Assembly: GCA_024998595.1 (NCBI GenBank) | Contig: JACOEK010000003.1 | Span: forward strand, 1-64,000 | From: Nitrospira sp. | GTDB taxonomy: Bacteria; Nitrospirota; Nitrospiria; Nitrospirales; Nitrospiraceae | DNA length: 64,000 nt | Direction: 5' to 3' | Shown here: piece by piece, positions 1 to 64,000 of the stretch | Layout of the letters: each line of letters begins with the position of its first letter | Position numbering within the stretch: the stretch's first letter is position 1 | Made by a program: the position numbers and the translations under genes | Notes under the pieces: generated by a model | Seen by the model: only the letters and a program-made list of their open reading frames with translations | What the model was told of the DNA's origin: nothing | Databases searched by the model: none

Positions 1-444
1 CGCGGAGGGTGCCGGGGGATCCGGGCGTGTGCAGGCCCCGAGGGTCAGGCAAAGAAGCATGGCCGAGAAATGTCGCAGTGGTCGTGTCATGGAACTGGGT
101 TCCCTTGCATCCTGTATCGGTCGATGTGTCGTTCGAGCATAGTCTTCCGGCCGGTCAAGGTGCTGAGTCCGTTTGGAGGTGTCTGGGCGGTACGGATCCC
201 TATGACTGGGCACACGTTTTTCAGGAACGGTGAGGGCGGGATGCAGGACCAACAGGAATGGTGCGATTCGCACGGGCTGGACCAAATATGCAAGAAGATC
301 AGCCTATTCCATGATGGCCACGTAGTGCATACTGGCCTGCGCGCTCACACTGTTATTAGAACACCGGCGACTTTCGCCTGTCAATTCCAGGAGATGGACC
401 TGGTCTCCGAAGGAGGCCTGGCGGGGATCGCGAGGATGGTAGGA
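1..444. other. Left-edge stretch with no supported gene
   Basis: I find no convincing gene here. Open frames exist on both strands, but their translations are rich in Cys, Trp and Arg in a way that looks like out-of-frame GC-rich DNA, and none resembles a family I know. There is no tRNA-like cloverleaf or T-loop sequence and no clear terminator after the SAM hydrolase gene, which ends at 445. A gene running off the left edge cannot be excluded. Confidence 0.4.
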
Positions 445-1245
445 TTAACTGAGCTCGATTCGCGCGCCTCTGACCACATTCAACCGGTCGGCCGCGCGAC
501 CTTCTTTCAGGAACACCTCGACATATCCGTTACTGTTGATCAGTGCCCGTGGAGTATCGACCGACCCCTCCGCGTAAGTATGCACGAGGCTGTCGATTGT
601 CAGGCCCCCGATGCGAATGTACGGGTCGGAGCGTTTGCTGACACCTCGCACCTCCCGGATGTGGTACGCGGTGAGGTTGGAGATCAGATTGCCGAATCGG
701 TCGATATAAACAATCTCTCCCGCCATGGCATGCTTGTCCCAAGAGGGTTCAGCAATCGGCAGGCGTTCATAGTTGGGGACGAGCCGGCCGAAGGATCCGA
801 CCGGTTGGCCTTTGGTCAACCAGGCCGCGGCGGGAGCGAAGAGGTCGCGCCCATCGAAGGTGGCGCCTTCGGAGTCCAGCCGGTACTGCCGGTTTTCGAG
901 GTGTCGTACTTCGACGCCCGTTTCTTCCTGGTAAATGTGGGTGAACAATCCGTTGTCCGGGCCGATAAATGAGTAGCGCGAGGACGAGACCAGCAGTGGC
1001 CGTCTGGCGGTGCCTACGCCGGGATCCACGACCGCGACATGAATGGTGCCGTCCGGAAAATAGCGATAGCAGGATTTGAGCAGATACGCGGCATCCGCCA
1101 CATCGTGCGGCGTGACGTGATGCGACAGATCCACAATCTGCGCCTGGGGATTGATGTTGAGGATGACGCCCTTCACACTGGCCACGAAATAATCGCGGTC
1201 GCCGAAATCCGTCAACAGTGTGATAAGGGGAATGGTTACCGGCAT
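445..1245 (-). CDS. SAM hydrolase / SAM hydroxide adenosyltransferase (DUF62 family)
   Basis: 266-residue cytosolic protein of the S-adenosyl-L-methionine hydroxide adenosyltransferase (DUF62) family, whose characterised members split SAM to adenosine and methionine; some relatives are halogenases. The family signatures are visible: TDFGDRD at residues 12-18, VDPGVG at 73-78, GPDNG at 95-99 and FDGRDLFAP at about 130-138, with the length of a full family member. I see no chlorinase-specific feature, so hydrolase activity is the default inference. It is the last gene of the pyrimidine transcription unit, 80 bases after greA, without an obvious link to pyrimidine metabolism. The Shine-Dalgarno sequence is weak, so the exact start is less certain than the identity. 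Confidence 0.9.
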   Translation of the reverse strand: MPVTIPLITLLTDFGDRDYFVASVKGVILNINPQAQIVDLSHHVTPHDVADAAYLLKSCYRYFPDGTIHVAVVDPGVGTARRPLLVSSSRYSFIGPDNGLFTHIYQEETGVEVRHLENRQYRLDSEGATFDGRDLFAPAAAWLTKGQPVGSFGRLVPNYERLPIAEPSWDKHAMAGEIVYIDRFGNLISNLTAYHIREVRGVSKRSDPYIRIGGLTIDSLVHTYAEGSVDTPRALINSNGYVEVFLKEGRAADRLNVVRGARIELS

Positions 1246-1325
1246 GAGATAAACCGGGACCGGGCATGCGAACGAAGTTGCGCGCGGGACGAGAGCGGGA
1301 GTGATAGACGGGCTGCCATGGGCGC

Positions 1326-1802
1326 TTACAATTCCTCGAAACGGATTTCCATCACTTCGTATTCCACCACCTTGACGGGAGTCGTCACCTCCACCAGGTC
1401 GCCGACTCGCTTGCCGATCAGGGCCCGGCCCACCGGCGATTGAACGGAAATACGCGAAAACTTAAGGTCCGCTTCATCCTGCCCGACCAGGGTATATTGC
1501 TTCTTAGCCTGGGCTTCCTGTTCGATCAACACGACGGTGGCGCCGAACACCACGGTGTCGCTCGTGCGGCCGGCAATGTCGATGATCCGGCAGTCGGCCA
1601 GTTTACCCTTCAACTCCGCCAGGCGCGCCTCGATGAAACCCTGCCGCTCTTTCGCGGCATCGTATTCGGCATTTTCGCTCAGATCGCCATGCGCGCGTGC
1701 TTCTGCAATCGCCTCGATGACGCGCGGCCGCTCCACTTTATGGAGCCGATCCAATTCGGCTTTCAGCGCTTCGTATCCTTTTCTCGTAATCGGTGTCGGC
1801 AT
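1326..1802 (-). CDS. greA: Transcription elongation factor GreA
   Basis: 158-residue GreA, which enters the RNA polymerase secondary channel and stimulates cleavage of backtracked transcripts. The N-terminal coiled-coil contains the acidic tip sequence DLSENAEYDAAKE at about residues 41-53, followed by the FKBP-like C-terminal domain ending near VVEYEVMEI. I chose the ATG at 1802 because GGGGGAAG lies just upstream and the encoded protein then starts like other GreA proteins (MPTPITRKGYEAL); a longer frame to 1922 adds only low-complexity residues. It lies 144 bases downstream of carB on the same strand. GreA next to carB recurs in several bacterial groups. Confidence 0.96.
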   Translation of the reverse strand: MPTPITRKGYEALKAELDRLHKVERPRVIEAIAEARAHGDLSENAEYDAAKERQGFIEARLAELKGKLADCRIIDIAGRTSDTVVFGATVVLIEQEAQAKKQYTLVGQDEADLKFSRISVQSPVGRALIGKRVGDLVEVTTPVKVVEYEVMEIRFEEL

Positions 1803-1946
1803 ATCTTCCCCCCGATGACCATTGAAACCGGTTTCCGGTGGCGCCTGGTGGTCGTCTCGCCGGTTACCCCGCGTCCAGGAATGCGTGACGGAGTCGTGTC
1901 CATTCCTGGAACCTGTTGTCAATTATCCCTCTGTCAGGACCTTCGC

Positions 1947-4900
1947 TCAATTCACCCGGTGATACTCCTGCAAGGCTCGGATGGCAAGCCCCTTTTTCAG
2001 GAGCGCTTCGATCCCCATCACCGCGGCCAGGGCTCCGCGCATCGTCGTGTAGTAGGGCACGCCTTTGTGCAGCGCCTCGCGCCGGATGGACAGGGAGTCG
2101 GTCTGCGCGGACGCGGTCCGCACCGTATTGACGACCAAGGCCACATCGCCATTCTTGATATGGTCGACGATGTGCGGCCGCCCCTCCTGCACCTTGTTGA
2201 CGACCTCCACCTGCATCCCCTGCTCGGTGAGGTGCGCGGCCGTGCCGGAGGTTGCGGTGATGCGGAATCCCAGCGCGACCAGCCGTTGGGCGACATCGCA
2301 CGCTCCGGCGCGGTCCTCACTTTTGACGCTGAGAAATGCGGTGCCCGAGGTTGGCAGGATGGCGCCGGCGCCGGCTTGGGATTTCACGAACGCCCAACCG
2401 AAATCGCTGTCGATGCCCATGACTTCCCCGGTGGACTTCATTTCCGGGCCGAGCAGCACGTCGACTCCGGCGAACTTCGTGAACGGGAACACCGCCTCCT
2501 TGACCGAGAGATGCGTCGGGGTGGGCGCCGTGGTGAAATTCAATTGCTGGAGCGATTTGCCCACCATGACCTTCATGGCCAGTTTGGCCAGCGGAACGCC
2601 GATGGCTTTGCTGACGAAGGGTACGGTGCGCGACCCGCGCGGATTGACCTCCAGCACATAGATGGTCTGATCCTTCACGGCGAACTGCGCGTTCATGAGG
2701 CCAATCACGCCGAGCTCCAAGGCCAGCGCGGTCATCTGGCGGCGGATTTCTTCGATCGTCGCGGAGTCCAGCGTATACGGCGGCAATGAACAGGCGGAAT
2801 CGCCGGAATGGACGCCCGCTTCCTCGATGTGTTCCATGATGCCCGCCACGACCACGGTCGTGCCGTCAGAGATGGCATCCGCGTCGATCTCGATGGCATC
2901 GCGCAAATACTTATCGATGAGCACCGGATGTTTCTCCGATGCCTTGACCGCCGTGTTCATATAGTGGAGCAGCCCCGCCTCGTCGTAGACGATCTGCATG
3001 GACCGTCCGCCGAGCACATACGACGGCCGCACCATCACGGGATAAGTAATGTCGGCGGCGATCTTCAAGGCTTCCTCGACGGAATGGGCCATGCCGCTCT
3101 CGGCTTGCCGCAAACCGAGTTTGTCGAGGAGTTCGCGGAAGCGGGCGCGATCTTCCGCGCGATCGATCGCATCCGGGCTGGTGCCGAGAATTGTCACGCC
3201 GGCGCGCGACAGGGAGAGCGCCAGTTTCAAGGGGGTCTGCCCTCCGAATTGTAGTACCACGCCCATCGGTTGTTCCCGTTCGACGATGTTGAGCACGTCT
3301 TCTTCCGTCAGCGGCTCAAAATAGAGGCGGTCGGAGGTGTCGTAGTCCGTGCTGACCGTCTCGGGGTTGCAATTGACCATGATGGTTTCGATCTGCTCTT
3401 CGCGCAGCGCCATCGCGGCATGCACGCAGCAGTAGTCGAACTCGATCCCCTGCCCGATCCGGTTCGGCCCGCCGCCGAGAATGACGACTTTCTTTTTGTC
3501 GGTCGGTCGGGCTTCGCATTCCCGCTCATAGGTCGAGTAGAGATACGGCGTGTGGGCCTCGAATTCAGCCGCGCAGGTATCGACGCGTTTATAGGTCACG
3601 CTACGAGGGTGCGTGCCTTGGCCGAGGGCCGATCGCCAACCCCGGACCGTGCTTTGGCTCACGCCCAAGAGCTGCGCTAACCGTTCGTCGGCAAAGCCCA
3701 ACTGTTTCGCCTCGATCAGAAGTTCCGGTCGCAGTCCGGCGGAGCCGACGGCTGCACGTTCGGCCACAATCCGAGGCTCGAACTCGACGATTTCACGAAT
3801 CTGTTCCAGAAACCAGGGGTCGATTTTTGTCAGCGCAAACAACTCGTGATTCGTCATGCCGAGGCGTATGCCGTCGGCCAGACGCCACAGTCGGTCTGGA
3901 AGGGGTGTGCGCACGGCCTTGCGAACCTGCTCCGCCGCCTCGTCCCGATCGAGTGACGGCGACACGCCGAGATCGAGGCCCATTTTCGAGCTGAAGCCGA
4001 ATTGATCGACCTCCATGGATCGGATCGCTTTCTGAAGCGATTCCTTAAACGTGCGCCCGATAGCCATGACCTCGCCGACCGATTTCATCTGCGTGGTCAG
4101 CGTGGGATCGGCGCCGGGAAATTTCTGAAAGGCGAAGCGCGGAATTTTTACGACGACGTAATCGATCGTCGGCTCAAACGAAGCTTTCGTGACGCCGGTG
4201 ATATCGTTGGTGATCTCGTCGAGGGTGTAGCCGACGGCCAGCTTGGCCGCAATCTTGGCGATGGGAAATCCCGTCGCCTTCGATGCCAGAGCCGAGCTGC
4301 GGGAGACGCGTGGGTTCATTTCGATCACGACCATTTCGCCGTTCACCGGATTCATGCCGAACTGGATGTTGGCTCCTCCGGTATCGACGCCGATCTCGCG
4401 AATGATGCGGACTGCCGCATCCCGCAGCATCTGGTATTCCTTGTCGGTCAAGGTGAGCGCCGGCGCCACGGTGATACTGTCGCCCGTATGCACGCCCATT
4501 GGATCGAGGTTCTCGATCGGACAGATGATGACCACATTATCTTTCAGGTCGCGCATCACTTCGAGTTCGAACTCTTTCCAGCCGATGACGGACTGTTCGA
4601 TGAGCACCTGGCGGACCGGGCTCATGGCCAGGCCCCATTCCACCTGCGTCCGGAACTCTTCAATGTTGTAGGCGATGTTCCCGCCGGTTCCGCCCATGGT
4701 GAAGGAGGGCCGTACAATCGCCGGGAACTGCGTGCGGCGGACCACTTCTTCGGCTTCTTGGAGCGACGTGGCGACTCCGCTGTCCGGCACGCGCAGGCCG
4801 ATTTTCCACATCGCCTGCCGGAACGCGTCACGATCTTCGGCTTTATGGATGGCCTCGATCGACGCGCCGATCAGCTTCACGCCGTATTTTTCCAGCACAC

Positions 4901-5216
4901 CCCGTTTAGCCAGGCCGATGGCGGTATTCAAGGCCGTCTGCCCGCCCATGGTCGGCAGGAGCGCATCCGGCCGTTCGCATTCGATGACTTTTTCCACCAC
5001 GTCCAGCGTGATCGGTTCGATGTAGGTCCGGTCGGCAAAATCCGGGTCGGTCATGATCGTGGCCGGATTGCTGTTGATCAGGATGACGCGGTAACCCTCT
5101 TCTTTGAGAGCCTTGCAGGCCTGTGTACCGGAATAATCGAATTCGCAGGCTTGCCCGATCACGATGGGGCCGGAGCCGATCAAGAGAATGGAGCGGATGT
5201 CTGTCCGTCGTGGCAC
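1947..5216 (-). CDS. carB: Carbamoyl-phosphate synthase large subunit
   Basis: 1089 residues, close to the usual 1070-1090. The enzyme makes carbamoyl phosphate from bicarbonate, ATP and ammonia delivered by CarA, for pyrimidine and arginine synthesis. Two homologous ATP-grasp halves are visible, each starting with a nucleotide-binding loop ([19 protein letters not shown] near residue 11 and [17 protein letters not shown] near 570). The oligomerisation domain lies between them, and a C-terminal MGS-like allosteric domain (about 950-1089) usually binds UMP or ornithine. The start is a GTG preceded by GAGGT at good spacing. It follows the M48 protease gene by 21 bases and is separated from carA by sppA and that protease. 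Confidence 0.98.
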
Positions 5217-5237
5217 AATTGACCTCGAATCAAGAAG

Positions 5238-6218
5238 TTAACCGGTCGGCAGAGGCGCCTCGGGCATGGGCCCCACCGGGGGCCGGTAGGGTTGGATCGG
5301 ACCGGCCGGGATTGCCGGGGCCTTTCCTGCGGGATGATAATGTTTCATGGCATCGGGGATCCAGGCCTCGATCTGATTAATGCGGGTGACATCGGATGGA
5401 TGCGTCGAGAGGAATTCCGGAATCGCCTGCTGCGAACGGAAACACAGCTTATTGATCATGGCGCGCGGACAGCCGCTCATCCGTTCCCAAAACGACACGG
5501 CTTCGCGCGGGTCATACCCTGCCTCGGCCATCAAGCGCAGACCGATCAAATCCGCTTCCGACTCCTGGCGGCGGTCGAAGGGCAAGGAGACGCCGACGCC
5601 ATACACGGTCATCGCGGCCATGGCCGCATCCGGCCGTCCCACGGCCGCGCCGGCGCCCAAGGCGGCCAGTTGTCCGATCTGTTCGAGAATGCCGCGACTC
5701 ATCCGCTCCGCTCCATGGCGCTGCAGGGCATGCGCCACCTCATGACCCATGACGGTCGCCAGCCCGTCTTCGGTCTTGGTCACTTTCAAAATGCCGGTGA
5801 ACACCGCAACCTTGCCACCGGGCAGCGCAAAGGCGTTGATCGTGCGATCGTCTTGAATGACGGCGAATTCCCATTGGTATTCCGGCTTGTTCGCCGCTTT
5901 GGCGATGCGGTTGCCCACCCGGTGCACCATCTCGTTGAGCTCCGCGTTGTCGCTCAAGGGCGCTTGCCGGAGCACTTCCCGGAAGGCCGAGAGGCCCATC
6001 GCCATTTCTTTTTCTTCCGAGAGATAAATGAATTGGTCGCGCGCCGTGCCGGGCGCGCGTTGGCAACCCCCGAGGGATTGCAGCAGGCCCGTTGCCGCTC
6101 CAAGCCCCATGGTCGTGGCCAGCAGCGAGGCCGCGCGCGCACCGAGGGCGAGAGCCGAGCGGCGCCCGATCGGCGTATTGAGCAGCGTTTCGATTGAATG
6201 TCGGTTTGACGGATACAT
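5238..6218 (-). CDS. M48-family zinc metalloprotease, predicted lipoprotein
   Basis: 326-residue periplasmic protease of the M48 (BepA/YfgC, LoiP-like) family, which degrades or refolds outer-membrane proteins in characterised members. The zinc motif HEVAH is at residues 159-163 and the third ligand region ESEAD at about 219-223. The N-terminus has paired arginines, a hydrophobic stretch and a lipobox ending LGGC (Cys52), suggesting an anchored lipoprotein; no TPR tail is present. I chose the ATG at 6218 because GGAG lies 8 bases upstream; an ATG 18 bases further up lacks this. It sits between sppA and carB in the pyrimidine unit. Family identity is firm, substrate unknown. Confidence 0.92.
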   Translation of the reverse strand: MYPSNRHSIETLLNTPIGRRSALALGARAASLLATTMGLGAATGLLQSLGGCQRAPGTARDQFIYLSEEKEMAMGLSAFREVLRQAPLSDNAELNEMVHRVGNRIAKAANKPEYQWEFAVIQDDRTINAFALPGGKVAVFTGILKVTKTEDGLATVMGHEVAHALQRHGAERMSRGILEQIGQLAALGAGAAVGRPDAAMAAMTVYGVGVSLPFDRRQESEADLIGLRLMAEAGYDPREAVSFWERMSGCPRAMINKLCFRSQQAIPEFLSTHPSDVTRINQIEAWIPDAMKHYHPAGKAPAIPAGPIQPYRPPVGPMPEAPLPTG

Positions 6219-6268
6219 CACGTCTACTCCATTCAATCAGCACCGGGCGGCGGAAGCAACTCACCGGC

Positions 6269-7237
6269 TCAGGGCATCCACAGATACATGAATTGTGGCG
6301 ACCCGCCTCGTACGACCGAGAGCAGATCGACGTTCGCCAGGCTGGCAAGGCTGGGGGCCGGCGCGACCAGCCGAGAATAGACATTGTTCTGATATTCGCC
6401 GGGCCGGCGATACGTCACGACCTTCGCCTCGATCAATCCGGCTTTTTTCTTGGCCAGCTCAATCGCGTCTTCGAGGTATCCGATGTCATCGACCAGTCCC
6501 GAGGCCTTGGCCTGTTCCCCGGAATAGATCCGGCCGTCGGCCAGTTTCTTGATGGTCTCGCCGTTCAACCCCGGGCGGCCTTCTTGCACGACCTGCAGAA
6601 AGCGTTGATAAAAGCCGTCGATCACGCCTTGGAAAATCGCTCGTTCTTCCGGCAGCATTGCCCGGAACGGCGAGCCCATATCCTTGCGCGGACCAGAAGT
6701 GACGGCATTCGTTTCCACGCCCACTTTTTCGAGCAATCCTCTGGCATTCACTGTCAGCATGATGACGCCGATGCTGCCCGTCACGGACGAGGGGTGAGCG
6801 AGCACGCTGTCGGCTGCGGCGGCGATGTAGTACCCGCCGGACGCGCCTACATCCATGATGGACGCTACGATCGGAAGTTTACGACTGGTCTTAAAGTTTT
6901 TCAGTTCATGATAAATGATGTCGGATGCCGTGACGGTCCCTCCCGGGCTGTTGATCCGGAGGACGATCGCCTTGACACGTTCGTCTTTTGCGGCCCGCTC
7001 CAATTCTTCCTTCACGGTGGCGAGCATGCCCGGCGAGGAATAGAACCCGTCCTTGTTTTCAGAGCTGATCACGCCCGACACATCCATCAACAACACCTTG
7101 TCTTTGCCGGTGCCGCTGACTTTGTGTTCTTCCAGCGCACCGGGGCCGGGCGGGAGGTTGATTGTGACGCAGGCGGCTTGCATCAAGGCCAGGGCCAGCA
7201 CAAAAAGAGCGGTCGAAAGCTGCCAGGGACTAGGCAT
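6269..7237 (-). CDS. sppA: Signal peptide peptidase SppA (S49 family)
   Basis: 322-residue short-form SppA, a membrane-associated serine protease that clears cleaved signal peptides. The nucleophile region GASGGYY places Ser133, and the general base is probably Lys185 in [11 protein letters not shown], giving the Ser/Lys dyad of S49 enzymes. The N-terminus is a hydrophobic segment with a lipobox-like QAAC (Cys23), so this copy may be a lipoprotein rather than a transmembrane protein. The start has GGAGA upstream. It overlaps the end of carA by 8 bases, so it is very likely co-translated with the pyrimidine genes although it has no known role there. Confidence 0.94.
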
Positions 7238-8420
7238 GGTGTGTCTCCATCAATGCGACAAATTGTTCAAACAGGTAGGCGGAGTCATGTGGACCAGGAG
7301 ACGCTTCGGGATGGTATTGCACCGAAAAGACGGGGCGATCCAGGCAGCGCATGCCTTCGACGGACCCGTCGTTCAGGCTGGTGTGCGTCAATTGCACGCG
7401 ACCGAAGGGCGTGTCCACCACCGGGAGATCCTGTCCCAAGACCGGCGTCCCGCCGGGGAACCGCACGGCAAAGTTGTGATTCTGGGATGTGATTTCGACT
7501 TTTCTCGTGCGCAGGTCGATGACCGGATGATTGGCGCCATGATGGCCGAACTTCAGTTTATACGTGGAGAATCCCAGCGCCAAGCCGAGCAGCTGATGCC
7601 CCAGGCAGATGCCGAAAATCGGCACGCGGCCGATCAGATCACGCAGCGCCGTCATGGCATAAGGTACGCCTTCCGGGTCGCCGGGACCGTTCGACAGAAA
7701 CAATCCTTGCGGATTCAGGGCCAACACGTCCTTCGCCGAGGTCGAGGCCGGCACGACGGTAACCTCGCAACCGACATCCACCAGACGCCGCAAAATATTG
7801 TGTTTGACGCCGAAATCGTAGGCGACGACGCGCCAGGTTTTTGGCGTGGCTTGCGCGGTGCCCTGATCCGGCAGGGTGATCTTCGGCGCCCAATCGCCCG
7901 TACCGTCCTTCCACGGATAACGGCTAGGACAGGTGACCGTGGCGGCCAGGTCGCGCCCGATAATGCTCGGCGCCTGCCGGGCTTTTTCAGCCACCCGGTG
8001 CGGATCGAGATCGATGTGAGAAATCACCCCCTGTTGCGCGCCTTTCTCCCGCAGATGCCTGGTGAGGGCTCTGGTATCGATGCCCTCGATCGCCACGATA
8101 TTCGCCGCTTGCAAGTAGTCCTGTAGCGTCCCCTTGCTGCGCCAGTTGCTGGACACCCGGCTGGCTTCTTTCACCACGAAGCCTTCAGCCCAAATGCGAG
8201 TGGACTCGATGTCTTCCGGCGTGACGCCGTAGTTGCCGATCTGCGGAGCGGTCATGGTGACGATCTGCCCGCGATAGGAGGGGTCGGTCAGTACTTCCTG
8301 ATAGCCGGTCATGGCCGTGTTGAACACGACCTCGCCGCCGGTCTCCCCTTCAGCTCCCAAAGCTCGGCCTTCGAACCAGGTTCCATCGGCGAGCGCAAGA
8401 ATCGCTTTCTTCACTATCAC
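7230..8420 (-). CDS. carA: Carbamoyl-phosphate synthase small (glutaminase) subunit
   Basis: 396-residue subunit that hydrolyses glutamine and passes ammonia to CarB. The N-terminal CPSase domain carries [20 protein letters not shown]. The C-terminal class I amidotransferase domain carries the nucleophile elbow [13 protein letters not shown] and the His/Glu part of the triad in [10 protein letters not shown]. Length is normal. Its start overlaps the stop of the upstream DUF4149 gene by 4 bases (ATGA), and its end overlaps sppA by 8 bases, so the three genes are tightly coupled. Together with carB, pyrB, pyrC and pyrR it marks this unit as de novo UMP synthesis. Confidence 0.98.
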
Positions 8421-8926
8421 TCCTTCACTTGGATCCAGGATCGTACGCGCAGGGTCAACAGCGCGATACCGAGTCCCACATTCAGGATATACAGCACCCG
8501 CACCGGTTTATGCAGCTGAAAGAACGCCTCGAAGGCGGCTTTCCTCGCCTCCTCTCCTTTGGAGGCAAAGGCCTGCGCCTGCAGGGCGGCTGCCTGAGGA
8601 TGCAGCACAAACGTGATCACGCCGGCGGTGAGCAGCATCGCGCCCAGCAGCAACCATTCAGTTCTGGTGATGGCCTCGTCCGTCAGTGCCTGCTGATAGA
8701 GCCAGGCGCGCCACAGAATGCCCGCGACCAGGATCGCCGCTGCGCCGAGGACCAGCCGATTATACCCGTCGAAGGCGCGCGTCAAAAAAAATCCGCCCGT
8801 GTCCTGCCCGCCGAACGTGTTGAACACGGCGGGAATCACGGCTGCGACGAGCACCAGGAGCCCGCCGATCCAGACGGCCAGGGCCAGCATCTCGCAGGTG
8901 ACACAGGCGATCAATCCTTGGCGCAC
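8417..8926 (-). CDS. DUF4149-type small integral membrane protein
   Basis: 169-residue membrane protein with about four hydrophobic helices: residues 10-34, 58-78, 90-108 and 142-162. The pattern, with a conserved first helix followed by a soluble loop and AAALQAQAF before the last helix, matches the DUF4149 (TMEM205-like) family of unknown function. It lies between pyrC (13 bases away) and carA (4-base overlap), so it belongs to the pyrimidine transcription unit. No catalytic residues are recognisable. A role in pyrimidine synthesis cannot be claimed from position alone. Confidence 0.8.
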
Positions 8927-8938
8927 GGTCCTCTGTTC

Positions 8939-10228
8939 CTACGCCCGTCGCCCGGGGCGATCGAGTTCGAAGACCACCCGTCCGGAGACGATCGTCGTGG
9001 TCACGCGCCCTTTGACCTTCCAGCCGGCGAACGGCGTGTTTCGGCTTTTGGAGCGAAACCGTGAGGGATCGACTTCCCACTCCAGGCCGGGATCGACGAT
9101 GGCCACGTCGGCCGGGGCGCCGACCGCCAGGGTGCCGGCGTTGAGACTAAACGCTTTGGCCGGGGCCGTGGCGAGTTTATCGACGGCTGATTCCAGCCTC
9201 AGCACGCCTTCTTCCACCAAGGCCAGCGTGAGTGGCAGGGCCGTTTCCAGGCCGACGATGCCGAAGGGCGCCTCGGTAAATTCCTGCTGTTTTTCCTGCG
9301 TCGCATGCGGCGCATGATCGGTCGCAATCACGTCGATGGTGCCGTCGCGCAATCCTTCCTTGATCGCCTGGACATCCTGGCTGGTTCGGAGCGGAGGATT
9401 CATCTTGGCGTGGGTGTTGTAGCCGCGCGTGAGTTCTTCCGTGAGGGTGAAGTGATGGGGACAAGCTTCCGCCGTGACCTTGAGTCCTCGCGCCTTGGCT
9501 TCGCGTACCATGCGGACCGAACCGGCGGTGCTGATATGCGCCAGATGCAGCCGTGCCCCGGTCAGTTCGGCGAGCGAGACATTGCGCGCCACCATCACAT
9601 CTTCCGCGGCCGAGGGAATGCCCGGCAGTCCGAGCTCGGTCGAGATCACGCCTTCATTCATGCATCCGCCTTCGGAGAGATGTAAGTCCTCGCAGTGATC
9701 GACAACCGGCACGTCGAACGCGCGCGCGTATTCCATGGCGCGCCGCATCACGAGACTGTTCATCACCGGCTTGCCATCGTCGGAAATCGCGACGCATCCG
9801 GCGCGGCGGAGATCGCCGATCTCGGCCAACTCCTTGCCTTCGGATCGTTTCGTGATGGCGCCGATTGGGTACAGGTGGGCGTTGCCCGCCGCCTTCGCTC
9901 GTTCGAGCATGAATTCGGTGACGGCCTGATTGTCGTTCACGGGATTGGTATTGGGCATCGCGCAGACGGTGGTGAACCCCCCCGCGACGGCGGCTTCCGT
10001 TCCCGACTGAATCGTTTCCTTATACTCAAAGCCCGGTTCGCGAAAATGGACATGGAGGTCCACAAAGCCCGGGATCACCAACTGTCCGGTCGCTTGAATT
10101 ACTGTGGCGCCGGCCGGGACGGTGAGCGTGGGCCCGACCGCTGAAATCTTCCCGTGTTCAATCAGGACATCCGCGACGCCGTTCACGCGTCCGGGATCGA
10201 TGACATGACCGCCCTTGATCAAGATCAT
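8939..10228 (-). CDS. pyrC: Dihydroorotase (class I)
   Basis: 429-residue zinc amidohydrolase that interconverts carbamoyl aspartate and dihydroorotate. The metal-binding HxH is in DLHVHFREPG (His59, His61), a further ligand region is VDHCEDLHLSEGG, and the catalytic aspartate region is DVIATDHAPH; the small C-terminal beta-domain is present. The length and the intact metal motifs fit an active class I enzyme rather than the inactive pyrC' form that accompanies some PyrB proteins. It lies 110 bases downstream of pyrB on the same strand. Confidence 0.97.
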   Translation of the reverse strand: MILIKGGHVIDPGRVNGVADVLIEHGKISAVGPTLTVPAGATVIQATGQLVIPGFVDLHVHFREPGFEYKETIQSGTEAAVAGGFTTVCAMPNTNPVNDNQAVTEFMLERAKAAGNAHLYPIGAITKRSEGKELAEIGDLRRAGCVAISDDGKPVMNSLVMRRAMEYARAFDVPVVDHCEDLHLSEGGCMNEGVISTELGLPGIPSAAEDVMVARNVSLAELTGARLHLAHISTAGSVRMVREAKARGLKVTAEACPHHFTLTEELTRGYNTHAKMNPPLRTSQDVQAIKEGLRDGTIDVIATDHAPHATQEKQQEFTEAPFGIVGLETALPLTLALVEEGVLRLESAVDKLATAPAKAFSLNAGTLAVGAPADVAIVDPGLEWEVDPSRFRSKSRNTPFAGWKVKGRVTTTIVSGRVVFELDRPGRRA

Positions 10229-10338
10229 AATGCGTTGCTCAGCTCCCCACGTAAATCATGTGAACATTGAATGCATGTGCGAGTGATGCCTTGTCCGGAC
10301 TGTGTTCCATGAAGACAGGGCTCACTCATCAGCACGTC

Positions 10339-11262
10339 CTAGGCATTGGCTCCCGACATGAGATACAAAATCCCCATACGCACTGCGACGCCGTTGGCCA
10401 CTTGATCGAGAATCACCGACGACAGGCTGTCCGCCACGTCCGGCGCAATTTCGACCCCACGGTTAATGGGTCCCGGATGCATGACGATGGCGCCTGGTTC
10501 GGCCAGTTTCACCCGGTCGTTGGTCAATCCATACTGCCGCGCATATTCGCGGATGGTCGGGAACAGCGCGCGACCCTGGCGCTCTAGTTGAAGCCGCAGC
10601 ATCATGATGACATGCACGCCCCGCAGCCCTTCATCCAGGTTGTGGTACACATGCACGCCAAGTTGGTTGATGTGCAACGGAATCATGGTGGGCGGTCCCA
10701 CTACCCGCACCTCGGCCCCGAGTTTGGTGAGGGCGAAAATATTGGAGCGGGCTACCCGGCTGTGCGCGACGTCGCCGACAATGGCCACCTTGAGTCCGGC
10801 GAACCCCATACCCCGGCTGCGGATGGTGTAGAGGTCGAGCAAGGCCTGCGTCGGATGTTCGTGCCATCCGTCGCCGGCGTTGATGACGGAAGACTTCACG
10901 CCGCGGGCCAGCGTCTCCGCCGCGCCAGCCGAGGAATGTCGCAACACGATGATATCCGCCTGCATGGCTTCGATGTTGCGCGCGGTGTCCAGGAGGGTTT
11001 CGCCCTTCACCACGCTGCTGGAAGAGGGCGAAAAGTTGATGACATCGGCGCTGAGCCGTTTGGCGGCCAATTCAAACGATGTTCTGGTTCTCGTGCTTGG
11101 CTCGAAGAAGAGGTTCACCACAGTCTTGCCTCGCAAGGCCGGCACCTTCTTGATCTCCCGGCCGGAGACTTCTTTGAAGGAATCCGCCGTCTCCAGGATC
11201 AAGGCGATATCGGCGGCCGACAGGGTGGTCAGACTGAGCAGGTCTTTTCGTTTGAGCCCCAC
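10339..11262 (-). CDS. pyrB: Aspartate carbamoyltransferase catalytic subunit
   Basis: 307-residue enzyme that condenses carbamoyl phosphate with aspartate, the committed step of pyrimidine synthesis. The carbamoyl-phosphate loop STRTRTSFE is at residues 56-64; [11 protein letters not shown] and the aspartate-domain region [12 protein letters not shown] are intact. There is no pyrI regulatory subunit in the window, which agrees with control at the RNA level through PyrR. It follows pyrR with a 14-base gap, so the two are co-transcribed. Confidence 0.98.
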
Positions 11263-11276
11263 GTCACGTTCTCCGG

Positions 11277-11969
<693 letters not shown>

Positions 11970-11976
11970 CGAAGCG

Positions 11977-12005
11977 ATCTTAACGAGTTGATCCTACCGT
12001 GTCAA
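11977..12005 (-). promoter_or_regulatory. Predicted sigma-70 promoter of the pyr unit
   Basis: On the minus strand TTGACA (12000-12005) is followed after exactly 17 bases by TAAGAT (11977-11982), close to the sigma-70 consensus. Transcription would begin near 11970, just before the 5' strand of the PyrR-binding stem, so the leader RNA would begin almost directly with the attenuator. Confidence 0.75.
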
Positions 12006-12050
12006 GAATTCTGTGTCTGCGACGAGGTCGATTGGTGCGCGATGCCTTCA

Positions 12051-12079
12051 TTGACTCCATGCATGCCATTTGTTAGCTT
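12051..12079 (+). promoter_or_regulatory. Predicted sigma-70 promoter of transketolase
   Basis: TTGACT (12051-12056), a 17-base spacer and TAGCTT (12074-12079) lie about 85 bases before the tkt start on the plus strand. The promoter points away from the pyr promoter, so the 304-base gap between pyrR and tkt is a divergent regulatory region. Confidence 0.5.
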
Positions 12080-12165
12080 CGTCCCACCGAGAGCGGTCTC
12101 TCTCTCGATCTCTTTGTCATTCAGGTCATCCAGAATCATCTGCTCCCATCGTGAAAGGATCGCGC

Positions 12166-14052
12166 ATGACTTCCTCTTCTGGTTCCACCGCAACCCCTGA
12201 TCTGTTGACCGCCCTGGCCAATAAAGCGACCAACCTCCGCATTGATAGCGTGAAGGCGACGAGCGAAGCCGGGAGCGGGCATCCTTCCAGCTGTTGCTCG
12301 GCTGCGGACATTGCCGCCGTGCTGTTTTTCTCTGTCATGCGGTATGACCCTAAGAACCCGAAGTTGCCGAATAGCGATCGATTTGTCCTCTCCAAGGGCC
12401 ACGCCGCGCCCCTGCTCTATGCGGCTTGGGCGGAAGCGGGCCTGTTCCCCAAATCGGAACTCTTGAAGCTGCGCACGCTCGGTTCCGATCTCGAGGGGCA
12501 CCCCACTCCCCGCCTCTCCTTCGTGGACATGGCGACCGGGTCGTTGGGACAGGGACTACCGGCAGGTGTGGGGCTCGCGTTCAATGCGAAATCAATCGAC
12601 AAGACCGACTATCGCACCTATGTCTTGATGGGCGACGGCGAATCAGTCGAAGGGTCGGTGTGGGAAGCGGCGGAAGTGGCCCGGCAGGCGAAGTTGGATA
12701 ATCTCTGCGCGATCGTGGACGTGAACCGTTTAGGGCAAAGCGATCCGACGATGCTGCAGCATGATATGGAGGCCTATCGCGCCCGTTGGAGCGGGTTCGG
12801 CTGGCATGCCATCGTGGTGGACGGTCACGATATCGGCGCCCTGGTCGCCGCGTTCGGCGAGGCGGCCAAGACCAAGGGGCAGCCCACGGTGTTGCTGGCG
12901 AAGACCTTCAAGGGGCGCGGCATTTCCTTTATGGAGAATCACCCGGACTGGCATGGAAAACCGCTGAAGAAGGGCGAGGAAACCCAAAAGGCACTCGACG
13001 AGTTGACTCGCCAATTGAAGCCAAGCTCGGTCCAGCCTCAGATTTCGTTACCGACCGCGGCCAAAACGGCTCCCGCGACCAAGGGAACGGTGGCTCCGGC
13101 TCCGTACAAGTTGGGGGATTCGGTGGCGACGCGGGAAGCATTCGGCGCTGCGCTGCTGGCGTTGGGTGAGGCGAACTCGCAGGTGGTGGCTCTCGACGCG
13201 GATGTGAAGAACTCCACCTATAGCGATAAGTTCGGCAAACGGTTTCCGGACCGGTTCCTCGAAAATTTCATCGCAGAACAAAATATGCTGGGTGCGGCGG
13301 CGGGCATTGCCGCCTGCGGTAAGATTCCGTTCGTCGCGACATTCGCCGCGTTTTTCACGCGAGCCTATGATTTCATTCGCATGGCGGCGATCAGTCAGTC
13401 GAACATTAAACTGGTGGGGACCCACGTCGGTGTCAGCATCGGCGAAGATGGCCCGTCGCAGATGGGGCTCGAAGATCTGGCCATGATGTCGACCCAGCCC
13501 GGCGTCACCGTGCTGTACCCGTCTGATGGCCTTTCGATGTACAAATTGATGGAGTCGGCCACGGCCCACAAGGGCATGGTCTATCTGCGCGCGGGTCGCC
13601 CCAAGACCCCGGTCATCTATGGCGCGGACGAAACGTTCAGGATCGGCGGTTCCAAGGTCCTTCGGCAGAGTGCGGCCGATCAGCTGACGATCGTCGCCGC
13701 TGGTGTCACCCTGTTCGAAGCGCTCAAGGCTCACGACCAGTTGAAAGCGGCCGGCATCGTCACCCGCGTTGTGGATTTGTACAGCATCGTTCCCGTTGAT
13801 CAAGCGACCTTGATCGACTGCGCACGCGCCACCGGCGGCCGGTTCCTGACGGTTGAGGACCATTATGCGCATGGCGGCATCGGCGACGCGGTGTTGAGCG
13901 CCTTGGCGTCCGAGGGCGTGACGGTTCGCAAGTTGGCCGTCCGGGACATTCCGCGCAGCGGAAAGCCGGATGAACTCGTGGATCATTTCGGAATTGGAGT
14001 ACGCTCGATTGTCGAAGCGGCCAAAGATATCGCCAAAGCAGCCCATCGCTGA
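12166..14052 (+). CDS. tkt: Transketolase
   Basis: 628-residue thiamine-diphosphate enzyme that transfers two-carbon units in the pentose phosphate pathway; in an autotroph it also serves carbon rearrangement. The N-terminal TPP domain has the GDG...N motif in MGDGESVEGSVWEAAEVA with VDVNRLGQ after it. The pyrimidine-binding domain has the catalytic-Glu region ENFIAEQNM, and the C-terminal domain is complete. A single full-length chain contrasts with split transketolases found in many other bacteria. The ATG at 12166 has GAAAGGA upstream; the frame is open further up but without family similarity. The Crp/Fnr gene overlaps its end. Confidence 0.96.
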   Translation: MTSSSGSTATPDLLTALANKATNLRIDSVKATSEAGSGHPSSCCSAADIAAVLFFSVMRYDPKNPKLPNSDRFVLSKGHAAPLLYAAWAEAGLFPKSELLKLRTLGSDLEGHPTPRLSFVDMATGSLGQGLPAGVGLAFNAKSIDKTDYRTYVLMGDGESVEGSVWEAAEVARQAKLDNLCAIVDVNRLGQSDPTMLQHDMEAYRARWSGFGWHAIVVDGHDIGALVAAFGEAAKTKGQPTVLLAKTFKGRGISFMENHPDWHGKPLKKGEETQKALDELTRQLKPSSVQPQISLPTAAKTAPATKGTVAPAPYKLGDSVATREAFGAALLALGEANSQVVALDADVKNSTYSDKFGKRFPDRFLENFIAEQNMLGAAAGIAACGKIPFVATFAAFFTRAYDFIRMAAISQSNIKLVGTHVGVSIGEDGPSQMGLEDLAMMSTQPGVTVLYPSDGLSMYKLMESATAHKGMVYLRAGRPKTPVIYGADETFRIGGSKVLRQSAADQLTIVAAGVTLFEALKAHDQLKAAGIVTRVVDLYSIVPVDQATLIDCARATGGRFLTVEDHYAHGGIGDAVLSALASEGVTVRKLAVRDIPRSGKPDELVDHFGIGVRSIVEAAKDIAKAAHR

Positions 14053-14749
14053 ACGGTCCGGTCCCGACGCTCCTGCCGGGTTGAATCAGATTCCCCTCCT
14101 TCAGATCCTCAGCGCCCAGGATCGGCAAAAGGTCCTGGGCGAAATGACAGAAACCCGCTACGGCAAGGGTGAGTACATCTTCCGCGAGGGCGACCCGACG
14201 GAATACTTCCATATCGTCAAGGAAGGATCGGTTAAGTGCGTCAAGTCGTCGCTCGACGGGAAGGAATGCACGCTCAAAGTCCTGATGCCGGGTGATTTGT
14301 TCTGTTGCGATGCCTCCGCCTTCGACGGCGCGTCTCACCCCGGCACCGCCCAGCCCATGGGCGATGTCAGTGTGCTCCGCATGAAAAAAGAGGCCTACTT
14401 CAAGATGCTGCGGGCGAATCCGGATGCCGCGATGGAAGTCATCCGGTATCTCGGAAACCGGCTCAACGAAGCCCAGGAAAAGGCCAAGGTCCTCGCACTG
14501 GACCGGGCCGATCAACGATTGGCCTCTCTCTTGGTGAATCTGGCCGAACGCAGCGGTATCAAGGACCCGAACGGGATTCGCGTGACCGTTCGGCTGACGC
14601 GTCAGGACATGGCGAACATGGTTGGCGTGACCACCGAAACCGCCATCCGGATCATGGCGCGCTTCAAGAAGGATCGTCTGGTGACCGGCACCGCCGCTCG
14701 TCTCGTCATTCGTGACCTCCCCAAGCTGAAACTGCTCGCTTCCACGTAA
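13970..14749 (+). CDS. Crp/Fnr-family transcriptional regulator
   Basis: 259 residues with the usual two domains: a cyclic-nucleotide-like beta-barrel (about residues 45-160) and a winged HTH (about 175-250). The recognition helix region TTETAIRIMARF keeps the Glu and Arg that contact TGA half-sites, but the Ser typical of FNR (ETxSR) is Ile. The N-terminal Cys cluster of FNR is absent; instead four Cys lie in the barrel (around KCVKS, KECTLK and FCCDAS), so the signal is not predictable. The ATG at 13970 has GCGGAAAG upstream but lies 83 bases inside tkt. It directly precedes nirK and its palindromic box, making nitrite/NO-related control of nirK likely. Confidence 0.88.
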   Translation: MNSWIISELEYARLSKRPKISPKQPIAERSGPDAPAGLNQIPLLQILSAQDRQKVLGEMTETRYGKGEYIFREGDPTEYFHIVKEGSVKCVKSSLDGKECTLKVLMPGDLFCCDASAFDGASHPGTAQPMGDVSVLRMKKEAYFKMLRANPDAAMEVIRYLGNRLNEAQEKAKVLALDRADQRLASLLVNLAERSGIKDPNGIRVTVRLTRQDMANMVGVTTETAIRIMARFKKDRLVTGTAARLVIRDLPKLKLLAST

Positions 14750-14777
14750 TTCTTTCACGACAACCCAGGTATTTTTC

Positions 14778-14801
14778 AAAACATGACTATTGTCATGTTT
14801 T
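14778..14801. promoter_or_regulatory. Palindromic Crp/Fnr-type operator upstream of nirK
   Basis: A perfect 10-base inverted repeat, arms AAAACATGAC and GTCATGTTTT, separated by TATT. The core TGAC-N4-GTCA is like boxes of DNR/NnrR-type members of the Crp/Fnr family. Its centre (14789.5) is 41.5 bp before the start site expected from the hexamer at 14819. The stem is too AT-rich for a strong terminator, and the position between the regulator and nirK favours an operator. Confidence 0.75.
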
Positions 14802-14818
14802 ATTGATGTTGCCTTCCG

Positions 14819-14824
14819 TATGGT
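14819..14824 (+). promoter_or_regulatory. Possible nirK -10 element
   Basis: TATGGT, a plausible -10 hexamer, would start transcription near 14831, about 90 bases before the nirK ATG. There is no good -35 sequence, as expected for a class II activator-dependent promoter using the upstream palindrome. Confidence 0.45.
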
Positions 14825-14920
14825 GCAGGCAGAGGCGCAGCATGTCGATCGTGACGAATGCTGATCCGGGGGCGGTGCGCTTCCGGTCGCCGGGTTCAAC
14901 GCAGGAATGGCGGAGGCAAT

Positions 14921-15892
14921 ATGTATAGACATGGAGAGACGGATCACCGAGGCAGAAGGGCATGTAAGGCGATGGTGTTCATGGGAGCGACGCTGGGACT
15001 GGTGGCAGGTATGGCCCTGTCCGCTCAAGCCAAGACCCACGAGATCAAAATGACCGCGGTTGAAACGGACATCGTCATCGACGGCGGCGGTGAAAAGTAT
15101 GCGGCCTGGACCTTCAACGGGCAGTTCCCCGGTCCGGTGGTGCGGGTCACCGAAGGCGATATCATCAACTTTACGTTGACGAACCCGGACACGAACAAGA
15201 ATCCCCATGCGATGGATTTCCATGCCGCGGAAGTCGATTTCTTGAAAAACTACCGGGCCGTCAACACCGGCGAGACGCACAGTTTCTCGTTCACGGCGAA
15301 GAAGCCGGGAGTGTTCTTCTACCATTGCGGAGCGCCGCCTATGATTCAACATGTCGCGCGCGGCATGTTCGGCGCGATCATCGTCGATCCAAAGAATGCC
15401 AAGGTGTGGCCGAAAGCGGATCGGGAATATGTGTTGGTGCAGTCGGAGTTTTTTAAGAATCCAAACGATGTCCAAGCCATGTTCGATCGTAAGTACGACG
15501 GCATGATGTTCAACGGCGGCATTTTCAAGTATCACCCGTTCGTGACCGGCGGGGGAAAACTCGATGCCAAGCCAGGGGAGCGTGTCCGTATATATTTCGT
15601 CAACGCCGGACCGAACGAGTTTTCCTCGTTCCACCCGATCGGGGAGATTTGGGACAACGTGTACGAGAGCGGCAATCCCGCCAACAATCTGAAGGGCGTG
15701 CAGACCTACGTCGTGGGGCCTGGCAGCGCGGCCACCTTTGACGTCGTGGTGGAATCTGCCGGGGCGTATCCACTCGTGACGCATTCGTTGACGGGTGCGT
15801 TGCGCGGCGCGATTGCGGTTTTGCTGGCGGGGCCGGATGCGAAACCGGCGCCGTTGATGCCGATGGTGCCGTGGGAATTGCCGGCGAAGTAA
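14921..15892 (+). CDS. nirK: Copper-containing nitrite reductase (NO-forming), NirK
   Basis: 323-residue periplasmic enzyme reducing nitrite to NO. A Sec-type leader ends near SAQA. Type 1 copper ligands are His96, Cys136, His144 and Met149; type 2 ligands are His101, His135 and His288 (THSLTG). The catalytic Asp99 (MDFH) and His238 (SSFHPIGEIWD) are present. The short CGAPPMIQH loop and FHPIGEIWD sequence resemble class II/AniA-like enzymes. No fused cytochrome domain follows. The ATG at 14921 has GGAGG upstream; a longer frame lacks similarity. The Crp/Fnr gene precedes it. NO formation is known for the family; in a nitrite oxidiser its physiological direction and role are open. Confidence 0.95.
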   Translation: MYRHGETDHRGRRACKAMVFMGATLGLVAGMALSAQAKTHEIKMTAVETDIVIDGGGEKYAAWTFNGQFPGPVVRVTEGDIINFTLTNPDTNKNPHAMDFHAAEVDFLKNYRAVNTGETHSFSFTAKKPGVFFYHCGAPPMIQHVARGMFGAIIVDPKNAKVWPKADREYVLVQSEFFKNPNDVQAMFDRKYDGMMFNGGIFKYHPFVTGGGKLDAKPGERVRIYFVNAGPNEFSSFHPIGEIWDNVYESGNPANNLKGVQTYVVGPGSAATFDVVVESAGAYPLVTHSLTGALRGAIAVLLAGPDAKPAPLMPMVPWELPAK

Positions 15893-15911
15893 TCAGCTAG
15901 TACGGAACGAT

Positions 15912-15937
15912 CCGGCCGGCCCCATCGGGCCGGTCGG
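15912..15937 (+). terminator. GC-rich hairpin after nirK
   Basis: An 11-bp stem, arms CCGGCCGGCCC and GGGCCGGTCGG with one G-T wobble, and a 4-base loop. It begins 20 bases after the nirK stop. No T-run follows, so it may stabilise the nirK transcript 3' end or pause polymerase rather than terminate alone. Confidence 0.4.
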
Positions 15938-16002
15938 CGACGAATGAGAGAACATGATGACGACACCATTTATTCATGGATCGTGGTTTCTGGGAGATGC
16001 CG

Positions 16003-16350
16003 ATGCGATGTCCTGGGATGACGCTGAGCTGCTTACTCCTGTCCGCCGGGTGCCTCGTGAGTCCAGTCAGTGCCGACACCTTGCGAGAGCGAGTGGCGCT
16101 CTTCTTATCCGGCCAAGACTGTCCCTCTTCCCGCCGGAATATCGCTGCGGAGCTGGCGCAAGTCGCAGGCGTCACCCGCGTGGACTTGGAGAGCGTTCCT
16201 GACCATGCATTGGTCGATGTCGTGAGCGGCGGGGTGACTCCGGAGAATCTCCTGGAGGCCGCGCGCCGTGCTATGCTCAAGGGCGCGCGATGTCAGGCGG
16301 AGATCATGAGGTCATGCATCTCTGCTGGGCCCTCTCCGACCCATCGATAG
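16003..16350 (+). CDS. Small secreted protein with HMA-like fold, CxxC altered
   Basis: 115 residues. A hydrophobic signal sequence ends around SPVSA. The rest matches the rhythm of a heavy-metal-associated domain (Cys region, helix, AGVTRVDLE strand, ALVDVVSG strand, TPENLLEAARRA helix). Where HMA domains have CxxC, it has CPSS, leaving one Cys; two more Cys near the C-terminus (ARCQAEIMRSC) could supply other ligands. It follows nirK and may be a periplasmic copper-related factor, but this is inference. The ATG at 16003 is 6 bases from GGGAG; ATGs at 15976 and 15997 are alternatives. Confidence 0.6.
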   Translation: MRCPGMTLSCLLLSAGCLVSPVSADTLRERVALFLSGQDCPSSRRNIAAELAQVAGVTRVDLESVPDHALVDVVSGGVTPENLLEAARRAMLKGARCQAEIMRSCISAGPSPTHR

Positions 16351-16413
16351 ATCCGGGCGCACAACGATTTGGCTGATCAGCGAGACCAGACCACCCTGAC
16401 CCCAAGATCTGCC

Positions 16414-17043
16414 ATGCGGACGATGGACGCCACGGGGCACAGATGGAGAGTCTTGGCGTGCGGCTTGGCTCTGGTGGCCGGGGCCTGGCTCCTGCCTGTG
16501 ACGTCGGTGATCGCGCAGGAAGCGGTGCTCGAATTTCCCATCCGGCCCTTTAATGTCGACGTCATGCTGCGTCAGCAGACGTTCGCGCCGGATGATCGTG
16601 AAATCGGCGTGCAACTAGGCATCACGGCGTTACGTTACGGCAATGTGGAGGTTCGGACCATTTATCAATTCTTCAGCATTCATACGCAGGATTTCAGCAC
16701 CGACCAGCATTCGCTGTTCATCAATCCCCGCTGGAACAACTTCATCGACATCCTGGATTTTCCGAAACACCGGCCGATCAGCCGCATCATCCGTCACGTG
16801 CTCTTCGGACCATTGGAGGACCGAGCGGTGCCCTACGTCGGGGCGCTGGCCGGGGGTGTCCTGCCCGGTCCGGGAAACCGTGCGCCCGGACACTTGATCG
16901 GCGGGCAGCTCGGGGTGCGGTTTCCGGTCGCGCAGAGCCTGTCGGTCGATATCAGCGTACAGTACAGTCAGTACGGAGTGGATTTTCGAGGGGAAGCGGG
17001 CCAGGCGCAGCAATGGGTATTCCTGACAGGTATCCGATTTTAA
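16414..17043 (+). CDS. Predicted outer-membrane beta-barrel protein (unknown)
   Basis: About 209 residues. A signal peptide (hydrophobic core ACGLALVAGAWLLP, cleavage near VIAQEA) precedes alternating polar/hydrophobic strands and a C-terminal aromatic ending GIRF, as in small outer-membrane barrels of the acyloxyacyl-hydrolase/lipid A deacylase type; I cannot assign a catalytic motif. The start is uncertain (TTG 16369, ATG 16414 or ATG 16423). Its stop TAA overlaps the ATG of the next gene (TAATG), so it is translationally coupled to the solute-binding lipoprotein. Confidence 0.6.
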   Translation: MRTMDATGHRWRVLACGLALVAGAWLLPVTSVIAQEAVLEFPIRPFNVDVMLRQQTFAPDDREIGVQLGITALRYGNVEVRTIYQFFSIHTQDFSTDQHSLFINPRWNNFIDILDFPKHRPISRIIRHVLFGPLEDRAVPYVGALAGGVLPGPGNRAPGHLIGGQLGVRFPVAQSLSVDISVQYSQYGVDFRGEAGQAQQWVFLTGIRF

Positions 17044-18074
17044 TGAAACGGTCATGCTGCGGGCGATTTTGGCCGCTCCTCCTCTGCCTGCTGCTGTCCG
17101 GCTGCGGGCTGCTGATCGATGCGGTCGAACGGGTGTGGCCGGTCGCCGGCAGTAAAGTTGATATCATCTGTGAACGGGGGCGCGTCCAGGTTGGCCTGGC
17201 GATGGAACCGTTCAGGCCGTTCGTCTTTCCGACCATCTGGACCGACGAGGGCGCTCGCGTGACGGGACTCGATGTCGAACTGACCAGGGCGATGACTGAC
17301 GAATTATCCCGTCGGTGCGGCCGCCCGGTGATTCCGGTCCTGCATCTCGTGCGCTTCAGAGATCTTTTCAGACTGCTCAACGAAGGACATCTGGATTGGT
17401 TTGTCTCAGCGGTGGCAACCAACACCCCCGCGCCCACCAGGGCCGGGGTGGCCTACTCCCTGCCCTATTTTTACGGCGGAGGAATCAGCGGAATTACCAC
17501 GAGTGCGACCGTGTTGGAACGGGTGCGGGCGAATGTTCGGGATCAGGCGATGCAGCCTGCGGCCGACCGCCTGGCGGCCACGAGCCATGCGCTGGACGGA
17601 CTCACCATCGCGGTGCAGGATGAAACCAGCGCGTACTACTATGCCGAGGCGAACGGTGGCGCCAACCGTCTGCTCGTATGCGATTCCCTGCCTGCGGCCT
17701 TCGAGTATGCCGATGCGCAGACCGAGCCGCGTATCGACATCATTCTGGGCGCCCAACCGGTGCTGGAGTATATGGTCAAACGTGTTCGCAAGGACTGGTC
17801 GCTCTTGACGCGCGAAAACGGTCGCCCTTTGTTTCTGACCAAGGCCGACTACGGGGTCGTCGTGGCGGAAGAGAGTTACCGTCTGCGATGGCTGGTGAAC
17901 GATCTGTTGTTGAAACTGGACGAGTCGGGCCGTCTGGATGAGATGCGGCGACGTTGGCTCGACGACGAGTATGCCTTTCCCCGGAGAGCCTCGTTGGAAG
18001 GGTTGCCCTTCGATGTGGAGAAAATGGCGTCGCATTATATCCAGGGCACCTGCCGCATCAAGAGCGGGTTATGA
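17043..18074 (+). CDS. Orphan family 3 extracellular solute-binding lipoprotein
   Basis: 343 residues. It has a lipoprotein leader with lipobox LLSGC and a bilobal SBP_bac_3 body: VGLAMEPFRPF and DVELTRAMTDEL in lobe 1, DYGVVVAEESYRLRWLVNDLL near the end. Such proteins bind amino acids or small organic acids for ABC importers or act as sensors. No permease or ATPase gene is nearby, so it may serve a distant transporter or have a sensing or structural role. The ATG at 17043 overlaps the previous stop. The chain carries an acidic/basic C-terminal extension (FPRRASLEGLPFDVEKM) after the SBP fold. Confidence 0.75.
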   Translation: MKRSCCGRFWPLLLCLLLSGCGLLIDAVERVWPVAGSKVDIICERGRVQVGLAMEPFRPFVFPTIWTDEGARVTGLDVELTRAMTDELSRRCGRPVIPVLHLVRFRDLFRLLNEGHLDWFVSAVATNTPAPTRAGVAYSLPYFYGGGISGITTSATVLERVRANVRDQAMQPAADRLAATSHALDGLTIAVQDETSAYYYAEANGGANRLLVCDSLPAAFEYADAQTEPRIDIILGAQPVLEYMVKRVRKDWSLLTRENGRPLFLTKADYGVVVAEESYRLRWLVNDLLLKLDESGRLDEMRRRWLDDEYAFPRRASLEGLPFDVEKMASHYIQGTCRIKSGL

Positions 18075-18096
18075 CCGCTTGGAGAGGAGCACAATC

Positions 18097-18855
18097 ATGA
18101 GACGTCGTGCATGGATGATCCTGGCTTCAGCGGTGTTGTTGACGACCCTGCATCCTTCGATGGGCTTGGCGGCCGAGCGAGCCGAGGCGGAGGAAACGGC
18201 GCGCCTGCTGGCAAAACTTTTGGAGTGCGGGCGGGCCGTGATCGAGCGCAATCAATCGTTGATCGACGATCCTCACAAAGGCGAAAAAGGATTTACGCCG
18301 GAATTATTCGAGCAGCAATTGGTGAGGGAGTTTCACGCGAAGACTGGGCTCGACCTGAAAGCGTTACCGACGGCGCCGGTGTCCATGCTCATCCCGCCCC
18401 TGGCGAAGGAGCTGCTGCCGGCGCTGGTTCAGGCGAGCCGAGAGGTCGTACGCGACGCGCAGGTGGTCATCAATCAGCGCGGCATCGGATATAAGAATTT
18501 CATTCCGGCCACCTATGGTAGTCAGGCGTCAGCGCGGTTCTCCAAGGCTGCGCATGTGCGATTGAAACAGACAGCCATTCAACCTCGGAATCCAAAAAAT
18601 GAGCCGGACGAGTATGAAGCGTCGGTGTTGAAATGGCTCTCCGCACGGCCGCGGGCCGAGGCCTATGTCAGCGAGTTGACCGAAGAGGGGCGCACGTTAC
18701 GGGTGGTCATGCCGATTTACTACGCCAAGGATTGTCTGGCCTGCCACGGTGAACCGAAGGGTGATCTGGACATCTCCGGGTATCCCAAGGAAGGGCACAA
18801 GGAAGGAGACCTTGCCGGAGCCATCACGGTCACCGCACCGCTGGGAACTCGATAG
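18097..18855 (+). CDS. DUF3365 (Tll0287-like) haem-domain protein
   Basis: 252-residue exported protein with signal peptide ending near LAA. It has a helical sensor-like body and one c-type haem motif CLACH near residues 214-218, set in the DUF3365 context PIYYAKDCLACHGEPKGD. Family members bind haem and are thought to act as redox or gas sensors, often fused to kinases; this one is free-standing. The ATG has GGAGAGGAG upstream. It ends the plus-strand run that began with transketolase, and a convergent cupin gene stops 2 bases later. Confidence 0.82.
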   Translation: MRRRAWMILASAVLLTTLHPSMGLAAERAEAEETARLLAKLLECGRAVIERNQSLIDDPHKGEKGFTPELFEQQLVREFHAKTGLDLKALPTAPVSMLIPPLAKELLPALVQASREVVRDAQVVINQRGIGYKNFIPATYGSQASARFSKAAHVRLKQTAIQPRNPKNEPDEYEASVLKWLSARPRAEAYVSELTEEGRTLRVVMPIYYAKDCLACHGEPKGDLDISGYPKEGHKEGDLAGAITVTAPLGTR

Positions 18856-18857
18856 TT

Positions 18858-19175
18858 TTAGGGATTCGGCGAGACGAACACGAGGACTTTCAATCGCTGC
18901 GAGGTGTGATTCTTTACGCCATGTTCCTCACCAGCCGCTGCCATCGTTCCCTGTCCTGATCCCAGCACGCGTTTTTCCGCGCCGACCTGAAACGTGCCTT
19001 CACCCTCCAGCACGATGTAGACCTTGTCCTGCTCGCCGTGAACGTGGCCCTTCTGTTCCTGTCCTGGTTCGAAACAATAGATGTCGCAAAAAAACCGCGA
19101 GGTTTCGAACAGGTTATTCTTCTTCATTTTCTCTTGGCTGAACTGCTGAAAATCCGAGAGGGCGATGACCTTCAT
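18858..19175 (-). CDS. Small cupin-domain protein
   Basis: 105 residues forming one cupin barrel: motif 1 with GHVHGEQDKVYIVLEGEG (residues 43-60) and motif 2 around AAAGEEHGVKN (79-89), giving His/His/Glu and a second His as possible metal ligands. No signal peptide, so probably cytosolic. Its ATG overlaps the stop of the HdrB-like gene (ATGA), so the two are coupled. Function unknown; it could protect or sense near an iron-sulfur or oxidative process. Confidence 0.82.
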   Translation of the reverse strand: MKVIALSDFQQFSQEKMKKNNLFETSRFFCDIYCFEPGQEQKGHVHGEQDKVYIVLEGEGTFQVGAEKRVLGSGQGTMAAAGEEHGVKNHTSQRLKVLVFVSPNP

Positions 19176-20095
19176 GTCGTGGGCTCCGCGGGTAAGGATG
19201 AATGTGTGGTGTCTGGTGTCTGCAAACGTGTCACGATACGATCGACTGAAATCAGATGGCGCGAGAGCCCCAAATCCTGCGCGGGAATGCCCATGGCGAG
19301 TCCGAGCAGCTGCGGGAGATGGAGAATAGGGAGATTCAGGTCGGTCTTCACAGCTCGCCCCGCGCGTTCCTGGTAGATATCCAGGCTCATGTGACAGAGC
19401 GGACAAGGCGTCACCATGAAATCTGCGCCGTGATCCCGCGCGTCTTTCATGTTCGTGCCGGCCATAGCCACCGCGATGGCCTCCTTCTCCAGGATTATGG
19501 GAAATCCGCAACATTTTGTCCGGCCTGCATAGGCGACCGGCTCTCCGCCGACGGCCCGGATGATTTTTTCCAACGAACTGGGATTTTCCGGATCATCGAA
19601 GCCCAGTTCCCACGATGGGCGCAGCATGTAGCAGCCGTAGAAAGGAGCGATACGAAAATCGCGAAACGGCGACCGGACCGTGTCGGTCACCCGGCTCAGC
19701 CCGAGATCGCGCACGGCGATCCACAGGAGATGTTTCACTTGCACGCCGCCGCCGTAGGAGATGCCGTCTTGCGCGAGAATGTTGTTTACCCGTTCAAGGG
19801 TTGCCGGTTCGCTTTTCAGACGGCGGTTGGCTGCGCTCATCACACCCTGACAGGTGCCGCAAATGGTCATCACGTCCAGCCCCATCCGCTCGGCCTGCGC
19901 GAAGGTGCGGGCGTTCAAGGCGAGGGCAAGGTCCGGGTCCGCCTCCCCGATGACCCCGGCTCCGCAGCAGGACGAGGCTGCGAGTTCAACCACCTCGATG
20001 CCCAGGCGGCCGACGATAGCCATGGTGGATTGGTAGAGTTCGGGTGTCGCGCCTTTGGCGGCGCAACCGGGATAGAGGGCAAATTTGAGCGGCAT
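19172..20095 (-). CDS. HdrB-like CCG-domain protein, candidate succinate/fumarate reductase anchor subunit
   Basis: 307 residues with two cysteine-rich CCG domains. The first has Cys11, Cys43-Cys44, Cys79 and Cys82; the second has YGCYMLRP, TKCCGFP and TPCPLCH. This is the architecture of heterodisulfide reductase subunit B and of the SdhE-type subunit of non-classical succinate:quinone reductases. An Fe-S subunit is encoded at 30394 in this window but not beside it, so pairing is plausible and unproven. No membrane helices. The ATG at 20095 begins MPLKFALYPGC like relatives; a longer frame is possible. Confidence 0.82.
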   Translation of the reverse strand: MPLKFALYPGCAAKGATPELYQSTMAIVGRLGIEVVELAASSCCGAGVIGEADPDLALALNARTFAQAERMGLDVMTICGTCQGVMSAANRRLKSEPATLERVNNILAQDGISYGGGVQVKHLLWIAVRDLGLSRVTDTVRSPFRDFRIAPFYGCYMLRPSWELGFDDPENPSSLEKIIRAVGGEPVAYAGRTKCCGFPIILEKEAIAVAMAGTNMKDARDHGADFMVTPCPLCHMSLDIYQERAGRAVKTDLNLPILHLPQLLGLAMGIPAQDLGLSRHLISVDRIVTRLQTPDTTHSSLPAEPTT

Positions 20096-20224
20096 AGGTC
20101 TCGTCGTGTGGTTGTGCTGCTTGTCCTTGCACCTTAACGTATTTCCCCCCTCCATGAACAGGCTCGGAGCGGGATTCGTCGGTGTGCAAAGAGATGCGCA
20201 TTTGAGAAGGCGCTGCCAGTTCGG

Positions 20225-20671
20225 TTAGGGCAGTTTGGACACCGTCTCTTTGTAACTTTTCTTGAGGTCCGCCACGGCCGCGTTCACGTTGTCTTTCAAT
20301 GTGCTCCAGGCTGAACTGGTCGAGTGGCTGACTTCGTCCAGCTGTTTCCGCGCTTCTTCCTTTTTGCGTTCCAGATCCTGCAGCGCCTTCTGCATCTCCT
20401 TCCTGGCTTCCACGGAGGCGGCGTTGGTTTTCTTTTGAAGCTCGGTGATCTTGGCCTGCATCTCCGTCAGTTCGGCCTGGATCGTCTTTTGAAAGCTGTC
20501 CTTTTGTTGCACCGTGTACTGTTTCGTGGATTCGACAGCTTCCTTCGTGTCGCGAATCATCTTCTCGGTGGTCGTCGGCTGGGCCTGGTCTCCGGCGGCG
20601 ATGGCCTGGGGAGGCAGGGCGAGCACGGCGCCCATGAGACAGAGAAACAATAGGATTCGCCCTGCGATCAT
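20225..20671 (-). CDS. Exported coiled-coil protein (unknown)
   Basis: 148 residues. A clear signal peptide (ILLFLCLMGAVLALPP, cleavage near AIAAG) is followed by a nearly continuous, highly charged Lys/Glu/Gln-rich helix (about residues 45-145) predicted to form a coiled coil. It resembles periplasmic helical stress or envelope-stabilising proteins in general form, but I can name no family. AAGGAG lies upstream of the ATG at 20671. It is a single gene, divergent from the HDOD gene. Confidence 0.7.
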   Translation of the reverse strand: MIAGRILLFLCLMGAVLALPPQAIAAGDQAQPTTTEKMIRDTKEAVESTKQYTVQQKDSFQKTIQAELTEMQAKITELQKKTNAASVEARKEMQKALQDLERKKEEARKQLDEVSHSTSSAWSTLKDNVNAAVADLKKSYKETVSKLP

Positions 20672-20847
20672 GGGTGCTACTCCTTGTTGACTGGAAACGG
20701 GTTCCGACGATGCGGAATATGTCAAATTATCTGGCATGTTCTGTGCCCGGTCCCTTCCCTGCCGAGGGTTAAGGTTTTCGGCGGAACGAGCCGAAAAGGA
20801 TATAGAACGAAGACAATCCAGCAACCTTGACCTGTGGTGTGAGCCCT

Positions 20848-21717
20848 ATGAGTGCTGAACTTGCTCCAATGTCAGACCCGGCCTCTACCAGCCCGCTAGA
20901 ACAACTCCTGATCGAACGGATCCGGAAGGGCGCCATCGAACTCCCGCTGTTGCCGCAGGTGGCCTCCAGAATTCTGGCCATGGTGTACGATCCCGATGCG
21001 GAAGCGGCCAAACTTGCCGCACTCATTCATCAAGATCAAGCACTGGCCGCCCATGTCATCCGCATTGCCAATTCTCCGGCCTACATGACCCGCAATCCCG
21101 TCGTCTCGCTGCAACATGCCGTGTCCATGCTGGGCATGAACCTGATGTCCGAATTGGCCTTCTCCGCGTCCATCAAAGGCAGCGCTTTCAAAGTGCCGGG
21201 ATGGGATGGTGAAGTCAAGAGCCTCTGGCATTATTCCCTCGCCAGCGGAGCCTATGCCAAAGAAATTGCACGTATGCGCCGGTTCAACGTCGAAAGTGCC
21301 TACCTCTGCGGTCTTCTGCACGGAATCGGCCGGCCGGTTGTTTTGCAGACCCTGGTCGCGCTGGCCAAGGAACAAGGCACCCCGATGACTCAAGATCTGC
21401 TCCACCAACTGCTCGACGGCTATTACATTCAGGTGGGCCTGCTGGTCGCCGACGAATGGGGACTTCCGCCGCCCGTGGTGGAATCGATCGGGTTCCACGC
21501 CGACTATCATTACGCCAAGACGGCCAAGCAGGAGTGTATGACGACCTGCCTGGCCGGCCGTCTGGCCAAACATTTTCTCGATCCTGAAGGATTCGATGAG
21601 GACACGGTGCGAGACCATTCGGTCTTCGCCGACCTGAACCTTTATCCGAAAGATATCGATGCGCTCTTGGCCCATAAGGACAAGGTCCAAGCCGTCGTGG
21701 AGGCGATGCCATTGTGA
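20848..21717 (+). CDS. HDOD-domain protein
   Basis: 289 residues. The HDOD domain (about 20-230) starts IELPLLPQVASRIL and carries LIHQDQALAAHVIRIANSPAY and LHGIG, where classical HD residues are replaced, as in this non-catalytic signalling family. HDOD proteins are usually partners in two-component or c-di-GMP pathways. The start is either ATG 20848 or ATG 20869. Its TGA overlaps the next gene's ATG (TGATG), linking it to the SthA-like flavoprotein. Confidence 0.88.
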   Translation: MSAELAPMSDPASTSPLEQLLIERIRKGAIELPLLPQVASRILAMVYDPDAEAAKLAALIHQDQALAAHVIRIANSPAYMTRNPVVSLQHAVSMLGMNLMSELAFSASIKGSAFKVPGWDGEVKSLWHYSLASGAYAKEIARMRRFNVESAYLCGLLHGIGRPVVLQTLVALAKEQGTPMTQDLLHQLLDGYYIQVGLLVADEWGLPPPVVESIGFHADYHYAKTAKQECMTTCLAGRLAKHFLDPEGFDEDTVRDHSVFADLNLYPKDIDALLAHKDKVQAVVEAMPL

Positions 21718-23135
21718 TGCCGGCAAGCGCCTATGACATTGTCGTGGTCGGCAGTGGACCGGCAGGCCAAAAGGCAGCCATCCAGGGGGCCAAAGCCGGC
21801 AAGAAGGTCGTGCTGATCGAGCAGGAGCCGGGCGTCGGCGGGAATTGCGTCTATCGGGGCACGATCCCCAGCAAGACCTTGCGCGAGACGGCGGTACAGT
21901 TCGAACGCCTGAAACGATCGAACGAGGTCTTCGAAGGCAAGATGCGCCTCGACGTGCCCATGACCGTCCTCCTGCATCGCCTCGACGAGGTCGTGAAAGC
22001 GCATGAGTGTTATATGGCCGGTCAGCTCACACGCAACGGCGTGACCTACCGGCACGGTCGCGCGCGACTCCTCTCGCCCCACGAAGTGCAATTGGAGACC
22101 GTCGACGGCGCCTGTCAAACCCTGACGGCCGAAACGATCGTGCTGGCGACAGGATCCCGCCCCGCGTCGATTCCCCAGATCCCGGTCGATCATGAACATG
22201 TCCTGGATAGTGATTCGATCCTCTCGATGATCTACCTCCCCCGTTCATTGACCATTTTGGGCGGCGGCGTCATCGCCTGCGAATATGCGGCGACGTTCGC
22301 GCTGCTTGGCGTCGAGGTGACCATCATCGATCGATCCAAACGTCCGCTGCCGTTCATGGATCAGGAAATCGTCGAAGTGTTTCAGCGCAGCATCGAACGC
22401 CAGGGCGGACGATTTTACTCCGGCCACACGGTTACCGAAGTCGCATGGGACGGCGTGTCTTCCGTCGTCGCCCGGTTGGCGAACGGGATGGCCGTCAAGA
22501 GCGAAAAAATGCTCGTGGCCTTAGGGCGGCAACCGAACGTCGAAGAGTTGAATCTGGAGGCCGCAGGATTGTCGCTCGACGAAAAAGGCCACCTTCCTGT
22601 GAACGACCACGGACAAACCGCCGTCCCGCACATTTTTGCGGCCGGCGATATGTTAGGGCGCCCGCCCGCGTTGGCCTCTCAGGCGATGGAAGATGGCCGC
22701 CGCGCCGTGAGCCATGCGTTGGGTTTGCCGGTCGGAGATTCAGCCAATCAGGTGCCCATCGGCATTTATACCATCCCGGAAATCGCTTCCATCGGTCTCG
22801 ATGAGGAACAAGCCGCTGCCCGCTATCTGGGTCCGATCATCGGCCGCGCTCCGTTTACGGAAATTGCCAAGGGGCAGATCACCGGCGCCTGCGATGGGCT
22901 CCTGAAACTGGTGGCCGATCCGTCCGGGGAGCGTCTCCTCGGCGTGCAGATCGTCGGCGAGCATGCGACGGAACTGATTCATCTCGGCCAGATGGCGTTA
23001 CAGGATGGGGCGACTATCGATCGGTTCATCGATACCATTTTCAGTTTTCCCACGTTTGCCGAAGCCTATCGCGTCGCCGCCCTCGACATTCTGGGTCAAC
23101 GCCGCAAACGGCAGGACAATGCCCAAGCTGCCTGA
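21717..23135 (+). CDS. sthA: Soluble pyridine nucleotide transhydrogenase (SthA-type)
   Basis: 472-residue FAD enzyme of the pyridine nucleotide-disulfide oxidoreductase family. The FAD loop is GSGPAGQKAA (12-21), the NAD(P) loop LGGGVIACEYAA (near 180), and GDMLG completes FAD binding. The redox-active site reads GGNCVYRGTIPSK, with one Cys (Cys44) instead of the CxxxxC of lipoamide dehydrogenase, the hallmark of SthA. SthA moves hydride between NADPH and NAD. It overlaps the HDOD stop by one base. Confidence 0.88.
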   Translation: MPASAYDIVVVGSGPAGQKAAIQGAKAGKKVVLIEQEPGVGGNCVYRGTIPSKTLRETAVQFERLKRSNEVFEGKMRLDVPMTVLLHRLDEVVKAHECYMAGQLTRNGVTYRHGRARLLSPHEVQLETVDGACQTLTAETIVLATGSRPASIPQIPVDHEHVLDSDSILSMIYLPRSLTILGGGVIACEYAATFALLGVEVTIIDRSKRPLPFMDQEIVEVFQRSIERQGGRFYSGHTVTEVAWDGVSSVVARLANGMAVKSEKMLVALGRQPNVEELNLEAAGLSLDEKGHLPVNDHGQTAVPHIFAAGDMLGRPPALASQAMEDGRRAVSHALGLPVGDSANQVPIGIYTIPEIASIGLDEEQAAARYLGPIIGRAPFTEIAKGQITGACDGLLKLVADPSGERLLGVQIVGEHATELIHLGQMALQDGATIDRFIDTIFSFPTFAEAYRVAALDILGQRRKRQDNAQAA

Positions 23136-23162
23136 TCTTTGCCTTTCTCCTCCCGGCTTCCT

Positions 23163-23192
23163 TTGACCCCTATCCCCGATCTGCGCTACTCT
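23163..23192 (+). promoter_or_regulatory. Predicted promoter of the TPR/oxygenase gene
   Basis: TTGACC (23163-23168), an 18-base spacer and TACTCT (23187-23192), 38 bases before the start codon. A 6-base inverted repeat, CCATCG and CGATGG (23196-23221), overlaps the predicted start site. Confidence 0.45.
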
Positions 23193-23230
23193 CTCCATCG
23201 GCCGGTCTTCCGATCGATGGGGGGTCATTC

Positions 23231-24928
23231 ATGAATCGCGAGGAGCGTCGCCGTGACGAAAAGTTGCATGGCAAGTCTGCGGGAGGCGCAGCGGCCGCCT
23301 CGGCAAGTTTGCGCGAAGCCCAGTTGCACCATCAGGCCGGCCGCCTGGATGACGCGGAACGGGGCTATCGGCAATTGCTTGAGCGGATGCCTGTCCCGCC
23401 GGATGCCCTCCATGGTCTAGGCCTGTTGTTGTACCGGCGCGGGAACCTCCGTGACGCGCTCGCCCGACTCGCCCAGGCCCGCGCGGCCGATGCACGCAAC
23501 CCCGTCTATTGTTTCAATCACGGCGTCGTGCTCCAACGGGCGGGACTGCTCCCCGACGCAGTGGAGGCCTACGGTCAGGCCATTCAGCTCAACCCGCGCT
23601 ATATCGAACCCCGCACCAACCTCGGGAACGTCTATAAGGAACTCGGGCGTCTTGCTGAGGCGCAAGCGACGTACGAACAGGTCCTGACGCTCAATCCCGA
23701 TCATGTCGAAGGTCACAATAATCTCGGCGTCGTCTTAAAAGAACAAGGCCGGCTGGATGACGCGGCAGACGCGTACCGGAAGGCCATTGCCCTGAAGCCG
23801 ACGCATGCCGAAGCCCACAACAATTTGGGATTGGTCCTGCTGGAGCAGGGCCGGGTGGATGAAGCCATTCGCTGCTTTGAACTTGCGCTGCAGGCCCATC
23901 CCGGTTACGGCACTGCGCTCTATAACCTCGGCATCGCGTGGATTTGGCGGGAGAATATTCCGAACGCCCTGCGTTGCTTCGCGGAGACGGCCAATGCCAA
24001 ACATGCGCATGGTCGCCCCGTCACGGACTCCGCGGTGTTTCGCTCGCGCGTGAAGCACGATGCCGAGCAAGTCGGCTCTCTGTTGGAGGGCGGGTTGCTG
24101 GGAGAGGAATGGCGAAGTTATCACGAAGCGCTCGTTCGCTTACGTGTTCGGCTCGAACCGGCTCCGGGCACCGTCTCCCCTAATCGCGTCGCCCTCACCC
24201 CTGCCGATCTTCAGCCTATCGCCCCCTCGTTCAACCGGCTGCTGTATAGTGCGCCTTGTGAGAGGATAGCGGAGGGCGCGCTGGCGCCTGACCTGGACCA
24301 TGCCGCGATTGAATCCCGATATCTGGCGACGCAACCCGAAGTCACCTACATCGATGGATTGTTGTCGGAGGAAGCGTTGCGTCGCCTGAGGGAGTTTTGC
24401 TGGACGTCGACGATCTGGAAGAAGGATTACGAGAACGGGTACATCGGGGCGTTTCTCGGCGACGGGTTTGCGTCCCCCCTGCTGCTGCAAATTGCTGAGG
24501 AACTTCGCCAACGTCTGCCGCGCATTTTCGGTACGCACCGCCTCACGCAGGCCTGGGCGTTCAAACACGATAGCGCCCGTCGTGGATTGAACATTCATGC
24601 GGATGCCGCCGCAGTAAACGTCAATTTCTGGATCACGCCGGACGAGGCGAATCTCAATCCCGAGAGCGGAGGCCTGGTGGTATGGGACAAGGAAGCGCCG
24701 AGGGAGTGGGACTTCAAAACCTACAATAGTGACAAGGCCAGAGGCAGCATTTATGAGTGGCTCACGTCGCAAGGGGCGAAGGAGATCAAGATCCCCTACC
24801 GGGCCAATCGAGCGGTCCTGTTCAATTCAGATCTGTTTCATGAAACCGACGACATTGCGTTCAAGGAAGGACTCACCAACCGGCGGATCAACATTACGCT
24901 GCTGTACGGGCATCGGCATCGCCCTTGA
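23231..24928 (+). CDS. TPR-repeat protein fused to a 2-oxoglutarate/Fe(II) oxygenase-like domain
   Basis: 565 residues. Residues 35-255 hold about six TPR repeats with the usual spacing (for example YRQAIQLNP- and YEQVLTLNP-type ends). The C-terminal third is like prolyl-4-hydroxylase-type 2OG dioxygenases: HAD at about 455-457 (HxD), HETDD near 535 as distal His, and RRINIT about 15 residues later as the 2-oxoglutarate Arg region. There is no signal peptide. The substrate may be a protein bound by the TPRs; this is inference. The 3' end overlaps the convergent GGDEF/EAL gene by 35 bases. Confidence 0.82.
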   Translation: MNREERRRDEKLHGKSAGGAAAASASLREAQLHHQAGRLDDAERGYRQLLERMPVPPDALHGLGLLLYRRGNLRDALARLAQARAADARNPVYCFNHGVVLQRAGLLPDAVEAYGQAIQLNPRYIEPRTNLGNVYKELGRLAEAQATYEQVLTLNPDHVEGHNNLGVVLKEQGRLDDAADAYRKAIALKPTHAEAHNNLGLVLLEQGRVDEAIRCFELALQAHPGYGTALYNLGIAWIWRENIPNALRCFAETANAKHAHGRPVTDSAVFRSRVKHDAEQVGSLLEGGLLGEEWRSYHEALVRLRVRLEPAPGTVSPNRVALTPADLQPIAPSFNRLLYSAPCERIAEGALAPDLDHAAIESRYLATQPEVTYIDGLLSEEALRRLREFCWTSTIWKKDYENGYIGAFLGDGFASPLLLQIAEELRQRLPRIFGTHRLTQAWAFKHDSARRGLNIHADAAAVNVNFWITPDEANLNPESGGLVVWDKEAPREWDFKTYNSDKARGSIYEWLTSQGAKEIKIPYRANRAVLFNSDLFHETDDIAFKEGLTNRRINITLLYGHRHRP

Positions 24929-27020
24929 GTAGCTTTTCAAAGTCCTCCGCGCAGACAGGGCGACTGAACAGATACCCCTGCACTTCATCGCACCCCTCTT
25001 CCCGTAACCGCGCCAACTGCCCTTCCGTTTCCACGCCTTCGGCCAACACCGACAGATTGAGACTGTGAGCCATGGCGATGATGGCGCGCGTGATCTTCAC
25101 GTTATTCTCATTCGTCAGCAAATCCCGTACGAAGGATTGATCGATTTTCAGTCGGCTCAGCGGAAATCGCTGGAGATAACTCAACGAGGAGTAGCCGGTC
25201 CCGAAGTCATCGATCGACAGCCGTACGCCCATGGTCCGCAACCCCTCCAGCATGGTCACGGAGGCCTCTACATCGCGCATGGCAATGGACTCGGTCAGTT
25301 CCAGTTCGAGTTGTGCGGGATTCAATCCGGAGTCCCGCAAGGCATCGGCGACCGTGGCCGGCAGCGTGCGTCCGTGAAAGAGCGAGTTGGAGACGTTGGC
25401 GGAAATCGTGATCGCGGGCAGCCCGGCCTTCTCCCAGACTCTGACCTGACGGCAGGCTTCTCGAAGCACCCATTCGTCCATGGAACGGATCAGGCCGGTG
25501 TCGATGGCAGCGTTTAAAAAGACCCCAGGCGGTACGAGGCCTCGCTTGGGATGTTTCCATCGCACCAGCGCCTCGGCACCGAGAATGCGGCGTGAGTGGA
25601 TATTCAGCTTCGGCTGATAAAACACGACGAACTCTTCCCGTTCCAGCGCGCGCCGGAGCTCGTTTTCGAGGTCGAGGCGTTCGGCCGCGGCGGCATTCAG
25701 GCCGGACGAATAATATTGGCAATTGTTCCGCCCCTGTTCCTTCGCATGGTACATCGCGGTGTCGGCGTTCTTCAGCAGCGCTTCGACCGTGGACCCGTCC
25801 GAGGGAAAAATCGAAATGCCGATGCTGGCGGAAATGAAGATTTCATGTCCGTCGATGCTGAAGGGATGGGCCAGTGATTCCAGGATTCGCCGGGCGACCC
25901 TGCCCGCATCTTCCGGCTGCGGCAGCGCAGTCAGGAGAATGGTGAATTCATCCCCGCCGAGCCGGGCGAGGGCGTGCGTCGGTTCATGGTCGGCGTGCCG
26001 GCTGACCGAGTCGCTCTGCCGGACCGAGTCACTGAGACGTTCCGCCACATGGGTCAGCAGGAGATCGCCCACCGTATGTCCCAGCGTGTCGTTGATGATC
26101 TTAAAGCGATCCAGGTCGATAAACAGCGTGGCCAGGTGTTGATGATGGCGGGCCGCATAGGACAGGGCGTTCGACAGGCGGTCCTTGAACAACACGCGAT
26201 TGGCCAGACCGGTCAGACTGTCGTAATAGGCCAACTGATGAATGGCCCGCTCCGCCTGTTTGCGCTCGGTGATGTCCTGGGCCGTCCCGATGACCGTGAT
26301 TTCGTCCGTCTCTTCCTCGCGCACACCCTCAGCTTGTAAGTGGATGACGAAGTCGGTGCCGTTCGGCAACACGATGCGATGGTCGATATCGCAAGGAGTA
26401 TGTTGTCCGACGAGTTTCTGCAGGGCGCCCGTTACGGTCGGGCGATCGTCCTCATGCACGAGGGCGAGGAATGCTTCGAAGGTGCCGGAGAAATCCTGCG
26501 GACGCACACCGACCAGACGGCACAATTCGTTCGACATGGTGAAGCGGTTGGTCCTGGGATTCCAATCCCAGTTTCCGATGCGGGCGATGCGTTGCGCCAA
26601 TTCCAGCCGGGATTCGCTGCGGATCAAGGCGTGCAGCACGTTGTTGGTGCGAAGCATGTACCGGACGTGATGGCAGAGAATCGTGGCATTGACGGGTTTG
26701 GTGATGAAATCCGTGGCACCGTGCTGGTAGGCCTGACCGATGGACTGTGCGTCATCCAGGCCGGTGAGCACGAGAATGGGAATCCGTTTTCCGCGCGGAA
26801 GCGAGCGGATCCGGGAACAGGTCAGATACCCGTCCATATCCGGCATCATGATGTCGAGAATGACGAGATCCGGCCCGATCGCTTCAAACTTTGCCAGCGC
26901 GTCCTTTCCGCCGGTGGCCTCGACGACCACCATGCCGGCCGGTTCCAATGCGTTTTTGACGAAGAGCCGTGCGAGCGGGTCGTCGTCGGCGATGAGGATC
27001 TTAGGGTTCGCTTGGCTCAT
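24894..27020 (-). CDS. Response regulator with PAS, GGDEF and EAL domains
   Basis: 708 residues: REC receiver (1-125, phospho-acceptor Asp in LVILDIMMPDMDG, Lys in ITKPVNA), PAS/PAC (about 140-255), GGDEF (about 265-430, intact GGDEF in LARLGGDEFTILL), and EAL (about 450-700, with EALVRWKHP, ELTES and DDFGTGYSSL). Both the synthase and phosphodiesterase signatures for c-di-GMP look intact, so it could make or break c-di-GMP depending on signal. No membrane segment. No histidine kinase is adjacent; a membrane sensor-like gene and a PilZ gene follow on the same strand upstream. Confidence 0.95.
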   Translation of the reverse strand: MSQANPKILIADDDPLARLFVKNALEPAGMVVVEATGGKDALAKFEAIGPDLVILDIMMPDMDGYLTCSRIRSLPRGKRIPILVLTGLDDAQSIGQAYQHGATDFITKPVNATILCHHVRYMLRTNNVLHALIRSESRLELAQRIARIGNWDWNPRTNRFTMSNELCRLVGVRPQDFSGTFEAFLALVHEDDRPTVTGALQKLVGQHTPCDIDHRIVLPNGTDFVIHLQAEGVREEETDEITVIGTAQDITERKQAERAIHQLAYYDSLTGLANRVLFKDRLSNALSYAARHHQHLATLFIDLDRFKIINDTLGHTVGDLLLTHVAERLSDSVRQSDSVSRHADHEPTHALARLGGDEFTILLTALPQPEDAGRVARRILESLAHPFSIDGHEIFISASIGISIFPSDGSTVEALLKNADTAMYHAKEQGRNNCQYYSSGLNAAAAERLDLENELRRALEREEFVVFYQPKLNIHSRRILGAEALVRWKHPKRGLVPPGVFLNAAIDTGLIRSMDEWVLREACRQVRVWEKAGLPAITISANVSNSLFHGRTLPATVADALRDSGLNPAQLELELTESIAMRDVEASVTMLEGLRTMGVRLSIDDFGTGYSSLSYLQRFPLSRLKIDQSFVRDLLTNENNVKITRAIIAMAHSLNLSVLAEGVETEGQLARLREEGCDEVQGYLFSRPVCAEDFEKLLKGDADARTAA

Positions 27021-27245
27021 GATGTTGATATCACCTGTGCGTCGATCGGTCGGTTGACTCGCGTCGCCGGTTCAGGGGCGGACGCCTCTCGTACGCACCG
27101 GGCGGCCTCCCGGTTCTGCGTTCGTCTCAGCCTATCAAACTTTGAAAGAACTGCCAGATAAATAGCACTTGTCGAGGGTCTTGCGTGCAGCTGAATGCCT
27201 AGGTGAAAGCGAGAGGGTCAGGGTAACGTCCGACATGATGGAGTC

Positions 27246-27974
27246 TTAGGCCATCTCGCCCCGGTCCTGGGTGTCGACGCCTCCGGGCATCGTCTGAGGC
27301 GCTTGCGCCCTGGCTTCGAGAAGAATGCCGGCCAGAAGTGCGCGGACCCGGCTCATGAGGCCCCGCATGGTCAGCATCAGGAGGGTCGCCATCAAGAGGA
27401 GCAGCGGTGCGATGACAAGGGCGACATCCCGGCCTAAATCATCCTCGGATCGTGGTGCCGCTGCCTCAGGCGGCCTCGCGACGGCCAGTCTGATCCATCC
27501 GGCCACGCGGTTGTCCCGGCGGAACGGTTCCACGACGATGAAGGCGGATCTGCCCTTTTCGATTCCTGGCGTGATGACACCGGTCTGCGTCCGGCGGGCG
27601 GCCAGCCAGGCCGCATCCTGTAGCGCGGTACCGATAGCGGCGGGATTGCTGGATGCGACCACCACATTGTCATCCATGATGACGGCGGCTGAAAGCAGAT
27701 TGGCCTGCTGGGCATGTTGTTCAAGGGTCTGCTGGATGGCGGCGAAATTCTCGCCCCCCATCGATTCGCTGAACCAGGCCATGGTGCGGGCCGTGGCGCG
27801 TGCGCTGTACTCTGCCGCCATGACGGCTGAGGCATTCCGTTGCGCCACGAGCGAGCGGTCATGCTGAGCCAGAAGCACGTAGAGTGCGGCGGCGCAAAAG
27901 GCAGACACGATAATGCTGATCAGCAGTGCCGGAAACCAGGTCCGAGGCAATCGCGATGCGGAAGCGTCAGCCAT
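27246..27974 (-). CDS. Two-TM membrane protein with Cache-like extracytoplasmic domain
   Basis: 242 residues. Membrane helices at about 10-32 and 182-205 enclose a periplasmic region with VMDDN/VVVASSNP/IGTAL-like strand pattern and VVEPFRRDNRVAGWIRLAVA, as in small single-Cache sensor modules. After the second helix there are only about 35 residues and no HAMP, kinase or GGDEF domain, so any output must be through a partner. The ATG at 27974 has GGAGGAG upstream; further upstream frame is unlikely. It lies between the REC-PAS-GGDEF-EAL gene and the PilZ gene. Confidence 0.65.
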   Translation of the reverse strand: MADASASRLPRTWFPALLISIIVSAFCAAALYVLLAQHDRSLVAQRNASAVMAAEYSARATARTMAWFSESMGGENFAAIQQTLEQHAQQANLLSAAVIMDDNVVVASSNPAAIGTALQDAAWLAARRTQTGVITPGIEKGRSAFIVVEPFRRDNRVAGWIRLAVARPPEAAAPRSEDDLGRDVALVIAPLLLLMATLLMLTMRGLMSRVRALLAGILLEARAQAPQTMPGGVDTQDRGEMA

Positions 27975-28003
27975 GCTATCTCCTCCTCCCACAGAAAGGG
28001 GCG

Positions 28004-28360
28004 CTAGGCGCCGAGACCCTCCTGCCGGTCGTGGGTGCGTTCGTAGGGATGGCGTGTGAGTTCTTTGACGAGACGTTGAAGGCGAGCCCATTCATCAGGT
28101 GGCAGGGAGAGGAACTCGAGACCGATGCGCCCGTCCCGGCACCAGCGTACGACGGCTTGCTGGACGGTCAGCGTCGTTTCAGGATCAGGAACATGGATAC
28201 GGAGCGTCAGCGTGGTGCCCGGATGAATAGCTGTGTGACAGACGATTCCGCAGCCTCGCAAGGAGAGATCGACCACTGTGCCTTCCCCCTCGACGCGATT
28301 CACTGAACTGAAGGCACTCCGGAAGTGAGCGGGAAACCGTTCGTGCTGGCGTTGTTCCAT
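28004..28360 (-). CDS. PilZ-domain protein (c-di-GMP receptor candidate)
   Basis: 118 residues with a single PilZ barrel. The N-terminal ERFPAHFRS provides part of an arginine motif (the classical RxxxR is partly changed), and VVDLSLRGCGIVC supplies the D/NxSxxG motif. It is 29 bases upstream of the Cache-like membrane gene and near the c-di-GMP-metabolising response regulator, so these three may form one signalling group. Direct c-di-GMP binding is probable but depends on the imperfect arginine motif. Confidence 0.8.
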   Translation of the reverse strand: MEQRQHERFPAHFRSAFSSVNRVEGEGTVVDLSLRGCGIVCHTAIHPGTTLTLRIHVPDPETTLTVQQAVVRWCRDGRIGLEFLSLPPDEWARLQRLVKELTRHPYERTHDRQEGLGA

Positions 28361-28445
28361 CGTGGGGTGGCGCTGATTGGGTGACGACGCGCTCTTTGTC
28401 CCCGGTTGCCCGGGGATCGTGCATGGGTGTCCGGTGCATGCCGGG

Positions 28446-29897
28446 CTAGCCCTTTATATTGCCGATTGGTTTGAGTTCCGCCACTTTTTTTGTGATTCCC
28501 GCCTGGTCCACCGTGTTCACTACTTCGGAGATGTTTTTATAGGCCAGTCCGGCCTCTTCGGCCAGCCCCGACATGGACACCGCTTTCACCAAAATGCCGT
28601 GTTGTTTCATGTCGCGTAGCAGCTGTTCGCCTCGAACCGTACGTTTGGCTTGCGCGCGCGACATGGTTCGGCCGGATCCGTGCATCGTGGAACCGAAGGT
28701 GTCGTGCATGGCGCGGTCGGTTCCGACTAACAGATAGGAGCCGGTTTCCATCGAACCGCCGCAAATCACCGGCTGGCCGATGTGGCGATAACAGTCCGGC
28801 AGTTCCGGACTGCCGGGGCCAAATGCCCTGGTGGCGCCCTTGCGGTGGACCAGCCACTCCCCGTCTCCGTACCGTTCCACCTTGGCGATGTTATGCGCGA
28901 CATCGTAGATGAGATGCATGCCGAGTGCATGCGGGGTCGAATCGAACACGGCGGCAAAGGCTTCGCGGATTTGGTGGGTGATGACTTGACGGTTGGCGAA
29001 CGCGGTGTTGGCGGCGCAGTTCATCGCGCCGAAATAGTCCTGCCCTTCCGGTGAGCGAAAGGGGGCGCAGGCGAGTTGTTGATCCTTGACGGAGATCCCG
29101 AAGCGGCGCATCGCCTTCTCAAAGACTTTGAGATAGTCGCTCGCAACTTGATGTCCGAAGCCGCGCGAGCCGCAATGGACCATCACCACGACTTGATCAC
29201 GACCGGTCAAGCCCATCGCGGCGGCCGCCTCCCGATCGAAGATGCCTTTGTCGGAGAGGACCTGTACCTCGAGGTAGTGATTGCCCGATCCCAATGTTCC
29301 GAGTTGGTTGATGCCACGTTCGATGGCGTAGTCCGTGACATGCGTGGGGTCAGCGCCATTGAGGCACCCACGCTCTTCGATTCGATCCAGGTCTTCTTCC
29401 CACCCGTAGCCATTGGCGATGCACCAGGCTGCGCCTTTGCGCATCACCTCGCGAAACTCGCGCCGGGTCACATTGACGAAGCCGCGCGATCCCACGCCGG
29501 CCGGGACGCGGCGGAACAACTCGGTCATCAGTAGTTCAAGTTTCGGCTGCACCTCGGAGAGGGACAGGTCCGTACGGATCAGCCGCATGCCGCAGTTGAT
29601 GTCATAGCCGACTCCGCCCGGAGAGATGATGCCGTCCTCCGGATCGAAGGCCGCGACGCCGCCGATAGGAAACCCATACCCCCAATGGCCATCGGGCATA
29701 CAGAGCGCATACCGGTGAATGCCTGGCAGGCAGGCCACGTTGGTGACCTGATCGAAGACCCCGCGATCCATGGCTCCGAGAATGGCCGGACTCGCGTAAA
29801 TTCTTGCTGGGACCAGCATCCCCGCCTTTTCGGAAGGCGGAATTTCCCAGAGGTAGTCATCGATGCGATTGACCTGCATGTCGGTGTTGAGTGTCAT
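28446..29897 (-). CDS. rtcB: RNA-splicing ligase RtcB
   Basis: 483-residue GTP- and Mn-dependent ligase that joins 2',3'-cyclic phosphate (or 3'-phosphate) and 5'-OH RNA ends. Family sequences include GGVGYDINCGMRLI (metal Asp and Cys), GTLGSGNHYLEVQ, MVHCGSRGFGHQ, HRKGATRAF with the guanylylated-His region, and MHGSGRTMSRAQA. Residues essential for catalysis appear intact and length is normal. The ATG at 29897 has GGTGA upstream; GTG at 29918 is an alternative. It is 50 bases downstream of the archease gene, a common functional pair. Confidence 0.96.
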   Translation of the reverse strand: MTLNTDMQVNRIDDYLWEIPPSEKAGMLVPARIYASPAILGAMDRGVFDQVTNVACLPGIHRYALCMPDGHWGYGFPIGGVAAFDPEDGIISPGGVGYDINCGMRLIRTDLSLSEVQPKLELLMTELFRRVPAGVGSRGFVNVTRREFREVMRKGAAWCIANGYGWEEDLDRIEERGCLNGADPTHVTDYAIERGINQLGTLGSGNHYLEVQVLSDKGIFDREAAAAMGLTGRDQVVVMVHCGSRGFGHQVASDYLKVFEKAMRRFGISVKDQQLACAPFRSPEGQDYFGAMNCAANTAFANRQVITHQIREAFAAVFDSTPHALGMHLIYDVAHNIAKVERYGDGEWLVHRKGATRAFGPGSPELPDCYRHIGQPVICGGSMETGSYLLVGTDRAMHDTFGSTMHGSGRTMSRAQAKRTVRGEQLLRDMKQHGILVKAVSMSGLAEEAGLAYKNISEVVNTVDQAGITKKVAELKPIGNIKG

Positions 29898-29947
29898 CGG
29901 TTCACCCGTAGGTTCCACAGAAGTTGTGCTGGCGGCTCTCGATATCG

Positions 29948-30388
29948 TCAGACATCCAAGACCACCCTGGCTTTCCAGCTGGTCCCTGTCTGGGTCACGG
30001 CATAGAGATGTTTGGTCACGCCCTTCACGTCGGATCGAAGATCCTGCGTTGCCTGGTCCACCGGCGCGCCAATCAGTTCGGCATGGAGGCGCCAGACTGA
30101 TCGATCAGGGGTGTGGTTCAACTTCAGGGTGGCGTGGTGAAAGACCACGGCCTGCGCGTCCTTCAGATAGACAAGCCGGTTCAGCCACTCGAACAGCAGC
30201 GTGTCGATGTCTGGCTCTTCCATGTCTATCGTCTGCTGCCAGGTCTGGGCAACGGAAGCAGGATCGGCCAGGCTCTGGATCAGAGCCTGCGTCGCAGCGT
30301 CGAACAGTGCCGGAAGGGAATCGCCTTCGGCCTCGAAGGCCATGTCGGCCAGCGCAATCTCATCGAGGAATCGGAAGGTGCCCGACAT
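29948..30388 (-). CDS. Archease (RtcB activator)
   Basis: 146 residues of the archease family, which speeds RtcB guanylylation and broadens its cofactor use. The early conserved residues ADMAFEAEG, the EEPDIDTLLFEWLNRLVYL block and the terminal VKGVTKHLYAV sequence with its acidic metal ligands are typical. It directly precedes rtcB, which supports the assignment. It starts 5 bases after the SdhB-like stop and so may share that transcript. Confidence 0.93.
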   Translation of the reverse strand: MSGTFRFLDEIALADMAFEAEGDSLPALFDAATQALIQSLADPASVAQTWQQTIDMEEPDIDTLLFEWLNRLVYLKDAQAVVFHHATLKLNHTPDRSVWRLHAELIGAPVDQATQDLRSDVKGVTKHLYAVTQTGTSWKARVVLDV

Positions 30389-30393
30389 GGGCG

Positions 30394-31368
30394 TCAGGCG
30401 CGCGGAGCCCGTCGTCGTGCTGCGGCGAAGATCGCCCGGACCTGCTCGATACCGGGAATGGTGTGCCCGAACGGCAGCGGGACTTTACCCTTAAGAAACA
30501 TGCGCAGGCCCAGCGGCATGACATCGAGCACCCGTCGCACGTTGAAACCGAGCACTTTCAGCGGCATCAGGGCTTCGTTCAAGCGCCCCTCCTGGCGGAC
30601 TAGATCGACAAAGCCGGTGATATGGCGGGCGCCCTCGGCGGTGGTCAGGCCGTGCCGTAGCGAGGACCGGCGCAATCGGATGATCGCCTCCATCGGTTGA
30701 ACGTCTTTCGGACAGACCTGCACGCACATGTTGCAGCGGGTGCAATCCCAGATGCCGTCGGCTTCTTGAAGGGAGGAAAGCCGCACCTGTTTGGCATCCG
30801 CCGGTTCGCGCGGGTCCGCCACGAAGCGCGCCGCTTTGGCGAGCGCCGCCGGACCGAGAAACCCGCGGGACACTTCATGGGAGGTACAGGCGGCCACGCA
30901 AGCCGCGCACATGATGCAGGCGTCCACATTGTGAAAGTGATAACTGTCCGGCAGCAGACGCAGTTGCCCTGATGAGCCGTAGCGTTTGGTGGGGTGCGTG
31001 ATCGGGGTGAGCCAGGGCGTGACCGCCCTGATCTTTTCCCAGAAGGGCGCCATATCGACGACCAGGTCCTTGATCACCGGAAGGTTCGGCAAGGGGGCGA
31101 CCGTGATTCTGCCATGCCGTTCCAGCTCTTTTCGGATGGACGTCCGGCAGGCGAGCTTTTGCGTGCCGTTGATCTGCATGGCACAAGATCCGCATATGGC
31201 TGAACGACAGGAATAACGCAGCGCTAAGCGGCCGTCGAGTTCGTTTTTGATGCGGATCAAGGCTTCGAGCACCGTCATGCCTCGGCCGATGTCGAGACGG
31301 TACTCTTCCTGGTGCGGATGCTGGTCGGTTTCGGGATTGAAGCGCTGGATCGTGAAGGTCAGGCGCAT
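30394..31368 (-). CDS. sdhB: Succinate dehydrogenase/fumarate reductase iron-sulfur subunit
   Basis: 324 residues. The N-terminal [2Fe-2S] ferredoxin domain has CRSAICGSC with a fourth Cys in QKLAC. The C-terminal domain has ACIMCAACVAAC and CTRCNMCVQVCP for two further clusters. It carries electrons from SdhA to quinone or the anchor. A C-terminal extension (about 245-324) goes beyond classical SdhB. No SdhA or classical anchor genes are adjacent; the HdrB-like CCG protein at 19172 is a candidate partner. Coupling to archease/rtcB downstream looks accidental. Confidence 0.9.
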   Translation of the reverse strand: MRLTFTIQRFNPETDQHPHQEEYRLDIGRGMTVLEALIRIKNELDGRLALRYSCRSAICGSCAMQINGTQKLACRTSIRKELERHGRITVAPLPNLPVIKDLVVDMAPFWEKIRAVTPWLTPITHPTKRYGSSGQLRLLPDSYHFHNVDACIMCAACVAACTSHEVSRGFLGPAALAKAARFVADPREPADAKQVRLSSLQEADGIWDCTRCNMCVQVCPKDVQPMEAIIRLRRSSLRHGLTTAEGARHITGFVDLVRQEGRLNEALMPLKVLGFNVRRVLDVMPLGLRMFLKGKVPLPFGHTIPGIEQVRAIFAAARRRAPRA

Positions 31369-31409
31369 AGATTCGTGAGGCGTAAAACGTCAGGCACGAA
31401 GCGGGAATT

Positions 31410-32570
31410 CTATCTATCGAGCTCAAACACTTTCGGATAGTCCGTCAGATTGCGGCAGCCGTCTTTGGTCACGAGCACCATGTCTTCGATGCGCACGGCG
31501 CCGAGGCCGGGATAATACAGCCCCGGTTCCACGGTGACAACATGGCCTTCCTGAAGCAGTGAACCGGTGCGGCTGATGCGAGGCGCCTCATGAATGTCCA
31601 ATCCGACGCCGTGCCCGGTGCCGTGAAAGTAACCCTGCATGCGGCCGTTGACCAAGCCGGTCTTGTAGCCTGCCTTTTCGAATCGATCGCAGATGCCTTG
31701 ATGGATGACCGCGCCGTCGGCGCCGTCCCGAATCTTGGTGATGGCTTCTTCCTGCGCGTCTTTGACGGTCTGGTACAGCTTCGTCAATTCAGGCGAGGGC
31801 CGCCCGCGCACGACCGTGCGAGACATATCGGCAAAGTAACGGGAATCGGCCGATCGCGGAAACACGTCGAAGATAATGCTGCGGTGCGCCGGCAATGGGC
31901 CGCTGCCTTCGTCATGGGGATCGCAGGCCTGCTCCCCGCCTGCCACGATGGTATGTTGCGCGACGCAGCCACATTCCATGAGGGCGACGTTGATCAGTTT
32001 CTTCACCCGTTCCGAAGTCAGCACCGCTCCATCGAGCCAGAGCACATTCTCGCGGATCTCGGCGCGTCGAAGGCTCTCGTGGGCGGCAGCGACGGCGGTT
32101 TCCGTCGCGCGCTGGGCGGCCTCGATGTGCCGGACTTCTTCGTCTGACTTCATGACCCGGCGTTCATAAAAGGGGTCGCGTTTTGTGCTCAGCCGGTAAC
32201 CAATCTCCTGCAGGCGTTGCGCATGGAGAAAGGGAAAGGTCGGCGGCACCAGAATCTCGTGCACCCCGGCGTCCTGTAAGACGAGATGGATGACGTCGAT
32301 GTTGCCGGGATCTTTGACGCCCTGCGATTTTGCTCGCCGCTCCAGCTCGGAATACGACACCACGCGATCGACCGTGGCCTGATGGCGCGCGCGATCGACT
32401 TCCAGATCGCTCATGATCATCAGTCGCTCGCCCTTGATCTCAAGGTAGATAAACGGATCGGGCGCAATGAATTTCGTGGCGTAGTAGAGATTGGAGTCGG
32501 TTTCACTGGCGGCGATGAACAGCGTCGCGCCGGGCCCGGGATTCGTATGGTGGTCGGTGGAATGGCTCAT
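31410..32570 (-). CDS. M24-family metallopeptidase (Xaa-Pro aminopeptidase-like)
   Basis: 386 residues. An N-terminal creatinase-like domain (1-160) precedes the pita-bread catalytic domain. Metal ligands are visible: the two Asp in IIFDVFPRSADSRYFADMSRTVV, His in FHGTGHGVGLDIHE, Glu in VTVEPGLYY and Glu in VRIEDMVLV. The first Asp lies in an unusual DVFPRS instead of DxGA. It is probably a cytosolic dipeptidase or aminopeptidase. The start at 32570 is chosen from family length; TTG at 32624 is possible but overlaps the AsmA-like gene's end. Confidence 0.9.
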   Translation of the reverse strand: MSHSTDHHTNPGPGATLFIAASETDSNLYYATKFIAPDPFIYLEIKGERLMIMSDLEVDRARHQATVDRVVSYSELERRAKSQGVKDPGNIDVIHLVLQDAGVHEILVPPTFPFLHAQRLQEIGYRLSTKRDPFYERRVMKSDEEVRHIEAAQRATETAVAAAHESLRRAEIRENVLWLDGAVLTSERVKKLINVALMECGCVAQHTIVAGGEQACDPHDEGSGPLPAHRSIIFDVFPRSADSRYFADMSRTVVRGRPSPELTKLYQTVKDAQEEAITKIRDGADGAVIHQGICDRFEKAGYKTGLVNGRMQGYFHGTGHGVGLDIHEAPRISRTGSLLQEGHVVTVEPGLYYPGLGAVRIEDMVLVTKDGCRNLTDYPKVFELDR

Positions 32571-32620
32571 GAGGTCGAGGCGATCAGATGATCGGATGCT
32601 ATCACGCGCTCCGGAGGTGG

Positions 32621-35600
32621 TCAAGGCGCGGCCGGTGCCGGCGCAGTGGGAACCTCAACCGAAGGCAAGGTGGAAGGCGGCGTTTGAATCTCCAATGACG
32701 GATCGAACAGCGGCTCCTTCTCCTCCTGTGGTGAGAGAATGTCGATGGGCAGCATCACGGTGTTCTTCAGCAGATCGAAGGCCAGTTGTGCTACGCCGGT
32801 CAGTCCGGTGGTGAAGGACTTCATCGGCATGTAGGTCACCTGCGGATCGTCGATCGACCCTTTCACCTGGAACAGTGCTGTAGCCAGGCCTTTGCGATCG
32901 CCTGCCACCAACCGTCCGAAGAGTGGAATCGATTTCAAGAATTGCGAGTAAGACCCGAACGGGCTCACGGCCCAGATCATGTCCAGTTGATCGGTGGGCA
33001 TATCGTAAGTGCCGACGGCCGAAATCTTCAGCACCGCGCTGTCCAGAATGATGTTCTGTGTTTTGACGAGCCCGTTTTGAACCATGAGGGTGGCGCTCGC
33101 ACGGTTGTACTGCAGGCCTTCCTTTTCCAAATCCACCTTGCCTTGCAAAACCGCCGGCAGATTCAGAATAGAGAGAATTTTCCAGATAGCGCGTTTTTCC
33201 GTTTTGAGAATGCGCCCGTCTTGCAGCACCAGTTCCACTTTGCCGTTGAGCGTGGGTAACAGCCCATGAGGATTGCGTCCATGACCGCGCAGGGCGCCGG
33301 TGAGTTTCATGTCGCCGGTCACGGGCTGATCGTGCGCGCCCAGCAACTGCAGCAGAGCCTCGGCGGGAATGCCCGTCATCCGGACCGACGTCTCCGTTTC
33401 CGCCGGTTCTCCCTTGGGAAGCCGCACGACCATCCGTCCAGCCGCATGGCCGGTTCCCGATTGCGCGACGACACGGTCGAGATCCAGCATGCCGTCTTGA
33501 ATCGTCAACCGGCCCGACAACCCGCCGAATCGCAAATGCTTGTACACACCCTTTTCAATGGTGGCCGTGGCGCTGACCTGGCTGGTCGAGGCCAGGGTTT
33601 CGAGAAATTCCCGGATCGGCGAACGATGGCCTTTGGGGATGAGCAGATCCAGGTCCATTTGCGCCGACTCGATCTTGACCGCGATCACCGGTTTGGTGGT
33701 CCAGTTCTTCAGGGCTCCGGACAGGCTCACATCGCTGTCTTTGATGCGGAACGACAGCTGCTTGATGTCGGCGATGTTTTTTGAAAACTTCAAGCGAAGG
33801 TAGATGTCTTCCACTGCGCCGTCCACGCCTTTGAGAGTCATCAGGCCGTTGGTCAGCGCCAGCCATCCGCCGGCGCGCCAATTCCTCCACTCGGCATCCG
33901 AGCCTTTCACATCCATGGAGACTTCGAGATTGCCGGCTTCGAACCCGCTGCGGTACACCCAGTCAGGAAGGCTGGAGACCGACACCGTACCGGTGGCAAG
34001 CGATGCATCGATGGAGAATTGATCGCCGAGCGTGATGCGGCCCTTCAGCGGCAGGCGCAAGGGCGGCACGACAAGTTCCAACCGTGAGATCACCAAGCCG
34101 ACGCCGCGTGTCACGTCGGCGTCCAGTTCCAAGGAAGCCGGCGACCCTAGCGGTTTTTCACCCAGCGTCGGGAGCACGAGTTTGGCCTCGTTCAGGCCGA
34201 TCTCTCCACGCAAATGCGGCGCGCCTGACGATCCCGACAGCTGCACCCGGGCGTTGACCATGCCGTAGAGCAGGTCGTCGGGAAAGGTGCCCGCCGATAC
34301 CATCTGCCGCAGTTGCGAAGCGCTGCCCTTCGCGCGGATGACGAAGTCCTGGAAGACGCTGGGCGTGCCGCCGCTGATCATGCCGTTGAATTGCAGCTGC
34401 GCCTCCCCTACGTTGGCCGTGACCTGGTCGAACTGCGCGCCGCCGGTTTGCGAGAACACGATACGGCCGTGCATCGCCGTGAGTCGTTGCGGCAGCGAGG
34501 GATTCATGAGGCTGACCTGCTCGGCCAGGACCTCCCCGCCCGCGAAGGTAATGCCTTCGGGCTTGTCCAGCGGACCGACCAACCGGAAGGTCGGATGAGT
34601 CTTTCCTTCGATGTCGCGCGACTGCGCAAGTAACGACGTGAGTTTGTCCGCGCGAATGGTCTTGGTCAAAAACTTCACCAGGTCGGCGGCGGTCATGTCG
34701 CCGCTCACATCCAGTTCCATCCAGGGTCCGTCGTCCAGGAACGACACGAGGGCTTTGCCGTCGGTGATCTGCAGTGTGCCGTAGGCGCCCGTTACCTTGC
34801 CGACCCGGATTCGTCCCGGCTCCACCGAAATGGTCGCAGCCAGGTTCTGCGTCGGCACACGATCGTTTCCGATCAGGGCCATGCCCTTTTCGATCCGGAA
34901 ATCACCCGTCAACGACAACTGCGGACTGGGCGCCGTGGCGCCGGTCAAGGTAGCGGAGAGAATTTCAACGGTGCCTCCCAGCTGGCGTTGCTCGACGATG
35001 GCGGGCAGTTGAGGATGGATCCATTGCGCCGGAATCCGCGTGAAGAGCGAGCGCAGATCGATCGAAGGCGCGGCGAAGGTGATGGAAAACGTGGGTTGTG
35101 TGGTCAGGAGCCCGGCTAGATTGGCCTTGCCTGTCACCGCCAGTTCATCCACGTTGGCCGCGATCTCGGTCAGCACCACGTCGTACCCGGCGACACCCGG
35201 TGCGACGCGAATACGGCTTTGGAGACTGGCGCCTCCTTGCAGTTGCGGAAGAACCGGTCGGGGCCCGAAGAAATCAGCCGCTTCTCGCAGCCGGAGATTC
35301 GTGGTGTCGATCTCGCCTTCAAATTGGAAGGCCGGACGGACGGAATACGGTTCCTCGGCCGCCAGCGTCGAGGAGGACTCGCTCAACCCGATGGTCCCGG
35401 TCAGGGAAAAAGAGGAAGGCGCGCCATTCGCCGGCAGCGCGGCGGAAATATGCAGGTCGCCCTGAGCTTTCCCCGGATAGACCTTCAGCGCCATCTCCAC
35501 CGTTTCAAGGGTCGTGGTGCGGATGCCGTCCGGACGTGCCTCGTCCGTGACCGTGATGTGTCCCTTCTGAATGGTGGCTTCACGGATCTGCAGCAGCCGG

Positions 35601-36034
35601 CTGAACATCTGATAGGCCGATTCGTCTTTCGCCGCCGAAGGCATGCCGGCCAGCACGTTCCAGTGGCCGGAGCGGTTGCGAATGAGCGTGACAGTCGGTT
35701 CGTTGAGGAAAATGCGTTTCGCGACCACCTGCTTCTTCAGCAGCGGCAGCAGACGCAGGACGATATCGATTTCCTTGGCGGAGAAGACGACGTGCGTTGG
35801 ATCATCGTGGCCGTAAATGCCGACGTTGGTGAGTTCCAGGCGAATGCTGGGCAGCACCACGAGTTTGATGCGATCGACTTCGATCTTACGGCGAAGGCTG
35901 GTTTCGAGTTGCTGCAGGAAGAAGTTTTTGAGGATGTCGACGCCGAACAACTCGCGCGAATAGAAGAGGAGGAGCACCCCCGCGACCACCAGGCCGAGCA
36001 GCGACAGCACCACCGTGCGGGGACGAACCCTCAC
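32621..36034 (-). CDS. Large AsmA-like envelope protein
   Basis: 1137 residues. One N-terminal membrane helix (about 8-25, VVLSLLGLVVAGVLLLFY) is followed by a huge beta-rich periplasmic region of repeated AsmA-type strands; the AsmA N-terminal signature (DILKNFFLQQLETSLRRKIEVDRIKL...) and a C-terminal AsmA_2-like part (KLTGALRGHGR, TYDMPTDQLDMIWAVSP) are recognisable. Family members (AsmA, TamB, YhdP) form phospholipid-transfer bridges between membranes. The GTG at 36034 has GGAGGG directly upstream, preferred over a longer frame to 36094. Its C-terminus is Pro/Glu-rich. Confidence 0.88.
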   Translation of the reverse strand: MRVRPRTVVLSLLGLVVAGVLLLFYSRELFGVDILKNFFLQQLETSLRRKIEVDRIKLVVLPSIRLELTNVGIYGHDDPTHVVFSAKEIDIVLRLLPLLKKQVVAKRIFLNEPTVTLIRNRSGHWNVLAGMPSAAKDESAYQMFSRLLQIREATIQKGHITVTDEARPDGIRTTTLETVEMALKVYPGKAQGDLHISAALPANGAPSSFSLTGTIGLSESSSTLAAEEPYSVRPAFQFEGEIDTTNLRLREAADFFGPRPVLPQLQGGASLQSRIRVAPGVAGYDVVLTEIAANVDELAVTGKANLAGLLTTQPTFSITFAAPSIDLRSLFTRIPAQWIHPQLPAIVEQRQLGGTVEILSATLTGATAPSPQLSLTGDFRIEKGMALIGNDRVPTQNLAATISVEPGRIRVGKVTGAYGTLQITDGKALVSFLDDGPWMELDVSGDMTAADLVKFLTKTIRADKLTSLLAQSRDIEGKTHPTFRLVGPLDKPEGITFAGGEVLAEQVSLMNPSLPQRLTAMHGRIVFSQTGGAQFDQVTANVGEAQLQFNGMISGGTPSVFQDFVIRAKGSASQLRQMVSAGTFPDDLLYGMVNARVQLSGSSGAPHLRGEIGLNEAKLVLPTLGEKPLGSPASLELDADVTRGVGLVISRLELVVPPLRLPLKGRITLGDQFSIDASLATGTVSVSSLPDWVYRSGFEAGNLEVSMDVKGSDAEWRNWRAGGWLALTNGLMTLKGVDGAVEDIYLRLKFSKNIADIKQLSFRIKDSDVSLSGALKNWTTKPVIAVKIESAQMDLDLLIPKGHRSPIREFLETLASTSQVSATATIEKGVYKHLRFGGLSGRLTIQDGMLDLDRVVAQSGTGHAAGRMVVRLPKGEPAETETSVRMTGIPAEALLQLLGAHDQPVTGDMKLTGALRGHGRNPHGLLPTLNGKVELVLQDGRILKTEKRAIWKILSILNLPAVLQGKVDLEKEGLQYNRASATLMVQNGLVKTQNIILDSAVLKISAVGTYDMPTDQLDMIWAVSPFGSYSQFLKSIPLFGRLVAGDRKGLATALFQVKGSIDDPQVTYMPMKSFTTGLTGVAQLAFDLLKNTVMLPIDILSPQEEKEPLFDPSLEIQTPPSTLPSVEVPTAPAPAAP

Positions 36035-36205
36035 TGACCCTCCTCTAAGTAGAGCAACAACGCAGTGTACTGGATGCGTACGCGGGAAATCCATACGCGG
36101 GCAAGCTGCGCGTGCCGATTTCGTGACGTGTGACGCCTGCCTCGCGAGGACGCGGAAATACCGGTCATGCGCGACAAGAGCGGTCGTCGTTGCAGCGATT
36201 TAGTC

Positions 36206-36211
36206 TATAAT
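36206..36211 (+). promoter_or_regulatory. Consensus -10 element before the MFS gene
   Basis: A perfect TATAAT, 41 bases before the GTG start at 36252. No recognisable -35 hexamer lies 16-18 bases upstream, so an activator or extended contact may be needed. It lies in the divergent gap with the AsmA-like gene. Confidence 0.5.
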
Positions 36212-36251
36212 GCGCCGGCCGTCGCACGGCGGGACACTGGGAGAATCACGA

Positions 36252-37505
36252 GTGGAGCCTGACACATCGACGACACGCCCGCGTTGGGGCATTCTCGCCT
36301 TGCTCTTTGCGATCAGCGCAGTCACCTACATGGACCGGGTCAACATTTCGGTCACGGCCCGGCAGATGATGCCTGCCTATGGCCTCACCGATCAGGACAT
36401 AGGGTACGTGTTCTCGGCATTCGTATTCGGCTACGCGCTCTGCCAAATCCCCGGCGGGCGCTTGGGCGATCGGTGGGGCGCGCGTGTGGTGCTGGCCTGC
36501 GCCTTGGTCTGGTGGTCGCTCTGTACGGTATTGACCGCCGTGGTCGCCACCCTGCCATTGGCCACTGCGGTCGGCACCGTGGGCGCGTTGGTCATGGTGC
36601 GCTTTCTCCTCGGCGTGGGCGAGTCGGTGGCGTTGCCGAATTTCAACCGTGCCGTGGCCGACTGGATGCCGCCGGGGCAACGCGGGCTCGGCATCGGCAT
36701 TGCTATCGGTGGCATCGGCATCGGTGCAGCCATCACCCCTCCCCTCGCCTCCTGGGTGATGGTGAACTATCACTGGCAATCGGTGTTTTACTTCTCAGCC
36801 CTGATCGGCCTAGTGGTGGCGTTGTTGTGGGTGTTGTGCTCGCGGGACCGGCATAGTGACGGCGCCGCTCCCAGAGTGACGACCTCAACTCCGGTCCCCT
36901 GGCGGCAGCTGCTCCGTTCGCGGTCCCTCTGGTGGCTGGTCGCGAGTTACTCCTGCCTGGGCTACGTGGCCTACATCTATATGAGCTGGTTTTATCTCTA
37001 CCTGGTGAACGTACGCGGGATCGACCTGTTGCGCGGCGGCTGGTTGGCGGCGGGACCGTTCCTGGCGATTTTAGTGTTCTGTCCGTTAGGAGGCTGGATC
37101 ACGGATCGGCTGGTGCCGACGCTCGGGTTGCGCAAGGCTCGGCTGTCCATCGGCATGCTCGGCATGCTGTTGGCCGGCGGGTTGATTGCAGTGGGGGCCT
37201 GGGTGGAGTCGCAGACCATGGCGATCGTGTGTCTCTCACTCGGCGCCGGCTGGCTCTATTTCACCGTCGGCGCCTACTGGAGCGTGACTACCGATCTTTC
37301 AAAAACCCACGCAGGAACCTTGTCGGGTGTGATGAATACGGGGGCCAATGTGGGCGGGGTGATTTCGCCGAGCCTCACCCCCTGGCTCGCCGATCACTGG
37401 GGCTGGACGGCATCGCTGCTAGTTGCCGCCGGCATCGCGCTCTGCGGCGGGCTCATGTGGATGAAAGTGGATCCGACCCAGATGATGAAGGAAGGAGAAC
37501 GCTAG
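36252..37505 (+). CDS. Major facilitator superfamily transporter (ACS-like)
   Basis: 417 residues with about twelve membrane helices. MFS motif A-like GGRLGDRWGAR lies between helices 2 and 3 and GGWITDRLV at the equivalent second-half position. The sequence TYMDRVNISVTARQMM in helix 1 is typical of the anion:cation symporter branch (ExuT/GudP/Pht types), which imports organic or sugar acids. Substrate not predictable. I place the start at GTG 36252, with GGGAG 7 bases upstream, giving an N-terminus like relatives; an ATG at 36210 falls on the -10 element. Confidence 0.88.
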   Translation: MEPDTSTTRPRWGILALLFAISAVTYMDRVNISVTARQMMPAYGLTDQDIGYVFSAFVFGYALCQIPGGRLGDRWGARVVLACALVWWSLCTVLTAVVATLPLATAVGTVGALVMVRFLLGVGESVALPNFNRAVADWMPPGQRGLGIGIAIGGIGIGAAITPPLASWVMVNYHWQSVFYFSALIGLVVALLWVLCSRDRHSDGAAPRVTTSTPVPWRQLLRSRSLWWLVASYSCLGYVAYIYMSWFYLYLVNVRGIDLLRGGWLAAGPFLAILVFCPLGGWITDRLVPTLGLRKARLSIGMLGMLLAGGLIAVGAWVESQTMAIVCLSLGAGWLYFTVGAYWSVTTDLSKTHAGTLSGVMNTGANVGGVISPSLTPWLADHWGWTASLLVAAGIALCGGLMWMKVDPTQMMKEGER

Positions 37506-37590
37506 AAGGGTGACGAAGCTGGGCACCAGCGGTCAGCCGACTCGTTTTGGAAGGTGCTCCATGGACAAAGGATCGATGCAAAGAAGCGAG

Positions 37591-37626
37591 CTGAACCGGC
37601 GCAACGATTGAAGCCTGCCGGTTCAG
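37591..37626. terminator. Inverted repeat between convergent genes
   Basis: A perfect 10-base inverted repeat, CTGAACCGGC and GCCGGTTCAG, with a 16-base spacer. It lies between the ends of the convergent MFS and Nudix genes, overlapping the last codon of the latter. No long T-run follows on either strand; a bidirectional terminator is a guess from position. Confidence 0.35.
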
Positions 37627-38126
37627 GATCCTTCATCAGCGTCGGGTCGTTGGAGGTCATCACGGACCCTCGCCGCCATCGAGGCGACGCGTGCGACGTC
37701 AACACTCATGACGATGCCGACGGAATCCAACGTTTCGATCGCGAACCACTCCGCCTCCAAGGCATCGTCCGCCGCCTGCGGGACGCCTGAAATCCACTCG
37801 CACAAGACGGCGATCAACACATAGTGGGTGACCAGCTGTCCACTCGCGTTCCGGTGGAAGGCGTCGACCGCCGTGAACACGTGCAGCGGACGCACGACGA
37901 GGCCGGTCTCTTGTGCCACCTCCCGTGCCGCGGCAGCTTGGACCGATTCACCCGGCTCGATCTTGCCACCGGGAAAGCCCCACTTCCCCGCGTCCGGTTG
38001 ATTCGCGCGGCGGACGAGCAGAACCTCGCCGCCTCGCAACACCACGCCGATCACAGCGGCAACCGGCGTGACGGTAATGCCCGGCAGCGAGGCTTTCTGC
38101 GTCTTCGATTTGCCATGGTGGCTCAT
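37623..38126 (-). CDS. Nudix hydrolase
   Basis: 167 residues. The Nudix box reads GGKIEPGESVQAAAAREVAQETGL (G-x5-E-x7-REV-x2-E pattern), with Gln in place of the first Glu of EE, a common variant. N-terminal VAAVIGVVLRGGEVLLVRRANQ and the GFPGG turn are like MutT/8-oxo-dGTP or general nucleotide pyrophosphohydrolases (ADP-ribose type cannot be excluded). The ATG at 38126 has GGAGG upstream; the frame continues further up without similarity. Single-gene unit. Confidence 0.88.
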   Translation of the reverse strand: MSHHGKSKTQKASLPGITVTPVAAVIGVVLRGGEVLLVRRANQPDAGKWGFPGGKIEPGESVQAAAAREVAQETGLVVRPLHVFTAVDAFHRNASGQLVTHYVLIAVLCEWISGVPQAADDALEAEWFAIETLDSVGIVMSVDVARVASMAARVRDDLQRPDADEGS

Positions 38127-38340
38127 ATGATGATTCCTCCAAACTCGATGTGTCTTAGGCCGAGGACGTTGGGTGCCGGAACCGGGTTGCGTCCGCATCG
38201 CGGATGCAATAGATGAGAAATCTGGCCGGGCGGGAAGTTTGAAACATCGCACGCCTCCCTCCCCTTCTGTCCGCTCACGGCCATCATGGGCGCTCACCGT
38301 GACATCCGAGGTCACACAGCAGAAGTTTTTTGAGAAGCGG

Positions 38341-39870
38341 TCACGCCCGGTTGACCTCGGCTGGCTGGGGGACGCCGGACGAATCCAATTGGTAGGCGTA
38401 GGCCTCCTTCATCTGCACGTTGCCGCTGTCGGTATAGACGAAGAGGCGGTGGCCGTCAGTACGGGTTTTGACGAGGCCATAGGCGGTCCGGCTGAAGCCG
38501 AAGAACGGCCCGCGTTTCTTTGCAGCATTGTCATCCTTCAGGCGGCAGGGGCCTTCGGTTTGAAAGAACGCCACGAGTTCGGTGACGAAGATGAGCGGTT
38601 CCGGCACGCGTGACCATTTGCCCAGCGCGCCCATGAGGGTGGCGCGCGGATGGATGTATTCTTTGCGCGCGTTTTCGTCTCCGCTGGAGACGACGCTCAC
38701 GATGGGCGACACGGCCTGGATGAAGGCACCGGAAAAATCGGCGGATCCATGGTGCGGTACCTTGAACACTTCCGACCGGAGGTTGAGGGTGCCCTTGTTG
38801 TGTTCTCTGGCGAGGAAGCGGCTGGCTTCGTCGTTCAAGTCGCCTGAAAACAGGAAGCTGAAGCCGCCGTAACTCAAGCGGAGGACGATCGAGTGGCCGT
38901 TGATGGTGTGGGAGGCGGAATGGCCAGTGAAGCCTTCGTCGCTGTCGTTGAGGGAGTCGTGGCCGATGCGAGGCCCTTGAGGGGGTTCACCGAGAAAGCG
39001 CAGCGCCGGTTGTCCTTCCACGTTCGTCGTGATCGGGCCAAGCACCTCGACACGGATGTCGGTGCGGTTGAAAAACTCGAAGGCCTGGTTGTCGCCGAGT
39101 TGCAGGCGCCGGAAACTGATAGGGCTGCGGCTGTTGTAGGTGGTGAGGGTCCGTTTCCATTCCCTGAACGGCTCGTTCATCTCCTTGTCGTCCACATCGA
39201 GCAGATTGTCTTCCAGACCGGTGAGGTAGAGTTGGCCGTCCAGCGTCTTGGTCGGCCCGAGAAGTTTGGTGTCCGGCACGTCTTTATTGTTCATTCTCGT
39301 CGGGCGTTTGACGAGGCCGTTGTGGTACACGCGCTGCGGCTGCATGAAGAGTTGTTTGCGTTTGATCTTGTTGGTTTCCGATGTGAGGATTTCGCTCAGG
39401 CCGGCGAAGTGATCGGCGTCGCCGTGTGTGACGACGATGCAGTCGATCTGCTTCGGGTGCTGGACGCTGGTGTTGCGGAACCGCCCCGCCAGGTAGCGTG
39501 CGAACATCTGGTTGTCGCCCCCGTCGATAAGCATGACTCTTCCGTCCGGCGATTCGATGACCATGCCGTCGCCCTGTTGGACATCGACGAAATTGACCTT
39601 CAGTACCTTGTTATCGGCGACGGGGCGAACCAGATCGGCCACCTTGATGCCGGAGGTTTTGGTCGGTTCGATGTAGCCGGTGACGGATTCGGGAAGGATA
39701 CTGCCGTCGGGCTTTTCGCGAAAGAACGTGATGCTGACTTCGAGGTACGTGACGGCCTGCTTTACCACGGTGATTTCGTCGCCCCAGGCGATGGTGCGGA
39801 TGCATTGCTTGCGGCCCCGCTCTTTCCACACATCGGCTAGATCGACATTGAGGACGGCTTGATCAGGCAT
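38341..39870 (-). CDS. Standalone ComEC-like metallo-beta-lactamase-fold protein
   Basis: 509 residues. Residues 1-80 form a beta-rich, SH3-like region; the MBL domain starts near 90 with VNFVDVQQGDGMVIE and has the zinc motif THGDADHF (148-155), FSGDLNDEASR, VPHHGSAD and SSGDENARKEYIHP, all typical of ComEC/Rec2 C-terminal domains. It lacks the ComEC channel helices and has no signal peptide. A long insertion lies between the HxDH and GDLND motifs. It may be a cytosolic nuclease or phosphodiesterase. A palindromic repeat begins 14 bases upstream of the start codon. Confidence 0.82.
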   Translation of the reverse strand: MPDQAVLNVDLADVWKERGRKQCIRTIAWGDEITVVKQAVTYLEVSITFFREKPDGSILPESVTGYIEPTKTSGIKVADLVRPVADNKVLKVNFVDVQQGDGMVIESPDGRVMLIDGGDNQMFARYLAGRFRNTSVQHPKQIDCIVVTHGDADHFAGLSEILTSETNKIKRKQLFMQPQRVYHNGLVKRPTRMNNKDVPDTKLLGPTKTLDGQLYLTGLEDNLLDVDDKEMNEPFREWKRTLTTYNSRSPISFRRLQLGDNQAFEFFNRTDIRVEVLGPITTNVEGQPALRFLGEPPQGPRIGHDSLNDSDEGFTGHSASHTINGHSIVLRLSYGGFSFLFSGDLNDEASRFLAREHNKGTLNLRSEVFKVPHHGSADFSGAFIQAVSPIVSVVSSGDENARKEYIHPRATLMGALGKWSRVPEPLIFVTELVAFFQTEGPCRLKDDNAAKKRGPFFGFSRTAYGLVKTRTDGHRLFVYTDSGNVQMKEAYAYQLDSSGVPQPAEVNRA

Positions 39871-39883
39871 CGCATCTCCCTTG

Positions 39884-39957
39884 CAGGCTGTTCAGAATGA
39901 CTGCCGGCGGCGTTCTCGGTCGAGCGGGCTTGCCGGATGGCCATTTTGAACAGCCTG
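39884..39957. repeat. Short member of the dispersed palindromic repeat family (copy 1)
   Basis: 74 bases bounded by an almost perfect 16-base inverted repeat, CAGGCTGTTCAGAATG (39884-39899) and CATTTTGAACAGCCTG (39942-39957), one mismatch. The inside contains GGCGTTCTCGGTCG, shared with the other copies. It lacks a coding function and fits a miniature mobile or REP-like element. Confidence 0.75.
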
Positions 39958-40150
39958 CGAACCATCGTGGCGGCATCTGTCTCACGCCGCGTCTATCGTT
40001 GGACGGCTTTCGTGTTCATTGCGTGTCGCAAATCGCCGAGCTCTATCATCGACGACCCACCGACTCCGGCACAGAATACGCCGTTCCTTGAGAGAAATCA
40101 CGCGCGCTGCCCCCTTGCCGATGGAATCACCGGCCTGTTACATTTGGGCC

Positions 40151-40672
40151 ATGACAATGCAATTTCAGAAAAAAGATCCACGTGCCACGATCAGCACCCC
40201 GTTCGGTGAAATCCGGATTCGCTTCTACCCGGACGACGCGCCGCGCCATGTCGAGAACTTCATCAACCTGGCGAAGATGGGTTTTTACGACGACACCACC
40301 TTTCATCGCGTGGTGCCGGGGTTCATCATTCAAGGCGGCGACCCCCTGAGCAAAACGCCGGATCGCCCGCTGCACGGCACGGGTGGCCCAGGCTACTTTC
40401 TCAATCCCGAACCCAACGACCGGCCCCATAAGCGCGGCGCCATTTCGATGGCGAAGATGCCCCGCGACGGCAACAGCACCCGCGATTTCAACGACAACGG
40501 CTCCCAGTTCTTTATTTCCCTGCAGGACAACGGCGGCCTCGATCGGCGCTATTCGATTTTCGGCGAAATCATTCGGGGTATCGAGGTCATCGACATGATC
40601 GCGAAGATGCCGTGCGACGAGCGCGACAACCCTCTGGAGCCGATTCGCATGAAGGTGACGGTCAAGGAATAG
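40151..40672 (+). CDS. Cyclophilin-type peptidyl-prolyl cis-trans isomerase
   Basis: 173-residue cytosolic cyclophilin (PpiB-like) catalysing proline isomerisation. The core sequences FHRVVPGFIIQGGD (substrate-binding Arg and Phe), the GSQFFI strand and YSIFGEIIRGIEVIDMIA are intact. No signal peptide is present, so it acts in the cytosol. Two ATGs (40151 and 40157) could start translation and neither has a strong ribosome site; a longer frame upstream overlaps non-conserved sequence. It is likely to be followed by the BamE-like lipoprotein gene, 62 bases later. Confidence 0.94.
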   Translation: MTMQFQKKDPRATISTPFGEIRIRFYPDDAPRHVENFINLAKMGFYDDTTFHRVVPGFIIQGGDPLSKTPDRPLHGTGGPGYFLNPEPNDRPHKRGAISMAKMPRDGNSTRDFNDNGSQFFISLQDNGGLDRRYSIFGEIIRGIEVIDMIAKMPCDERDNPLEPIRMKVTVKE

Positions 40673-40734
40673 CCGTTCGTGGGCCCGCTTCTGAGAGCCC
40701 GCGACAGGGAATCTTCCAACGGGTTTGATCCATT

Positions 40735-41145
40735 GTGACGTTTCCCCTCCCCTTACCCGATAAGTCGCTGCTACACAGCCTGTGCCCCTGCCTGCTCCTG
40801 CTTGTCATCTTCATGTCGGCCTGCGATGGTCATCGGCAACGCCTGATGACGGAACAGTATCCTTCGTATCCGGAGGGCGTGCGCTGGGCGATAGACAAGG
40901 GAAACATCCTTCGCGGCATGACGGAAGATCAGGTGTACCTCGCGCTGGGCTCTCCCGTCTGCAAGAAGGATGTGGTGGACGAGGGACGGACCGTGACGGT
41001 CTGGCTCTACCCCCCGATCGGACGCAATGCCTGTGTCACCAGCGCCTTTCGCGTCTACTTCGAACAGGGCGCCGTCACCACCTGGGACCGCTACACCACA
41101 CCGACCAGATATACCGATCCTGCAGGCGGCGTCCCCGTCTATTAG
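40735..41145 (+). CDS. BamE/SmpA-like small lipoprotein
   Basis: 136 residues with a GTG start. The leader ends at lipobox MSAC (about residue 30). The mature part has RGMTEDQVYLALGSPVCKK and TVWLYPP, matching the turn-helix of BamE/OmlA fold proteins, whose classical member stabilises the outer-membrane assembly machine. Two extra Cys (PVCKK and RNACVT) might form a disulfide. The exact role is unproven, since the fold occurs in several outer-membrane lipoproteins. Confidence 0.68.
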   Translation: MTFPLPLPDKSLLHSLCPCLLLLVIFMSACDGHRQRLMTEQYPSYPEGVRWAIDKGNILRGMTEDQVYLALGSPVCKKDVVDEGRTVTVWLYPPIGRNACVTSAFRVYFEQGAVTTWDRYTTPTRYTDPAGGVPVY

Positions 41146-41150
41146 CCCAC

Positions 41151-41230
41151 TATTCACAAAGTCCTCCCAACGGCGTTCTCAGTCGCTCGTCTCCCTGTAG
41201 CCTTGGTGGACGGCCTTTGTGAACAGACTG
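41151..41230. repeat. Short member of the dispersed palindromic repeat family (copy 2)
   Basis: Bounded by TTCACAAAG (41153-41161) and CTTTGTGAA (41215-41223), a perfect inverted repeat, and containing CGGCGTTCTCAGTCG as in copy 1. It begins right after the BamE-like stop codon and precedes copy 3. Confidence 0.7.
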
Positions 41231-41303
41231 CGCATTTTGGGTGGAGCGTGAACGACGTGGTGTTGGGAGACTGGAGTGACGCGAGGGTTGAGACGAACGG
41301 TCA

Positions 41304-41422
41304 AAACGATTGTCCGGCTAGGCCGCAGCAAGCGAAGGATCGAGGCGTACCTTTACGGTACGTCGAGGGAACTGAGCGATGCGAGAACGACGGCGGCGGT
41401 CGTTTTCACCGTTCTGTTCAGA
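41304..41422. repeat. Full-size member of the repeat family (copy 3)
   Basis: About 119 bases with the shared order GGCCGCAGC, GAGGCGTACC, GTACGTCGAGG, GATGCGAGAAC and TTTTCACCG. The centre folds as CGTACC (41346-41351) and GGTACG (41357-41362) around a 5-base loop. The right end reaches the last codons of the Memo-like gene. Confidence 0.72.
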
Positions 41423-42668
41423 AGAAGGCCATGCTGGCATAGGTCACCGTCGAATTATACTGATCGGTGATCCCTCGATCGTAGCGCAGCACTTGCCCCG
41501 TTTCGGCCTGGATCAAACGCAGCATCGAATAGATCGGCGAGAAGCCGGAGATGCGGCGCTGGTCGTTTTCCTTCTGGATGAACTTCGCGAATTCTTCCGG
41601 GTCGCGATTCTCGACATGCTTGAGCATCTCGAGATCCGTCTGCATGCAGCGATGGAAGGAGAAGTCCGTCGGCGGGGCCGAGTCGCCGTAGCGCATGCCG
41701 ATGTGGGCCAGTTCCGCGCCGACCACGACGCAGTAGGACTTGCCGGTGGCGACGAGCGCCTCCTTCAAGGTCTGAAGAAACGTCTCGACCTGCTGCCGGA
41801 TCTGCGGATCGCGCACACTGTCCGCCGAAAACGACGTGAGGATCGGAACAATCGTATACGCCCGGTCCTGGCCGAGACTCTCCTGCAGGAACGGCAGCTG
41901 AAATTCCAATGCATGTTCATTGTGATGTGCCAATTCGTCGGTGAAGGCGGAAGGAATCTGCTCGCGCAGGCGATCGGTGACGCTGCGTTCGACCTTGACG
42001 AGCCCCAATGGTGTTTCGAAATCTTTGTCCGTCACGGCGATCGGTTGTTCTAACCCTGAGTAGGCCGTGCCGATGAGCACGTACAGGTCGGGCTTCTGGG
42101 CGTCCTGCAATTCTTTATAGGCCCAGGCGTAGATCGGTCCGGCATGTTTGAGTTCGTAGGTGGGCGCGACGAGCGCCTTGATGAGCTGGCCCTTGTGTTC
42201 GGAAGCCTTCACCTCCGGCCCCTCCTTCGACACGAAGAAGCCGTTGATCTGTGCGCGCAACTTGGCGGGGTCGGCGTCGTAACTACGACCGGCAAATTGC
42301 GCCGAGCGGGAGGGTGCTTCACGATAGGCGGTCAGCGCCTGCTGCTTGGCCTGCTCAGTGCGCTCCCCTTCCAAAAAGAGCTTGATATCCAGATCGGTCA
42401 GCAACTGCTCGACCTTGTTCGGCATGAGGAACTCACCGAAGCGCTTCAGATAAATCGCTCCGATGTCCTGCAGGCTATGTTCTCCGTCGAGGTGCTGCAC
42501 GATGAAGAAGTAATTCAACGGCAGGACCAAGCGTTCCTTGCTCAATCCGGTGGGGTCCCAGAGCACGATGAACTGCTCCTCCCCTTCCTTGATCGGTGAA
42601 AATTGAAGATTGCGCAGCAGCGGATAGTGCTTGGGATCTTTGGCGGTCATGGTCGGTGTTGATTCCAT
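41418..42668 (-). CDS. Memo-family protein (AmmeMemoRadiSam system B-like)
   Basis: 416 residues. The first 135 residues are a separate helical domain; the C-terminal 280 match the Memo/class III dioxygenase-like fold (LIKALVAPTYELKHAGPIYAWAYKEL, LIGTAYSGLEQPIAV, HNEHALEFQLPFLQ, VVGAELAHIGMRYGD). Several metal-binding His of dioxygenase relatives are kept (HHNEHALE), others are not evident. The function of Memo in bacteria is unknown. It sits 77 bases downstream of the seven-gene membrane cluster on the same strand and may belong to it. The start is 42668 or ATG 42650. Confidence 0.8.
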   Translation of the reverse strand: MESTPTMTAKDPKHYPLLRNLQFSPIKEGEEQFIVLWDPTGLSKERLVLPLNYFFIVQHLDGEHSLQDIGAIYLKRFGEFLMPNKVEQLLTDLDIKLFLEGERTEQAKQQALTAYREAPSRSAQFAGRSYDADPAKLRAQINGFFVSKEGPEVKASEHKGQLIKALVAPTYELKHAGPIYAWAYKELQDAQKPDLYVLIGTAYSGLEQPIAVTDKDFETPLGLVKVERSVTDRLREQIPSAFTDELAHHNEHALEFQLPFLQESLGQDRAYTIVPILTSFSADSVRDPQIRQQVETFLQTLKEALVATGKSYCVVVGAELAHIGMRYGDSAPPTDFSFHRCMQTDLEMLKHVENRDPEEFAKFIQKENDQRRISGFSPIYSMLRLIQAETGQVLRYDRGITDQYNSTVTYASMAFF

Positions 42669-42745
42669 AGTGGCGGCATTGTAACGGAGCAAACTTCTCA
42701 GGCGCAACAGGGCGCCGGGATGTTGAACAAGCCGCCGGCCTCATC

Positions 42746-43501
42746 TTATTGATTCGGCGGATGGGTGCTGCCGCGACGGCTGAGGACGATCAAGGTGGCG
42801 ATGGTGAGGAGCACCAGCCAAAGGGTGGGGCGTCCATAGGAGGCGTCGGAAAATTCGATCAGGTCGGTCAGGCGGCCGATCAGGAGCGACATGCGGGCCA
42901 TCACGGTATAACCGAAGGCTGCGCCGAAAGAAATCATCAGGAACAAAATGCCGGCGCGAGCGACGGCTTTGCCCGGGCCGGAATGTTCCACGGAAAAGAA
43001 AAAGTAAAACAGTACCGAGACGACGCCGATCAGGATGATGATGCCGTTCAGATGGCTGGCCGGGTTCAGGAGCGAATAGTCGAAGGTGACGCCTCCGCCT
43101 GGCGCGACACCCAGGAGCGGTCGAACCGTGTCTTCGATCTGTTTCAGAATGAACGAGGAGATCGTGCGCGGGATCGCCAGTCCGGCCCCGACGCCGACGA
43201 TGAACGCGAAGGCGTATCGCGACAGCCAGGCCGCCTTCGGCACATAGCGCGTGAGCATCAGCATGCCGATGCCGACTGGAATCAGCAGCGTCCATTCCCC
43301 CTTGTCGAGGATGGGCCGCACGATCAAGGTCATCACGACGGTGTCATAGGTTTTGACGATGGTATAGCCGAGCGACACGCCGACATACAGATGTTCGGCG
43401 AGTTTGAACAGCGGATTATCCTCGTAGAGAAACGAAAGGATGAAGAGCGTCAGGCCTGTGGCGACCCAGGCGCCGAGTATGACGGTGAATGACAAGTCCA
43501 T
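42746..43501 (-). CDS. Multi-pass membrane protein of the DUF6754 cluster
   Basis: 251 residues with about seven hydrophobic helices (first at residues 5-23, last near 222-239) and short polar loops. The N-terminus is DLSFTVILGAWVATGLTLFILSFLYEDNP. I recognise no transporter signature. ATG 43501 has GAGGG upstream. It is the last gene of the cluster before the Memo-like gene and lies 13 bases after the 278-residue membrane-anchored protein, so the two are likely co-translated. It is probably a membrane component of the same assembly. Confidence 0.7.
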   Translation of the reverse strand: MDLSFTVILGAWVATGLTLFILSFLYEDNPLFKLAEHLYVGVSLGYTIVKTYDTVVMTLIVRPILDKGEWTLLIPVGIGMLMLTRYVPKAAWLSRYAFAFIVGVGAGLAIPRTISSFILKQIEDTVRPLLGVAPGGGVTFDYSLLNPASHLNGIIILIGVVSVLFYFFFSVEHSGPGKAVARAGILFLMISFGAAFGYTVMARMSLLIGRLTDLIEFSDASYGRPTLWLVLLTIATLIVLSRRGSTHPPNQ

Positions 43502-43514
43502 TGCGCTTATGCCC

Positions 43515-44351
43515 TCACGCGTTTTGCCGGCGTTGCTGCCGCCGCAAGGAGAAGTAAAAGATGTTGCAGATGGCGACCAGCACAATGATAGCCAGATGCG
43601 TGGCCGATTGGGCATCCATGCCGGCGACCGCTTTCCCCTTCTGGTCGATCAACGTTTCATATTCCGCCGCGCCACGCAGACCGCCGATCAAGCCGTTGAT
43701 CTGTCCGCTACGCAACAGCGGATAGAGGCCAGGCGCGATGACGCCGGTGCAGCCGCCGCCGAGTTCGAACTTGTATTTGTCTTTCCCGAAGACGTACCAG
43801 GCTTCGACGCCGGGGTTGCCTGCGCCTAGACTGACGGCATAAGTGACGTCGCGCAGGTTCTGCACTCCGGCCAGCACCGGCAAGCCCTTGGTCGCCTTGC
43901 CGCCGTAGTCGGCAGGAAACGCATTGTAGAGATCCTGCCCCATGTTCAGAATGACGGCACTGCCGCCGGGACTCCAGCCCAGGAAGACGTAGTCCTTGCC
44001 GTTTTCCTTACCGGCTTCCTTGGCCGTTTGCGACAGGATCTGGTCGGCCAGGCCGGTGCCGGAAACCCAAAGCGTCATGCCTACGACGCGCAGGTTTTTC
44101 TTGAAGGCGTGGCGCAGAATCGCGATCGCCTGCGGATAGAGTTCCGGTTTGGATGCAGGATCAAAGTCCAGGGACAGGAGAAAGACCGATCCTTCCGGCA
44201 GGCCATCGATATAGTCGTAGACGCCGCGTACTTCGGACGAAATCTTTATCGGCAACCCGACCGGGAAGAGCAGCGGCACGAGCGTGCACAGGCCGATCAC
44301 CAGAAAGATGATCCGCCGGTCGATGCGCAACATGCGCTCGGCGAAATTCAT
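43515..44351 (-). CDS. Membrane-anchored protein of the DUF6754 cluster
   Basis: 278 residues. N-terminal helix (about 14-34) and C-terminal helix (about 249-267) enclose an alpha/beta domain with FLLSLDFDPASKPELYPQAIAILRHAF and KNLRVVGMTLWVSGTGLADQIL. The pattern (strand, helix, GMTLWVSG) is Rossmann-like, with no P-loop. ATG 44351 has GGAGG upstream and overlaps the previous stop (ATGA). I know no family name. Confidence 0.7.
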   Translation of the reverse strand: MNFAERMLRIDRRIIFLVIGLCTLVPLLFPVGLPIKISSEVRGVYDYIDGLPEGSVFLLSLDFDPASKPELYPQAIAILRHAFKKNLRVVGMTLWVSGTGLADQILSQTAKEAGKENGKDYVFLGWSPGGSAVILNMGQDLYNAFPADYGGKATKGLPVLAGVQNLRDVTYAVSLGAGNPGVEAWYVFGKDKYKFELGGGCTGVIAPGLYPLLRSGQINGLIGGLRGAAEYETLIDQKGKAVAGMDAQSATHLAIIVLVAICNIFYFSLRRQQRRQNA

Positions 44352-44998
44352 TCCTTGCCTCCACCGAGGTAGGAGCGTTCCACGCCGAAGATGATTTTGA
44401 ACGAGAGGGCGACGGCGCCCAGGCTCACGCCGATCAGGATCGCCCGCCGCACGGAGGCGTTGAGCACGTTCAGAATCCAACTCGACAGGTCGCCGCTGAG
44501 CGGCAGGATATATTCGCCAAGCGGCACCCGCCCCATCATGACAATGACGGCCGCCACCAATAGCACGGCGGCCTCGCGGCTCCGCGCGCGAAATGAACGG
44601 TAGGCGGCGGATGCGATGAAGAAGGCCAGGATGGCGAACATCGTGCCCTGCAGCGGCACCAGCGTGTAAGAATAGACCCAGCCGAACGACGTCAGCGCCC
44701 CATCGATGCTTTCCTTGCCGTTGTTCCACAGTCCCACGATGATCGTGCCGAGCATGCCGACATATAGCACCAGGCTATAGGCCCATCCCGCTTCTTTCCT
44801 GCGGATCTTGGTCGCATGCACGTGGAACAGGCTGGTGATGCCGAGCACGAGGGCGAACCCGCCGATGATCTGCAGCCACTTGGTGACGGTGGTGAGCAGT
44901 TGCTCGGAGGCGGGATGCGGCACGTAATATTGGGCGGCCATGACCAGTCCGGTGATCATGGTGATGAGTAGCGGCAGTTGTCGGCGGAGGAAAATCAT
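44348..44998 (-). CDS. Six-helix membrane protein of the DUF6754 cluster
   Basis: 216 residues, very hydrophobic, about six membrane helices. Hydrophilic parts are HVHATKIRRKEAG after helix 2 and RSFRARSREA after helix 4, putting positive charge on one face. I see no signature of a known transporter. Its start overlaps the stop of the DUF6754-like gene by 4 bases and its end overlaps the next gene's ATG by 4 bases, so translation is coupled on both sides. Confidence 0.72.
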   Translation of the reverse strand: MIFLRRQLPLLITMITGLVMAAQYYVPHPASEQLLTTVTKWLQIIGGFALVLGITSLFHVHATKIRRKEAGWAYSLVLYVGMLGTIIVGLWNNGKESIDGALTSFGWVYSYTLVPLQGTMFAILAFFIASAAYRSFRARSREAAVLLVAAVIVMMGRVPLGEYILPLSGDLSSWILNVLNASVRRAILIGVSLGAVALSFKIIFGVERSYLGGGKE

Positions 44999-46233
44999 TT
45001 GAGATCCTTAAACAGGTCCAACAGCGGTTGGGCCCACCCGTTACCCGTGAGCACGGCAATCGTGGCGAGCAGCGTCCCGATCCCCATGACGCCCAGAATG
45101 AATGCCTTGCCCAAGTCCTGTCCGCGCAATGTGCCGATCTGGATCGGTTCCTTCGACAGGTAGGCGCTGGCGGCGTAGAGTTCTTCTCCGATCAGGGTGT
45201 AGTCGCAGGTGGTGACGAAAAACGGCAACTGGTGATCCGAGTCGGTGCCGGCGATTTGAATGGCGCCGGTGCTGGCGCCGGTCTCAGTCAGCAGGAGCGA
45301 TTCGGCGAAGTACGACCCCATGAAAAAGTTCGCCGCCGGTTTTCGCCGGAGCATGATCCCGTCGACTGCCGCGGTGTAACTGAACTGGTCGCTGGTGATG
45401 AAAAAGTTCGCGTCGTCCTTGAAGAGGTCGGGCTTTCCCGCCTCCATGTAGGCCTGTTTAGTGATTTCCTGGCAGACGGCCATGGTAATCGGCTCGCGAT
45501 GGGGGACCAGCAATTCCGTTTCGTACGAGGCGGCTTTCTTGGCGACCCGTCCGAGGATCACGGCGGCGGCGATCGTCGAGGGGTCGTTCATGTCGTGTGC
45601 GCCGGTCATGTAGAGCACCGGCTTGCCCAATTCCGTGGCCCGTCCGATGGCTTCATCGACGGCATCCAGGCCTGGAATGCGGCGAAGGAAGATGTCTTTC
45701 CGCTTAGCGAGGTTGATGGCGTAAAACACGACCGCGCCGAACATCAATGCCAATACGAGGTTGTTCACCTGATTCCAGTTCACCCAGTTCGGTTCGGCCG
45801 ACGCGACGACCGGTGGCGCGATCAATCGTTCCTGTCCGTTGACGGAGGCGACGGTGACGGCATAGGGCTGGCTGGATTTCACTTCCAGGCCTTTTCCGTT
45901 CTTGATCAGAAAAATGTGATCGCCGGGATCACCCGACCTTGTCCACCAGGCGGACTTGCCCTCGCGCACGTAGCGCGTATTAGCGGGAAATTCCGCCACG
46001 ACCTTCCAGGCCGAGGGGTCTTGGGGAAGGCCACCTTCATGGACTAGAATCTGATATTTCGCGGTGGCACTGTCGTTCGCGGACGGAGCCCACAATACCG
46101 TGAGGCTTCCGCCTCCGTCGCTCGGGGTGTCGATCACGCGAAGGTGTTGCGGCATGGTCTGCGCGGAGGCGAGCGGTGGTAGGATCGCCGCCAGACAGGT
46201 CATGAGGACGAGGATGAGGAGGCGATGCAGCAC
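44995..46233 (-). CDS. DUF6754-like membrane protein with FnIII-like exodomain
   Basis: 412 residues. Signal peptide to about 25, an FnIII-like domain (about 27-135; TVLWAPSANDSATAKYQILVH...QPYAVTVASVNG), a membrane helix (about 153-172), a soluble domain (175-370) with PVLYMTGAHDMNDPSTIAAAVILGRVA and LLLTETGASTGAIQIAGTDSDHQL, and a final helix near 376-396. I associate the middle domain with DUF6754 (Pfam), of unknown function; this label is from memory. It overlaps the downstream gene by 4 bases and the barrel-sandwich gene lies 5 bases upstream. Confidence 0.68.
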   Translation of the reverse strand: MLHRLLILVLMTCLAAILPPLASAQTMPQHLRVIDTPSDGGGSLTVLWAPSANDSATAKYQILVHEGGLPQDPSAWKVVAEFPANTRYVREGKSAWWTRSGDPGDHIFLIKNGKGLEVKSSQPYAVTVASVNGQERLIAPPVVASAEPNWVNWNQVNNLVLALMFGAVVFYAINLAKRKDIFLRRIPGLDAVDEAIGRATELGKPVLYMTGAHDMNDPSTIAAAVILGRVAKKAASYETELLVPHREPITMAVCQEITKQAYMEAGKPDLFKDDANFFITSDQFSYTAAVDGIMLRRKPAANFFMGSYFAESLLLTETGASTGAIQIAGTDSDHQLPFFVTTCDYTLIGEELYAASAYLSKEPIQIGTLRGQDLGKAFILGVMGIGTLLATIAVLTGNGWAQPLLDLFKDLK

Positions 46234-46238
46234 GCGGT

Positions 46239-47366
46239 TCAGGCTCCTTCGATCACTTCGATATTGGCACGCGGGACCACGGTCGTCGTGCCGTCAGGAA
46301 ATCGGACTTCGAGCACACGCACTTCGCTTTCGGTCGGGATGGCGCGCAGCTCCGACGGCAGTCCTGAGACGGCCCCGATCTTGCCGAATAGCGGGTCGCG
46401 GATGATGCGGACCGGATCACCGAGTTGAATCCCTTCGCGTTCCGCCTGCGCCAGCTTGGTGGCGGCCGCCGGGCCACTGTGCGGAATGATGATTTCGGGG
46501 CGAATCACTCCGGCGCGGATTTGAGTGGCTCCCGAGATCGACGCCTTTTGTCCCGCATGGGCGGACAGCAACGCGAACGTCTTGGGCGCCATCGGGATCG
46601 TGCCGAACCCTTCCGTCAGGATCAAGGTGAACCCGACTTGCTCTGTGCCAGTGATCGCGACACCTAGATCATAACCTAGTAGCGCGCGCAGATCCTTGTC
46701 ATGAATACCGCCGACGACCAGGCCGATGATGCCGAGTTCTTTCGCCCGCGTCATGGTGGCGGCGGAGAGAAAGGCACCTCCGACAACGACCTTGCCCTTC
46801 ATCGATTGGTTGAGCTGTTCCGGCAACAGGGGTTGATCCGGCGCCTTGACACCCATGATGAGTTCGCCGCTGGTTTCTCCCCCGATACCGAAGATGCCTT
46901 GCACGAGGCTGCAGGTGCTTTCCACAGTCACACCCTGGTCCGGATGCACCTCGGCCACGGCGCCGTCGATGTAGCCGCGCAACTCCAGCACTCGCGGCGG
47001 TTCGCGCAACAGGATTTGTCCGGTAATGGTGGAGACGGATTCCACCTTGCCGGTGATCGGCGAACGGATTTCCGTTTTAAACCATTTGATGAAGGGCTTG
47101 TTCTCGGCCAGCACATCGTCTTTCTGGACGGAATCCTTTTCCTTTTTCACGAGGTAGTCGTTGATCTCATCCGGCGCGATGCCGAGCTGATTGGCCAGAT
47201 TGAGCGGCACGACCTTGCCGGGCAACTCCGCACGGGCCACTGCCGTGTCGGCCCGCACGGCGTCGCCGACTTTGACCAGAACGGTTCCTGGTAACGGCAG
47301 AATCCGCCTGCGGCGAACGGTGGTTCGTTCGGTGACGGTCAATCCTGGTGTATACGAATGTGCCAT
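46239..47366 (-). CDS. Barrel-sandwich plus KOW-like protein of the DUF6754 cluster
   Basis: 375 residues. Residues 20-60 (GTVLVKVGDAVRADTAVARAEL) and 95-120 (IRSPITGKVESVSTITGQIL) look like halves of lipoyl/biotinyl-type barrel-sandwich hybrid domains, but no biotinyl or lipoyl Lys motif is present. Residues about 165-300 form a domain with KGKVVVGGAFLSAATMTRAKELGI. The end (GDPVRIIRDPLFGKIGAVSGL) resembles a KOW/NusG-type SH3 barrel. Structurally it resembles RnfC or secretion adaptor parts, suggesting protein-protein or membrane-complex scaffolding. Function unknown. Confidence 0.62.
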   Translation of the reverse strand: MAHSYTPGLTVTERTTVRRRRILPLPGTVLVKVGDAVRADTAVARAELPGKVVPLNLANQLGIAPDEINDYLVKKEKDSVQKDDVLAENKPFIKWFKTEIRSPITGKVESVSTITGQILLREPPRVLELRGYIDGAVAEVHPDQGVTVESTCSLVQGIFGIGGETSGELIMGVKAPDQPLLPEQLNQSMKGKVVVGGAFLSAATMTRAKELGIIGLVVGGIHDKDLRALLGYDLGVAITGTEQVGFTLILTEGFGTIPMAPKTFALLSAHAGQKASISGATQIRAGVIRPEIIIPHSGPAAATKLAQAEREGIQLGDPVRIIRDPLFGKIGAVSGLPSELRAIPTESEVRVLEVRFPDGTTTVVPRANIEVIEGA

Positions 47367-47368
47367 GG

Positions 47369-47490
47369 TTGGTTGCTGAATACGCCTTGCAGCGTCGTTC
47401 TCAGGTGCTCACGCTCGTCGCCGTACTGATGAGTACGACTCGGGCTCTCGCGCCTTGCGGACTTGCTGCAAGACGTCTTGAGCACCTTTT
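47369..47490. repeat. Full-size member of the repeat family (copy 4)
   Basis: About 122 bases in the opposite orientation to copy 3. The centre is CGTAC (47422-47426) and GTACG (47433-47437) around a 6-base loop, and CGTCGTTCTCAGGTGC corresponds to the shared GAGAACGACG on the other strand. It lies between two genes of the DUF6754 cluster, in the 189-base gap. Confidence 0.68.
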
Positions 47491-47555
47491 TGAGAGCCGA
47501 TGGTGTCGATTGCGGACTTAGCCGAACTCTGTCTCTCGCCAAAAGCCATACGCCA

Positions 47556-49406
47556 TCAACTTCCCGCCGGGTATAACCCGACCGCTTGATACCATCTTGT
47601 CAGCATGGCGACACGGGCTGCCTGTTCCGTGGGTAACTGCAAGGGACGGCCGCGCCCGTCCAGCATCAAGCCTACGACGCCACCTTTCGCGGTTCGCGCG
47701 AAGGATTGTCCGGGGCCTTCGCCAAGATCCACCTGTTTGGCCGGTTGTAGCGTGAGCGTGGCCTGTTGGTCGCGGGTCAGGCTGAACAACTTGAGATCCC
47801 CGAACGCCAGCGTGCCCTTTTCGATGCGACCATCCGGCAGCGCGACTTCGTAGTCGGCGCAACGCTCCCCGTCTTTGCCTTGCCCGATGGGCGCAATGCA
47901 GGTGCCGAGGTACACCATGCAGTCGCGGACGAAGACATCGGTGGCCGCCTGTTCGTTGACGGTGGAAAGCACGCCGAGATGCGGCATCATGAAAATGCTG
48001 TCGACCGAGAGCGTGGTGACACCGAGCGGTTCGTAGGCATCGACCATCATCAACATTGATTGAATGCGGCGCGGCGCGTGCGACAGAATGCCGCCGCTGC
48101 CGACGATCAAATCCAACTTCAATAAATCGATCAGGGTTTTGCCGGAAGTCCGCTGCTCGAACACATCCGAGATGGTGCGTTCCTGCTGCACACCCTTGAG
48201 CCCGGTCGCCAGAGACTTGTGATGGATCAACGCCAGCCGCAGGGCTTCGCGTGCGATGGCATGTTCGATCTGCAGCTCATCGAGCGACTGCGGGATGGTC
48301 GTAGGGCGCACCATTTTGTTCTTGATACGATTTCTGAGGGTCTGTTCGTCGATGGTGAAGGGCACCCAGCGCATGATGTTGTCCAGGCCCGCTTCCGCCA
48401 GCACGTTCGAGATGCTGTAGGACATGCCGAGGTTGGCGCTGACCGTGCGGTTGAACAGGCCGTTGAACACCGAAAACACGTCGGTCGTGGCACCGCCGAT
48501 ATCAACGCCGATCAGGTTGATCCCCTCGCGTTTGGCGATGGTCTCCATGATGACGCCGACTGCCGCCGGCGTTGGCATGATGGGCGCGCCGGCCATCTCG
48601 ATGAGTTTCTTGTAGCCGGGCGCCTGCTGCATGACGTGTTCGAGAAACAGGTCATGGATTTTGTTGCGGGCTGGCGTGAGGTTTTCGCGCTCGAGGACCG
48701 GCCGGATATTGTCGGCGAAATCCAATGCGGTCTTCTCGCCTAAAATGGTTTTAATTTGCGGCCGAGCGTCTGTGTTGCCTGCATACACGAGCGGTAGCCG
48801 GTAGGTGCTGCCGAAACGCGGTCGCGGATCAGCTGCGGCGATGTACTCGGCCATTTCCACCACATGGGTCACGGCGCCGCCGTCGGTGCCACCGGACATG
48901 AGGATCATGTCCGGGCGCATGGTGCGGATCCGTTCGATCTTTTCGTAGGGCAACCGCCCGTCATTCGAGGCAAGCACGTCGATGACGATAGCCCCAGCGC
49001 CAAGTGCGGCGCGTTGGGCACTTTCCCCCGTCATGTTTTGCACCACGCCTGTGACCATCATCTGCAATCCGCCGCCGGCGCTGCTGGTGGACACGTAAAT
49101 GTCCACGCCTCGCTTCGGGTCGCCCTGCGTCGCGTGATTGGGAGTGATGATGCGGTCGCCGTCCAGAATCGTTCGGCCGGAGAGTTCTTCGATTTCAGCA
49201 ATGGCATTGAGCACGCCCCGGGTCACATCTTCGAACGGGGCCTCCACGGTGGTCGGAGCTTCGCCGCGGTAGGTCTGGCGGTATTCGTTGCCGACCTTTT
49301 CGATCAGGATGGCTTTGGTGGTCGTGCTGCCGCAGTCGGTCGCGACGATGACGTTCAACGGCTGCGCAGGGTTCGCTATGGCGGGAGACTGATGCGCTGC
49401 CGTCAT
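47556..49406 (-). CDS. GlmL/MutL-type ASKHA ATPase without an adjacent mutase
   Basis: 616 residues of the glutamate-mutase accessory (GlmL/MutL) family of actin/hexokinase-fold ATPases. Phosphate loops are TDCGSTTTKAIL (24-35 region) and DIGGATTDVFSVF; LMSGGTDGGAVTHVVEMAEYI and GSGGILSHA complete the pattern. In known systems such proteins reactivate or chaperone B12-dependent glutamate mutase (GlmES). No mutase genes are in the window. It overlaps the upstream 124-residue gene by 4 bases (ATGA), and its other neighbours are membrane proteins. A new role in that membrane assembly is an inference. Confidence 0.85.
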   Translation of the reverse strand: MTAAHQSPAIANPAQPLNVIVATDCGSTTTKAILIEKVGNEYRQTYRGEAPTTVEAPFEDVTRGVLNAIAEIEELSGRTILDGDRIITPNHATQGDPKRGVDIYVSTSSAGGGLQMMVTGVVQNMTGESAQRAALGAGAIVIDVLASNDGRLPYEKIERIRTMRPDMILMSGGTDGGAVTHVVEMAEYIAAADPRPRFGSTYRLPLVYAGNTDARPQIKTILGEKTALDFADNIRPVLERENLTPARNKIHDLFLEHVMQQAPGYKKLIEMAGAPIMPTPAAVGVIMETIAKREGINLIGVDIGGATTDVFSVFNGLFNRTVSANLGMSYSISNVLAEAGLDNIMRWVPFTIDEQTLRNRIKNKMVRPTTIPQSLDELQIEHAIAREALRLALIHHKSLATGLKGVQQERTISDVFEQRTSGKTLIDLLKLDLIVGSGGILSHAPRRIQSMLMMVDAYEPLGVTTLSVDSIFMMPHLGVLSTVNEQAATDVFVRDCMVYLGTCIAPIGQGKDGERCADYEVALPDGRIEKGTLAFGDLKLFSLTRDQQATLTLQPAKQVDLGEGPGQSFARTAKGGVVGLMLDGRGRPLQLPTEQAARVAMLTRWYQAVGLYPAGS

Positions 49407-49777
49407 CGAGCCGGCGCTCCCATGGCAGGTGCGGCTTTCGCTTCGATGAGCGCGATGAGCCGGTGCAGAGAGTCCCGTCGTTCCAGCAGTCGTGCGATCT
49501 GCGCGAGCTCGCTTCCGGTCAGGACGCATTCGATAATGGGAGTAAGGAAGTGCAGCGCCTGGCTGCCGAGAAAATTCATCGGCCCGATGGATTCGAGAAA
49601 CAATGTGGCCGGTGCAGCCATCCCGCGAGCCACGACCGCGTCGGCGATCCGGTCGAGGAGGGCGAGGTCGTCCGTCGTGAAGGTCTGTTGTTCAGCACGC
49701 AGCGCAAAGGCATGGCGGAGACCCTGGCGGAGATTTTCAACGCGACGGGATAAAAACCCGGATGAGAGGACAGCCAT
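49403..49777 (-). CDS. Small helical protein (unknown), first gene of the DUF6754 cluster
   Basis: 124 residues, soluble and predicted mostly helical, with no signal peptide. I recognise no motif. The only notable segment is the central FLESIGPMNFLGSQALHFLTPIIEC. It is translationally coupled by an ATGA overlap to the GlmL/MutL-type gene, so it is probably its partner, perhaps a small regulatory subunit. It begins the minus-strand run, about 100 bases from the preceding gene's stop. Confidence 0.65.
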   Translation of the reverse strand: MAVLSSGFLSRRVENLRQGLRHAFALRAEQQTFTTDDLALLDRIADAVVARGMAAPATLFLESIGPMNFLGSQALHFLTPIIECVLTGSELAQIARLLERRDSLHRLIALIEAKAAPAMGAPAR

Positions 49778-49876
49778 AAGTGCTTGTCAGATCAGCTTAA
49801 ACGATTGATTCGGCATTATATGAAGGGGCCGAGGGAGAGTCAATCAATCGGCACCGCAGAGCCTGCGAGAGTCGCC

Positions 49877-50332
49877 TTAGGGCTTCTTCGGTTCCTCGGG
49901 GGTGTTGCCGGATGCGGGCGGACAATTGATGCCGGCAAATGGATTGAGCGGATTGACGCGCGGCGAGCAGCGTTGTGCCTCCGGTGCGGTCTTCTCCCCT
50001 GCTGCCTGCGAACCGGCCGGCGGCTGGAGCTGATCGTTCGAGCCATGCGGGCGTGGATTGGGTTGATGGATCGGCGAGGCAGATTGAGACGGCAGAAACG
50101 GGTTGGGTTGAACGTCCGGCTGGGCTGGCGGCGGTTCTTCAACCGGGGGCGTGAATCCGCCCGGCGGTGAAGGTGATGGAGTCTTCACGACCGTACACCC
50201 GCGTTTTCCCTTCGGCTGGTCGGTCAGCATCGTGCCCCCGTTCGGGCCTTCGCAGCTGTAGATCTTTGCTTGAACCGAATTCGAATGCAGCAGGACTGCG
50301 AAGGTCATGGGCAGGAGATACATCCAGATCAT
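49877..50332 (-). CDS. Secreted DUF4124-like, proline-rich protein
   Basis: 151 residues. Signal peptide ends near SVQA. The segment KIYSCEGPNGGTMLTDQPKGKRGC resembles the start of DUF4124 domains (small envelope proteins with paired Cys), followed by a Pro/Gln/Ser-rich tail with four further Cys-containing or Asn-Pro-rich stretches and no folded domain I can name. It is probably periplasmic or attached to the cell wall. The start is ATG 50332 or the internal ATG about 24 bases later. Function unknown. Confidence 0.55.
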   Translation of the reverse strand: MIWMYLLPMTFAVLLHSNSVQAKIYSCEGPNGGTMLTDQPKGKRGCTVVKTPSPSPPGGFTPPVEEPPPAQPDVQPNPFLPSQSASPIHQPNPRPHGSNDQLQPPAGSQAAGEKTAPEAQRCSPRVNPLNPFAGINCPPASGNTPEEPKKP

Positions 50333-50461
50333 CGTTACTGTTCCCGAGCGGGATTGTAGGCGGATGACGAATGGCGATAACGGTCGAACGCCCGTGATCC
50401 TGAGCGACTATAGGCGCGGAACGGAGACCTGTCAATCTGCCAGGGACGGCGCGGTGGGACG

Positions 50462-50815
50462 TCAGCCGGGTGAACGTCCCAGCCATTTCTTGATCAGGCC
50501 CAGCAGTCCGACCTCCGGCTCTGGCTCACGGTCCGGGTATTCCACCCAGAGTTCCTGTGAGCCGAGATACACCCCGTCGCGGTAGCTTTGCTGGCTACGC
50601 AATTGCGTGTAGCCCTGGTCCTGGAGCAGCCGGATCATGTGTTGGAGAGCTTCAGCCGCGCTGGGCGTATCAGGGGTGACGACGTGCGTGGATTCGTACC
50701 GCAACCTCGCCTGATAGCCGGCGGCTGTCCGCACCACCTCCACCGGGCGATTGAACCCCCGCTCTCTGGCATCGAACCCGGCGAGTTGGTGTTTCTCTCC
50801 AGCCGACTCCGGCAT
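50462..50815 (-). CDS. Hypothetical protein
   Basis: 117 residues, soluble, ending with GLLGLIKKWLGRSPG, an amphipathic helix that could bind membrane. Residues 22-45 (RPVEVVRTAAGYQARLRYESTHV) and 50-100 form alternating strand/helix pattern, without a family name I can offer. It is 6 bases downstream of the 122-residue gene on the same strand, so the two may form a unit with the Rieske and Mrp genes. Several initiation codons are possible. Confidence 0.6.
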   Translation of the reverse strand: MPESAGEKHQLAGFDARERGFNRPVEVVRTAAGYQARLRYESTHVVTPDTPSAAEALQHMIRLLQDQGYTQLRSQQSYRDGVYLGSQELWVEYPDREPEPEVGLLGLIKKWLGRSPG

Positions 50816-50821
50816 CGGACG

Positions 50822-51190
50822 TTACAGCGCGCGATACACGGCCAGCAGGTCGCTGAGCGCAATGGTCTTGTTCTTGAGGATGACGCGTTCTGCCCCCAGC
50901 ACATCCAGCGCGGCGACCTTTTCGGTTCCGCCCATCAGGCATTTGCTGCCCAGCGCAAGGACGCGTTCACATTCTTTTTCCACCTTGCCCTTCACGACGG
51001 GATTCACCTTGAGGATGTCCACCATTTTGGCGCGGGTCTCGCCCAGATGCTTTTGGAGTTCAGCCTCTGGATATTCCTTCCGCGCCGCTTCATCCTCGCA
51101 GCGATCGATGTACTGGGTCAGAAAGACATAGAGCCGCACGAAGGTTTCGGCGATCTCGATGTGTTTCGGGGTCAGCTGGTTGTCCGCCAT
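50822..51190 (-). CDS. Hypothetical protein
   Basis: 122 residues, soluble, mainly helical, rich in charged residues. It has EIAETFVRLYVFLTQYIDRCEDEAARKEYPEAELQK and a C-terminal segment ERVILKNKTIALSDLLAVYRAL. Three Cys (Cys36, Cys80-88 region) are not in a known pattern. The ATG at 51190 is preceded by GGAGG at 5 bases; the ATG 12 bases further up is less well placed. It precedes the 117-residue gene and follows the Rieske gene. Confidence 0.6.
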   Translation of the reverse strand: MADNQLTPKHIEIAETFVRLYVFLTQYIDRCEDEAARKEYPEAELQKHLGETRAKMVDILKVNPVVKGKVEKECERVLALGSKCLMGGTEKVAALDVLGAERVILKNKTIALSDLLAVYRAL

Positions 51191-51264
51191 TGGGGCCTCC
51201 ATTCACTAGGGTGTCGGAATGATCGTTTCGCTGTTGCGACGTCGCGCGCGGGGCGATCTCAGCA

Positions 51265-51570
51265 TCACAGCCGGACTTTGATATCAGTGCCCTCGACCGT
51301 GACTTCATACGCCGTCACTTTGGCCGAAGGGTTATTGATACAGGCACCTGTCTTCACGTTGAACTCCCAATTATGCCAAGGACAGGCCACCACATCGCCC
51401 GCCACATCGCCTTCACCCAGCGGGCCGCCGCGATGCACACAGGTGTTATCGATGGCATAGAACGTTCCGTCCACATTGAAGACGGCAATGGCTTTTCCGT
51501 TCACTTCCGCGACCATGCCGGCACCCGGCTTCACGTCGGCGGTTCCCGCGATTCTGATCAACTCGCCCAT
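51265..51570 (-). CDS. Rieske-type [2Fe-2S] ferredoxin
   Basis: 101 residues forming a single Rieske domain. Box 1 is CVHRGG (Cys/His) and box 2 is CPWHNWEF (Cys/His), the two Cys and two His that bind the cluster. The absence of a signal peptide or membrane helix points to a soluble electron carrier, like those that serve dioxygenases, or nitrite-reductase NirD-like proteins. It is 28 bases downstream of the Mrp/ApbC gene. Its partner is not identifiable here. Confidence 0.92.
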   Translation of the reverse strand: MGELIRIAGTADVKPGAGMVAEVNGKAIAVFNVDGTFYAIDNTCVHRGGPLGEGDVAGDVVACPWHNWEFNVKTGACINNPSAKVTAYEVTVEGTDIKVRL

Positions 51571-51598
51571 ACATCCTCCCTGAGTGCGTCAGTCTTTC

Positions 51599-52495
51599 CT
51601 AGTCCGGCTTCCGATCGGCGGCCGGCCGTTTGATTTTATCCAACAAACTCTCGATCCGACTCTTGGCCGCTGACACGCCGCCCGTTTGCAGGGCTGCGGC
51701 GAGCTTAGCCGCGATCTCGCGAAAGGCCTGCGCCTGCGGAGAATCGGGTTTGGCGACCACGATCGGATTGCCGGTATCGCCACCGGCGCGAATGACGGGA
51801 TCGATGGGGACCCGTCCGAGGAAAGGAATCCCGAGTTTCTCCGCCGCCCGTTCGCCGCCGCCATGGGAGAAGATTTCCGTCCGTTCTCCGCAATGACCGC
51901 AGACGAAAAAGCTCATGTTCTCCACGATGCCGAGCAGCGGCACGTTTACCTTTTGAAACATCATCATGCCCTTGCGCACATCGTGTAAGGCCACCTCCTG
52001 TGGCGTAGTCACGGTGACGGCGCCGGACAGATGCACGAGCTGGGTCAGGGTCAGCTGTGCGTCTCCGGTCCCCGGAGGCAGGTCGATCAACAAATAATCC
52101 AACTCGCCCCACAGCACGTCGCGGAAGAGTTGCTGAATCGCGGTGTGCACCATCGGGCCCCGCCATACGACGGCCGTGTCTTCCGGCACGAAAAATCCCA
52201 TGGAGATCAGCTTGACGCCGTGGCTCTCCGCCGGCGCGATCTTGCCGTCTTTCTGTTCGGGGGTTTTTTCGACCCCCATCATCATCGGGATGTTGGGTCC
52301 GTAAATATCCGCATCCAGCAATCCGACCTTGGCGCCGGTGAGGGCGAGGGCTACCGCCAGATTGACCGAGACCGTGGATTTGCCGACGCCGCCCTTGCCG
52401 CTGCTGACGGCGACGACGTGTTTGACTCCGGGAATGATATTGGGTCTGGCGGCCGCTTTTTCCTGGTGCGGTGCGCCGCCTTGTTCTTCTGCCAT
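51599..52495 (-). CDS. Mrp/ApbC-family iron-sulfur cluster carrier ATPase
   Basis: 298-residue P-loop NTPase carrying Fe-S clusters to apoproteins. The deviant Walker [10 protein letters not shown], the [16 protein letters not shown] signature and Walker B-like [10 protein letters not shown] are intact; the C-terminal CxxC of ApbC/NBP35 is in FVCGHCGER. The DUF59 N-terminal domain of longer Mrp proteins is absent. The Rieske gene 28 bases downstream is a plausible client. A charged N-terminal tail precedes the P-loop. Confidence 0.95.
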
Positions 52496-52644
52496 AGTGA
52501 TGCCTCCTCCACCGCGCGAGCCCCGTTGGGATGCGCGGGTTTCTTTTCATATTAAGCTATCGCCGCGGCGAAAAGAAATGGGTCCATCGCTGCTTCGCGC
52601 GAGCGAAGGAGAATGGGTGAGTGTGATGACAACAAACAACGGAG

Positions 52645-52766
52645 AAGTTGGTCAAACCGTCCGTTCGGCGCGGCCGCAGCGAGACAGGAGACGAGGCGCA
52701 ACACGTAGGGTTACGTTGAGGATCATGGCGATGCGGGAACAAAGCCGCGGGATTTTTCACCGTCCG
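52645..52766. repeat. Full-size member of the repeat family (copy 5)
   Basis: About 122 bases that align with copy 3: GTCAAACCG, GGCCGCAGCGAGACAGGAGACGA, TTACGTTGAGGAT, GCGATGCGGGAAC and TTTTTCACCG follow in the same order. By eye about two thirds of positions agree. The end meets the stop codon of the desaturase gene at 52768. Confidence 0.7.
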
Positions 52767-52767
52767 C

Positions 52768-53601
52768 TTACGTGCGTTCCCGGTGGAGGTTATAGGTCAA
52801 CCCGACGAGCGAGAGCGTATAGATCAACCATTTGGACGGGTCGAAGTTGTACCATTTCGATCCGTTTCGATAGTCGTGTGAATAGGTGTGATGGTAATTG
52901 TGGTAGCCCTCGCCGAAACTGATGAATGAAATCAGCCAGCTGTCCCGGCTGCTGTCCTGGGTGCCGTGCGGTTGGGTCCCGACCATGTGGCAAAGGGAGT
53001 TGATGGTAAAGGTGGAATTCAAGACCAAGACCGTACGCAACACGCCGGCGAGCAACAAACACCCGATGCCGCTCATGAACCCGCCGTTCAGATAGCCCGC
53101 CACGAACGGCAACAGCAGGCCTGAGGCCACGATTGCCCAATAATTCCGGTGTTGCCACATGATGATCGAGTCGGTGCGTAATTTCGCGGCGAAGCGGTCT
53201 TCACGATACGGAGTATTGATGAACAACCATCCCACGTGACTATGCCAAAACCCTTTGCTCGCGTTGTACGGATCGGCTTCCTCGTCCGTATGCGCGTGGT
53301 GGCGAACATGGTCAGCGCACCAGAGAAGGGCGGAGTTTTGCACCGCCCACCCTCCCATCACCAACAGGCAGATCTTGATCCAGAGATGGCTCTCAAAACT
53401 GCGATGGGTGATCATGCGGTGATAGCCCACCGTGATGCCCATCCCGGTGACGATGTAGAGAATGCCCAGCAGCGTCCAATCCAGGACGGTATAGTCATAG
53501 TAATAGGCGAAGAGCGGAACCCCGACGAAGGTCAGGATCGTGAGCGCGGTAAACAGGCCCACGGTGCCCCAGCAGACGGATTGTGTGGATGAGTCGGCCA
53601 T
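52768..53601 (-). CDS. Acyl-CoA/acyl-lipid delta-9-type fatty acid desaturase
   Basis: 277-residue membrane di-iron desaturase with the three histidine boxes: HRMITHR, HVRHHAHTDEE and the final YHNYHHTYSHDYRNG. Four membrane helices lie around 15-55 and 130-175. Members introduce double bonds into saturated acyl chains to adjust membrane fluidity. ATG 53601 has GGAG upstream; the frame continues to 53670 without similarity. Single gene upstream of nothing obvious, beside repeat copy 5. Confidence 0.9.
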   Translation of the reverse strand: MADSSTQSVCWGTVGLFTALTILTFVGVPLFAYYYDYTVLDWTLLGILYIVTGMGITVGYHRMITHRSFESHLWIKICLLVMGGWAVQNSALLWCADHVRHHAHTDEEADPYNASKGFWHSHVGWLFINTPYREDRFAAKLRTDSIIMWQHRNYWAIVASGLLLPFVAGYLNGGFMSGIGCLLLAGVLRTVLVLNSTFTINSLCHMVGTQPHGTQDSSRDSWLISFISFGEGYHNYHHTYSHDYRNGSKWYNFDPSKWLIYTLSLVGLTYNLHRERT

Positions 53602-53843
53602 CGTACTCCTTCGGAACCTGTGCGCAAACTCATCGCCACAGTGCACCGCCAGACTAAGGGTGTCGGTCAAGGCAAACGGCGCACTGTAACGGAGCGGCTG
53701 TCAGATTTTCAAGAGGAGAAGTGTGTTTGGTTGCTGCATAACTGACCGAGACGGAACGGTCATGTGACCTGTCCAGTTGTCATAGCCAGCGAGTTTCGTC
53801 GAGTGAGTTGTGCCCGATGGTCGTCTGAGTAACGCAGTCCGCG

Positions 53844-54392
53844 TTACCACCTCATGAAGGGTGCCGGATCGAAGGGATGCTTCAACAACCAGGACCCGCC
53901 TGTTTCGAGGAGAAATCTTTGAAAGCCGTGGTTGGGAAAGTGCTTCTTCACGCCTGTGATGTACGATCGTGCGATGCCACAACTGAACAGGCCCAGCGAC
54001 ACATCGATCAGGTCGCTTTTTCGGAACACTTCCACAAGAGGGTAGCGGCGGTCTGGATAGGCGCGCACCTTGTGGTGCATGTCGATCATGAGGGCTATTT
54101 CTTCGGACCACTCCTGTCGCCCTGAATCGGACAGGTATAGGGCAGCGTTGGAGAGAGAAGGCGGAATGTAGTCGAGCGTGTGGTTTGACCAAAGGCCGAT
54201 ATCATGAAAACAGACCGCGATGGCTAACTTTGTCTTCTCCTCCTCGGTGCATGGATGTAACGCCAGGCAGAAATTGAACATGCGGTACACATGTCCCTTG
54301 TATCCCAGGTAGTCCTCCCCGATCACCCCTGCCCATTTGGCAAGAATTGTTTCGATCAGCTCATGCGTTGTCTCGATAGGCATAGGGTTCAT
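53844..54392 (-). CDS. HD-domain protein
   Basis: 182 residues with an HD metal-phosphohydrolase domain: His in YKGHVYRMFNF, FHDIGLW (HD), and MIDMHHKVRAYP, followed by a helical end with LLETGGSWLLKHPFDP. This pattern is that of small stand-alone HD proteins of unknown substrate (often nucleotides). The ATG at 54392 is chosen because a predicted promoter starts transcription near 54462, within the longer frame. Likely cytosolic; single gene. Confidence 0.78.
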   Translation of the reverse strand: MNPMPIETTHELIETILAKWAGVIGEDYLGYKGHVYRMFNFCLALHPCTEEEKTKLAIAVCFHDIGLWSNHTLDYIPPSLSNAALYLSDSGRQEWSEEIALMIDMHHKVRAYPDRRYPLVEVFRKSDLIDVSLGLFSCGIARSYITGVKKHFPNHGFQRFLLETGGSWLLKHPFDPAPFMRW

Positions 54393-54468
54393 GACTTTGA
54401 ACACGTGAGAGAGAATGCCATTTGCGTTCGGTGACCATGCCTCGAGACGGCCCAGAGACAAGAGGGCG

Positions 54469-54496
54469 ATTCTAACAAGTCATAGGGAGTTTACAA
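54469..54496 (-). promoter_or_regulatory. Predicted promoter of the HD-domain gene
   Basis: On the minus strand TTGTAA (54491-54496), 16 bases, then TAGAAT (54469-54474). Transcription would start near 54462, leaving a leader of about 70 bases before ATG 54392. Confidence 0.5.
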
Positions 54497-54623
54497 GCGT
54501 CAGCATATGCTCAGCAGGTTGGCCGGAGGTGCCTTCTATCAAGCTGCGTGATAGCCATGAGACTTCTTATCGGCTGACTATCACGTGTGGGTGCGATACA
54601 GGCAATCGCGATCAAATGTTCAC

Positions 54624-54635
54624 GCCCTGCAGGGC
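54624..54635. promoter_or_regulatory. Palindrome before putA, possible operator
   Basis: The perfect 12-base palindrome GCCCTGCAGGGC lies just before TATACT (54640-54645), a possible -10 element for putA, 38 bases ahead of the start codon. The closest -35-like hexamers are weak. The position fits a repressor site but no regulator is assigned. Confidence 0.35.
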
Positions 54636-54682
54636 GGTGTATACTGCAAAGAAGCACGCTTCACGTCGTCCGGGAGAATCAT

Positions 54683-57664
54683 ATGACTCTGGACCCTGCC
54701 CTGCTCGAACCTCGTATTCGCGCCATCGGTGAAGACCTGGCCCGCCGTTCCAGCGGATTATCACCCGGTCTGTTCGATTCCCGCTGGTGGTCGCAGGCGG
54801 CGATCAACCTGGCCATGAAGGATCCTGCATTTAAGGCCCAGTTGTTTCGATTCATCGATGTGTTGCCGTCGCTCAAGGATGATGCGCAAGTGGTGCGTCT
54901 GGCCGAGGAATATTTCGGGGACATGAGCGGCCACCTCTTCGGCGCCCAGTGGGGACTCAAGGCACTCGCTTCTACGAAGCTGGGCGCATCGCTTAGCGGG
55001 AAGGCCATCCGGCATCAGGTCGAACAGATGGCGACCAGCTTCATTGCCGGCGCGTCCATCGAGCAGGCGGTGCCGACGCTCCGAAAGTTATGGGAGGATA
55101 ACCGGGCCTTTTCTGTCGATTTGCTCGGCGAAGCGAGTGTGAACGAACGGGAGGCGGATGCCTACCGAGATCGCTGTGTGACCGCCCTGCGGATACTTGG
55201 CGATGTCTGCCCCACCTGGTCGCCTTCGCCTCTGCTGGAACGGGACCATCTCGGTCCGCTTCCTCGCGTGCAGTTGTCGGTCAAGATTTCAGCACTCTAT
55301 TCGCAACTCGATGCCATTGACCCCGAATCCAGCTATCGCGCTGTGGCGGCTCGTCTGCGGCCGCTCTTGAATCTCGCGGGCACGCTCCCGGCGTCGATCA
55401 TTTTCGATATGGAGCAGGCCGACACGAAGGAGTTGATTCTTTCCAGCTTCATGCGCTTGTTCGAAGAGGAGCCGTACCGCACCTATCCCCATGCGGGCAT
55501 TGCGCTGCAGGCCTATCGCACTGACACCCAGGACGATGTGCGGCGATTACTGGCCTGGACGGCACATCGACAGGTGCCGATCACGATTCGTCTGGTGAAG
55601 GGCGCGTACTGGGATTCCGATGCGACCCGTTATCGCCAGCGCGGGTGGCCGATGCCGCTGTTTGAGCAGAAGTCACAGACCGATGTGAATTATGAATCGC
55701 TCGTTCGCGTCTTGCTGGAGCAGTCGCATCTGATCAGGCCGGCGTTCGGCACGCATAATCTGCGCAGCCTGGCCGTGGTCGAAGCGGTGGCGGAGGCCCT
55801 CAATTTGCCGCAGGCAGCCTGGGAATATCAAATGATCTATGGCATGGCGGAACCGTTTCAGCATGCCATGAACGACCGTGGCCGGCGCCTGCGTCTTTAT
55901 ACGCCGGTCGGTGAACTCTTGCCCGGCATGGCCTATCTCGTCCGGCGATTGTTGGAGAACACCTCCAATGAGTCTTTTTTGCGGAAAGAATATGTAGAGT
56001 CGCAACCGTTGTCGTTGCTGTTATCCCCGCCTGATGGGACCCTGTCTCAACTTGCCGGCTCCGCGCCGGGTGAGCAGCATCCCTCCGAGTCCACCGGACG
56101 CACCGATTTCGTCAATGAACCGGTCGCGGATTTTTCGCGCGCGCCTGTCCGTGCCGCCATGGTCGATGCGATCGATCGTCGACGGAGGCATTTAGGGCAA
56201 CGTCTCGATCTGTCGAAGCTGGCCGTTCATCTTCCGACGGGGCCGGATCTCTCGACCTGTAACCCCAGTCGGCCGGATCAGCTCGTGGCGGTGGTGCAAT
56301 GTTATCAGCCCGCGGATGTCGCGGCGCTCACCAAGGTTGCCGACGCTAATGCAGAGGCATGGAGACGACAGACGGTCGCGGAACGTGTCGCGGTGATGCG
56401 GAAGGCGGCCGCCCTGATGCGGGAGCAACGGTGGGACCTGGCGGCTTGGGAGGTGTTCGAGGAAGGCAAACCCTGGCGGGAGGCTGACGCCGATGTGGCG
56501 GAGTCGATCGATTTCCTGGAGTACTACGCCGGCGAAATGGCGCGGCTTGATCCTCCTCCCCGCTTGGGTCGTTATCCAGGTGAATCAAACGAGGTGTTCT
56601 GGAGTCCGCGAGGCGTGACGGTGGTGATTTCGCCCTGGAATTTCCCCCTGGCGATTCCGACCGGCATGGTGGCGGCGGCCTTGGTCGCAGGCAATCCCGT
56701 CCTGTTCAAGCCTTCGGAACGGTCTTCGGCGTTAGGATTTCAATTGGCGCGGATCATGTTGGACGCCGGTGTGCCGAAGGGGCTACTGCAATATGTTCCT
56801 GGCGGTCCTGAGCTTGGGCGCGAGTTGGTCGCCTCCGCTGCGGTGAACACGATTGCTTTTACCGGATCGAAGGACGTGGGTCTGGGCATCATGCAGGCGG
56901 CTGCGGTCCAGCAGGCGGGGCAACGTTTCGTGAAACGGGTCATCGCCGAGATGGGTGGTAAAAACGCCATCATCGTCGATGAGACGGCTGATCTCGATGA
57001 AGCCGTGACAGGCGTGGTGCAATCCTTCACCGGGTATGCGGGGCAGAAGTGTTCCGCCTGTTCGCGGGTGATTGTGATCGATTCAATTCATGACGCGTTT
57101 CTCGAACGCCTCACCGATGCGGTGCTCAGCCTCCGTATTGGCATGGCCGACGATCCCGCGACTCAAGTGGGTCCGGTGATCGATGGACGAGCGAAACAAC
57201 GCATTCTGGAGTATCTCGAGATCGGGCGGCGTGAAGGGCGAGTGGTGATAGACCGGTCGGCGGAAGGCCCTGGATATTCAGTCGGCCCGGTGGTGATTGC
57301 GGACATTGAATCCGCGCACCGGTTGGCCCAGGAAGAAATTTTCGGTCCGATCCTGGCCGTGATGCGAGCTGCCTCGTTCAAGGAGGCGTTGGACTATGCC
57401 AACGGCACCGCCTACGCGTTGACCGGCGGGCTCTATTCGCGCAGTCCCCGGCATATTGATCGCGCCCGTGAGGCATTTGATGTCGGGAATCTGTACATCA
57501 ATCGCCCGATTACCGGGGCCCTGGTCGGCCGCCAGCCGTTCGGCGGGCACCGGTTATCTGGCGTAGGCGCGAAGGCCGGGGGCGAAGAGTACCTGAAACA
57601 ATTTCTGGTTGCTCGCGTCGTCAGCGAACAAACCCTCCGGCGCGGGTTCGTGCCGACCCTGTAG
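54683..57664 (+). CDS. putA: Bifunctional proline dehydrogenase / glutamate-semialdehyde dehydrogenase PutA
   Basis: 993 residues, the short PutA type without the ribbon-helix-helix DNA-binding domain. The FAD-dependent proline dehydrogenase barrel spans about 60-450 (VQLSVKISALYSQLD, LVKGAYWDSD, FGTHNLRSL, YQMIYGMAE). The aldehyde dehydrogenase part spans about 500-980 with VVISPWNFPLAIPTG, catalytic Glu in AEMGGKNA, catalytic Cys in GYAGQKCSACSR and the EEIFGPIL region. It oxidises proline to glutamate. ATG 54683 has GGGAGA upstream. The last 111 bases overlap a convergent gene. Confidence 0.96.
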   Translation: MTLDPALLEPRIRAIGEDLARRSSGLSPGLFDSRWWSQAAINLAMKDPAFKAQLFRFIDVLPSLKDDAQVVRLAEEYFGDMSGHLFGAQWGLKALASTKLGASLSGKAIRHQVEQMATSFIAGASIEQAVPTLRKLWEDNRAFSVDLLGEASVNEREADAYRDRCVTALRILGDVCPTWSPSPLLERDHLGPLPRVQLSVKISALYSQLDAIDPESSYRAVAARLRPLLNLAGTLPASIIFDMEQADTKELILSSFMRLFEEEPYRTYPHAGIALQAYRTDTQDDVRRLLAWTAHRQVPITIRLVKGAYWDSDATRYRQRGWPMPLFEQKSQTDVNYESLVRVLLEQSHLIRPAFGTHNLRSLAVVEAVAEALNLPQAAWEYQMIYGMAEPFQHAMNDRGRRLRLYTPVGELLPGMAYLVRRLLENTSNESFLRKEYVESQPLSLLLSPPDGTLSQLAGSAPGEQHPSESTGRTDFVNEPVADFSRAPVRAAMVDAIDRRRRHLGQRLDLSKLAVHLPTGPDLSTCNPSRPDQLVAVVQCYQPADVAALTKVADANAEAWRRQTVAERVAVMRKAAALMREQRWDLAAWEVFEEGKPWREADADVAESIDFLEYYAGEMARLDPPPRLGRYPGESNEVFWSPRGVTVVISPWNFPLAIPTGMVAAALVAGNPVLFKPSERSSALGFQLARIMLDAGVPKGLLQYVPGGPELGRELVASAAVNTIAFTGSKDVGLGIMQAAAVQQAGQRFVKRVIAEMGGKNAIIVDETADLDEAVTGVVQSFTGYAGQKCSACSRVIVIDSIHDAFLERLTDAVLSLRIGMADDPATQVGPVIDGRAKQRILEYLEIGRREGRVVIDRSAEGPGYSVGPVVIADIESAHRLAQEEIFGPILAVMRAASFKEALDYANGTAYALTGGLYSRSPRHIDRAREAFDVGNLYINRPITGALVGRQPFGGHRLSGVGAKAGGEEYLKQFLVARVVSEQTLRRGFVPTL

Positions 57665-58459
57665 GCCTGGGGCCGACTTCACGCTGACCTCTTCGAGCTC
57701 TTCCGTGATGTCGGTGATGTTTCCGCGGTCGTCCTTGAGCGCAGCTAATTCCTGCCGTTCGATATACTTGACCAGTCCCACGCCTTTGGCGAACCAGGCC
57801 GTCATCACATCAGTCCCGACCGCCGTCCGATCGACGGAAGAGAGCCGGATCTTCAGCGTCATTTTCGCTTCGACGCGCACCGCATCGGGATAGGTTCCTG
57901 CCGGAACGGTGATCGATTCCTGGCCGAGCACCGTTGAAAGCCCCTCTACGTCGACCTTTTCGTTCGTCCCGTCCCCGTCGATATCACTGCCAAAGTCGAT
58001 ATCGGTGCGGTTGAACTGCTGAAACGATTGGGCGACCTTCATCGGGAAGCGAATGATCTGGTAGGGCGTCAATTGTTTCTCAAGCGGTGTTCCCGGTTCG
58101 GAACCGTAATACACCACCCCGGCTGCGTCGCGACGGTAGAAACTATCGGAGGGACCATGGTTGCCGGGATTGGTATCGTGAAAGACGGTGACGACCAGGC
58201 CGCCCTTCAGAGTACGGGTTCCGGTCACCGAGGACACGTTGCTAAAATATTTATTCTCGATCGTCTGCAGGGGCCCTTCCGAAATCTGCCCGCGATATTG
58301 CCAGCGCGTGCCGATGGTGTCCGGGAAGTAGTCTGCGGATTGGGCGATGGCTTGCCCGGATTCGGTGGCAGAGGCCCGGTCCTGTCCAATGGGGATGGCC
58401 GTGGCTCCGAAAATGCCCATGGCGATCAGAGTTGAGCGAATCAGGTTCTGAGCAATCAC
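57554..58459 (-). CDS. Exported protein of unknown function
   Basis: 301 residues. Signal peptide (STLIAMGIFGATAIPIG) and mature part starting SADYFPDTIGTRWQYRGQ, a sequence style common in periplasmic beta-sheet proteins that bind calcium or carbohydrate (note DFGSDIDGDGTNEKVD, an acidic calcium-like loop at about 170-185). Family unnamed by me. The last 37 residues are encoded opposite the end of putA and look non-conserved in style, so the true gene may have lost an earlier stop. ATG 58459. Confidence 0.65.
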   Translation of the reverse strand: MIAQNLIRSTLIAMGIFGATAIPIGQDRASATESGQAIAQSADYFPDTIGTRWQYRGQISEGPLQTIENKYFSNVSSVTGTRTLKGGLVVTVFHDTNPGNHGPSDSFYRRDAAGVVYYGSEPGTPLEKQLTPYQIIRFPMKVAQSFQQFNRTDIDFGSDIDGDGTNEKVDVEGLSTVLGQESITVPAGTYPDAVRVEAKMTLKIRLSSVDRTAVGTDVMTAWFAKGVGLVKYIERQELAALKDDRGNITDITEELEEVSVKSAPGLQGRHEPAPEGLFADDASNQKLFQVLFAPGLRAYAR

Positions 58460-58564
58460 AGCGATCCTCCAGTCAAAAAATCACGGTACCATACCAGAAC
58501 TTCCGCGGCAAGCCAGCTCCTGCCGCCTTGCCTTCTCTTCGTGCGGCTCGCATAATCGCTCGCC

Positions 58565-59323
58565 GTGAACCCCGAACTCCAGGTATCAGACCATTCTACT
58601 GGCGAACTCCGGACGGTATTGGTCACCGGCGGATCCGGCGGGATCGGCGGCGCTCTCTGCCTGGCCTTTGCCCGCGCCGGCTTTTGGGTCGGCGTACACT
58701 ATTGTGGACACAAAGAGTCGGCCGAGAAGACGCTAGCCGAGCTCTCCGTAGAGGGGGGGAAGGGGGCAATCTACCAAGCGGACATCCGATCTCGCGTGGA
58801 GATTCAGTCGATGATCGATGCCGTACAGAAACGGCAGGGCCGCCTCGATGTACTCGTGTGCAATGCCGGTGTCGCGTCGAGCCATCTCGTGGTGCGATGT
58901 CCGGAAGACGAGTGGCAGCGCATGATCGACACCAACCTGACCGGAACTTATCGATGCCTGACGGCGGCGGCGGCGGTCATGATGACGCAGGGCGGCGGAT
59001 CCATGATGGTCATCGGATCTTATGCCGGATTGCATGGAATGAACGGCCAAGCTGCCTATGCGGCCTCTAAGGCGGGCCAGGTGGGGCTCGTGCAGACAGC
59101 GGCCCGTGAATGGGGGCCACACAATATCCGCGTGAATCTGGTCTGCCCTGGGTGGCACCCGACGGCGCTGGCCGGTGATGCGTACCCTTCCTCCGACCAG
59201 CTGAGTGACCATGTGCTGGGGAATGTGTCGAATCTGGAGGACGTGAGCCGCACGATCTGTCACCTCGCCCAACTCCCGGGCTTGTCGGGACAATTGATGA
59301 ATTTGGACAGCCGGATTTTCTGA
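58565..59323 (+). CDS. Short-chain dehydrogenase/reductase (FabG-like)
   Basis: 252 residues. The Rossmann glycine motif is TGGSGGIGG, NAG lies in LVCNAGVASS, and the catalytic Ser/Tyr/Lys are in GSYAG and YAASK, so it is a catalytic classical SDR. The GTG start at 58565 has no strong ribosome site. It is 7 bases upstream of bioD and thus likely co-transcribed; an acyl-ACP reductase role in biotin precursor or fatty-acid synthesis would fit but is unproven. Confidence 0.9.
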   Translation: MNPELQVSDHSTGELRTVLVTGGSGGIGGALCLAFARAGFWVGVHYCGHKESAEKTLAELSVEGGKGAIYQADIRSRVEIQSMIDAVQKRQGRLDVLVCNAGVASSHLVVRCPEDEWQRMIDTNLTGTYRCLTAAAAVMMTQGGGSMMVIGSYAGLHGMNGQAAYAASKAGQVGLVQTAAREWGPHNIRVNLVCPGWHPTALAGDAYPSSDQLSDHVLGNVSNLEDVSRTICHLAQLPGLSGQLMNLDSRIF

Positions 59324-59330
59324 GAGGCTC

Positions 59331-60098
59331 ATGGGCTCTGGAGACGCAACAGGGATGACTCACACGCCAGGCGTATGTGTGACGGGTACAGATACGGGTG
59401 TCGGCAAGACGTTCGTGTCCGCCGCACTGGTCCGTAGGCTGGTGCAGTTGGGCTGTTCAGTCGGCGTGATGAAACCGGTTGAAACCGGTGTGGACTCGGA
59501 CACGTCGAATCACAGCGACGCCGCTCGGTTGATGGCGGTGGCCGGGGTGAAGGATTCGCTCGATCTTGTGTCGCCCTACCGTTTTCCCGCGCCCTTGGCC
59601 CCGTTTTCTGCCGCTTCGGCGCAAGGGCAGGTGATCGAGCTCAGTGAGATTCTACATCGGTACGAGCAGTTGGCCGCGCGTTATCCTTGCGTCCTGGTCG
59701 AAGGCGCGGGCGGCCTCCTCGTGCCGATGGATAGCCAATGGGATATGAGTGATCTGGTCAGCCGTCTCGGGCTTCCCGTCGTGCTGGTGGGGCGAGTCGG
59801 CCTTGGTGGGATCAACCATGCGCTCCTGACATTGGAGGCGCTCGAGCGTCGAAAGATTTCAGTCGTTGCGCTGCTGTTGAACGAAACGGCGGCTCCCGTC
59901 GGCTCCATGCAACAGGAGCAACAGGCATCCACCGTGGCGTTGTTGCGCGAGCGGGTTTCGGTGCCCCTGCTCGGTCCGCTACCCTATCAGTCGCATGTGG
60001 ATTGTGCTTGGACTGATGCCGTGGAAATGGCTGCCGGCAGTCTTCCGATCGGCCGTTTGGCCGACATGGTCATGGCCATGGTTGCTGGAAGGGCTTGA
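59331..60098 (+). CDS. bioD: Dethiobiotin synthetase
   Basis: 255 residues. BioD closes the ureido ring of dethiobiotin from DAPA, CO2 and ATP. The P-loop GTDTGVGKTF (near 19-28), KPVETGV, and the EGAGGLLVP region are clear. It is consistent with the biotin-dependent carboxylase genes (accBC) encoded on the opposite strand nearby. The start at 59331 has GAGAGG upstream, with ATG 59355 as an alternative. Its last 29 bases overlap the convergent thiE gene. Confidence 0.95.
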   Translation: MGSGDATGMTHTPGVCVTGTDTGVGKTFVSAALVRRLVQLGCSVGVMKPVETGVDSDTSNHSDAARLMAVAGVKDSLDLVSPYRFPAPLAPFSAASAQGQVIELSEILHRYEQLAARYPCVLVEGAGGLLVPMDSQWDMSDLVSRLGLPVVLVGRVGLGGINHALLTLEALERRKISVVALLLNETAAPVGSMQQEQQASTVALLRERVSVPLLGPLPYQSHVDCAWTDAVEMAAGSLPIGRLADMVMAMVAGRA

Positions 60099-60708
60099 TC
60101 GCTCGCTCCAGATCAGGGGCCTTGAGAACTGCCGAAATCACCGCTACTCCATTCGCCCCTGCCGCCATGAGTTCCGCGACATGCTGAGAGGCAATACCCC
60201 CGATGGCAAAGATCGGCAAGGTAGTGATTGCGCGGGCCGCGCGTAATCCTTCGACGCCCACAATCGGATCATGATCGGCCTTCGTGGCCGTACTGAAAAT
60301 CGGCCCGAATCCGATGTAGTCCGGTTGCAGGGCGACCGCCTCACTCACCTGCTCAAGATTGTGGGTCGACAGTCCGATGATTTTTTCCGGACCTAAGAGT
60401 TGCCGGGCATCGGCCAGGGGCAGGTCCTCCTGTCCCAGATGCACCCCGTCGGCCTTCACGGCTAGTGCCAGGTCGCAACGATCGTTAATGAGCAGCATTG
60501 CCCCGACGTCGGTCGCCGCCTGACGCAGTGCGAGCGCTTGCGCATAGGCTTCTTTCATCGTCGCCTGTTTGTCGCGGTATTGAAACAGGCGTACTCCTGC
60601 TGCCGCGGCTACCCGCAGCACGTCAGTGAGCGGGCGCTCCGGCCTGACGGTCGGATCGAGGATGAGATACAGCCCTCTGAGACTGGGGTGTCGAGCGGAC
60701 TGAGACGT
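60070..60708 (-). CDS. thiE: Thiamine-phosphate synthase with a predicted non-standard start
   Basis: About 212 residues. ThiE joins HMP pyrophosphate and thiazole phosphate. Conserved parts are FQYRDK, LLINDRCDLA, GVHLGQEDLP, GLSTHN, DYIGFGPIF and AIGGIASQHV. The first ATG/GTG/TTG in frame is GTG 60621, which would remove the conserved first strand (LYLILDP, encoded upstream in the same frame). No normal start codon lies between there and the accC stop at 60736. An ACG at 60708 has AGGGAG 6 bases upstream and is the best candidate; the alternative is a sequence error. It is the last gene of the aroQ-efp-accBC unit. Confidence 0.82.
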   Translation of the reverse strand, partial: TSQSARHPSLRGLYLILDPTVRPERPLTDVLRVAAAAGVRLFQYRDKQATMKEAYAQALALRQAATDVGAMLLINDRCDLALAVKADGVHLGQEDLPLADARQLLGPEKIIGLSTHNLEQVSEAVALQPDYIGFGPIFSTATKADHDPIVGVEGLRAARAITTLPIFAIGGIASQHVAELMAAGANGVAVISAVLKAPDLERAIKPFQQPWP

Positions 60709-60735
60709 GGCGCGCTCCCTGGTATCGTAGACTGG

Positions 60736-62085
60736 TTACGCAGACTGGCCGGCAAGAAAGCGGTCGAGGAACGTCGTGGAGACATGCCCTTTTTGGAAAT
60801 CAGGGTCGTTGAAAATCTTCCGGTGGAGCGGGATCGTGGTTTTAATCCCTTCGATGACGAACTCGTCCAGCGCACGGCGCATACGGGCCATCGCTTCCTG
60901 ACGGTCGCGCCCATGGGTAATCAATTTGGCGATCAGGGAGTCGTAATAGGGGACCACAATCGCGTTCGGTTCCATGGCTGAATCGACGCGGATGCCCATG
61001 CCACCAGGGGCTGAGTATTTGGTGATCTGTCCCGGGCACGGCGTGAATTTTTCGGGGTCTTCGGCGTTGATCCGGCATTCGAAACTGTGCCCGTTCAGTT
61101 TAATGTCAGGTTGCTTGAACGACAGAGGCAGTCCCGACGCGATGCGAATTTGTTCTTTCACGAGATCGATGCCGGTCACCATTTCCGTAATCGGGTGTTC
61201 GACCTGGATGCGCGTGTTCACTTCCATGAAGAAAAAATTCCGGTCTTTATCGAGCAGGAATTCAACCGTACCGACATTGCAGTATCGAATGGCTTTGACG
61301 GCTTCGACGGCTGTCCGGCCGATTTCGCGCCGCAGCCGTTCGTCGATAGCCGGGGACGGAGTTTCTTCCACGAGTTTCTGGTGGCGCCGTTGGATCGAGC
61401 AATCGCGTTCACCGAGATGAACGACATGACCGCGGTTGTCCGCCACGATCTGCACTTCGATATGCCGGGGTTCGAGAAAATACCGTTCGAGGTACACGCC
61501 GTCATGACCGAAGGTGGACTTGGCCTCCGCCTGCGCCGCTTGGAAGGCCCGGGCCAATTCTTCGGGCTTGTTTACGACGCGCATCCCGCGCCCGCCGCCC
61601 CCGGCCGACGCTTTGATGATTACCGGGAACCCGATGGTTTTGGCGGCCTCCTGCGCGTCCTGTTCGCTCCGCAGCTCGCCGGGACTGCCGGGCGTGACCG
61701 GGAGGCCTTTCTTCGCCACGACTTCACGCGCTTTGGATTTGTCGCCCATCAAGGCGATGTTTTCCGAAGTGGGCCCGATGAACTTGACGCCAATCGACTC
61801 GCAGACTTCAGCGAAGTGTGCATTTTCTGACAGAAAGCCATAGCCGGGATGAATGGCGTCGGCGCCGGTGACCTCGGCTGCGCTGAGGACATTCGGAATG
61901 TTGCGATAGCTGAGGGCGGCTTCAGGAGGGCCCACGCAGACATGTTCATCCGCGGCCCGCACATGCAGGCTTGCGGCATCAGCCTCGGAATGAATCGCCA
62001 CCGTCTTAATGCCGAGCTCTTTACAGGCCCGGATAACCCGCAGGGCGATCTCTCCGCGATTGGCAACCAATACTTTTTTAAACAC
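60736..62085 (-). CDS. accC: Acetyl-CoA carboxylase biotin carboxylase subunit
   Basis: 449-residue ATP-grasp enzyme that carboxylates biotin on AccB, the first step of fatty-acid synthesis. [17 protein letters not shown] at the start, [14 protein letters not shown] (glycine-rich ATP loop) and [14 protein letters not shown] are all standard; length is normal. It is 172 bases downstream of accB, and the gap has no strong terminator or promoter that I can recognise. Confidence 0.98.
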
Positions 62086-62257
62086 GAGATACTCCGATGC
62101 GAGCCTTGCTGTGCGTCTGCATTAGTCTGCCGTTGTCCATAGCGCTCGTCCAGCCCCTACAATGATCATTGCCGGTCGGCGTCCGCCGGTGGAATAGGCG
62201 TCATGAGGCTGGTGCGTCCAGGACGGGTCTCGTCACGAATCCCCATGACCTCTGCGG

Positions 62258-62836
62258 CTAGGGCGTGGCGCTGGGGTCTATCAAGAAGAGCGGTTGTCCA
62301 TATTCGACGGGCTTGGTGCTTTCCGCCAGAATTTTGGTGATGCGTCCGTCGGCTTCCGACTCAATTTCGTTCATGAGCTTCATCGCTTCGACGATGCACA
62401 ACACCTGGCCCTTCTTCACGTAGTCCCCTTCCTCCACATACGGGTCTGCGTCAGGCGAGGGCGAGCGGTAGAAGGTGCCGACGATCGGTGACGTAATCGT
62501 CACCTGGCCGTCCGTCTCTGCCGAGGGGCGGGTTTGTGCCGTTGGCGCCGCGCCGGGCGTCGATGATTGGGTGTGGACGGCTTCCACGGTGTGCGTCGTC
62601 GTAGCGCGCACGGGCGGCTCATGCCGGATCCGGATCCGCATGCCGCTGCGCTCGATTTCCAATTCGGTCAGATGATTTCGCTTCAGAAGATCGGCCAGTT
62701 GCTGAATCTGCGCGGCCTGGTCGGAATTCAAAATCATCTGGTCGGCCGCAGCCGTTCGAGGCGCATATGCGCTCGGTAACACAATGGGTTTCCCGGCAGC
62801 CCGGCTTTTTCCGGTCTTTTTACGTGATGAGCTCAA
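62258..62836 (-). CDS. accB: Acetyl-CoA carboxylase biotin carboxyl carrier protein
   Basis: 192 residues. The C-terminal biotinyl domain carries EAMKLMN with the biotin Lys. Between residues 70-110 is an Ala/Thr/Pro-rich flexible linker, and residues 38-70 form the AccC-binding segment. The N-terminus ([12 protein letters not shown]...) is longer than in E. coli AccB, and a start at ATG 62734 (MILNSDQ) is possible. However the start at 62836 overlaps the efp stop by 4 bases (ATGA), which favours it. Confidence 0.95.
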
Positions 62837-63393
62837 CGCACGCGCTCCACAAATTCACGGGTTCTGGTATCGATGCGAATGACTTCCCCGATTTCCAGAT
62901 AGAGAGGCACCTTGATCGTGGCGCCGGTTTCCACAATGACCGGTTTACTGCCGCCGGAGGCCGTATCGCCGCGCACGCCCGGTTCGCCGTCGACGACCTT
63001 CAGTTCGATGAAGTTGGGCAGGAGGACGGTGATGGGGCGGTGCTCATAGATGAGAATCTTGGCGATCATGTTTTCTTTGAGCAGATCGGCATTGCTGCCC
63101 AGCTGACTCTTTTCGTACGTCGACTGCTCATACGTTTCCGTATCCATGAAGGTATAAGAGTCGTTCGTGGCATAGAGGAACTGCATGTCGCATTCTTCGA
63201 TCTGGGGTGTGTCGAATTTTTCCCCGGAGCGAAACGTCCGGTCGAGCACATTGCCGGAAAGATAGCTCTTCAGCTTCGTCCGCACGAATGCTCCGCCCTT
63301 GCCGGGTTTGACGTGTTGAAATTCCACGATATAAAAGGGTTGTCCCTCTACCATTAATGGGCTGCCGTTCCGGAACTCTGCGGTCGAAATCAC
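62833..63393 (-). CDS. efp: Translation elongation factor P
   Basis: 186-residue EF-P, which rescues ribosomes at polyproline stretches. The three beta-barrel domains are present, and the tip loop reads PGKGGAF with Lys32 as the modifiable residue. This Lys is usually beta-lysylated or otherwise modified; no modification enzyme gene is in the window. It is 25 bases downstream of aroQ and overlaps accB, a gene order (aroQ-efp-accB-accC) that recurs widely in bacteria. Confidence 0.97.
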
Positions 63394-63418
63394 AACAACT
63401 CTCCTTGGTGCAACAAGT

Positions 63419-63913
63419 TCAGCGGCGCAAGGCCGCGGGTTTTCTTCTGACGTTTCGCGGACGCGAGGGTGTGGTCTTGGACGCCAGATGCGTGGTCAAG
63501 GCCTCCAACGCCAGCAAGTATCCGGTCGGGCCGAAACCGGCAATCTGGCCCAATGCGACTCCCGCGATGAAGGAGTGATGGCGAAACTCCTCCCGCTGAT
63601 GGATGTTCGACAGGTGGACTTCGACCGTCGGCAGGGCCACGGCGGCAATCGCATCACGTATTGCAATGCTCGTATGCGTGTATGCGGCCGGATTGATGAT
63701 GATCCCGTCGAAATGTCCCCTGGCGTTTTGAATCCAGGTGACCAACTCCCCTTCTATATTGGACTGCTTGGTTTGTACCGCAATCCCCAGGTCGGCGCTC
63801 CGGCGGGTAATGGACTTGTCGATGTCGGGTAAGGACACCTGCCCATAGACGGAGGGTTCCCTCGTCCCCAGGAGATTGAGATTGGGACCATGAAGCACAA
63901 GTAGCCGCAGCAT
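63419..63913 (-). CDS. aroQ: 3-dehydroquinate dehydratase, type II
   Basis: 164 residues. Type II dehydroquinase dehydrates 3-dehydroquinate in the shikimate pathway. [16 protein letters not shown] at the start carries the active-site loop (Asn, Arg, Tyr); [30 protein letters not shown] and [18 protein letters not shown] complete the signature. The ATG at 63913 gives the family-like N-terminus; the frame is open to 63940. The C-terminus is extended by a basic tail ([14 protein letters not shown]). First gene of the unit within the window. Confidence 0.96.
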
Positions 63914-64000
63914 GTGTCTGTCGCGCGCCTCGGTTAGCACTAGGCTGCAATGGATAGGGATGCCAGCAGCGGCGGCATTCTAACAGGCTGTCAGGGGTGG

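Follow-up and report, generated by a model that had tools for sequence, protein, structure and literature searches.

The perfect palindrome that precedes nirK in the genome of this nitrite-oxidising Nitrospira, which stands close to Ca. N. defluvii, is very probably the operator of a dedicated Crp/Fnr activator encoded by the adjacent gene, which would act at a class II promoter of nirK and, in trans, also at the promoter of a second nirK. What carries this reading was computed directly: the site, its fixed spacing to a -10 hexamer, its restriction to nirK promoters, its tendency to occur together with the regulator, and the covariation of recognition helix and operator. The features discussed here (Table 1) lie in a window of 64,000 nucleotides, the whole stretch of DNA that was analysed; its nirK is called nirK1 and the second one nirK2.

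Table 1. Positions of the regulator gene, the nirK1 promoter elements and nirK1 in the window
Feature	Position	Strand	Basis
Crp/Fnr-family regulator gene	13970..14749	+	Pfam PF00027, PF13545; orthologue alignment; CRP/FNR position mapping
Candidate operator palindrome AAAACATGAC-TATT-GTCATGTTTT (24-mer AAAACATGACTATTGTCATGTTTT)	14778..14801	.	kept in 27/27 same-genus loci and nirK2 promoters
-10 hexamer TATGGT	14819..14824	+	TAnnnT 18/19 nt past the 22-mer in 71/71 promoters
Predicted transcription start	14831	+	inferred from the -10
Ribosome-binding site GGAGG	14912..14916	+	sequence; before the nirK ATG at 14921
nirK, putative Cu nitrite reductase, 323 aa	14921..15892	+	TIGR02376, Cu-oxidase domains, ligand motifs

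The first-pass annotation of the window had placed the centre of the palindrome 41.5 bp ahead of the start that TATGGT implies, and this geometry is confirmed. Two perfect 10-base arms flank a four-base spacer, with the core ATGAC-N4-GTCAT at 14783-14796 and the centre between 14789 and 14790; if TATGGT occupies -12 to -7, position 14831 becomes +1 and the centre of the palindrome falls at -41.5. Its presence before nirK is not due to chance: about 0.3 perfect palindromes with 10-bp arms and an N4 spacer are expected per 64 kb and thus about 0.0008 in the 171-nt region between the regulator gene and nirK, and no other palindrome of this kind occurs in the window. When spacers of 0-10 are admitted, the window contains a single further palindrome with perfect 10-bp arms, CCGGACATGA-GGA-TCATGTCCGG at 48892-48914. 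By itself TATGGT is a weak hexamer (4/6), but each of the 71 sites examined is followed by a TAnnnT at a constant distance, and this makes it convincing. No -35 box precedes nirK: there are 1-2/6 matches at 16-18 bp spacing, and no sigma-70 pair was found. Relative to the predicted start, the promoter therefore shows the attributes of class II, namely a dyad near -41.5, a -10 hexamer and a poor or missing -35 element.

The gene downstream encodes a product with an N-terminal signal-like region, Cu-oxidase domains and copper-ligand motifs that were read by eye (HAMDFH, YHCGAPPMIQHVARGM, SFHPIG and VTHSLTGA). Its match to TIGR02376 (E=1e-58, 199 bits) remains under the curated cut-off of 296, and passages in papers on published Nitrospira genomes name this type of protein NirK (PMC6606698, PMC8115632, PMC5596200). 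The sequence GGAGGCA upstream of the gene is kept in many relatives.

Conservation of the palindrome upstream of homologous nirK genes had been named as a check in the first-pass annotation, and the palindrome is kept: nirK is present in 28/29 genomes of the genus, and all 27 same-genus loci with readable upstream DNA carry the palindrome before it. Its changes within the genus are mostly of the C/T-G/A type and preserve the dyad (AAAC/GTTT to AAAT/ATTT), and TA[TA][AG]GT follows 18 or 19 nt past the 22-mer in the same 27 promoters. When the family and the nirK2 promoters were added, the set grew to 71 sites (one or two of them from duplicate records), in which TAnnnT stands at an offset of 18 in 46 (centre -41.5) and of 19 in 25 (centre -42.5). 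The stricter TA[TA]nnT occurs at these two offsets in 69 of the 71 sites, compared with at most 6 at any other offset. Since the hexamers themselves differ by clade (TATGGT in 29, TATCCT in 27, others in the remainder), it is the position that is conserved and not merely the neighbouring sequence. Within the operator A-T-G-A...T-C-A-T is nearly invariant over the 71 sites, and the four central bases are free.

This pattern of constraint also bears on the possibility that the palindrome is an intrinsic terminator (hairpin and T-rich tail) of the upstream transketolase-regulator unit, which we regard as very improbable. The palindrome lies about 30 nt past the regulator's stop codon, and its hairpin, at -11.6 kcal/mol (z -3.8), is called terminator-like; however, a terminator needs only pairing, whereas here the TGA/TCA bases are nearly invariant and the spacing to the -10 is fixed. 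The nirK1 hairpin comprises only 3 G-C pairs, and two nirK2 copies that were tested fold no better than shuffled sequences and lack a T tract, yet keep the core, so that a stable G+C-rich stem with a U tract is not present at all copies. A double role as operator and terminator is possible at nirK1.

A site of this kind also stands before the second gene. The nirK2 product is 61% identical to that of nirK1, and its gene lies on a different contig of this genome; its promoter contains a site with two mismatches to the extended motif and TATTCT at 19 nt. The 11 readable nirK2 promoters (this genome and ten genus-mates) score 13-16 of 18 and show the same arrangement, some in a more degenerate form. 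The region fetched around nirK2 has no neighbouring Crp/Fnr gene, so control there would be exerted in trans. Scanning the genome for the palindrome, as the first-pass annotation had advised, returned matches of regulatory type only before nirK1 and nirK2: a whole-genome search allowing up to three mismatches gave these two convincing sites. The core TGAC-N4-GTCA alone is uninformative (73 hits vs 28 in a reversed control). A wider regulon found no support: ATGAY-N4-RTCAT has 22 hits in the genome, and among the 15 that were fetched a -10 hexamer is found only at nirK2 and nearly all matches are inside ORFs. The regulon thus appears to be dedicated, with one or two sites per genome. Autoregulation, which had been suggested as well, is unsupported because the regulator gene precedes the operator, and the regulatory-type sites of the genome stand only before the two nirK genes.

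Site and regulator occur together across the family. The extended site was found in 80/175 family genomes, usually once or twice in each (reversed control: 4), and orthologues of the adjacent regulator in 86/175, a count that leaves out two homologues of 43% identity. Both are present in 77 genomes and neither in 86; nine have only the regulator and three only the site. The Fisher value of 3e-35 overstates independence, as the genomes are related, and consequently losses and exceptions provide the better evidence. Of the regulator-only genomes, 5/9 do have a site that is degenerate but has kept its -10, and one case lies at a contig end. Three genomes (G136:C88, G153:C171 and G155:C19) possess a regulator gene with in-frame stops and gave no nirK hit, and in a fourth (G144:C293) the site and an adjoining regulator fragment were found and no nirK, which suggests that the regulator decays after nirK is lost. 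In two of the site-only genomes (G066 and G147) the hit is apparently a partial match due to chance, and the site is absent from comammox-type nirK genes that have no regulator.

In the intact cases examined, the regulator adjoins nirK or a replacement of nirK. At two loci, L197 (G070:C5:11500-16300) and L198 (G033:C146:2500-6500), regulator, operator and -10 precede a small c-type cytochrome of the CSNCHG type instead of nirK. The first of these genomes also has a cupredoxin/YVTN-propeller protein and retains the transketolase at its flank, as well as a cupin that resembles one near 18858-19514 of the window; this looks like a replacement of nirK within the module. The second contains another perfect operator (G033:C146:3606-3627), which lies about 1 kb before a duplicated regulator gene and has no -10 at the customary 18/19.

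These distributions also weigh on the idea that another Crp/Fnr protein binds the palindrome and that the adjacent gene is incidental. The genome encodes six proteins with a Crp-type HTH, and one of them, at G000:C9:288581-289288 on the minus strand (L133), is rich in cysteines, including N-terminal ones (CDTC...C), and has a recognition helix, VETAIR, that is almost the same as that of the adjacent regulator. Nevertheless, we consider this idea improbable: an orthologue of the C9 protein is missing from 46/80 site-bearing genomes (34 have both), whereas only 3 lack the adjacent regulator, and it is the adjacent regulator that sits by nirK or its replacement when intact and decays where nirK is missing. 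Cross-talk of the C9 protein at ATGAC sites is possible.

The adjacent regulator is a member of the Crp/Fnr superfamily. Matches to PF00027 (1e-18) and PF13545 (6e-18) reveal a cNMP-binding fold and a Crp-type winged HTH, and the AlphaFold model (pLDDT 86) has GlxR/CRP as its best PDB matches (TM ~0.9). The longest ORF comprises 259 aa with an uncertain true start, the conserved part beginning at about 14072. This ORF shares 83 bp (window 13970-14052) with the 3' end of the transketolase gene; the two genes may be co-transcribed, and if so, the supply of the regulator would be tied to a gene of carbon metabolism. Its recognition helix reads TTETAIR, in which E189 and R193 (numbering of the conserved part) are the counterparts of FNR E209/R213 and CRP E181/R185, and Ile192 takes the position of FNR Ser212.

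Helix and operator change together among the homologues. In orthologues with I or T at the FNR S212 position the half-site almost always begins with A. Two more distant groups have V there (and Glu at 188), and 12/12 of their half-sites begin with T; their boxes, TTGAT/TTGAC, are thereby FNR-like, and a -10-like hexamer again stands at 18/19. This covariation, which rests on few evolutionary changes and in which two helix positions change together, ties the adjacent regulator to this DNA. The order has a second family, whose regulators (44-59% identity) stand before another type of NirK (35-40% identical), and in 8/9 loci a palindrome is accompanied by a -10-like hexamer 17-19 nt away; the pairing has accordingly outlived a change of enzyme type. 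At two loci of the comammox UW-LDO-01 type (L205 in G058 and L206 in G061) a 43% homologue is encoded about 600 nt upstream of nirK. One of the two is from UW-LDO-01 itself. These loci have the site TTGAC-N4-ATCAA 410-423 nt past the regulator, and TATACC follows it at 19 nt, which is class II spacing; both also carry a separate, unexplained 23-bp palindrome, TTAGATACATG-n-CATGTATCTAA. The site calls at L217 and L218 proved spurious, and at L217 (G280) the gene pair is present without a recognisable site.

The direct class II control of nirK by its neighbour that the first-pass annotation had suggested is strongly supported by conservation, co-occurrence, the nirK2 target and helix/operator covariation, all of them comparisons of sequences. 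We infer binding, the start site and activation rather than repression. A dimer of the regulator would bind ATGAC-N4-GTCAT centred at -41.5, stand in for the missing -35 and recruit RNA polymerase to the TATGGT -10, so that nirK would be transcribed when the regulator is active; the same protein would act in trans on the second, distant nirK. The operator covers the -35 region and Crp/Fnr proteins are capable of repression, and the same regulator could thus be a repressor that blocks the polymerase there. This is unlikely, though less so than the other two alternatives: there is no -35 box to repress, the spacing of operator and -10 is tightly conserved, and a centre at -41.5 +/- 4 is the position found in 19/23 FNR-activated promoters of E. 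coli (PMC3688515). Against activation by a pronounced switch stands a report that the nirK genes of N. moscoviensis are transcribed constitutively under nitrite-oxidising conditions (PMC6606698); the effect of the regulator may accordingly be modest, or its normal state may be on.

The proposed arrangement resembles the E. coli class II promoters activated by FNR (nirBDC, nrfA, narGHJI), which have a dimer site at about -41.5, an E-T-x-x-R helix in the regulator and targets in nitrogen-oxide respiration. However, the first operator base in this genome is A and not T (ATGAC-N4-GTCAT compared with TTGAT-N4-ATCAA; an FNR-like box is found only with distant homologues of the order), the N-terminal cluster cysteines are missing (FNR ligands: N-terminal Cys20/23/29 and Cys122), and there are one or two targets instead of a global regulon. 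The CRP operator, TGTGA-N6-TCACA, differs as well. NnrR and DNR are likewise Crp/Fnr activators of genes of the nirK/nirS type, but their sensor-pocket residues differ from those of the regulator described here; DNR senses NO by means of haem. Nor do their operators match the one in this genome (TTGCG-N4-CGCAA for NnrR and TTGAT-N4-ATCAA for DNR; PMC1274295). The operator of HcpR from delta-proteobacteria and cyanobacteria, TTGAC-N4-GTCAA, deviates in the outer base only. HcpR also has a small dedicated regulon (one or two sites in cyanobacteria), but its targets are hcp/frdX/norB and not nirK, and the likeness is one of operator and regulon description.

The putative sensor pocket has a signature of its own. 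C56, C78, C79, H89 and Y109 (conserved-part numbering) are invariant in 50 aligned orthologues, and the Cys/His set (C90, C112, C113 and H123 in the window protein) aligns with V49, I70, G71 and R82 of CRP, in its cAMP pocket. The cAMP contacts Arg82/Ser83 of CRP are replaced by His/Pro, which makes cAMP sensing unlikely, and no Cys precedes C90 in the window protein, so that FNR-type N-terminal cluster cysteines are absent. With regard to the signal, for which the first-pass annotation had named nitrite, NO or redox as candidates, the sequence speaks only against the classical ligand sets for an FNR cluster and for cAMP. The NirK-linked regulators of the second family share the Cys set, which is absent from five phylum-level homologues unlinked to nirK. 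A signal would act at this former cAMP pocket, where the Cys/His set may bind a metal, cluster or haem or serve as a thiol switch. Tentatively, and with some doubt on our part, the regulator might found a distinct class of Crp/Fnr sensors dedicated to NirK in Nitrospirales, in which the pocket reports NO, nitrite, copper or redox and switches nirK on.

In 2017 an Fnr gene was mentioned upstream of nirK in Nitrospira UW-LDO-01, N. moscoviensis, N. defluvii and OLB3, and control of nirK was suggested (PMC5596200); this is very likely the gene pair studied here. The relevant passages of that paper treat the upstream gene as an oxygen-type Fnr and give no operator, geometry, second target or sensor residues. 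In 2021 NnrR was assigned to an N. defluvii-like genome by use of a proteobacterial motif (PMC8510549). A description of the operator, the geometry, the nirK2 target, the restricted regulon, the co-loss or the pocket signature was not found in open-licence papers. The promoter is of a known type; a variation on it is the dedicated regulator, which has an operator and a pocket signature of its own.

NirK is kept by almost all of these Nitrospira, and its role in the nitrite-oxidising members has been called unknown (PMC8115632, PMC6606698). A dedicated activator that is retained together with nirK and decays where nirK is missing suggests that NirK is made in response to one particular signal. 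What the regulator senses would show the purpose of the enzyme, and it bears on NO release in soils and wastewater plants, where these bacteria are the dominant nitrite oxidisers. The conserved operator provides a concrete handle on the question of why these bacteria keep NirK.
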